DNA of 28,915 bases from a virus. The DNA lies in IMG/VR virus record IMGVR_UViG_3300042430_000414, positions 1-28,915 of that record. The stretch is one strand, 5' to 3'. The notes below the pieces were generated by a model that was not told where the DNA came from, searched no databases, and saw only the letters and a program-made list of their open reading frames with translations. Shown here piece after piece: positions 1 to 28,915 of this stretch; the stretch's first letter is position 1; each line of letters opens with the position of its first letter. The translations under genes and the position numbers were made by a program.

Positions 1-230
1 TTATATTAACCTATATATGCTAATATTATGTTAACGTTTTTATTTATACTTTTTTAAATTGTTTAAAATCAAACAATTATAATTTTAAAGTAAACATAGT
101 AAACATTTATTTTTTATTTAAGGGGGGTACTATAAATTTTTACAACTCTATTTTCTAATACCCTATAAGGGAAACACTCATAATGTTTACTTTAAAAAAC
201 TAATATGATTGACTGCTTTAGCGGTCAATA
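1..230. other. Non-coding AT-rich region with inverted repeats
   Basis: No convincing gene is present on either strand. The region holds an 8-bp inverted repeat (57-64 with 71-78, 6-nt loop), a perfect 15-bp inverted repeat (83-97 with 183-197), two direct copies of GTAAACAT (90-97 and 99-106) whose inverted copy is ATGTTTAC at 183-190, a G6 run (122-127), a small palindrome CCCTATAAGGG (161-171), and a hairpin at 209-228 with 8-bp arms and one G-T wobble. The 3' end of the minus-strand operon terminates just to its right. It could hold regulator-binding sites or part of an origin; the sequence alone does not decide. Confidence 0.6.
83..197. repeat. 15-bp perfect inverted repeat, arms 85 nt apart
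   Basis: Left arm 83-97 (TTTTAAAGTAAACAT) is the exact reverse complement of 183-197. The core GTAAACAT occurs a second time immediately beside the left arm (99-106). Between the arms lie a G6 run and a CCCTATAAGGG palindrome. An operator pair for a DNA-looping regulator or replication-initiator sites are both possible. Confidence 0.75.
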
Positions 231-257
231 AAAAAAGCCACCGATTAAGGTGGCTTT
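231..257 (-). terminator. Intrinsic terminator after the SSB-like gene
   Basis: A 9-bp stem (234-242 with 249-257, AAAGCCACC/GGTGGCTTT) with a 6-nt loop is followed on the minus strand by a T run (GGCTTTTTTTATT). It lies 22 nt past the stop codon of the 280-987 gene and ends the leftmost minus-strand transcript. Confidence 0.85.
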
Positions 258-279
258 AATTAGTTGTGTTGTTTGGCGT

Positions 280-987
280 TTAGAAGTCTAATCCATCATC
301 ATCATCGGCATCCTGCATATCATTAAAGTCATTTGCAATATCTCCGTTCAATACAACCTCGATGTCGGCTTTGACTAAATATGTTTTAAGATATGCTTCA
401 AGTTGGTTGAATACTTCATCGGCTTGTGAGTTTTGCTCATCGTTAAGCGATCCATCAAATGTAAACTCTGGAACTGAAAATTTAACTGCTCCCTTTTTTC
501 CATCTTTAGCGGTCTTAACGCTTACCCATTCATCACTAAGGCGTGAACGTGTCTTTTGTGTAAAATCTCCCCACGCTTGAACTGCGGAACCTTTTAATTG
601 TATATTGGCAATGGTTCCATCTTCAAGCATAATATAAACTGACTTTGTGTAATGCCCTCCAGCAGCAACAATCTTGTCTTTAATATCTTTATAAATACCT
701 TTTGCAATTTCGTTACCTTTAAAAGGTTTAACGGTCATAATATCTTTGGAGATATATTTTACCTCATTTGAAAAGATATTACTTCCAGATGCATCATTCC
801 AACCTTTAATGGTGTGAAGTTCATCTAGTGTAAGGAATTTAAAAGGCAAAGGGATTGCAACGTTCTTTTGTGCTTCTTTGTCATAATAAGAAAAACATTT
901 GTCGTTTGATTTCCACTCGATAAATTTAGTGGCTGGATTTGTTTGTGGTTGTGCAAACGCTTGTCTGCGGTTTGAAGTTGTACTCAT
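280..987 (-). CDS. Probable single-stranded DNA-binding protein
   Basis: 235 residues. The clearest clue is the C-terminus: a run of aspartates ending in a hydrophobic tip (DADDDDGLDF), the hallmark of bacterial SSB and T7 gp2.5-type proteins, where the acidic tail recruits replication partners. The N-terminus is polar and probably disordered (residues 1-20, many N, Q, T); residues 21-215 look like a mixed alpha/beta domain without a motif I can name. Length fits gp2.5-like proteins better than canonical SSB (about 150-180). It has its own promoter-like sequence upstream, starts at ATG in a TATTATT-ATG context, and is followed directly by a terminator, so it may be strongly expressed as a single-gene transcript. 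The function is inferred from the tail and from nearby DNA-metabolism genes. Confidence 0.55.
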   Translation of the reverse strand: MSTTSNRRQAFAQPQTNPATKFIEWKSNDKCFSYYDKEAQKNVAIPLPFKFLTLDELHTIKGWNDASGSNIFSNEVKYISKDIMTVKPFKGNEIAKGIYKDIKDKIVAAGGHYTKSVYIMLEDGTIANIQLKGSAVQAWGDFTQKTRSRLSDEWVSVKTAKDGKKGAVKFSVPEFTFDGSLNDEQNSQADEVFNQLEAYLKTYLVKADIEVVLNGDIANDFNDMQDADDDDGLDF

Positions 988-1018
988 AATAATATATTTG
1001 TTTATGGATCGGAGTTAA

Positions 1019-1037
1019 GATGCCCGAACCTTGCATC
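1019..1037 (-). other. Small hairpin in the SSB-like gene leader
   Basis: GATGC (1019-1023) pairs with GCATC (1033-1037) around a 9-nt loop in the predicted 5' UTR of the SSB-like gene. ATCGG followed closely by TTAA also occurs twice here as an imperfect direct repeat. The stem is short, so it may be chance; autoregulatory binding by the protein would be one use for such a site. Confidence 0.3.
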
Positions 1038-1053
1038 GGTTAATTATGAAATG

Positions 1054-1085
1054 TAAATATAGTAAATTAAAATGATATTGCCAAA
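1054..1085 (-). promoter_or_regulatory. Bacteroidota-type promoter for the SSB-like gene
   Basis: On the minus strand a TTTG (1085-1082) is separated by 20 nt from TATATTTA (1061-1054), a 7/8 match to the Bacteroidota -7 element TAnnTTTG. Transcription would start near 1047, giving a leader of about 60 nt before the ATG at 987. The -33 element overlaps the end of the upstream 147-residue gene. Confidence 0.55.
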
Positions 1086-1510
1086 CTGCTTTTGCGAGGC
1101 GTTGTTGATACTTTAGGCACTTGAACTCCAGCCGCATCGTATATTTCGTTTTGCGATTTCAAAGCTAGTTTAAGAAGTTCCTCACGTTCTTTTAATTCTC
1201 GGTTAATATCGCTCCAAACTTCGCAATCTTTGTAATTAATTGTTTCGCCACCGCTTCTGAACGTGCCTTTAAGTCCAAACGCTTCAAAGTTTTCTTGTGG
1301 GAGTACTTTTAAAAGTTCAGCGTTAATCACTTCCAATGCCTCGCCCATTCGTTTGGCTTGCGCTAATAGTTCAAATTTGTCAATCTCTCCAGCATCTAAA
1401 ACTTCTTTAATGAATGTTTGTGCCGAGAACTGGATCTCTTTTTTGTTTGGCAGGAAATTTTGTGTTTGAATTTCTTGCTCCCTCATTAACTGAAATAAAT
1501 CTTTACTCAT
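1067..1510 (-). CDS. Conserved-looking phage protein of unknown function
   Basis: 147 residues, not assigned to a family. The protein is rich in charged helices: residues 35-68 and 95-125 look like amphipathic helices with possible coiled-coil character (ELLAQAKRMGEALEVINAEL; NRELKEREELLKLALKSQ). The C-terminus (KVSTTPRKSSLAISF) is basic and then hydrophobic. It sits between a DNA methyltransferase and an SSB-like gene, so a role in DNA replication or recombination is plausible from context only. Its most notable trait is upstream: a near-consensus promoter at 1612-1642 and a leader of roughly 95 nt holding two hairpins with complementary loops. ATG lies in an AACATT-ATG context shared with several other genes here. 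Confidence 0.7.
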   Translation of the reverse strand: MSKDLFQLMREQEIQTQNFLPNKKEIQFSAQTFIKEVLDAGEIDKFELLAQAKRMGEALEVINAELLKVLPQENFEAFGLKGTFRSGGETINYKDCEVWSDINRELKEREELLKLALKSQNEIYDAAGVQVPKVSTTPRKSSLAISF

Positions 1511-1527
1511 AATGTTTAAATTAAAAA

Positions 1528-1571
1528 ATCCTAACTTAAATCCTACTGGTCAGAGTAGGCAAAATTAGGAT
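1528..1571 (-). terminator. Structured hairpin with T run; terminator or attenuator candidate
   Basis: On the minus strand ATCCTAA (1571-1565) pairs with TTAGGAT (1534-1528). Inside, CCTACT (1559-1554) pairs with AGTAGG (1547-1542) around the loop CTGACC. The downstream arm is followed by T residues and A/T-rich sequence, so the element could end transcripts leaving the methyltransferase gene or attenuate transcription from the promoter at 1612-1642. The two helices are separated by an asymmetric internal loop, which weakens the terminator reading. Confidence 0.45.
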
Positions 1572-1606
1572 CGATTATAGTTTTGTTTCAATCTCTGACC
1601 AGATTG
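1542..1606 (-). promoter_or_regulatory. Paired hairpins with perfectly complementary loops (candidate kissing-loop leader)
   Basis: Hairpin A (1589-1606): 6-bp stem CAATCT/AGATTG, 6-nt loop. Hairpin B (1542-1559): 6-bp stem CCTACT/AGTAGG, 6-nt loop. On the minus-strand RNA the loops are GGUCAG and CUGACC, exact complements. Each loop is closed by the same CU...AG bases, so a 10-nt inverted repeat (CTGGTCAGAG with CTCTGACCAG) is shared. Hairpin A begins at or near the predicted start of transcription from the promoter at 1612-1642, so the pair would form the 5' end of the mRNA for the 147-residue gene. The pairing is directly visible; a regulatory role is inference. Confidence 0.6.
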
Positions 1607-1611
1607 TTTTG

Positions 1612-1642
1612 CAAATATAAAAAAAAGTTTTTAATCTGCAAA
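1612..1642 (-). promoter_or_regulatory. Near-consensus Bacteroidota promoter
   Basis: On the minus strand TTTG (1642-1639), a 19-nt spacer, then TATATTTG (1619-1612): a full match to the Bacteroidota -33/-7 pattern TTTG-N19-TAnnTTTG. It is the best promoter match I found in the window. The -33 element lies inside the last codons of the methyltransferase gene. The start of transcription should fall near 1605-1608, just at hairpin A. Confidence 0.75.
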
Positions 1643-2476
1643 TAAAGTTTCTTGTTGTTTTGAAATTAAAGTTTTAGCAAATCCAAATTCTTCAATTTCA
1701 GAAAGTTTTTGATATTCTTGTTCAATCCAATTTTCAGCAGCTTTATGGAATTGTTTTTTAATTTCAAAACCATAACATTTACGCTTTAATTCTTGACCAG
1801 CGATTAATGTGCTGCCACTTCCCGAACAGGGATCAATAACAACATCGCCCTCATCAGTAAATATTTCAATCAGCTTTTTTAATAACTTTAAAGGTTTTTG
1901 CGTTGGGTGCAATTTTTCAATATCAGCATCATCACGTTCCCAATCTAAACAATTAAAAACCATTTTGCCTTTGTTATTAAATTTAGGTAATTTATCTCTA
2001 TAAAAAATTAAACCATATTCACAATTACCTACTACTTTCATATTAGCTTTTAATACCTGCGCACTAAAATTTTTCCTAAAAACTAAATTTATGTAATTGT
2101 TTAAACCATATCTTTTAGCTAATTCAATTAAATACATCTGTTGGTCAAATGCGCAAAATATTATCATACAAGGAGCATCGCTTTTTTGTCTTGCAACTCC
2201 CTCAACTTTTATACTTTTCTTTTCGGGTTTTAACATTGTGCTGCAAAAGTGCATAAATTCCGCTGGTCTAAAATCCTCATCAGTATCAAAAAAACTTTTT
2301 CCAGCCAATTCACTTTCTCCATTAGAATTATCACCGTCTTTATACCACGCTGGATTTGAAGCATAAGCGTTATTTCCTAAATTATAAGGAATATCTGCAA
2401 TAATTAACTGCGCTTTTGGAATAGCATATGTTTTAAAATTCTGAAAATGATTATTAAATATTTGTGCTTTTTTCAT
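1631..2476 (-). CDS. Orphan DNA methyltransferase (N6-adenine or N4-cytosine type)
   Basis: 281 residues. It transfers a methyl group from S-adenosylmethionine to an exocyclic base nitrogen. Motif IV is near the N-terminus as DIPY (28-31), an unusual form of D/N/S-P-P-Y/F. The SAM-binding motif I follows much later (DPCSGSGST, 215-223), and HPTQKP (190-195) lies between. The order IV then I is that of beta-class enzymes. The central region (about 100-185) would hold target recognition. No restriction endonuclease gene adjoins it, so protection against host restriction or a regulatory methylation role is more likely than a complete restriction-modification system. It is the last gene before the promoter at 1612-1642. 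Target sequence cannot be predicted. Confidence 0.9.
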   Translation of the reverse strand: MKKAQIFNNHFQNFKTYAIPKAQLIIADIPYNLGNNAYASNPAWYKDGDNSNGESELAGKSFFDTDEDFRPAEFMHFCSTMLKPEKKSIKVEGVARQKSDAPCMIIFCAFDQQMYLIELAKRYGLNNYINLVFRKNFSAQVLKANMKVVGNCEYGLIFYRDKLPKFNNKGKMVFNCLDWERDDADIEKLHPTQKPLKLLKKLIEIFTDEGDVVIDPCSGSGSTLIAGQELKRKCYGFEIKKQFHKAAENWIEQEYQKLSEIEEFGFAKTLISKQQETLFAD

Positions 2477-2499
2477 AATGTTTTTTTATTATATTTTTT

Positions 2500-2706
2500 C
2501 TATAAATAACTTTTTGCGGTATAATTTAACTTACTTTCTACTAAAATGCACTCGTCATTCTGCTCCCACTCGTCTAAAATTCTGTTAATCTTTTTAGATG
2601 ATATTGCCATTCGATTAATAAATGTTTGTCGCCCGAAGTACTCGAACCTAAACCATAACTCGATGATGGTTATTTTGAACCTGCTATAATCTTTTCTCCG
2701 ATCCAT
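2500..2706 (-). CDS. Small protein, possible winged-helix fold
   Basis: 68 residues from the ATG at 2706, which I prefer over the in-frame ATG three codons upstream because it forms a TAATG overlap with the stop of the preceding 44-residue gene. The middle (GRQTFINRMAISSKKINR) resembles a helix-turn-helix followed by a strand-like segment (ECILVES), suggesting a small nucleic acid-binding protein, but this is weak. It precedes the methyltransferase gene with a short gap. Confidence 0.6.
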   Translation of the reverse strand: MDRRKDYSRFKITIIELWFRFEYFGRQTFINRMAISSKKINRILDEWEQNDECILVESKLNYTAKSYL

Positions 2707-2840
2707 TATTTCCAATCTTCGTTAAATTCTTGTATAATCTCTTTTGGAAAAAACAAAATGAAAACTATAAATATTAGCATCATTAAAATATATCCAGCTA
2801 GTAAGCTGCAAAGTATAATATTATCTTCTATAAAATCCAT
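2706..2840 (-). CDS. 44-residue single-pass membrane microprotein
   Basis: Starts at ATG 2840 inside the 3' end of the upstream coiled-coil gene (20-nt overlap) and ends in TAATG overlap with the next gene. An acidic N-terminus (MDFIEDN) is followed by one long hydrophobic helix (about residues 8-31) and a charged tail (PKEIIQEFNEDWK). The two exact overlaps and the helix with flanking charges support translation. The function is unknown. Confidence 0.65.
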   Translation of the reverse strand: MDFIEDNIILCSLLAGYILMMLIFIVFILFFPKEIIQEFNEDWK

Positions 2841-3066
2841 TTGTCAAGTTGTTTAGTTGTTCAATAGGGTTCTGAAATGCCTCGTCAAATACTTTAGTCG
2901 CCTCATCAAGTTGAGGAAAGTTTAATACTTCCGCATCTTGCACCTCCCACTCGTTTATAAGTGCTTGCATTAACTCTTTAATTTGTCTAAGTTCGTTGTT
3001 TAAACGCTCGTTTTCTTGTCTTACTGCGCTTAATTGTTCTGCTTGAAATCTTATTAAATCTTCCAT
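2821..3066 (-). CDS. Small coiled-coil protein
   Basis: 81 residues. Residues 1-45 are a regular heptad-rich helix (EQLSAVRQENERLNNELRQI), predicted to form a coiled coil and probably an oligomer; the remainder is acidic and less regular, ending in a basic FYRR. The ATG overlaps the stop of the upstream gene (TAATG). No function can be assigned. It belongs to a run of short genes downstream of the promoter at 3643-3650. Confidence 0.75.
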   Translation of the reverse strand: MEDLIRFQAEQLSAVRQENERLNNELRQIKELMQALINEWEVQDAEVLNFPQLDEATKVFDEAFQNPIEQLNNLTNGFYRR

Positions 3067-3311
3067 TATTCTATGTCTTTTAAAAGGTTTGATATTATTG
3101 TTGCTAATCCGTTATTGTCGTACATTCCATCCGCTAGAAATTTAATCTCTTTAATGTAAACCTCTAAGGTAATTGCTTTTTTCATCCACTCCATTTTTTC
3201 ATTAAATAAAGTGTTTGCAAGTTGCTCGTATCCGTTTGGATCGATATTTTCAACTTGGTTCGCTGGGTGTAGTGAGTTTCCAACTCCTAACACATCGTGG
3301 TCGTAATTCAT
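3066..3311 (-). CDS. Hypothetical small phage protein
   Basis: 81 residues, no recognised family. The N-terminal third is polar (NYDHDVLGVGNSLHPANQVE) and the rest is predicted helical, with MEWMKKAITLEVYIKEIKFL as the core. It is separated by only a few bases from the upstream gene and shares a TAATG overlap with the downstream one. Coding is supported by this tight coupling and by protein-like composition. Confidence 0.75.
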   Translation of the reverse strand: MNYDHDVLGVGNSLHPANQVENIDPNGYEQLANTLFNEKMEWMKKAITLEVYIKEIKFLADGMYDNNGLATIISNLLKDIE

Positions 3312-3313
3312 AA

Positions 3314-3523
3314 TTATTTAAAGGTTTGATTATAATATTCTTTTCCTATTCTGTTTTGATCTTCACAAGCTACATCAAACGCATCTATTATCTGTTGCTT
3401 TTCTAGTTCTAAAAATTTATAATAATCGTTTATAAATTTTCTACCATCTACCGAATGTAAATTAAATAAATTCGGATGTTCTGTTTCTAATCGTGAGAAT
3501 AACTCCTGCATTGCTGTTTTCAT
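3314..3523 (-). CDS. Small conserved-type phage protein (helical)
   Basis: 69 residues. The sequence, with LETEHPNLFNL early and DYYKFLELEKQQIIDAFDVA later, resembles a widespread family of short phage proteins of unknown function in which an EKQQI helix is typical; I recall the pattern but cannot name the family. It starts at an ATG with the TAATT-ATG context and lies 2 nt after the stop of the 29-residue microprotein. It probably acts in early phage development, by analogy only. Confidence 0.75.
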   Translation of the reverse strand: MKTAMQELFSRLETEHPNLFNLHSVDGRKFINDYYKFLELEKQQIIDAFDVACEDQNRIGKEYYNQTFK

Positions 3524-3525
3524 AA

Positions 3526-3615
3526 TTAATATCTAAATATTATTTGCGTTAGAAACCATACTGCTGCGCCAAACGCAATTAAATACTGCCAATCGTTTTT
3601 TTGAAATCTGTTCAT
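3526..3615 (-). CDS. 29-residue membrane microprotein
   Basis: First gene after the promoter at 3643-3650. A polar, basic N-terminus (MNRFQKNDW) precedes one hydrophobic stretch (YLIAFGAAVWFLTQIIF) and a short RY tail. ATG is in a TTATT-ATG context. Promoter-proximal position, tight spacing and the membrane-helix profile support it. The function is unknown. Confidence 0.6.
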   Translation of the reverse strand: MNRFQKNDWQYLIAFGAAVWFLTQIIFRY

Positions 3616-3642
3616 AATAAATGTTTTTAAAGTTTGATGAGG

Positions 3643-3650
3643 CAAATATA
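3643..3650 (-). promoter_or_regulatory. Promoter -7 element for the leftward small-gene operon
   Basis: TATATTTG on the minus strand exactly fits TAnnTTTG and lies 28 nt before the ATG at 3615. A T-rich stretch lies about 19 nt further upstream, but no clear TTTG. It is divergent from the plus-strand promoter at 3698-3705. Confidence 0.55.
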
Positions 3651-3697
3651 GAATGTAATTCCGAATAAAAAAATTTTTTTATATAAAAGTTTTGTTG

Positions 3698-3705
3698 TAG
3701 GTTTG
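3698..3705 (+). promoter_or_regulatory. Promoter -7 element for the plus-strand mini-operon
   Basis: TAGGTTTG fits TAnnTTTG and is followed by CAAA and the ATG at 3710. Transcription would start at or within a few bases of the start codon, so the first mRNA may be leaderless. The -33 region is only T-rich. It is the only plus-strand promoter match I noted next to a gene. Confidence 0.45.
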
Positions 3706-3709
3706 CAAA

Positions 3710-3919
3710 ATGAAAATAACCCACATTAACACAATTCAAAATCCTAAGTTTATAATAGTGCGCCAATATGATAATTCTATTGTAACTTTGCCGAGTAATT
3801 TTCGAGTGATGGAGGAAAATGCGATTGGATGCTGGCGTGTGAGGATCATCGAAAAAATACCAAAGGAATATAAACAAACAAATAATATAGTATGGCAGGC
3901 AGACCAAAAAAAGGAATAG
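3710..3919 (+). CDS. Plus-strand small protein of unknown function
   Basis: 69 residues, first of three overlapping plus-strand genes. The sequence suggests a compact beta-rich domain (KFIIVRQYDNSIVTLPSNFRV) with a lysine-rich end. No family is recognised. A longer reading frame on the opposite strand is less credible: it cuts across the divergent promoters and lacks coupled neighbours, while this gene has a -7 element just upstream, a downstream gene overlapping its 3' end (3892) and a terminator in the right orientation. Being on the opposite strand to all other genes, it may be expressed at a different time. Confidence 0.6.
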   Translation: MKITHINTIQNPKFIIVRQYDNSIVTLPSNFRVMEENAIGCWRVRIIEKIPKEYKQTNNIVWQADQKKE

Positions 3920-4041
3920 AGAAAAGAGAACCGTATAACGGTAAATTAGAAAAGTACAAGATTGAAGTGATCGGAGGCACAAAAGAATGTAACCGATTGG
4001 CTTATGAATATTTAACCAAAAGATACAATGAAAGAAAATAA
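3892..4041 (+). CDS. 49-residue basic protein with AT-hook-like start
   Basis: The N-terminus MAGRPKKG contains the GRP core flanked by basic residues typical of AT-hook minor-groove binders; the rest is basic and helical (KYKIEVIGGTKECNRLAYEY). The gene overlaps the 3' end of the preceding gene by 28 nt and the start of the next by 14 nt. A DNA-binding or regulatory role is inferred from the AT-hook-like motif alone, which is short enough to arise by chance. Confidence 0.55.
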   Translation: MAGRPKKGIEKREPYNGKLEKYKIEVIGGTKECNRLAYEYLTKRYNERK

Positions 4042-4111
4042 CGAGGATGTAGTAATTTTAATAGTTATGCTTTTACTAGCGATAACTTATGGCTTTTTAG
4101 TTTGTTGGTAA
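4028..4111 (+). CDS. 27-residue membrane microprotein
   Basis: An acidic head (MKENNEDV) is followed by a single hydrophobic helix (VILIVMLLLAITYGFLVCW) reaching the C-terminus. The ATG lies within the last codons of the preceding gene, the usual coupling in this genome. It is the last plus-strand gene, about 50 nt before the terminator. A membrane-acting toxin, antiholin or exclusion peptide are all possible. Confidence 0.5.
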   Translation: MKENNEDVVILIVMLLLAITYGFLVCW

Positions 4112-4161
4112 TAAAAAAACTATTACATTTGCCTTTCATAATGTTTTGGTTTGATAATTAG

Positions 4162-4190
4162 AAAAGCCGCTATTAATCTAGCGGCTTTTT
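4162..4190. terminator. Bidirectional intrinsic terminator between convergent operons
   Basis: A GC-rich stem (4162-4172 with 4179-4189, core AAAAGCCGCT/AGCGGCTTTT) with a loop TTAATC. On the plus strand it is followed by TTTTTTATTT; on the minus strand by TTTTC. It ends the plus-strand mini-operon and the minus-strand lysis genes that converge here. Confidence 0.85.
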
Positions 4191-4292
4191 TATTTCATCC
4201 TCAATCGGAGGAATACCTTTCCATTTGTTGACTGGCTTCTCAACTCGAATCCAATCTTTACCCTTTTTTATCCATTCGTATTCTGGAATCAA
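4173..4292 (-). CDS. Possible 39-residue ORF with TTG start, downstream of spanin
   Basis: The frame begins with TTG overlapping the TGA of the spanin gene and ends inside the terminator stem. The peptide (after the start: IPEYEWIKKGKDWIRVEKP and so on) is charged with several tryptophans and looks like real protein. There is no ATG; an in-frame stop lies only a few codons upstream of the TTG. It could be a short gene translated by re-initiation, a remnant, or extension of the spanin by frameshift. Confidence is low because the start is weak. Confidence 0.35.
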   Translation of the reverse strand: MIPEYEWIKKGKDWIRVEKPVNKWKGIPPIEDEIKKPLD

Positions 4293-4774
4293 AACAGAAG
4301 TCTTTTATAATATCGGTAAGCTAGATAAATAGCCAATAAAATCAAGAGCCACAACCACCAAAGTTGAATTATAAAAGTACTCCAATTAAATTGTTCTTTA
4401 TAAACAATCTTTGTGCTTTCAACTTTATTGACTTCAATCTCGTTTGTGAGTGAATCAACGACGATTTTAGACACGCTTTTCTCGTTTACAACTATTGTAT
4501 TGTCTTTTCTTTTTTTCTTGCTTATACGCGCATTTTTGTACTTTGTTACTTTACCCTCATTATTTATTATTTCGATTGGTTTTGTACTATCAACTGCCTC
4601 GATAATTATTTCCTCACTAACTACGTCAAATTTAATCGAAGTGCTATCGGTGGAAGTGCTATCTGTTTTGGTAACTGCAATAGTTTTGGAAATACTATCG
4701 GTTTTTTTGTCGCTTTTATCTACTTTTTTTGCCCCGCAGGAAACAATAAGAAACGCAAGTATTAAATATTTCAT
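4289..4774 (-). CDS. Probable unimolecular spanin (lipoprotein with C-terminal membrane helix)
   Basis: 161 residues from the ATG at 4774, one base after the phosphoesterase stop; the frame is open upstream, but this start gives a clean lipoprotein signal: MKYLILAFLIVSC with lipobox I-V-S-C (Cys13). The mature part is a Ser/Thr/Lys/Asp-rich, probably extended periplasmic region (TKTDSTSTDSTSIKFD), and near the C-terminus a strong hydrophobic helix (WSTFIIQLWWLWLLILLAIY) is followed by basic residues (YRYYKRLLF), implying a cytoplasmic C-terminus. An outer-membrane lipid anchor plus inner-membrane helix in one chain is the defining plan of u-spanins such as T1 gp11, which fuse the two membranes at the end of lysis. 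The nearby lysozyme and holin-like genes fit. The assignment rests on topology, not sequence similarity. Confidence 0.65.
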   Translation of the reverse strand: MKYLILAFLIVSCGAKKVDKSDKKTDSISKTIAVTKTDSTSTDSTSIKFDVVSEEIIIEAVDSTKPIEIINNEGKVTKYKNARISKKKRKDNTIVVNEKSVSKIVVDSLTNEIEVNKVESTKIVYKEQFNWSTFIIQLWWLWLLILLAIYLAYRYYKRLLF

Positions 4775-4775
4775 A

Positions 4776-5798
4776 TTAAACGATTTTATAGTTAATAATG
4801 CGAATGTTTTTAAGCTCATAATTACCATCTTTATCAGTTTTCACGTGTGCAAATCCGTGATTATAATTATTATAAGGCGCATACTCTGGCTCTAATCCGC
4901 AAAGGCAGCCAGTTGACCACGTTGTAACCACGTTTCCGCTCAAACTTTTCTCGGTATGTTCGCTTGTTCTATGATGATGCCCCACTAATGCACTCTCTTT
5001 AGCTTTTAAAAACAATCCCCTAGCTGGATTAACTGGAGGAGCAAATCCTCCGTACCATTCGTGTCCGTGAAGTATGGGAAGTTTCCCAGCCATTGCAATC
5101 TGTTTGTCTTTTACAAGCGTAACTCCAAACTCTCTGAACCTTAAAATCTGCTCAAGTTTAAAGTCATCAATTCCCAATAACTCGGGTGCCTTTAACATCA
5201 AAAAATGTTCCCATCTCGCCTCGTGGTTCCCGATTTTAAAATAAATCGGACATTTAAACATCTCTTGCAGAAGTTTTAAAAAGTTTCTAGTTATTTCTAA
5301 CTCCCCAGCTAGATCACGCAATCGCCTATCTTTTGTAAATCGGCTCGCTTGGTACATGTCAATCGTATCTCCGTTTAAATAAACCGCATTAACCTTATTT
5401 TCAAGTCCGTAATTCAAAGCTAATGTAAGTGCTTCATTGTCTTGGTAAGGCAAATGAATATCGGAAAGCACTAGGATGTTATTTTGACCTCGTGGAATAA
5501 TAAAAGGTTCTGTCTTTTGGTAGTCTGTTTCTGGCAGTTCGCTAATGCCACGCATTGCCAACTTTTTTTCTTCGGGTGTTCTTACCGCAGTCGGAGATAC
5601 TTTTGAATTTTTTTTACTTTCGCATCTGTATTGCCGCACCATTCCACGAACTCCCTCCAAACTTGTAAAGTCCAAAGGGTTTTCAGTAAAAATCATTCTG
5701 CAAATCGCCATCGTTGTGGCTTTTGGAAACTTTTGCAAATACGATAAAATAATATCCTTTTTGTAAGTTGCCGCGTTTTGGTTTCCTTTTACGCTCAT
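4776..5798 (-). CDS. Calcineurin-type metallophosphoesterase with N-terminal extension
   Basis: 340 residues. The two-metal phosphoesterase signature is complete: SDIH (112-115), NGD (142-144), GNHE (190-193), HGH (244-246) and GHHH (273-276). Such enzymes cleave phosphomono- or diesters, often in nucleic acids or nucleotides. Residues 1-60 form a separate helical segment (KDIILSYLQKFPKATTMAIC) resembling a winged-helix or helix-turn-helix, suggesting DNA binding or substrate targeting. It has its own promoter (5822-5853) and lies between the lysozyme and the spanin, so it may be co-transcribed with lysis although its chemistry suggests DNA processing. Substrate unknown. Confidence 0.85.
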   Translation of the reverse strand: MSVKGNQNAATYKKDIILSYLQKFPKATTMAICRMIFTENPLDFTSLEGVRGMVRQYRCESKKNSKVSPTAVRTPEEKKLAMRGISELPETDYQKTEPFIIPRGQNNILVLSDIHLPYQDNEALTLALNYGLENKVNAVYLNGDTIDMYQASRFTKDRRLRDLAGELEITRNFLKLLQEMFKCPIYFKIGNHEARWEHFLMLKAPELLGIDDFKLEQILRFREFGVTLVKDKQIAMAGKLPILHGHEWYGGFAPPVNPARGLFLKAKESALVGHHHRTSEHTEKSLSGNVVTTWSTGCLCGLEPEYAPYNNYNHGFAHVKTDKDGNYELKNIRIINYKIV

Positions 5799-5821
5799 AA
5801 TATTTTGTTGTTTAAGTTCAA

Positions 5822-5853
5822 CAAATATAGTATTTTATCTATGCAAAATACAA
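5822..5853 (-). promoter_or_regulatory. Promoter for the phosphoesterase-spanin genes
   Basis: TATATTTG (5829-5822) on the minus strand fits TAnnTTTG, with TTG (5853-5851) 21 nt upstream as a possible -33 element (a closer TTTG lies 14 nt away). Transcription would start near 5816, leaving a short A-rich leader before the ATG at 5798. Confidence 0.5.
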
Positions 5854-6285
5854 TTTAGCTTCTTTTGCACGCCTTTTAGTCAGTCCGTTAAGCACTTTGC
5901 CTCCCGCCTTATTCCATTTTGCAAACTCCGCAGCGATTGTTTGATCGCTTGGGTTAATGTTAACCTTTTTAAGTAGTGTGCTGCGACCTAGTGCAGTTAT
6001 CCCCAAATTAAAGGCAAAGCTAACTAAAGCGTTGAACTGGTTTTGTGTGAGTTTTGATTTTATTAATTTGTCAACATCGGTAGCAAATTTATCGGCAGTT
6101 TCTTTTAGCATCCATTTAGCAGTTGCCAAACTTATCGGCTGGTCTTGCATAGTAACTTTTTTTCCGCTAGGGTAAAATGTCGATCCGTAAGCTATCGTGG
6201 CTACTTTGGCACTACACAAATACGGAACTAAAGACAATCCCTCAAACTCTTGAATTAATTTATATCCGCTTTCGTCTAGCTTCAT
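5839..6285 (-). CDS. GH24 endolysin (T4-type lysozyme)
   Basis: 148 residues, usual size for this family, hydrolysing the beta-1,4 link between N-acetylmuramic acid and N-acetylglucosamine in peptidoglycan. The catalytic triad is visible with family spacing E-x8-D/C-x5-T: Glu15 (in EFEG), Cys24 and Thr30. Cysteine in the second position, rather than aspartate, is also known for P1 Lyz. QNQFNALVSFAFNLG (about 81-95) is the conserved helical core, and RRAKEAKLYFA the end typical of the family. There is no signal peptide or N-terminal membrane helix, so export should depend on a holin. The gene couples to the upstream one by TAATG. Confidence 0.9.
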   Translation of the reverse strand: MKLDESGYKLIQEFEGLSLVPYLCSAKVATIAYGSTFYPSGKKVTMQDQPISLATAKWMLKETADKFATDVDKLIKSKLTQNQFNALVSFAFNLGITALGRSTLLKKVNINPSDQTIAAEFAKWNKAGGKVLNGLTKRRAKEAKLYFA

Positions 6286-6635
6286 TACTTTAATTTTTTG
6301 TAGTTATCGAAGTCCGTTTTTAATCGGTCATACAACCCTTTCAACTGCTCATAATCTTTTGCCAACTTTTGAGATTTTTGCAATTCTTTTGCGTGTAGTT
6401 TTTGAATATCATTAAATTCTCTTTGCAAGGTAAGATTGTGCTTCTTTAAATCGGTAACTTCCTGCATTACTTCATTCATTCGAGATTGGTAAACTAAAAG
6501 AAAATCATCGTACATCGTTTTCATAGTTGAAACCGCATCTTGTCTTTGCTTTGCTCTACCTCCAAAGAACCACGCAACTGGTGCGCTTAATGCTGCTAAA
6601 ATTGCCTCCCAATATTCACTAAAAAAATTTACCAT
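6285..6635 (-). CDS. Membrane-anchored coiled-coil protein of the lysis region
   Basis: 116 residues. One hydrophobic N-terminal segment (YWEAILAALSAPVAWFFGG, about 8-26) is followed by a basic stretch (RAKQRQ) and then about 85 residues of charged heptad-rich coiled coil. It lies just before the lysozyme and is coupled to it. Two readings fit: a holin-associated protein with cytoplasmic coiled coil (basic residues after the helix favour inside), or an inner-membrane spanin-like protein (N-terminal helix, periplasmic coiled coil). The presence of a u-spanin candidate downstream makes the first somewhat more likely. Confidence 0.65.
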   Translation of the reverse strand: MVNFFSEYWEAILAALSAPVAWFFGGRAKQRQDAVSTMKTMYDDFLLVYQSRMNEVMQEVTDLKKHNLTLQREFNDIQKLHAKELQKSQKLAKDYEQLKGLYDRLKTDFDNYKKLK

Positions 6636-6991
6636 AACAAATAACTAAATATTACTCCAATAATTAAAAATATTTCGCCAACCCACAAATCTTTATCGCT
6701 TTCAAATTTTTCAAGTTCGCCAATAATTCTGCCGCTTTGTTGGAATGATTCAAAAGAAAATAAGAAAATGAACCCTATAAAACTAGGAACAAAGATTTTA
6801 AAAATATTTGTTACAAATATTTTAAACGCTATTTCCGTTGCAATGTATGTATCGGTAATTGATTCGCGAATTGCAAAATATAATAAACAACCCGCAATAA
6901 AGGCAATAGGAGCGTGTAAATGCCAACGGTTAAGTATTATCATATCTAAACTTTTAATGTCTCTTAAAATCGATTGTAGTATCTTTTTCAT
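6629..6991 (-). CDS. Multi-pass membrane protein, holin candidate
   Basis: 120 residues with about three hydrophobic segments: residues 27-43 (APIAFIAGCLLYFAIRE), 57-82 (KIFVTNIFKIFVPSFIGFIF) and 104-119 (EIFLIIGVIFSYLLW). The N-terminus is basic. It precedes the coiled-coil membrane protein and the lysozyme in a chain of overlapping genes, the position expected of a holin, which would open the inner membrane to release the signal-less endolysin. No direct family match was recognised. Confidence 0.55.
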   Translation of the reverse strand: MKKILQSILRDIKSLDMIILNRWHLHAPIAFIAGCLLYFAIRESITDTYIATEIAFKIFVTNIFKIFVPSFIGFIFLFSFESFQQSGRIIGELEKFESDKDLWVGEIFLIIGVIFSYLLW

Positions 6992-7221
6992 TACGAATTT
7001 AGCAAAGTTAATAATTCGCTTTTTTCCTCATCGCTCATCACTTGAACTTGTTTAGTAACAAGGTCAATAATAACTTCGTTAAGTGTTAAACTTGGCGCAA
7101 TTACTTCTTGTTCAATTTCTATTTCAAACTCTATTGTTTCAAATGAAAGTCCTTGTGGAATATCATTTAAGTTTAAAGTTTCAATAGTTTGGTTTCCTAG
7201 TGTGTATTTATATTTTATCAT
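6991..7221 (-). CDS. Small acidic protein following the tail fibre gene
   Basis: 76 residues, strongly acidic in the middle (ETIEFEIEIEQEVIAPSLTL), with a helical C-terminus (MSDEEKSELLTLLNS). The ATG overlaps the stop of the fibre gene (ATGA). Small proteins in this position are sometimes fibre-associated factors or chaperones, but nothing in the sequence proves it. Confidence 0.7.
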   Translation of the reverse strand: MIKYKYTLGNQTIETLNLNDIPQGLSFETIEFEIEIEQEVIAPSLTLNEVIIDLVTKQVQVMSDEEKSELLTLLNS

Positions 7222-9533
7222 CTTTCAGTTGTGAATGTTTGTTTAAAGGATAAATAATCAGTGTACATATTAACAGAAGTCAATCCCGTTGTTTTTTGCA
7301 TACCGTTTAAAAAATACATTGCTGTTGTTGTAGCTGGAATATTACTAGCGTTCGTTGCCACTAAAGTATCATTTATGTAAAAACCTACGGATGTTGCATT
7401 TGCGTTTATTTCTATTCTTAATTTTGTCCACGCACTCGCAGTTACCGCAATAGTTGAATCAGTTGAAGTTCTTGTACCCGCATTTCCTGTTACACATTTC
7501 CAATTAGGTGAAGCACCAATACCACCACTTGCAAAAACTCCGCCCTCATCGTAAATAAAACTAATTAAATTGTTGCTCGTTGTTATGCTTGAACCAGTAT
7601 AAAGTCCAAACACATTTACAAACCTATTGGCTAAAGTTGAAAGTGTTTCTATGTTGATTAAAATTTCGTAAGAAATAGCACCACTACCAACAAAAAATGT
7701 AGGTGTATTTACGGAACCCAATCTAAAACTCGCATTTCCAGTAATTAAAGTCCCAGTCGATAATTGCACAACGCCTTGTTGATTTGTACGATTAGGATAA
7801 ACGCCCGTAATTCTAGTAACTGAACCAGTACCAACCCCAGACATTGTAACTCCAGTTGATGTTGCAATTCCAGCATTATCATTCGTTCCTAAAAAGTCAT
7901 CAAAAAATATAATTCCCTCTTTTCTTTGAAAAGTAGAAAAATCATCTTGCTTTGCATTAAATGCACTCCAATCAGCAGCACTTAAAGCACCTCTATTTGT
8001 AGCACTAGCATTTGGTAAATTAAAGGTGTGTGTTGAACCGCTTGAAACAATACCAAAATCAGTTCCGCTTGTTCCAGTTGCTAAATTCTGTACTTGTGCT
8101 GTAAGTCCATTTAAAGCAGTTAAACCAGTTGAGAAAGTTGTTATTACTTGGCAAAGATTGCTGTTCTCTGTGTGAAGTGTAATAGTTCTTCCACTATGCG
8201 TTACATAAAACCTTACCGCTAATCTGTCCGTTGCTAATAATGTAGTTTGCGGAACTGCTAAGGCACTTACATACAAATCTGTATTTGTTCCACCTGTAAT
8301 AAACTCTGGATTTGCTGAATTACTTGCAATTAACGATAAAGTAGTTCCATTCCATTTATATAACTCAATGTAAAATGATGGCGAACCTCCACCGCTTGAA
8401 GCACTAAAATAAGTTTCAAAATTCCAATTTCCTGCTGGTATTTCTAATTGATTTGGAACTCCAGCATCAGTTATAAAAGATTGAATATAACCATTTGCAT
8501 TTATTGTAAAATCTGTACCCGCACCTAAAATTGGCGTTCTATCCATTTCTCTAAATGCAACTCCACCAAATGTGCCTTGTGAAACTGAACCATTAAGATA
8601 AAAAGATATAGAAGCACCACCGCCTCCAGCAATATCAGAAAGCATAGCAAAAGTTCCGCTTTTGTCGGGTAGTTGTTGCGTGTAATTACCATCTATTAAA
8701 TCAGTTTTAATTTCAACTGAACCAGTCAAAGTACCATCTGAACCACCTAAATAAACATACGGTTTTATTCCTAGGTTTGAAATAGATAAGTATTCTTCTG
8801 TCAAAGCAACATCAAAAGAACTGAATTCTTGAAAACTAAAACCTGTGCCGTTTATTAACCCATATCTATTAGCGTCAGGGTCATTTAGTTCAATTAAAGA
8901 ACCAAATGCGCTTTCAACCTGTAATGTTAATGTATTATTGTTATTTGCAATTTGAATATAAGATGTTCCAGTTTCTTTACTTACTGTAATATCATTTGTA
9001 GTTGTTGCGCCCTCGTCTGTTACTTCTTGAAGTGTAGGAGTTGCACCAACGCTATAAATTTCCCAAACTGCTGCGCCCTCTGTTGCATCTGTACAAATGT
9101 AAGTTGTGCCATTATCTAAACTCCAAAATGAACCAACTTTAAAACGCAATGTTACATCAAAGCTAGAATCAGGAACTAAATCAAAACCATTACTTGAATT
9201 ACGAATAAATCCGCTTTGGTCAAATACGTGTCTAAATCCATTTTGCCACATATCCTCGTAATTGTTTGAGCAAATACGAGATATACCACCATTCCCCCCA
9301 AAATTATAAGTTCCTTTTTGAAGTGATGAAGTGTTCTCTAACTCTATTGCATCGGCATTATTTACAAGTATATTTTCGCCACCTGTTTGATTGCCTAAAT
9401 CTAAAGTTTGTGCTAGTGTTTGAGAACCACCTCCGCCTCCGCTTGTACGTGTTACATTAACCTCTATTACATTAGGGTTTACCGTAATATCAACAACATC
9501 AATCGTTTCGTTAATTACTATATCTACTGCCAT
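7218..9533 (-). CDS. Tail fibre or receptor-binding protein
   Basis: 771 residues, low in cysteine, rich in T, S, N and G, as is typical of fibres. The N-terminus (MAVDIVINETIDVVDITVNP) looks like a virion-attachment strand followed by a glycine linker (SGGGGGS, about 30-36). A second glycine-rich linker (AGGGGAS) separates a middle domain (about 300-450) that resembles a jelly roll. A segment ASATNRGALSAADWSAFNAK is a motif I recognise from fibre shafts. The last 200 residues (from FFDDFLG) look like a lectin-type beta sandwich (WTKLRIEINANATSVGFYIN), the probable receptor-binding part on the host surface. The gene overlaps both neighbours. Confidence 0.75.
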   Translation of the reverse strand: MAVDIVINETIDVVDITVNPNVIEVNVTRTSGGGGGSQTLAQTLDLGNQTGGENILVNNADAIELENTSSLQKGTYNFGGNGGISRICSNNYEDMWQNGFRHVFDQSGFIRNSSNGFDLVPDSSFDVTLRFKVGSFWSLDNGTTYICTDATEGAAVWEIYSVGATPTLQEVTDEGATTTNDITVSKETGTSYIQIANNNNTLTLQVESAFGSLIELNDPDANRYGLINGTGFSFQEFSSFDVALTEEYLSISNLGIKPYVYLGGSDGTLTGSVEIKTDLIDGNYTQQLPDKSGTFAMLSDIAGGGGASISFYLNGSVSQGTFGGVAFREMDRTPILGAGTDFTINANGYIQSFITDAGVPNQLEIPAGNWNFETYFSASSGGGSPSFYIELYKWNGTTLSLIASNSANPEFITGGTNTDLYVSALAVPQTTLLATDRLAVRFYVTHSGRTITLHTENSNLCQVITTFSTGLTALNGLTAQVQNLATGTSGTDFGIVSSGSTHTFNLPNASATNRGALSAADWSAFNAKQDDFSTFQRKEGIIFFDDFLGTNDNAGIATSTGVTMSGVGTGSVTRITGVYPNRTNQQGVVQLSTGTLITGNASFRLGSVNTPTFFVGSGAISYEILINIETLSTLANRFVNVFGLYTGSSITTSNNLISFIYDEGGVFASGGIGASPNWKCVTGNAGTRTSTDSTIAVTASAWTKLRIEINANATSVGFYINDTLVATNASNIPATTTAMYFLNGMQKTTGLTSVNMYTDYLSFKQTFTTER

Positions 9534-9853
9534 TATCTTGAAATATCATCGTTAATAATAAACAATCCACTAATCCACGTTACAACCGTATCGTCTGCCA
9601 AAGTTATCTGTATATCGTATTGGTACGTGCAAGCAGGAATATTGATAATTTGCTCGTCAATTTGAAAATCGCCACCAACTGCATCGGTTATCGTTAAATC
9701 GGGAGTTAATGCAATAACGCCTCCCGCCTCTTTTCGAAGTTGCATTAAAATAACTGCACCCGTTAAATCGAGATCAACGTTATTTACTTTTATGTTTATC
9801 GGTGTTTGGTAAAATGTATCCCCTCGTTTGTGCGTGAAATTTACTGTTTTCAT
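9533..9853 (-). CDS. BppU-N-like baseplate or fibre adaptor
   Basis: 106 residues. The pattern FTHKRGDTF near the start followed by an alternating beta-strand domain (LDLTGAVILMQLR; TYQYDIQITLADDTVVTWIS) resembles the N-terminal immunoglobulin-like domain of baseplate upper proteins, which attaches receptor-binding proteins to the tail tip. Here the domain stands alone and is translationally coupled (TAATG) to the large fibre gene, which fits an adaptor role. Confidence 0.6.
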   Translation of the reverse strand: MKTVNFTHKRGDTFYQTPINIKVNNVDLDLTGAVILMQLRKEAGGVIALTPDLTITDAVGGDFQIDEQIINIPACTYQYDIQITLADDTVVTWISGLFIINDDISR

Positions 9854-9914
9854 TTGATAAATACTTTTGTAATTTTTTTATATTGTCCTCTGTTCTTTTG
9901 TCTACTTTTCTCAT
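9780..9914 (-). CDS. Possible 44-residue basic protein overlapping its neighbour
   Basis: ATG lies one base after the stop of the head-tail adaptor gene. The N-terminal half (MRKVDKRTEDNIKKLQKYLS) is helical and protein-like, but the second half overlaps the BppU-like gene by 74 nt in another frame. It fills what would otherwise be a 62-nt gap. It may be a genuine short gene, or only a leader ORF that brings ribosomes to the next start. Confidence 0.35.
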   Translation of the reverse strand: MRKVDKRTEDNIKKLQKYLSNENSKFHAQTRGYILPNTDKHKSK

Positions 9915-9915
9915 T

Positions 9916-10434
9916 TTAAAAATAGTTGTTATTCGGATCTAAAAAGTACCATCTATTTAAAATACTACTTTTGTTGTAAACTGGAGGCACAATTTGACTA
10001 TCTGCACTTAAATACTCTGGCAATTCGTTTAGCATTAACCAACGCTCTAAACGCCCCTGATACATTTCGGCTTTTAATCTTTGGTTATTTACTAAATAAT
10101 CAACTTCCGTTTTGTCAACTGCCGCAGTATTTTCTGGTTGTGTTTTATAAATGCCATTATTAGTGATTTTGTAAGCACCCACTAAAAGATATTCTACTGC
10201 GCTTTGATGAATCAAAAAAGGTTTAATGTAATCGTCAAACAAAGTAAGATATAAACCGCTTAAATCGTCGTTTCCGAAGTCCACATCTATTTTATTAAAT
10301 AGCGTTTCTCCTAGAATTTCCTCCAACCTTGTGCGCTGCGCATCTGCAATGCAAGGAATATATAAATCAATATCAATATTGCCACCTAGCAAGGTGTTTT
10401 TTGTAAGTTCGTTTTCTCTAAGCCAAATATTCAT
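9916..10434 (-). CDS. Head-tail connector protein (DUF6712-type)
   Basis: 172 residues. Mostly helical in the N-terminal two thirds, with the acidic segment TLFDDYIKPFLIHQSAVEYLLVG split across two helices, and a C-terminal extension ending DPNNNYF. The pattern and its position directly after the portal gene fit the small adaptor proteins of Bacteroidota siphophages that form a ring between portal and tail. ATG is in the ATT-ATT-ATG context. Assignment is from memory of the family plus synteny. Confidence 0.6.
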   Translation of the reverse strand: MNIWLRENELTKNTLLGGNIDIDLYIPCIADAQRTRLEEILGETLFNKIDVDFGNDDLSGLYLTLFDDYIKPFLIHQSAVEYLLVGAYKITNNGIYKTQPENTAAVDKTEVDYLVNNQRLKAEMYQGRLERWLMLNELPEYLSADSQIVPPVYNKSSILNRWYFLDPNNNYF

Positions 10435-10452
10435 AATAATTTTTATTGTAGG

Positions 10453-12183
10453 TTACATATCGTGAGGAGCGATATAGACTTTTTGTGGGTTGGTTGGTGC
10501 TATCTCTCCCGCTTTTCTTACATCTGCTGGAGTTGATGGTTGTGCCGCGGTATTTTTGCCCGTTCCTATTTTTCTGTACATCTCACGTACCCAAAAATGC
10601 TTACAAGTTCCGAAAGGAAAAGCATCGCTTAAAAGTCCGCCACCTTTCCATAAAAATATATCGTAAGGTTGATTCGGGTTTGGTCGCATTCCGAATCCAG
10701 GATTAACATTTCGTTGGCTCATTAACTCGATGTCCTCTTTTCTGTATAACTTATTTGCTCGCATCATAGCTTTGCAAAACTCTCTTTCCGGGTTTGGATT
10801 GCCGCTATATCTGTAACGTGTAATGTATAACTTTGTGTCTTGCTCGGAAACGCTTTTAGTTCGTGCAGTTCCAGTGCTAACCGCCTCCATTGCAACATTC
10901 ATCAATTTAACGGTTGTAGCGTTTAACCTTTCCATTTCCGCATCACGTTCCTCTTCTTTGTCGTAGTCTACTGGATCGGAACTAACCAACTCCCACTCGT
11001 TCAAATCTATTTCATCTCCTAAATCTGAAAAGTCATCAGCAGATAACTTTACTTCCTGCGCTGGTGCTATTGTAGTTGTTGCGATTGGCTCCTCACTTCT
11101 CAAACTTAAAAACTGCAAATCTAAACTGATACCGTTTGCCGCTAGTATTTCCATTAAGCCATCCAAAATAATTTCTTGCTTTGGCGTAATTACGTTAATC
11201 ATTAACTCGGCAAATCCAACTTTAATTTCTTCTGCATTTGAACTGAATCCGCTTGCCTCTTTTATACCTACCAACATCGGTGATGTAAGTTTGTGAGCGG
11301 TGCAAAGTTGTTGCCTAGCTTCCGCGCTTAAATACTCATATTGTTTGTGCGCCTCGCTAACATCCAAAGCGGTTATTGTAATTTCACTTTCTTTATTATC
11401 GTTCCAATTTAAAAAGAAATTCCCAGCTTTATTTGATCCCGTTAAATTCTCACGAATTCTGCGAGTGCTTTCCATTATTTCTATTTCACTGGCTTGAACT
11501 CCAGCGTTCATATTAATAATGTACCCAAATGAAAGTCCGTTTTGTATGTGCTTAATACAATAGTTTTGAAATTCCTCCTCAAATTTTGCCCAAGATAACC
11601 CACTTACATAACTAGGGTTTGAATAATAAAATTGCCCTACTTGGTAATCTCGTATGATATAAATTTCTGAACGCTCTCCGCTTCCGCTTCCAAAACCGAA
11701 AGCATCATATCGCTCGGGTTTATATTTTTGAACATTTGAAAAATCATAACTATACCAATATCCAGTAATATCGCCATCCTCATTCGCTACTTCGGGAGCA
11801 ACCCTTTCTTTGGCTATATGGTAAACTTTTCGTACTTCATTATTTAAATATTTGACTTCAACTGAAGCCTCGCCAAACATTTCAAAATCTTTGCAAATTT
11901 TTCTTAATTCTTTTTTGTCAAAGATGGTGTTTAATGCGCTCCACTCTTTCGGTTTGGTTAACTTCTCGTTGGAGTTAATCCCTTTACCGTAAATGAAATT
12001 GGCGTAACTATCAATTATTGCACTATTTGTAGTTGATCCGTTATAAGCATCAATAATCGTTTTGTAAAATTCGTTATTTCGCCCATTCAATACCCACTTT
12101 TTACCCTGCACCTCTTTAATTTCTGGGCGGATGTAGTTTGATAATTGAATTTCGAATACTCTTTGTTGTGGTTTATTAGCCAT
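10453..12183 (-). CDS. Portal protein with C-terminal MuF-like domain
   Basis: 576 residues. The first 370 or so fit a portal: NEFYKTIIDAYNGSTTNSAI near the start, then a clip/stem region rich in helices (QASEIEIMESTRRIRENL), and LVGIKEASGFSSNAEEI as in related portals. The ring would sit at the unique capsid vertex for DNA entry and exit. Residues 370-410 are an acidic linker. The region about 450-545 (KLYITRYRYSG, NPEREFCKAMM, NPGFG, CKHFWVREMYRKIG) has the conserved features of the MuF minor head protein C-terminal domain, including the C-x-H-x-W element. So it appears to be a portal-MuF fusion, explaining its size and the absence of a separate MuF gene. Confidence 0.8.
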   Translation of the reverse strand: MANKPQQRVFEIQLSNYIRPEIKEVQGKKWVLNGRNNEFYKTIIDAYNGSTTNSAIIDSYANFIYGKGINSNEKLTKPKEWSALNTIFDKKELRKICKDFEMFGEASVEVKYLNNEVRKVYHIAKERVAPEVANEDGDITGYWYSYDFSNVQKYKPERYDAFGFGSGSGERSEIYIIRDYQVGQFYYSNPSYVSGLSWAKFEEEFQNYCIKHIQNGLSFGYIINMNAGVQASEIEIMESTRRIRENLTGSNKAGNFFLNWNDNKESEITITALDVSEAHKQYEYLSAEARQQLCTAHKLTSPMLVGIKEASGFSSNAEEIKVGFAELMINVITPKQEIILDGLMEILAANGISLDLQFLSLRSEEPIATTTIAPAQEVKLSADDFSDLGDEIDLNEWELVSSDPVDYDKEEERDAEMERLNATTVKLMNVAMEAVSTGTARTKSVSEQDTKLYITRYRYSGNPNPEREFCKAMMRANKLYRKEDIELMSQRNVNPGFGMRPNPNQPYDIFLWKGGGLLSDAFPFGTCKHFWVREMYRKIGTGKNTAAQPSTPADVRKAGEIAPTNPQKVYIAPHDM

Positions 12184-12185
12184 TT

Positions 12186-12494
12186 TTATACTTTTAGAAT
12201 GCCGTTGTTCATTTCGTAGTTTTCTAGATCTGTTTGAGCAGTAACATAAGCCTTGCCTCTGTACGTAATTGCGTCATTTTCGAGTACTACACACTCAAAA
12301 CTTTGCCCCTCGATGGTCTGAAAATCCGAAAATGTGATTATTAATTGAAAGTTTTGGTAAAAAACATTATCATATTCAATCGAATAGGTAATATTTTTAA
12401 GTTCATCACGTAAATTTAACACAATTTCGCCACCATTATAGCTAGCTGGGATACATTTAAACGTGTGATTTGTTGCTACTGAAAAGACTATCAT
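12186..12494 (-). CDS. Small virion-associated protein upstream of portal
   Basis: 102 residues, beta-rich, no named family. The end (GKAYVTAQTDLENYEMNNGI) recalls a conserved pattern in short proteins placed next to portal genes in flavobacterial phages. Only 2 nt separate it from the portal start. It lies just after a terminator and carries the shared leader sequence AGTCTTATAA-ATATG, so it may open a new transcription or translation unit with the portal. Confidence 0.65.
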   Translation of the reverse strand: MIVFSVATNHTFKCIPASYNGGEIVLNLRDELKNITYSIEYDNVFYQNFQLIITFSDFQTIEGQSFECVVLENDAITYRGKAYVTAQTDLENYEMNNGILKV

Positions 12495-12524
12495 ATTTAT
12501 AAGACTAAAATATATCGATTTGTA
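12495..12524 (-). promoter_or_regulatory. Shared late-gene leader, copy 3
   Basis: The 31 nt ending in the ATG of the 102-residue gene match the leader of the tail chaperone gene at 27 of 31 positions, with the core TTTTAGTCTTATAA at identical distance from ATG. A TATATTTT resembling a -7 element is included. It follows a strong terminator, so some promoter must lie here. Confidence 0.5.
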
Positions 12525-12526
12525 AC

Positions 12527-12553
12527 AAAAAACCCATCAATTAAGATGGGTTT
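12527..12553 (-). terminator. Intrinsic terminator after the tail tube-like gene
   Basis: A 9-bp perfect stem (12530-12538 with 12545-12553, AAACCCATC/GATGGGTTT), 6-nt loop, followed on the minus strand by TTTTTTGTT. It lies 23 nt past the stop of the tube gene. Confidence 0.85.
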
Positions 12554-12575
12554 AAGTAGTAAGTTAAGCTAAAAT

Positions 12576-13106
12576 TTAAGAAACAACCGTTGCAGATACA
12601 AAAGTTAACAATTCAGCTTTTGTAGTGTTATCTAAGAAAGGAGATAATGAACCTTCCTCGGCAGTGATGGTAAGTGTAAATCCTGAGAGGTCGCCTCCCG
12701 CTGCGCCACTCGCTTTGGTACAGTTGCTCATTGTGCCATTTGTTGCTCCTAAAAGCATAATATTACCGTTGTAATCTTCTACAAATACAAAAGGTCTGCC
12801 CTGACAAATTAATTGTACTTGCGCTTGTAAATCTGCCGCCAATTTTGGAAGTGTAACCGCCAAAGATTGAGCCACTAAATAAGTTCCGTTATCTTCAGAA
12901 CTTGTACCCGTTTCTGTTAGTGCGTTTGTTGTAGCTTTTACTTCGTATTTAAAAACTTCGTCTAAAGTTCCCAAATCGGTAACCGCTTGCGCTGCTACTA
13001 CAAAACCGTAAGAATCGTAATTCGCAAAGTAAAGGTTTTTAATACCTCCTCTTTGATTTTTACAATTATTCAAAAGTCTACCCGCAGTTATTGGACAATA
13101 TGCCAT
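12576..13106 (-). CDS. Probable major tail tube protein
   Basis: 176 residues, beta-rich. Features supporting a tube subunit: strand-forming central region (FKYEVKATTNALTETGTSS), then LAVTLPKLAADLQAQVQLIC and RPFVFVEDYNGN, and an immunoglobulin-like C-terminal part (GDLSGFTLTITAEEGS). The pattern matches abundant tail proteins of Bacteroidota siphophages. Intrinsic terminators lie both before and after it, implying strong, nearly monocistronic expression, as needed for a protein with many copies per virion. It could instead be a capsid decoration protein, but the length and strand pattern favour the tube. Confidence 0.6.
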   Translation of the reverse strand: MAYCPITAGRLLNNCKNQRGGIKNLYFANYDSYGFVVAAQAVTDLGTLDEVFKYEVKATTNALTETGTSSEDNGTYLVAQSLAVTLPKLAADLQAQVQLICQGRPFVFVEDYNGNIMLLGATNGTMSNCTKASGAAGGDLSGFTLTITAEEGSLSPFLDNTTKAELLTFVSATVVS

Positions 13107-13118
13107 AATATTTTTATT

Positions 13119-13147
13119 TAAAATAAAGGGGGAAACTAATCCCCCTT
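13119..13147 (-). terminator. Intrinsic terminator after the major capsid gene
   Basis: A 7-bp GC-rich stem (13126-13132 with 13141-13147, AAGGGGG/CCCCCTT), 8-nt loop, followed on the minus strand by TATTTT. It lies 10 nt after the capsid stop codon and within 20 nt of the next ATG, so it may also shape the leader of the tube gene. Confidence 0.75.
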
Positions 13148-13156
13148 AGTTACTTC

Positions 13157-14176
13157 TTATCCTCCGTAAAGTACTCCTTTTGTAGCTTGACCTACATTCG
13201 CTGCCAATGTGTAGATTGAACGTACAAATTGAACATCGCCATCGTTAACCAATTTACCTACTTCAAATCTGTTTACATCGTCAAGTAAATCTGTATTCCA
13301 AGATACTGCCGCTTTTCTTTGAGCGTAAGCCATCAAAGCATTTGGAGCAGGAACGAACAACAATTCAATTCCGTTGTAAAACACTTGAGAATTGTTAAAG
13401 TTATCTCCAGTTATTACAAAGTTGATTTGTTGAGCAGCACCAACCGCATTGTTAGCGTTGTAGCATAATTGCTTCCAAGAACGTGGGCAATAGATAACTG
13501 TTGGAGAAACTGTATCGAGTAAGTTTTCCGCTGGTATTGCAGCAAAGATTTTACCAACTTCCGCAGCGATGTTCGCAGCAGTTACAGTTGTTCCAGTTAC
13601 TTTGATATAACCACCAATTGCAGCGTTATCATAAAGTACTTTTGCAAATACTCCATCAACAAGTCCAGCAGTTAAAGCAGCAACCGCAGTTTGTGTTGCA
13701 GCAGTCATCGAACCTTGTGCAGATCCCGGAGTTAATGCAGCGATTGCAGTTTTTGTTCCGCTTGTAATACCACCCCAAAAAATGTTTTCTGCATCTTGTG
13801 AAACGTTTGGTCCAACCATTGCCAAAACAGTTGAAGCGAACTCGCTTGATTCAATGTTGAACGCTCCCGGATTCATTGAACGGTTAAATCTAGATGAACG
13901 TAAAGCCTCTTGTAAGAATGTTTGCTTGTACTCTAGTTTTGTAGGTGTAATTGTACGGTCTGTAATGTTAATACTTCCGCTTGAACTCAAAGCACTACCT
14001 GTGTATAGTTGTGCAGTTACGTCAACTCCAGCCTCTGTAAAGATTGTACCGGCTTTGATGTTGTCGTTAAATGTTACGTATCCATCGCTAATAGTTTTAT
14101 TTGCGAATAATACTTCCTCAAGGATTGGTTCTACTGCAACCCCTCTAATGTCTACTGGTGTATAGCTTATTGCCAT
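13157..14176 (-). CDS. Major capsid protein (HK97-like fold inferred)
   Basis: 339 residues, a normal size for an HK97-type subunit without a long scaffold domain. Supporting traits: an N-terminal arm (MAISYTPVDIRGVAVEPILE), a segment LEYKQTFLQEALRSSRFN as in related shells, an alanine-rich helical region (TAIAALTPG and TAVAALTAG, about 142-172, an internal near-repeat), and a beta-rich C-terminal half ending in VQFVRSIYTLAANVGQATKG. It follows the protease/scaffold gene, the usual partner order, and precedes a terminator. Codon choice and lack of overlaps suggest high expression. The identification rests on context and general resemblance. Confidence 0.8.
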   Translation of the reverse strand: MAISYTPVDIRGVAVEPILEEVLFANKTISDGYVTFNDNIKAGTIFTEAGVDVTAQLYTGSALSSSGSINITDRTITPTKLEYKQTFLQEALRSSRFNRSMNPGAFNIESSEFASTVLAMVGPNVSQDAENIFWGGITSGTKTAIAALTPGSAQGSMTAATQTAVAALTAGLVDGVFAKVLYDNAAIGGYIKVTGTTVTAANIAAEVGKIFAAIPAENLLDTVSPTVIYCPRSWKQLCYNANNAVGAAQQINFVITGDNFNNSQVFYNGIELLFVPAPNALMAYAQRKAAVSWNTDLLDDVNRFEVGKLVNDGDVQFVRSIYTLAANVGQATKGVLYGG

Positions 14177-14195
14177 TTTTTTTAGTTTTTAGTTG

Positions 14196-15287
14196 TTATT
14201 TTAATTGTTTTTTGATTTCTCTGTGTCGTTCCAAAGCTGTCATTGCCTCGAAAGGTTTTGCATCTTTAACTTCTGGTTTTGCTTTTGTGCTTGCGCTTAA
14301 TTGAATTTCTTTTGCCTCTGAAATTTCCGCTTTCAATTCAACTTTAAGATCGTTCATTTGCTTAGCCACTTCGCTAGACAAATTCATTACGATTGTTTTG
14401 ATTAACGCCTCAAATTTTCCATCGTTACTCATTTCCACTTCTTCAGCTTCCATTTCCTTAACTTTAATTTCTGCGATAATTCCCGCTTCCGTAATTATCA
14501 AGATGTTGCCATCTTCCAATTCGTGTTCGCCAACTGGTGCAGGAGTAGTCGTGCCATCTTCGGCTACAATAACAACCTCTTGTCCAGCTTCAAAACTCTC
14601 TGCCTCTAAAACTGTAACGCCATCGCTAAGTCTCATTTGGGCTAGTTTTACATCCACCACTTCGGGTGCTGGGTTATCGCTCGATAATTTTATCGCTGCA
14701 AACCCCTCTTTAATTGCATTTGCAATCGCTTCTAGATTCATATAGTTAGTATTTAAATTAATTTTCTCTAATCCGAATTTTGTACCATCGATTGAAAAGC
14801 CTTTTACCTTTCCCGTTTTGATATAATCGTTCCAAACCTCGTCGTTATTTATTTTCTGCATTCCGTACAAAGTTCCAATCGGGTGCTTAAATCCATACAA
14901 AACCGACTTATCGTGTACTTCATCCTCCTTTATCCACGTTTCGGTAAAGGTTACATCTTCAATAAATTTACCATCGTGTTCGATAGTTGAATTATTTTGA
15001 AATCCGTTTTTGATGAACTTTTCGTGAATTTCTGCAATCGTTTCCGCTTCAAACATAATATTGAAAGGCTCCCCTCCATCGGGATCGTTTCTTAATATTA
15101 GTTGGTTTGGAATTAAAACCGCTCCTACAACTATCCTTTTCTCCTCATTTGCGGTTGCAAGTTGTATATCTGTTTGCTCTGCACTAAGTGAAATAAAAAG
15201 TTCTTTTGTGGCTGGATCATCCACTAAAGAAATTGCGTAAATTCCGCTTTCGTCGTTTTCGTTTAATACTACCTTGTACGTTTGCAT
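14196..15287 (-). CDS. XkdF-type prohead protease fused to scaffold-like region
   Basis: 363 residues. Residues 1-175 match the XkdF/peptidase S78-type serine protease: FKHPIGTLYGMQKINNDEVW and KVKGFSIDG, with likely catalytic His104 (STIEHDGK) and Ser165 (GFSID). Residues 183-363 are acidic and helical with long coiled-coil character (VAKQMNDLKVELKAEISEAK), like capsid scaffolds, and end in ALERHREIKKQLK. The joint has an ATG (Met183, 14741) after an A/T-rich stretch, so a separate scaffold could be made from the same gene, as in lambda C/Nu3. Role: assembly of the capsid precursor and its cleavage. The ATG at 15287 carries the shared AGTCTTA leader. Confidence 0.8.
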   Translation of the reverse strand: MQTYKVVLNENDESGIYAISLVDDPATKELFISLSAEQTDIQLATANEEKRIVVGAVLIPNQLILRNDPDGGEPFNIMFEAETIAEIHEKFIKNGFQNNSTIEHDGKFIEDVTFTETWIKEDEVHDKSVLYGFKHPIGTLYGMQKINNDEVWNDYIKTGKVKGFSIDGTKFGLEKINLNTNYMNLEAIANAIKEGFAAIKLSSDNPAPEVVDVKLAQMRLSDGVTVLEAESFEAGQEVVIVAEDGTTTPAPVGEHELEDGNILIITEAGIIAEIKVKEMEAEEVEMSNDGKFEALIKTIVMNLSSEVAKQMNDLKVELKAEISEAKEIQLSASTKAKPEVKDAKPFEAMTALERHREIKKQLK

Positions 15288-15317
15288 ATCTTTAAGACTG
15301 AATTAAATTTGTTTGTT
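15288..15317 (-). promoter_or_regulatory. Shared late-gene leader, copy 2 (diverged)
   Basis: The 31 nt ending at the ATG match the tail chaperone leader at 22 of 31 positions when aligned without gaps; CAAA at the far end and AGTCTTA seven to thirteen bases before ATG are conserved. The spacing is identical in all three copies. Confidence 0.4.
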
Positions 15318-15326
15318 ATAAACTTT

Positions 15327-17189
15327 TTATCCTAGTGATGCGTTTCGGATAATGTTGCGATCGAGTGATTGACCGCTTGTAACGTCTTGCGCTACAACGT
15401 AAGTTTTAACGGGTGCATTCTCATTCGTTGCCATTATACCCGCTAATTGATTCACTCCGCTATTTCCAACCACGTTAAATTGTGGTGCCGCTCCGCCTCC
15501 TGCACCTGCTCCACTCATCGATGGTGCAGCACCTCCGCCACCGCCTCCCGGTACTTTTACAGAAATAATATCTTTAACCGCTTTCAATCCAGTTGCCGCA
15601 ATTAACGCCACGTTTGCAATTTTTAAACCTATCTCAAAAGGTGTAACTGTTTTGGTTGCTAACTCCGCAGTAATACCCTGATAAGTGTTGATTGTTGCCG
15701 CTGCTATTGACATTGCCTTTCCTGCTGCTGTATTTTTTCCAAGTAGGTCTGCTCCTTTTGAAAGTACGCCTGCGGTTTTATCCATTAAAGCAACTTTTGC
15801 AGCAGCTTCTTTTTTTGCTAACTCTACTGCTGTTTCTGCATTTGCTTTTTTGTTTTCAATATCGGCATTATCTAATGCTTTTTTATCTGTGTAAAATTTA
15901 GCATCTAGCAATAAAGTTGATTGATGCGCGGCTTCTAAAATTGCTCGTTCCTCATCATATTTTTTTTGTAACCTTTGAGCAGGAGTGAGCGCATTATCTT
16001 TTAGACCTTGTTGAATTTCATCTGCTTTCTTTTTAACCTCTGCCTCTTTGTCTAATCTGTTCTGCTCTAATTTATTTATTAAACCTTGCAATTCTTCGGC
16101 ATCTTTTAAATAATCTTCACGTTGTTTTTTACGCGCTTCCTTTTCCTTTTCTGCTTTTTTATCGGCTGCCTCTTTTGATTTTTCGTTTGCCTTTGTAGTT
16201 AAATCTGTTTGCTCTTGCGTTTCTGCAACCTTGTTATCAATTAGTAACTTTCTTCTATTGATTAATGCGGTTTTTGCCGCCTCGTTTGCATCGTTAAATT
16301 CTTTTAATGCGTTCTTTGCTAATGTCTTTTGAGATTCGCTCGCATCCTCTAAATTAGCAACTCGGATCGCTTCAATCGCAATCGCTCTCAAAGTTTGTGC
16401 ATTGGCTATTTTTTGTGCAACTTCTTGATTGGCTAACTCAACCGATAATTTTCTAATTTCATCCGCACTTTTGCCCGAAGCCTTTGCCATTTTAAGTTGT
16501 GCGTCTCTAGATAAATCCGCTTCGATTGTTGCATTTTTTTGCGCTTCAACTTGATTTTTTAATTCTTTGCCTAATGCCTTGTGCGCCTGCTCGGATCTTT
16601 TTGTTTCCTCTGAACTAGCTTGAAACATTTTTACAAGTGCATAACCGGCAGCGACTAAAGCAGTAACCGCAACCACAACCGCCCCGATTGGATTGGCTGC
16701 CATAACCGCATTAAATGCCGCTTGTAATACGGTGCTAACTCTTTGAACAATAGTGTAAGATTTTACTACTGCCCCCAACTGTTTGAAACTATCAACACTT
16801 TCTCCAATGGTTTGTAAACCTTGAGACAGAGCCATCGCTCCCTGCACTTTTAAAAGTGTCTTTTCAACTTCTTCAGACTCCGTACCTAACAACGCCATAC
16901 TTCCCTGCACAACCGCAAAACCGCCAGCAACTCCCGCAAGTGAAGCGGACAAAGATTTAAACTTTGCATCGGGATTAAACGCATCAGTTAAGGCTTTTGC
17001 ATCCGATATTCTGTCCTTTAATTCTCCCGCACGTTTTGCCGCTTGAATAGCCTCTTGACTTGTCGCTCCGAACTTTGCCGATAACTCCGCTACATCTGCC
17101 TGCGCTTGTCTTAATTGTGAGCGTAATGATCCGACCGCCTCGTCTGCGTTGCCTTGTACTTTTATATCAATAACCTTTTCTATTGCCAT
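15327..17189 (-). CDS. Tail tape measure protein
   Basis: 620 residues. The architecture fits a tape measure: N-terminal helical region (RSQLRQAQADVAELSAKFGA), a long Ala-rich hydrophobic segment (about 155-190, AANPIGAVVVAVTALVAAGY) likely membrane-active on infection, an extended lysine/glutamate coiled coil (about 330-480), a second hydrophobic part (about 500-545) and a glycine-rich tail (VPGGGGGGAAPSM). At about 0.15 nm per residue a tail near 90 nm would be expected. It lies after the tail-tip genes and before the protease, opposite to the usual order. The ATG overlaps the end of the 44-residue gene. Confidence 0.85.
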   Translation of the reverse strand: MAIEKVIDIKVQGNADEAVGSLRSQLRQAQADVAELSAKFGATSQEAIQAAKRAGELKDRISDAKALTDAFNPDAKFKSLSASLAGVAGGFAVVQGSMALLGTESEEVEKTLLKVQGAMALSQGLQTIGESVDSFKQLGAVVKSYTIVQRVSTVLQAAFNAVMAANPIGAVVVAVTALVAAGYALVKMFQASSEETKRSEQAHKALGKELKNQVEAQKNATIEADLSRDAQLKMAKASGKSADEIRKLSVELANQEVAQKIANAQTLRAIAIEAIRVANLEDASESQKTLAKNALKEFNDANEAAKTALINRRKLLIDNKVAETQEQTDLTTKANEKSKEAADKKAEKEKEARKKQREDYLKDAEELQGLINKLEQNRLDKEAEVKKKADEIQQGLKDNALTPAQRLQKKYDEERAILEAAHQSTLLLDAKFYTDKKALDNADIENKKANAETAVELAKKEAAAKVALMDKTAGVLSKGADLLGKNTAAGKAMSIAAATINTYQGITAELATKTVTPFEIGLKIANVALIAATGLKAVKDIISVKVPGGGGGGAAPSMSGAGAGGGAAPQFNVVGNSGVNQLAGIMATNENAPVKTYVVAQDVTSGQSLDRNIIRNASLG

Positions 17190-17314
17190 TTTGCCGCTTT
17201 TTTAAATAATTCCCAATTATTTGTATATTGATATTTCCCCTTTGCGGTTTCGATGATCTCGTTGCCTTTGTAGTCCTCTGCTATTTGTAGCATTTCTAGT
17301 ATTTGTTTAAGCAT
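17180..17314 (-). CDS. 44-residue protein between tail hub and tape measure
   Basis: The ATG overlaps the 3' end of the hub-like gene by 8 nt and the stop overlaps the tape measure start by 10 nt, so it is locked between two real genes. The peptide is helical and charged (MLKQILEMLQIAEDYKGNEI, then YTNNWELFKKAAKW). It may couple translation or serve as a small tail component. No family recognised. Confidence 0.7.
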   Translation of the reverse strand: MLKQILEMLQIAEDYKGNEIIETAKGKYQYTNNWELFKKAAKWQ

Positions 17315-19682
17315 ATTGTAAAACTGGTATTTGTATTGACCTATCAACTCCGTCTTTTGTAAATTCTATAACTATATTTCCAGTCCTATCTGCTGCGGTT
17401 GCATTTGCTGGAACTGAAACTATCAACAAACCATCTTGAAAAGTATCGTCTTGAAAATAACTTCCTGCTAAAAATCCAAATGATGCTTTAGCGTTCCAAA
17501 AGTCATCGTCATTTAGAAAAACCTGCACCTCGATTTCCTGCTCTGTATTATTTATAACTAAATTGTCAATATTTGTATTTCTTAACCCCAAATTATTATC
17601 TCTAAATTGGCGAAAATCGCTTAACAGTTCAAAGGTTGTTTCCTTTGTAGTTAAATCAACTGTCATCGTGTTAATTGTGTAGCGTTTATTTTTTAAAATA
17701 ATGCGGTCAAATAATTGAATACTATTGACTGTCGAAGTATTTAGCATCGCTTTTACCGTTACTTTTCGAGTTCTAATATTGTAAAGATTATCTACATAGT
17801 TCGAGTAGTAAGTATCATATAAACCTTTTGGCGGTGCTGCTTCTGTATTTACAACTCCAAATTCATTACTAAAATTTAAAGCGTACAAAAATGATTGGTC
17901 GGTTCCTGCGATTTCAATTTCATTTGTGAATCTTCTGTATGCGGATGAAGTAAAAAGCGAACCTCCAAAACTATATTTTATAGGTGTGTTTACTCCATCT
18001 ATTAATAATGGAATTCTACCATTAAAATACATTAAAATAGGTTTTGGCGTGTATGGTTGCTGGTCTTTATTCCATAAAGTTGAAGTGACAAAATTTGTAA
18101 CAGTTGAGCCAGTTGTAATTGGTGGAATATATCGCTCATACATAATATCCTCAAAAGGTAATTTAACATCGTAAACTTCTGTGCTTGAAATATTTTCGTT
18201 TTCATATTCTAAATCGCCATATTCTCGGTTAAAAAATCCACGAAAAGAATTGTTGATTATATTTTCAGACTTTTCATAAGCAAATTTAATCGACTTGAAT
18301 ATTCTAGGTTTACTGATTTGTTCTTCATCAGTTCCGCAGTATTCTGTTAAATCTAAAATTTTACCACGTTCAAAATAAACATCCATTGTAACAAATTCAA
18401 AAGAAGTTTCGCTTAATGGAATTATCATTAAATTGTGTGCTTTTATTATACCAATTAAAAACGCTTCTACTGTAATGTCTGGAACGTAGTTTTGTATGTT
18501 TAAAAGTGATGTTGTTGTTTGAGGTACATTTATGTAAGCAAATTGTTTTAATTGTCCGCCATTCCATCTTCTCAAATGTTCAATATTAGCGTTGAATGTC
18601 ATAGGTAAATCTGAATTTACAAAAAATGTAAATCTATGTGTTTGAAATTGACCGTTTATAATTGGCTCTTGATTTCTAGTTCTTGAAAAAAAACAGATAG
18701 GAACTAAACCAAATAAATTCTCGTACGTTTGTACTAAAACTCCATTGTCGAAAATTCTTACAGTATAAGATATTGTGGAGTCGGTGGGCGTTATTCTTAA
18801 ATAGGATTCAATTAAAGTTGTTCCGTTGGAATTATTAAAATTATTAAAAGTAAAGATATATTCATCGGTTGCCAAATCAACATAACCTATCGTTGAATTT
18901 TGAATCGGAAAAGCAATTTGAAAATTTAATTTAATTGGTTCCGATTTTACAGTAAATTCCTCTGCATTTTTTAGATACAACCATAACTTTTGAAATATAA
19001 TACTTTCTAAAAAAACTCCGCTAAAATTCAGGTTGTATTTTGTTTGAATAAACTCAAAAATTTTATAAACTGGAATTGCTGGAAATAAATCCCTTGCATC
19101 AATAGTTCCGCTTGTTGTTGTTATATCTGAACCGGTACTTGTTCCGCACTCAAACCGTCTGTTATTTGCAATTAAAGGTAAAGCTATATTAGTGCTTAAT
19201 GCGCTTAAACCAACTATAATCCCAGCTACATTTGCTTGAGTGTAATCAAAATTTAATTCGCTATAATCTAAACTGTTTAATTTATCCTCTTTGAAACTGT
19301 CTTTTAGTTGAGTTAAATTGCCAGTAAAATTGATAGTATAGCTTTCAATCATATTATCTTTTTTATCGGCTTTCTCTAACTGAAATTTACCAAACCTAAA
19401 GGGTATATCGTCAATCTCTATTCTACCAAAATATTTCTTGCGCTGGTCAAATCCATCACTAACTGAATTTTCATACCAATGCGAAAAGATTTTATTATTT
19501 ACTGCACTTGCTGGAACCGTAAACGATTTGGAATAGTCGGTAAATATTTTTCCTAAATCATTAAAGTTTTGAATTGATGATGTGATAGTAATTGTTTCAT
19601 CAGCAAATAACTCTATTCGTCTTGAAATTGGCGTTAAAACTCCGTCAATTAATTCATCGATATAAATGTAAATTCCTACCAT
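17307..19682 (-). CDS. Tail-tip (hub or Tal-like) protein
   Basis: 791 residues. The first 120 residues (RIELFADETITITSSIQNFN, DLGKIFTDYSKSFTVPAS, then KYFGRIEIDDIPFRFGK) follow a pattern I associate with large tail proteins of flavobacterial phages; the remainder is beta-rich with late segments SIQLFDRIILKNKRYTINTM and a C-terminal beta-sandwich (VSVPANATAADRTGNIVI) similar to BACON or Ig-like domains. It probably forms the baseplate hub or tail-tip complex that touches the cell surface. Coupled to the 361-residue protein upstream by TAATG and to the 44-residue gene downstream. Confidence 0.65.
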   Translation of the reverse strand: MVGIYIYIDELIDGVLTPISRRIELFADETITITSSIQNFNDLGKIFTDYSKSFTVPASAVNNKIFSHWYENSVSDGFDQRKKYFGRIEIDDIPFRFGKFQLEKADKKDNMIESYTINFTGNLTQLKDSFKEDKLNSLDYSELNFDYTQANVAGIIVGLSALSTNIALPLIANNRRFECGTSTGSDITTTSGTIDARDLFPAIPVYKIFEFIQTKYNLNFSGVFLESIIFQKLWLYLKNAEEFTVKSEPIKLNFQIAFPIQNSTIGYVDLATDEYIFTFNNFNNSNGTTLIESYLRITPTDSTISYTVRIFDNGVLVQTYENLFGLVPICFFSRTRNQEPIINGQFQTHRFTFFVNSDLPMTFNANIEHLRRWNGGQLKQFAYINVPQTTTSLLNIQNYVPDITVEAFLIGIIKAHNLMIIPLSETSFEFVTMDVYFERGKILDLTEYCGTDEEQISKPRIFKSIKFAYEKSENIINNSFRGFFNREYGDLEYENENISSTEVYDVKLPFEDIMYERYIPPITTGSTVTNFVTSTLWNKDQQPYTPKPILMYFNGRIPLLIDGVNTPIKYSFGGSLFTSSAYRRFTNEIEIAGTDQSFLYALNFSNEFGVVNTEAAPPKGLYDTYYSNYVDNLYNIRTRKVTVKAMLNTSTVNSIQLFDRIILKNKRYTINTMTVDLTTKETTFELLSDFRQFRDNNLGLRNTNIDNLVINNTEQEIEVQVFLNDDDFWNAKASFGFLAGSYFQDDTFQDGLLIVSVPANATAADRTGNIVIEFTKDGVDRSIQIPVLQYA

Positions 19683-20767
19683 TAGTCTACATCGTTTATT
19701 AAGTTAAACGAGTACTCAAAATTCATTTCGTAATTTATCATTTTATCCCTTAACCTTGTTTTCTTTTGCAAAGATTTGTCTTTTAATGTTGCTGGTTCGT
19801 TATCGAGTAAAATAGTTTCGCTAGTCATCAACTCCACAAGTAACTCGATTGTGTTTTCATCAACCCATCCAGTATTAAGTTTAACAGATTGCTTTAAATC
19901 AAAGTTAAACTCTTTGCGCTGCCCTCTTAATGGATTGTAATCTACTGCATCAGCTAATAAATTAAACCCTTTACTCTTTACTTCGTAGCTGTCTGTACGT
20001 GCTTTAAAGAATGTTAGATATTGCCAACCCCCTTTTGAGTTTATAAACGCGCATTTAATTGGTGTGTAAAGACAATCGTCTCCGTTTAAGAAGTAAATAA
20101 AAGGTTGTGCTGGAACACTTCCTGAAGTATCGTATCTCACTTGTACGCTATTGCCATTTTCAAGTCCAGCAGCTGCAGTTCGATAAGGAACTTTATACAT
20201 ATAAATTCCAGAGGTATAACCACTACCGATAACAACTACATTTTCAATAGTTGTACCCGCCAAATTTCTATATCTGTAAATTAAATCATACGTTCCAGTT
20301 GTAAAATCAATCAGTAAATTAAAATATTGGTCGTTATCTGAACGGTAAATATTTACATCGGGATTGGTTAATAAAACAACATCAGAAGTAATTGATTGAT
20401 TGTAACCGCCTTGATAATTGTTATATCCATTTACTGCAACAAACTCTTGTAATTCTAATTCAGTCCATTCATCGTTTATATCTACTTTCCAATATGTTGT
20501 AACTTCAACCTTGCGCCACATATTTGCATCTTCATCCGTTGGCGTGATTGCGCTCGGTGCTATATTCTCGATTTCATCTTTTATGTAAGGCGAAATATTA
20601 AACCAGCAATCTCGATTGACTGTATCGGGGATTTGCTTTTCTAGTGTTACTGTTTTAGTTGGTAACACTCCAGCAGGATCAATTATATCAACTACGCATT
20701 TAGTGTAAACCTGCGTGGCTTCATCAACTAGAATTTTATAAGGACTTCTGACAAATATTACTTCCAT
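19682..20767 (-). CDS. Tail-associated protein, distal tail-like
   Basis: 361 residues, beta-rich. The pattern PIKCAFINSKGGWQYLTFF, then EFNFDLKQSVKLNTGWVDEN and LLVELMTSETILLDN, is shared by tail proteins placed just before the hub gene in Bacteroidota siphophages; they may act as distal tail (Dit) adaptors, but direct homology was not shown here. It overlaps neighbours on both sides by TAATG, indicating equimolar or ordered synthesis with the tail-tip protein. Confidence 0.6.
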   Translation of the reverse strand: MEVIFVRSPYKILVDEATQVYTKCVVDIIDPAGVLPTKTVTLEKQIPDTVNRDCWFNISPYIKDEIENIAPSAITPTDEDANMWRKVEVTTYWKVDINDEWTELELQEFVAVNGYNNYQGGYNQSITSDVVLLTNPDVNIYRSDNDQYFNLLIDFTTGTYDLIYRYRNLAGTTIENVVVIGSGYTSGIYMYKVPYRTAAAGLENGNSVQVRYDTSGSVPAQPFIYFLNGDDCLYTPIKCAFINSKGGWQYLTFFKARTDSYEVKSKGFNLLADAVDYNPLRGQRKEFNFDLKQSVKLNTGWVDENTIELLVELMTSETILLDNEPATLKDKSLQKKTRLRDKMINYEMNFEYSFNLINDVD

Positions 20768-21312
20768 TATTTTATTTCTTTTAACGTGAATTTCAAAAAC
20801 GTTTCTAAATCCAAACCGTATTTCTCAACTATATTTTCATCCAAACTTTTGTAAGTCGTATCAAACGCCTCTCGGAAAAATTTTGTTTCTGGTGTACCCT
20901 TTAAGTATATACTTCGGCTTATCATACTAACCATTTGTTTACGACTCATAAATCGCCCATCTGCGCCCCTAGTTCCTGCCAATCCTTTGCGTACTACCCA
21001 GCTATCAATAGCAGTTCTTAAACCGCCCTTTTTACCCGTTCCGCTTCCAAACTTATAAGGGGAGTTCGGTGCTTTTGCACTAGATATTTTACCCTTAACT
21101 CCTTTATCTAAAAACTTCCAATAATCCTCCGCGTAAAAATCAAAAGCAATACTTCTAGCACTTTCTTTAGTTTCAAACCTTAACGAGTTGGTCAACTTGT
21201 TACTTGTATTGTGTGAACCGTATTTGCCTCCTTTCTTTAAGTTAGACTTCGCCCGATCAATAACAAGTTTCCCGAACTCGTTTAACGCTGCTTGTACATT
21301 ATCAATCTTCAC
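20767..21312 (-). CDS. HK97 gp10-like head-tail joining protein
   Basis: 181 residues. The segment DFYAEDYWKFLDKGVKGKIS with nearby SPYKFG is the typical signature of the gp10-like/minor tail family, in which a Y-W-x-F-x-D-x-G core packs in a small alpha/beta fold. The N-terminus is basic (RAKSNLKKGGKYGSH) and the C-terminus helical. It probably joins the connector and the tail or helps tail completion. It overlaps the upstream gene by 11 nt. Confidence 0.7.
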   Translation of the reverse strand: MKIDNVQAALNEFGKLVIDRAKSNLKKGGKYGSHNTSNKLTNSLRFETKESARSIAFDFYAEDYWKFLDKGVKGKISSAKAPNSPYKFGSGTGKKGGLRTAIDSWVVRKGLAGTRGADGRFMSRKQMVSMISRSIYLKGTPETKFFREAFDTTYKSLDENIVEKYGLDLETFLKFTLKEIK

Positions 21313-21763
21313 AACAAATACTCATTGCGTTGTTTGGAATTGAAAGCGTTAAATCTACTTTCCAACCATCTAACATATTTGTAAATTCTAAAAGGATCGG
21401 AGTTAAATCTGAAACGTTTTCGATTTCAATATCAAACTCGTTTCTCGTTAACTGCATTTTTGTTAAGGCATAATTTATAATGGCGTGGCAAGTATTCAAA
21501 TTGTCAATCTCGTTATCGTTGCCTAGAAACTTATTATTTGATTTTACCTTTGACACGTTTCGAATATCTAGCACCGCAATCTCAAACGTGAAAGTGTTAC
21601 TTTGTCCGGGTGCCGATGCATTCAAAATATTTATGTGAGCAAGTGGAAATATGTTTTTTTTGACGTTGTCGATTATATCGGTTCCCTGCGTGATCGTGTT
21701 CACAAAAGGTGCGCCTTTTATGCTATCTCGGATAAAGTTTAAACAAGTGTAGTATTGGTTCAT
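21302..21763 (-). CDS. Tail terminator-like protein
   Basis: 153 residues. Begins with a helix (YTCLNFIRDSIKGAPFVNTI) and has a conserved-looking NIFPLAHINI, then a beta-rich core (NTFTFEIAVLDIRNV) and GWKVDLTLSI near the end, finishing with an ICCED tip. This layout resembles tail terminator or completion proteins of siphophages in the position between the tail chaperone and gp10-like gene. The ATG overlaps the stop of the frameshifted chaperone reading frame (ATGA). Confidence 0.55.
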   Translation of the reverse strand: MNQYYTCLNFIRDSIKGAPFVNTITQGTDIIDNVKKNIFPLAHINILNASAPGQSNTFTFEIAVLDIRNVSKVKSNNKFLGNDNEIDNLNTCHAIINYALTKMQLTRNEFDIEIENVSDLTPILLEFTNMLDGWKVDLTLSIPNNAMSICCED

Positions 21764-22505
21764 TTTTGTTGTGTTTGTTTTATTCTACGTGCTTCCTCTT
21801 TGCTTTCATCGATTAAGTAAGATAATAACGTGAGTGATTCAAAAAGAGGCTCTTTTCCAACGTCTGAAATTCTAATTTTAAGTTCTCGGCTAATTGTGAT
21901 AAATGATTGATACCATCCCCATCGTTCGGTAAAACTTCCGCCAAATTCAACTTCTCCCTCTGTGCCATCTTGGGAATAGAGCAAAGGGTGGTCTGTAATA
22001 ATTCGTTGAATAAACTCCAAAAAAAAACCATTGCACCTCTTACTATGTGCATCGGTGTATCGTTGAAGTTTAAAGCTAGTGATTCATCTCCGGTAAACTC
22101 TTCAATCTCATAAAACTCTCCCGCTTTTCTTTTGATTGGTCTGTACATTACTGAAAGCATCAACTCGGTTAATTCATCTTTACCCATACACGTATCGATC
22201 GTTGCGTGTTCCCCTAGTGAGATGCGCTCCATATTAGGAATGAAGCCGTAATTAACGCCATTCATTTTAAATGTACGTGTAAGTGATGGCGATTGGTCAA
22301 GCGTTTGCGAAATTGTTTTTACGATATCTGCAAACTCCAACGCTGGAAGTTTCATTACATCGGCAACTTCTAAATTGCAAAATATAGCGACCATCTGAAT
22401 GCAAATGTACGTTTCATCGTCTGCATTATCGGCTACGACTTTTTGATATCGCTTGTACTGCGATAAGGTTATTTCCTTTAAATCTGTTGGAATTACTACT
22501 CTCAT
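21760..22505 (-). CDS. Tail assembly chaperone, long form by -1 frameshift (G-T type)
   Basis: Frame 0 runs from ATG 22505; at residues 160-162 (Val-Phe-Phe) it crosses T9 (22019-22027). A -1 slip continues as Leu-Glu-Phe-Ile... to a stop at 21760, giving about 248 residues. The -1 extension (GGSFTERWGWYQSFITISRE, then ESLTLLSYLIDESKEEARRI) looks like the conserved end of Bacteroidota tail chaperones. The N-terminal part (MRVVIPTDLKEITLSQYKRY) is also typical. In lambda-like phages the short and long forms, G and G-T, keep the tape measure soluble and recruit tube subunits. Alternatives are RNA polymerase slippage on T9, or a sequencing error in the run. Confidence 0.6.
21813..22505 (-). CDS. 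Tail assembly chaperone, frame-0 form
   Basis: 230 residues if no slip occurs. Residues 1-162 are shared with the frameshifted form and look genuinely coding; residues 163-230 (WSLFNELLQTTLCSIPKMAQ and onwards) overlap the -1 frame and resemble less a conserved domain. It starts 29 nt after the terminase stop with the shared leader AGTCTTATAAG-TATG. It would be the abundant short product. Confidence 0.65.
   Translation of the reverse strand: MRVVIPTDLKEITLSQYKRYQKVVADNADDETYICIQMVAIFCNLEVADVMKLPALEFADIVKTISQTLDQSPSLTRTFKMNGVNYGFIPNMERISLGEHATIDTCMGKDELTELMLSVMYRPIKRKAGEFYEIEEFTGDESLALNFNDTPMHIVRGAMVFFWSLFNELLQTTLCSIPKMAQREKLNLAEVLPNDGDGINHLSQLAENLKLEFQTLEKSLFLNHSRYYLT
22019..22027 (-). other. 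T9 slippery site for -1 frameshift
   Basis: The minus strand reads GG-TTTTTTTTT-GGAG. In frame 0 the codons are GTT TTT TTT TGG; after a -1 slip TTT TTT TTG GAG. T-TTT-TTT satisfies the X-XXY-YYZ rule for tandem slippage. Homopolymers of nine are also prone to transcriptional slippage. Confidence 0.65.
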
Positions 22506-22535
22506 ACTTATAAGACTAAAAAATATTGTTTTGTT
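22506..22535 (-). promoter_or_regulatory. Shared late-gene leader, copy 1
   Basis: CAAA, then an A/T stretch, then TTTTAGTCTTATAAG-TATG. The same element at the same distance to ATG precedes the 102-residue gene at 12494 (27 of 31 matches) and, less closely, the protease gene at 15287. It may be a promoter-like, processing or translation element. Confidence 0.5.
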
Positions 22536-23800
22536 TATGTTATTATTACTTTTCGTGTAGGCTTTAATTCAAAATAGATGCGCATCATTAACGCATCACT
22601 ATAATCGGGAGATCGGCCTATCTTCTTTTTAATTTCATCTTTGCTAATAATAGCAATTTTTGAAGCGTCAATCTCTTTGGCTAGTCTTACCATTTCCAAC
22701 TCCTCTGTAAGTTGCCTTTCTTGAAACTCGTTGCAGTCAATATAGATTTCATTTCTGTTTATTACTTCGGCTAACTTGTAATAACATTGCGTTTTAAGAT
22801 TAACAAAGTTTTCTTCTTTGTTGTTATACTTAACTGGCCTAGCATTATTTGTAAATCCTATGCACTTTAAGTAATCTTTTACGCCACCTCCAACTCCATC
22901 TTCATCAACGATTATATTATTGCGGTTTACGTTGTATTTTATGGCCAATTCATTTATTGCATCAACGCTTTGATTAACTGTTGAAACTTGCATCTCTATT
23001 ATTTCGCAAACTCTTAAACCATCCCAAACAAAAATAACGGTTTTATCTTTTCCTAGTCGCGCAATATCGGCCGTTATAAATTTCACTCCGCTTTCAAGAT
23101 GTACATTTGAGAATAATTTAATTATACTTTCATTCATTACTAACTGGCCTACATCTTCGGATTGCTCGGCCTCGTAAAGTTCTTTGAATATCTTTTCGGG
23201 CAAATCTCGTTTCGCTTGTAATACTTCCTCTTCATCAATTATCCCCTCGGCCACCGCATCCCAACAAGTAACTCTGAAATATTCGTACTCTTTATCATTT
23301 CGTGCTTTCTCTTTTAGCTTATGTACCCAATTAGATATGCCTCCAAAATTACCAATCAATTTACAAGGTGCGTTTGTGGATGTTAATGTTGATCGCAAAG
23401 CAAACCACGCCTCTTCTCTTGCTCTCGGTGCTTCATCAAATACGCACGCGTAAACATCTTCCCCATAAAGGTTATCGGGTTTCTCTGCCGACTTAAAATG
23501 TATTTCAGCACCATTAGGGCAATAGATAATTAAATTTGTTTCATTAAAGCGATACATCTTTGTTGCCGATAAGTATCTTCTTAATCGATTAAATGCTATT
23601 TTAGATTGATTAAATACGGGAGCAACCCACCAAAAGTTGCGGCCTTGAAAATCTTGCCCTTCGTGTGCTTTTCCGTATAGCCAAATAATATGCGAAAACG
23701 TTTTACCAACCTTAGTCGATGCTTCGGTAATAGTAAAACGCGCTCTTGAGTTTAGTATCCTCTTTTGGTAACTCGTTAATTTTGGTGGTATTATTTCCAT
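22535..23800 (-). CDS. terL: Terminase large subunit
   Basis: 421 residues. It packages DNA by ATP hydrolysis and cuts the concatemer. ATPase: Walker A-like TKVGKT (29-34) and Walker B VFDEAP (120-125, Asp122/Glu123). RNase H-like nuclease: DIARLGKDKT with Asp245, IIVDEDGVGGG with Asp299, and SPDYSDALMM with Asp399/Asp402. The length is at the short end for the family (420-600), so the N-terminal domain is compact. It overlaps the probable small subunit by 10 nt and is followed by the tail chaperone. Confidence 0.95.
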   Translation of the reverse strand: MEIIPPKLTSYQKRILNSRARFTITEASTKVGKTFSHIIWLYGKAHEGQDFQGRNFWWVAPVFNQSKIAFNRLRRYLSATKMYRFNETNLIIYCPNGAEIHFKSAEKPDNLYGEDVYACVFDEAPRAREEAWFALRSTLTSTNAPCKLIGNFGGISNWVHKLKEKARNDKEYEYFRVTCWDAVAEGIIDEEEVLQAKRDLPEKIFKELYEAEQSEDVGQLVMNESIIKLFSNVHLESGVKFITADIARLGKDKTVIFVWDGLRVCEIIEMQVSTVNQSVDAINELAIKYNVNRNNIIVDEDGVGGGVKDYLKCIGFTNNARPVKYNNKEENFVNLKTQCYYKLAEVINRNEIYIDCNEFQERQLTEELEMVRLAKEIDASKIAIISKDEIKKKIGRSPDYSDALMMRIYFELKPTRKVIIT

Positions 23801-24054
23801 TGCGACATATCAACAATCGGAATTGCTCCATCGAGTTCGATTGTTTGATCTGGTTTTCCAACAACATATTCCAAATATAGTTTAGCTGCTGCAATATCTT
23901 GATCTGCTATTGCTTTGTGTTTAAGCATATTCAAAACTGCCTTTACATCTTCGGGAGTTTGGCTTTCAGATATAACCTCTCTATATGGGTTTTTCCTTTT
24001 GTCAATTCCTTTGGCTTTTGTACTGTGGCCTCCGTTTTCTTTTCTTTTATCCAT
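23791..24054 (-). CDS. terS: Probable terminase small subunit
   Basis: 87 residues, short for TerS. A basic, disordered start (MDKRKENGGHSTKAKGIDKR) is followed by helices and ALAKLYLEYVVGKP-like sequence (here AAAKLYLEYVVGKPDQTIEL), a pattern common near the end of small terminases and terminase-associated HTH proteins. It overlaps terL by 10 nt. The DNA-binding HTH is not clear, so it may be part of a two-gene small subunit along with the 95-residue protein upstream. Confidence 0.6.
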   Translation of the reverse strand: MDKRKENGGHSTKAKGIDKRKNPYREVISESQTPEDVKAVLNMLKHKAIADQDIAAAKLYLEYVVGKPDQTIELDGAIPIVDMSQWK

Positions 24055-24066
24055 AATTAATAGAAA

Positions 24067-24354
24067 TTAACTATTAAATAATTTATTCAAATCCTTAACC
24101 ATTATCGCCATTATCTTTTCGCTTTTGGTATTGGTGTTATCCAAGCCGAAGTATTTTAAGTATAATGCTGGGATGTTAGGCTCTAAACTATTAAACGCTT
24201 CGCAGTCCTTACAATCGATTTTACAAATTGGCTTTTTGTGTGTCCATTTATCCATTGTAAATTGTCGTTCGGCACATTTAGCACATTGCTTAATTCCAAC
24301 TGCCTCTGTAATCTCTTTTACTATTGTTCCGAGTTTTGGTTTTTTACTACGCAT
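24067..24354 (-). CDS. Zinc-ribbon-like protein before the terminase
   Basis: 95 residues. Five cysteines in a metal-binding pattern: C24-x2-C27 and C44-x3-C48-x2-C51, inside a basic region. The C-terminal half is helical (SEKIMAIMVKDLNKLFNS). It overlaps the end of the sigma-like gene by 34 nt. The position suggests a role in DNA packaging or in late transcription with the sigma-like factor; the sequence proves only probable zinc binding. Confidence 0.65.
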   Translation of the reverse strand: MRSKKPKLGTIVKEITEAVGIKQCAKCAERQFTMDKWTHKKPICKIDCKDCEAFNSLEPNIPALYLKYFGLDNTNTKSEKIMAIMVKDLNKLFNS

Positions 24355-24758
24355 ATTAGTTTTTCTTTTACCATTTTATTAATTCTGTGAACTGTTTGGA
24401 TGTGAATACCTGTTTGCCTTGAAAATGGTCTTTGCCCCTCTAATGTTGAGCAAACAAACATTGTCTTTTCATACCAAGTTAGCCGCTTTGAGATTTCATC
24501 AAACTCCGGAAGCGTAACGTATTCATCGTCAATAATCTCAAACCTTGTAAAGTCATCGATTAGTATTTCTTTTGTCTTTAAACTATCGTAAAATAAGTTA
24601 CGAAGTATGGTGTAAATGTACGAATTATTTATATTCTTGAACGTGTGCGCTTTTAGGTACATCTCCTGCACAATATCGTCAGCAAGGTCTTTGTCCTTCG
24701 TAATCTTGAAAGCCATCAATCGCCAGTCGCTATCTCTTTGTGCAAGTTGTTCAATCAC
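24321..24758 (-). CDS. Sigma-70-family-like transcription factor
   Basis: 145 residues, GTG start. Residues 12-60 resemble sigma region 2 (AFKITKDKDLADDIVQEMYL, then INNSYIYTILRNLFYDSL), which binds RNA polymerase and melts the -10 region. Residues 86-137 form a probable region 4 with helix-turn-helix (FSRQTGIHIQTVHRINKMV). Length and domain order are those of ECF-type factors. It lies directly upstream of the packaging and virion genes, so it may direct host RNA polymerase to late promoters. It could be anti-sigma-like or only an HTH regulator, but the DDIVQEMYLKAH motif is a strong sigma signature. Confidence 0.7.
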   Translation of the reverse strand: MIEQLAQRDSDWRLMAFKITKDKDLADDIVQEMYLKAHTFKNINNSYIYTILRNLFYDSLKTKEILIDDFTRFEIIDDEYVTLPEFDEISKRLTWYEKTMFVCSTLEGQRPFSRQTGIHIQTVHRINKMVKEKLICVVKNQNSEQ

Positions 24759-24767
24759 ATATCAAAG

Positions 24768-24977
24768 TTATAAATTATTTTCTAATGTTTTACTTTTTAT
24801 TCTCACTCGCACCCAGTCGGTAACATTTGACTTTGGATCGAGGTCGATTATATCATCATAAATGGTGCCATCTAAATCCTCTTTTCTACAAATTTGCCTA
24901 GCATCGGCAAAGGTTAGGTTTTCTTGCATAAGGTAAAGTTGGAATATTTTTTGATCTGTGGTCAGTACTGCAATCAT
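24768..24977 (-). CDS. Small hypothetical protein
   Basis: 69 residues, acidic in the middle (RKEDLDGTIYDDIIDLDP) with an N-terminal helix (DQKIFQLYLMQENLTFADAR) that could be a small helix-turn-helix. No family recognised. It lies between a membrane protein gene and the sigma-like gene with short gaps on both sides. Confidence 0.7.
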   Translation of the reverse strand: MIAVLTTDQKIFQLYLMQENLTFADARQICRKEDLDGTIYDDIIDLDPKSNVTDWVRVRIKSKTLENNL

Positions 24978-24983
24978 AGTGTT

Positions 24984-25340
24984 TTATTTAATTGGTTTTA
25001 AATTCATTATTCTGTCATCGATATAGGAACCTAGCAAACCTTTATTTTCATACTGCAAAACTGCTAGATCTTTATTGTATTGAAATATGTCTTTGGATAT
25101 TGCCGCAAGTTCGTATTTATTATCATTTAATCTAGCGTTATTCAAACTTTCTATAAATGAATTTCTTTCAACTAAATGCCTTTCATAACGATGACCTTTA
25201 GCTAACCAACAAGGTACGTGAATCATTAAAAAAATTAAAGAAAAAATTATAAAACCCATTCCAGCAAAATCGTAAGTTTCATAAAAACACAAAAAAATAC
25301 CTAATGCTATAAAACCTAATGCTATAAATAATCCTATCAT
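24984..25340 (-). CDS. Membrane protein with coiled-coil tail
   Basis: 118 residues. Two hydrophobic helices at the N-terminus (MIGLFIALGFIALGIFLCFY and GMGFIIFSLIFLMIHVPCWL) are separated by an acidic turn (ETYDFA). Residues 50-118 are charged and helical. The probable layout is a hairpin in the inner membrane with a cytoplasmic domain. It may be a superinfection-exclusion or membrane-remodelling protein; nothing specific can be assigned. ATG overlaps the upstream gene. Confidence 0.65.
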   Translation of the reverse strand: MIGLFIALGFIALGIFLCFYETYDFAGMGFIIFSLIFLMIHVPCWLAKGHRYERHLVERNSFIESLNNARLNDNKYELAAISKDIFQYNKDLAVLQYENKGLLGSYIDDRIMNLKPIK

Positions 25341-25546
25341 CGTTCAATTTGTTTTAATTCTTTTTCTCTTACTATTTTTATTTCTCGTTGGATATAATCC
25401 AGTGCCTTTTCTAGGTCGATTAAATGCGTTCCTTTTTTTCTGGCACGTGTTATGTACTTAATAACGTTTCCCTCGTTAAAATTAAGGTCGTTGTCGCTCA
25501 CAAAGTCGATAACATCGTATTTCTGCGGGTAATGTAATGGGATCAT
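25337..25546 (-). CDS. DUF3310-like small phage protein
   Basis: 69 residues. The pattern HYPQKYDVIDFVSDNDLNFN, then GNVIKYITRARKKGTHLIDL and KALDYIQREI, is that of DUF3310 proteins, widespread in phages and often linked to nucleotide metabolism. Its start has a rare purine-rich GGAG sequence 6 nt before the ATG, in contrast to nearly all other genes here, and overlaps the stop of the 30-residue microprotein (ATGA). Confidence 0.75.
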   Translation of the reverse strand: MIPLHYPQKYDVIDFVSDNDLNFNEGNVIKYITRARKKGTHLIDLEKALDYIQREIKIVREKELKQIER

Positions 25547-25635
25547 TTTTCTCCTTTTTTAATTAAATAATAAAATAACCAAATCAATTTTGGTCTTATA
25601 AATTCGTATGCTGCTACAATTAAAATATACTTCAT
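25543..25635 (-). CDS. 30-residue hydrophobic microprotein
   Basis: MKYILIVAAYEFIRPKLIWL continues to a basic end (KKGEK). ATG overlaps the stop of the kinase-like gene and the TGA overlaps the ATG of the DUF3310-like gene, an exact two-sided ATGA coupling that strongly suggests translation. It has one amphipathic or membrane-spanning helix. Confidence 0.6.
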   Translation of the reverse strand: MKYILIVAAYEFIRPKLIWLFYYLIKKGEK

Positions 25636-25997
25636 ATTTTATATAATTTTGAGATATTTTCATTTATTCCATAATCTAGTAAAATATAATTTTTGTTTTC
25701 AATTCCCCAATTTTCAGCTTTGTATAAATCGCAGTTGTCAAAATCAAACTCTGGTATTAATTCTTTTATTTGAAATACAACTTTATTCGGTACTCGTTTA
25801 ACTGGGTTATATCTTTTCTGACAAACTATTCCAAAAATCATCCATTTTAGTTCTGCTAAACAACCAAATTGTTTATACTTATCCCAAATGTATTTTTCGT
25901 TCAATCCTTGTAAATAACCTCTTTTGGAAATTGGTATTTTTATAACTATATTATCAAATAATATTACAATTCTAGTTGAATATTTAAAGTAAATCAC
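25632..25997 (-). CDS. Minimal protein-kinase-like protein
   Basis: 121 residues, GTG start overlapping the upstream gene. Elements of the kinase fold appear in order: a strand with VIKIP (Lys20, like the VAIK lysine), Glu34 in a helix, a hinge-like stretch, Asp90 followed by Asn96-Trp-Gly, and DYG (108-110) in place of DFG. The chain ends soon after DYG, so the activation segment and C-lobe helices are missing. It is similar in plan to short phage proteins of this kind that I recall, whose activity is not known. It may be a pseudokinase or a substrate-binding decoy. Confidence 0.5.
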   Translation of the reverse strand: MIYFKYSTRIVILFDNIVIKIPISKRGYLQGLNEKYIWDKYKQFGCLAELKWMIFGIVCQKRYNPVKRVPNKVVFQIKELIPEFDFDNCDLYKAENWGIENKNYILLDYGINENISKLYKI

Positions 25998-26244
25998 AAT
26001 CCTTTTTTTTTAAACTCATTAAAATTGTAGCTCTATGCCTTGCGCAGCTTAATTTATGATTACCCTCATTTTGTCCGCAGTATTTACATATTCCATTGTG
26101 CCAAAATAAATCGCAGTTGTAAGCATCCGCCTCTCGGTTGGTGTTTACCCAACTTTGTCTAAAATTGTCTGATGGCGCAGTAAATCGATAACAAATAGTT
26201 TTTGAGGGGCAAAGGTGGTCGGAGCATTTACTTATATCAGCCAT
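25984..26244 (-). CDS. Cysteine-rich, probable zinc-binding phage protein
   Basis: 86 residues from the ATG at 26244; the longer reading frame would overlap the preceding gene almost completely. Cysteines 7, 12 and 18 in SKCSDHLCPSKTICYRFTAP match a pattern I recognise from small phage proteins, and CKYCGQ (53-56) with Cys67 and His70 suggests a second metal site. The ATG is 8 nt inside the end of the upstream gene. Function unknown. Confidence 0.7.
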   Translation of the reverse strand: MADISKCSDHLCPSKTICYRFTAPSDNFRQSWVNTNREADAYNCDLFWHNGICKYCGQNEGNHKLSCARHRATILMSLKKKDCDLL

Positions 26245-26494
26245 TTTTAAATAATATTTTACGAGTTTCTTCGTGGTTAAACTTCTGTACAAATTTATCA
26301 TTGTAATCAAACTCAAATCCAAAAAAGCTATTGTCATCGGTATAAATAAAAAAATAGTACCAATGCCAATGCTCAACTTTATTAATCCATTTGCAGGAAA
26401 CTTGTAAATTTTTAGCAATAGCCGACAACCTGTAAGGTCTGCCTAACTTTGAAAGTTTTGGCGTTGATGTTAAATTGAGGCTTCTATAATCCAT
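26237..26494 (-). CDS. Small hypothetical protein
   Basis: 85 residues from ATG 26494; a TTG eight codons upstream is possible but would deepen the overlap with the preceding gene. The sequence has a basic region that resembles an HTH (YRLSAIAKNLQVSCKWINKV), followed by an aromatic strand-rich segment (HWHWYYFFIYTDDNSFFGFE). It may bind nucleic acid. No family recognised. Confidence 0.6.
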   Translation of the reverse strand: MDYRSLNLTSTPKLSKLGRPYRLSAIAKNLQVSCKWINKVEHWHWYYFFIYTDDNSFFGFEFDYNDKFVQKFNHEETRKILFKNG

Positions 26495-26625
26495 AAACGA
26501 TCTATTTGCTTTTGACAATGTTCAATACTCGTTCCAGTTCCCATATATTCTCGCTCCCAAAAAAAATCAAAGACTACTTCACTTGAAGTATAATCCCTTT
26601 CGATGTTGTAATCTCTGTAAATCAT
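26470..26625 (-). CDS. 51-residue hypothetical protein
   Basis: ATG in exact ATGA overlap with the preceding 45-residue gene. The peptide is acidic and aromatic (MIYRDYNIERDYTSSEVVFD, then FFWEREYMG) with protein-like composition. Its 3' end overlaps the next gene by 25 nt. It fills a stretch otherwise without annotation. No function can be given. Confidence 0.6.
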   Translation of the reverse strand: MIYRDYNIERDYTSSEVVFDFFWEREYMGTGTSIEHCQKQIDRLWIIEASI

Positions 26626-26759
26626 CGCGTATAAACTTCTCTAATTTCGTAATTCTCATAACCTTTCAACTCCGCTCTTAATTTAGCGTGTTCCTCGGTT
26701 CTGTAATAATTTTCAGAGTGTTGGTTCTCTTCTGTCCAGATAAAAAAATGTTTTCTCAT
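26622..26759 (-). CDS. 45-residue hypothetical protein
   Basis: ATG in the AACATT-ATG context also seen at 1510 and 2476. The sequence MRKHFFIWTEENQHSENYYR continues with a charged helix (TEEHAKLRAELKGYE) and ends in ATGA overlap with the next gene. It follows a roughly 50-nt gap after the VRR-NUC gene, where a weak TAnnTTTG-like element (AATATTTG, 26783-26790) might start transcription. Confidence 0.6.
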   Translation of the reverse strand: MRKHFFIWTEENQHSENYYRTEEHAKLRAELKGYENYEIREVYTR

Positions 26760-26810
26760 AATGTTATATTTTAATGTTTGAGCAAATATTAAAAGAATTT
26801 TTTTATTAAA

Positions 26811-27074
26811 CTAATTTTTTAACATAAAATCGACTTCGTAATCAGTCCAAACTTTACACTCAAAGCCTAAATCTGTTAATTGCTTAATTCTTAATTTTTG
26901 TAATTCAGACAAAACGCCACTGGGTTGCTTAACTTCTATAAAAATAACTTTGCCATCTTTAAGGCACATTAAGTCTGGAATACCATTGCAAGAAGTTTTA
27001 ATTAATTTAACTACTAAATACCCCTTTTCTTCCAACTTCTTTTTTATTTTGGTTTGTATCTTTGATTCCAGCAT
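26811..27074 (-). CDS. VRR-NUC domain nuclease
   Basis: 87 residues, essentially a single VRR-NUC domain, a PD-(D/E)xK-type nuclease fold. The active-site pattern is present: GIPDLMCL with Asp34 and IFIEVK with Glu47 and Lys49, then QPSGVLSELQK. Such stand-alone domains in phages are associated with replication or recombination and may resolve branched DNA. It overlaps the helicase gene by 68 nt, which suggests coordinated synthesis and possibly a working partnership. Confidence 0.85.
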   Translation of the reverse strand: MLESKIQTKIKKKLEEKGYLVVKLIKTSCNGIPDLMCLKDGKVIFIEVKQPSGVLSELQKLRIKQLTDLGFECKVWTDYEVDFMLKN

Positions 27075-28284
27075 CGTGTTTAAATAGGTTAAGTGTATAA
27101 TCTTTTTTTTGCAAAACTGTCTTATAAATTTTATATTCTATTCCTCCTTTGGAAAAAATCCAAAATATCTCATTTTCTTTTCTTTGCATTGTAGTAAGTC
27201 GATCCCTACTTTGCCAATAACTTACACTTGAAAAATCAATATTGTAATAAACTAAGTATTTAGCTTCTTTTAAACTTATTCCCTCACGCCCAGAAACAAT
27301 TTGTAAAGCGATACATTTGTCTGTTGTATTAAACTCCTCTAAGTTATCGGTTAAGTTATCCCCTAAAATCAATTTTAAGGCGTTGTATTCCTCTTTAAAT
27401 TTATAAAATATACCAATCTTTACTTCTTTAAAATTATCCCTTATAAACTCCGCTTTTGAGTGATCAATAACTTTGCTCGATCCATCCTCAAACTTACACG
27501 TTCCACTTGAAAGCTGGTGTATTTTCTGCATTAACTTAACCCCAGTATCTCCTAGTATTATTTGTCCTTGCGAATTTTTTACAACTAAATCTTTTTTAAG
27601 CCTTTCAATAATTTGATAGGTTATTGGCTTCATCTCAACTTCCAAAACCATTTCATTAACTGTTGAAGTGAACCCCGCTTGTTCTTGAGTAAAAGTTAGG
27701 ATGAAGTATTTAATGCGCCTTTCGATATGTTTAATGTCTGCATCGCTATAATCATTCACTTTTGCGTACCCTAAGTGCTTAACTTTTACATTTACAAAGT
27801 CTGCCGCCCATTTATAAAAGTTTGCATATTCCTTAAAAGGACTGTTATCACTTACCCAAAATTGATGAAACCATTGCGAGTGTGATTCAGCGGTTGGCGT
27901 TCCAGATAAAAATATCATCGGCAAATGTGAAAATTTTTGCTTAAATAATTTTGCTACTGCGTTCGGCTTTGGGTAGGCACCAAATCGATGGTGTTCGTCT
28001 GATATTACTAAATCAAAATCCCCTACAACTTTATGTAAACTCTCGTTATTTGTAATTGTTAAATCAAAGTCAAATCCAAAGTTATCGTAATCCCATTGAA
28101 TACTAGATATTGCTTTCTTTTTTGTTAAAAACAATACTCGCTTAGCTTGAAATAATTTAGCGGTCTGGAGTGCGGTTAATGTTTTGCCAGTTCTTACTTC
28201 CATCGCCAGATAAACCAATCCTTTGCGCCTTAAAATATCGGCTGCCTCATTAGATAATTTTATTTGATAATCTCTTAGTTTCAT
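27007..28284 (-). CDS. SF2 helicase (SNF2/DEAD-like)
   Basis: 425 residues. Helicase motifs in order: Q-like start (LRDYQIKL, 3-10), Walker A VRTGKT (30-35), DEHH box (96-99), motif III SGTPT (127-131), motif V SGREGISL (331-338) and motif VI QSRDR (358-362). It unwinds or translocates on DNA by ATP hydrolysis. The length is compact, without extra DNA-binding domains. Its position between GIY-YIG and VRR-NUC genes points to replication or recombination. The C-terminus is lysine-rich and overlaps the nuclease gene. Confidence 0.9.
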   Translation of the reverse strand: MKLRDYQIKLSNEAADILRRKGLVYLAMEVRTGKTLTALQTAKLFQAKRVLFLTKKKAISSIQWDYDNFGFDFDLTITNNESLHKVVGDFDLVISDEHHRFGAYPKPNAVAKLFKQKFSHLPMIFLSGTPTAESHSQWFHQFWVSDNSPFKEYANFYKWAADFVNVKVKHLGYAKVNDYSDADIKHIERRIKYFILTFTQEQAGFTSTVNEMVLEVEMKPITYQIIERLKKDLVVKNSQGQIILGDTGVKLMQKIHQLSSGTCKFEDGSSKVIDHSKAEFIRDNFKEVKIGIFYKFKEEYNALKLILGDNLTDNLEEFNTTDKCIALQIVSGREGISLKEAKYLVYYNIDFSSVSYWQSRDRLTTMQRKENEIFWIFSKGGIEYKIYKTVLQKKDYTLNLFKHDAGIKDTNQNKKEVGRKGVFSS

Positions 28285-28290
28285 AATTTT

Positions 28291-28734
28291 TTAATTATTA
28301 TCTAGTATTTTCCAAACATCTGCTAAAAACATACAACGAGCAATAGCTTCTTTTTTATCAATAGCTTCTTTTTTTTCTTTATAAGATAAATCTAAAAAAT
28401 CAAAATTTTTAAAACCTCTGTTTGTCCCGTTGTCGCTAGGTTTAAAAAGACTAATTAAATTATACTCATAAAACTCTAATTCTTTATTTTCTAATTCAAT
28501 ATTTATAAATGAATAATAATTAAAATCTTTTTGAATGCAATGAGGATCTCTACCGTTAAATAATCTATTTGATATACATTGACTTATTCCAATATAACTT
28601 ACAATATCATCCCTCCATAAAAAATAAATGCCTCTGCCATCTACTGAAATTCTATCGGTTATGCTAAATTTTTCTAAAGACATTACCATATCAAATACCT
28701 CTTTAAAATCTAAATTTTCGATTAATTTTTCCAT
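28291..28734 (-). CDS. GIY-YIG nuclease-like protein
   Basis: 147 residues. GIY (35-37) and YIG (47-49) with expected spacing, a following arginine (Arg57), Glu90 in LEFYEYNLI and Asn102 match the catalytic core of GIY-YIG nucleases, which cut DNA in a single-metal mechanism. The long N-terminal helix (residues 1-30) and the helical, lysine-rich C-terminus (YKEKKEAIDKKEAIARCMFL) are additions that may bind DNA. No intron or repeat suggesting a homing role is visible; it may be a repair or recombination nuclease. Confidence 0.75.
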   Translation of the reverse strand: MEKLIENLDFKEVFDMVMSLEKFSITDRISVDGRGIYFLWRDDIVSYIGISQCISNRLFNGRDPHCIQKDFNYYSFINIELENKELEFYEYNLISLFKPSDNGTNRGFKNFDFLDLSYKEKKEAIDKKEAIARCMFLADVWKILDNN

Positions 28735-28736
28735 AA

Positions 28737-28915
28737 TTAGAACATTATATCGTTATCTTCTTCTTCTTTTACTACTCCGCTTTTGATAATAAACCATTGC
28801 ATACCATTGGAAGTATCGCTTATGTATTCAAATCCCATAAATGAACAGTACTTCTGAACCCATAAATTAAACTTCTTACGAGTGAGCCATTTTTTAAAGT
28901 CTGGGTATTCCTCCA
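28737..28915 (-). CDS. Partial gene, C-terminal end of unknown protein
   Basis: 58 residues visible; the start lies outside the window. The segment FKKWLTRKKFNLWVQKYCSF and later SNGMQWFIIKSG resembles the end of phage primase/replicase-type proteins, though I could not confirm this. It finishes with an acidic tail and hydrophobic tip (KEEEDNDIMF), similar in character to the tail of the SSB-like protein at the other end of the window. Upstream of the nuclease and helicase genes, replication is the likely context. Confidence 0.6.
   Translation of the reverse strand, partial: EEYPDFKKWLTRKKFNLWVQKYCSFMGFEYISDTSNGMQWFIIKSGVVKEEEDNDIMF

Follow-up and report, generated by a model that had tools for sequence, protein, structure and literature searches.

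Kissing-loop leaders with a terminator-like hairpin in Flavobacterium-type phages: a recurrent architecture that probably acts as a conditional terminator

The window, that is, the whole 28,915-nt stretch of viral DNA analyzed here (IMG/VR record IMGVR_UViG_3300042430_000414, positions 1 to 28,915), carries on its minus strand a compact leader placed between a predicted promoter and a 147-aa ORF. The parts of this leader and the genes that follow it are:

1639..1642, minus strand: TTTG, -33 box of the predicted promoter (sequence)
1612..1619, minus strand: TATATTTG, -7 box, Flavobacterium sigma-A consensus TAnnTTTG (sequence; consensus from PMC9723704)
1607, minus strand: predicted +1, from the box position rule
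1589..1606, minus strand: hairpin A, CAAUCU-GGUCAG-AGAUUG, loop at 1600-1595 (sequence and fold; double changes of the stem in relatives)
1572..1588, minus strand: A/U-rich linker of 17 nt
1562..1571, minus strand: 5' arm of the outer, terminator-like helix (fold)
1542..1559, minus strand: hairpin B, CCUACU-CUGACC-AGUAGG, loop at 1553-1548 complementary to loop A (sequence, fold, and family alignment)
1528..1537, minus strand: 3' arm of the outer helix (fold)
1523..1527, minus strand: U-run abutting the outer helix (sequence)
1067..1510, minus strand: 147-aa ORF, first gene after the leader, start codon 17 nt from the helix
280..987, minus strand: 235-aa ORF, second gene of the presumed operon, phrog_6706

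The promoter consists of TTTG (1642-1639), a spacer of 19 nt, and TATATTTG (1619-1612) on the minus strand, in agreement with the first-pass annotation of this DNA. The TAnnTTTG box of F. psychrophilum occupies -12 to -5 (PMC9723704), which puts the expected transcription start in the window at 1607, the base that directly precedes hairpin A, and the hairpins stand at the predicted 5' end of the mRNA, as had been proposed. The 147-aa ORF had no Pfam or PHROG family match. A T-run hairpin lies downstream of the 235-aa gene (about 262-230), and the leader therefore probably heads a two-gene operon. The 235-aa protein (280-987, minus strand) has homologues 30-35% identical in many Mycobacterium phages and had no match in Flavobacterium phage records. 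On the same strand, a DNA methyltransferase gene (1631-2476) shows about 71% DNA identity to methyltransferase genes of Campylobacter CJIE4-type phages, a similarity that possibly reflects transfer between distant phages.

Both hairpins were found exactly where they had been annotated (in DNA letters, CAATCT-GGTCAG-AGATTG at 1606-1589 and CCTACT-CTGACC-AGTAGG at 1559-1542, minus strand). Their loops are exact complements, and with two bases on each side of the 6-nt loops the match extends to 10 nt (CTGGTCAGAG/CTCTGACCAG); CTGGTCAGAG occurs once in the whole window. The outer helix of 10 bp (1571-1562 with 1537-1528) encloses hairpin B and is followed by the U-run and the ATG at 1510-1508. The minimum free energy (MFE) fold of the minus strand contains hairpins A and B and the nested helix (z = -2.98), its energy was matched by 1 of 200 shuffles, and hairpin B is indeed nested in a terminator-like helix with a T run.

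A search of related phage DNA, about 3.3 Mb, turned up the same layout again, with many different kissing sequences, in 56 non-redundant leaders. It is this recurrence with unrelated sequences in many related phages that bears out the earlier view of the loops as a selected pair. The genes downstream of the 56 leaders are mostly DNA-replication, recombination or homing-endonuclease genes: their products include DnaG zinc-ribbon primase, BT4734-like and other primase-type proteins, RecT-like and ParB-like proteins, as well as Lin1244-N, DUF1376, and DUF6291 proteins and homing endonucleases of the NUMOD4-HNH and GIY-YIG types. Every element has an ORF of at least 40 aa at the nearby ATG, and 49 of the 56 also have a same-strand ORF upstream, ending at most 250 nt from the promoter box.

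A promoter-anchored scan of 3.14 Mb of viral contigs, done without a U-run requirement and with a score of 28 or more, recovered 97 unique elements with 60 distinct kissing sequences; 84 of the elements had a T-run and a nearby ATG. The controls gave 13 hits with reversed loops (one with both T-run and ATG), 16 with loop identity (none with both), and 19 with loop complement (10 with both), the last control being inflated because type I elements also score there (e.g., window 1619). Comparative evidence thus places the loop match far beyond chance, an explanation that the first-pass annotation had already found less appealing; its figure of one in 4096 was intuitive.

Among 42 IMG/VR relatives of the 147-aa gene, the leaders at the same spot fall into three alleles of unrelated sequence and identical layout: allele I (GGUCAG/CUGACC and variants), allele II (CGCCAA/UUGGCG), and allele III (AUGGUAC/GUACCAU). 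The initial scan also found the layout, with yet other loops, ahead of other genes. Elements are present in named isolates as well, namely tooticki6-1 (at 11590, before an annotated NUMOD4 endonuclease, and at 12625), lillamy9-1 (14098), filifjonk9-1 (13861), and elemoF (9325, minus strand). The element was not found in Cellulophaga phi46:1, phi17:1, or the examined part of Maribacter Panino. A covariance model of one subfamily (R1, described below), used with strict filters, gave zero matches in 399 same-family, 41 same-genus, and 41 same-phylum host genomes.

In a survey of gene families, in which leaders were chosen by protein homology alone and 1.2 kb upstream was scanned, the element was present in 31/35 cases for the 147-aa family, 6/14 for BT4734-like, 9/59 for ParB-like, and 3/36 for RecT-like genes. 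Its distribution across gene families is patchy. Extra genes separate the 147-aa gene from the kissing leader in three loci (L021, L026, and L030), a NUMOD4-HNH-like endonuclease in L021 and probably in L030 and a small ORF in L026, so that the kissing leader there heads the inserted gene. A Lacinutrix MAG has, in one phage-like contig (L280:6959-7806, minus strand), two kissing leaders with different codes, which lie about 650 nt apart and precede a 209-aa ORF and a 298-aa ORF.

The dimensions of the element were compared over the 56 non-redundant leaders. Stem A has 4-9 bp and the outer stem 6-13 bp, and the linker between hairpin A and the terminator is mostly 16-20 nt long and 82% A+T. Of the 56 elements, 18 have a TTG at 17-22 nt ahead of the -7 box, compared with 4 that have one at 24-29 nt. 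Hairpin A alone is weak (mean MFE -3.1 kcal/mol). The kissing complementarity ranges from 6 to 10 nt and is exactly 7 in 30 of the 56, about the size of the loop; across families, the switch to a 10-base long-range stem that had been suggested from the window was rejected on this ground and is not supported as a general mechanism.

Linkers shorter than 22 nt are unstructured, and 9/10 linkers of at least 22 nt hold an inserted hairpin. The long linkers have a mean MFE of -4.65, against -1.0 after shuffling, and their unpaired remainder is about 10-19 nt. Such a length would fit a closed ring if kissing and the terminator helix coexist. Leaders with three hairpins, the extra small one lying in a long linker, were observed at L036:8618, L055:3800, L239-:19383, L242:4039, and L244:14144. 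Among short linkers, linker length and helix length were not correlated.

An AGUA/GAA(A) internal loop between the outer stem and the kissing hairpin was found in 7/56 elements (L009:1908-2002, L136:4577, L161:4289, L186:3938, L104:5774, L193:7281, and L224:4447), against 0.06 after shuffling; in its sequence, this internal loop conforms to the loop-E or sarcin-ricin consensus. L034 seems to carry it in reverse orientation. By eye, GAU/UGAA is a second recurrent pair.

Loop pairing was examined in leaders selected by structure only (promoter, first hairpin, terminator stem, T-rich tail, and ATG). A loop match of at least 6 nt was present in 47 of the 61 non-redundant cases, whereas 1.7 were expected from re-paired loops and the reversal, complement, and identity controls gave 1, 7, and 0, respectively. 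The covariance model R1 was built from six HNH-type leaders without the kissing pairs, and its loop columns hold some sequence preference. It gave 40 matches in two thirds of the loci, of which 31 distinct ones were carried forward; all 31 had a loop match of at least 6 nt, compared with 7.5 expected. These sites include two in the phage-like contig of the Lacinutrix MAG, one of which the hairpin scan had missed because of its longer loop. The duplex energy of the two loops of a leader averaged -10.6 kcal/mol, compared with -3.2 for re-paired loops.

Fourteen leaders of the window family were aligned; four of them (L032, L035, L036, and L230) were first noticed by the scan, and L032, L035, and L036 lie upstream of the same gene as the window leader. 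Every tested pair is a standard pair, and double changes are seen in nine pairs, of which two belong to the kissing match and seven to stems. When the partner is slid, pairing falls to 13-42%. Uncompensated loop changes in relatives had been named as a way to refute the pairing; all 14 leaders are 100% paired at the tested positions, and the unrelated alleles stay complementary. A natural swap is seen, by sequence comparison, where alleles I and II have replaced one another between near-identical flanks: L006 and L001 are 97.5% identical over the upstream 120 nt and 91.6% in the gene, but only 60% in the element, and both elements are self-complementary. The sequence has been lost there and the loop match kept.

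The structure of the element is well supported, and we infer from it a regulatory action. We consider that the feature in the window is probably, at about 0.55, a cis-acting promoter-proximal conditional terminator in a kissing-loop fold. A host-type promoter would start transcription of a phage early operon directly before hairpin A, and the RNA would carry, in order, hairpin A, a short single-stranded linker, and a terminator-type hairpin with the complement of loop A exposed in the loop of its apical part. Kissing between these loops would be intramolecular and would take place while RNA polymerase makes the terminator, and the leader would then adopt a closed pseudoknotted shape ending in the U-run just before the start codon. 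The kissing fold would set the choice between a stop, which would leave a leader RNA of about 80 nt, and read-through into the replication genes. The switch may be kinetic, through kissing during synthesis of the 3' arm, or may lie in a property of the fold sensed by a protein, and a candidate factor of the host or the phage would recognize the shape of the fold regardless of its sequence. The order of promoter, RNA, U-run, and ORF leaves no space for a second promoter, and the gene would therefore be made by read-through of the U-run.

No excess pairing of hairpin A or the linker with the terminator arms was detected: hairpin A plus linker gave -3.51 kcal/mol with the outer 5' arm (-3.36 in re-paired controls) and -3.58 with the outer 3' arm (-3.66 in re-paired controls). 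An antiterminator helix was accordingly rejected, and a classical attenuator is not supported. Since no antiterminator pairing was found and kissing is compatible with the terminator stem, a trans factor or a kinetic step probably decides read-through.

The target of the pT181 attenuator of a Staphylococcus plasmid is a replication gene. In that system a 5' hairpin loop, kissing, and an intrinsic terminator are combined in a leader (PMC4878617), and the phage elements likewise have a terminator-like hairpin and a U-run in the 5' leader. The partner loop of pT181 is on a separate antisense RNA, whereas both loops of the phage leader are on one RNA, with the partner loop inside the terminator itself. 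The pT181 antiterminator helix competes with the terminator, while the phage leaders fail the antiterminator pairing test. By analogy, the kissing leader would work most like a pT181 attenuator whose antisense loop has been moved in cis.

The ColE1 RNA I/RNA II kissing complex is recognized by Rop. Like it, the phage leaders would form short loop-loop helices with a shape that can be recognized largely independently of sequence. Unlike it, they are intramolecular and come without a known Rop-like protein, the ColE1 complex being intermolecular and serving copy-number control.

A different role in translation or RNA stability is unlikely, though not negligible. The kissing fold could cap the 5' end of the mRNA against decay or leave a U/A-rich start region unstructured and open to ribosomes that work without Shine-Dalgarno pairing, with the U-run forming part of the initiation region and real termination being minor. 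Hairpin A does lie at the extreme 5' end, the ATG is just 6-26 nt downstream of the outer helix (n = 56), and Bacteroidia ribosomes are described as not recognizing Shine-Dalgarno sequences (PMC9976891). The spacing between helix and ATG is, however, broad, and the stems are followed at their foot by U-rich runs as in intrinsic terminators, with a mean of 6.2 U in the first 8 nt past the stem. The hairpins of T4-type leaders (I-TevI, segB, mobE, and seg43(25)) also place a stem directly upstream of homing endonuclease genes, and in seg43(25) a very stable stem is found just ahead of the start region (PMC2988022). The T4 helix hides the RBS, whereas the start codon of the kissing leaders lies downstream of the outer helix, and the kissing hairpin and U-run present in the phage leaders are not described for T4.

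It is rather improbable that the product is the terminated leader itself, a compact kissing-loop small RNA of about 80 nt that would act in trans on the host or the phage, with the downstream genes expressed by leakage. Promoter, structured RNA, and terminator do make up a complete small-RNA gene, and a stable fold is predicted, but conservation is limited to the architecture and an ORF stands right behind the element in 56/56 cases. The loops are moreover private to each element. None of the 46 cross-combinations between leaders of one phage reached 6 nt, so that a trans network among them was rejected, and the antisense-type control in trans once envisaged for the window is not supported. 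Within one locus with two or three elements, the loop codes differ and do not cross-match, which argues for action in cis.

Lambda N/nut, lambda Q, and HK022 put also have structured RNA and terminators between a phage promoter and early genes (PMC9378689). In structure and order only, the predicted terminator directly between promoter and genes resembles lambda Q/tR', and the RNA of about 70-75 nt with two stem-loops past an early promoter resembles HK022 put in its geometry. Lambda and put depend on one conserved site sequence, while the phage leaders are many, each with its own loop code. An RNA-only antiterminator of the put kind, in which the two-hairpin RNA would act on RNA polymerase and suppress its own and later terminators, has an RNA of similar size (about 75 nt) and position to HK022 putL in its favor (PMC9378689). 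We nevertheless regard it as very improbable: put is described as a pair of stem-loops that include no terminator, and its two copies have a common sequence, whereas the kissing leaders share an architecture in which sequence is free and loop complementarity alone is kept. A DNA-level element (an origin, a recombination site, or a protein-binding site) or chance inverted repeats can practically be set aside, because, although in DNA the 10-nt match likewise makes an inverted repeat, the orientation is fixed relative to promoter, U-run, and ORF, the family alignment has G-U pairs on the sense strand and zero A-C cells, and different sequences recur far above the controls.

The search of the window against Rfam returned zero families at or above the gathering cut-off. 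RT-14 (RF02921) and TEG147 (RF03535) share with the leaders a terminator-like hairpin with the AGUA/GAA internal loop, in weak alignments; at 23.8 and 22.1 bits against cut-offs of 48.1 and 56.1, membership in either was rejected, and the matches to DUF805b and a miRNA family were also below cut-off. A search for RT-14 in 395 Bacteroidota genomes gave one weak locus that, judged by eye, seems to adjoin a reverse transcriptase gene. Ordinary homology or Rfam-style searches would miss the element, since only the loop match and the shape are conserved and the sequence can vary freely. No description of a kissing-terminator leader was found in the open-access literature searched.

The earlier interpretation is thus partly supported; it had noticed a single instance of an element that is in fact widespread. 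We infer a conditional-terminator action from sequence comparison, and the kissing leaders are a real and apparently undescribed element, presumably a gene-control device, of Flavobacterium-type phages. More tentatively, and at less than even odds, phages of Flavobacteriaceae may use a sequence-independent RNA address, in which self-kissing terminator leaders would be controlled in common by a factor that reads their shape, and private loop codes would avoid cross-pairing. The kissing leaders suggest that a large group of environmental phages has a class of regulatory RNA not described before, and they offer natural, orthogonal, and self-contained kissing-terminator parts. They also allow a test of whether intramolecular loop kissing is by itself enough to determine how often an intrinsic terminator is read through.
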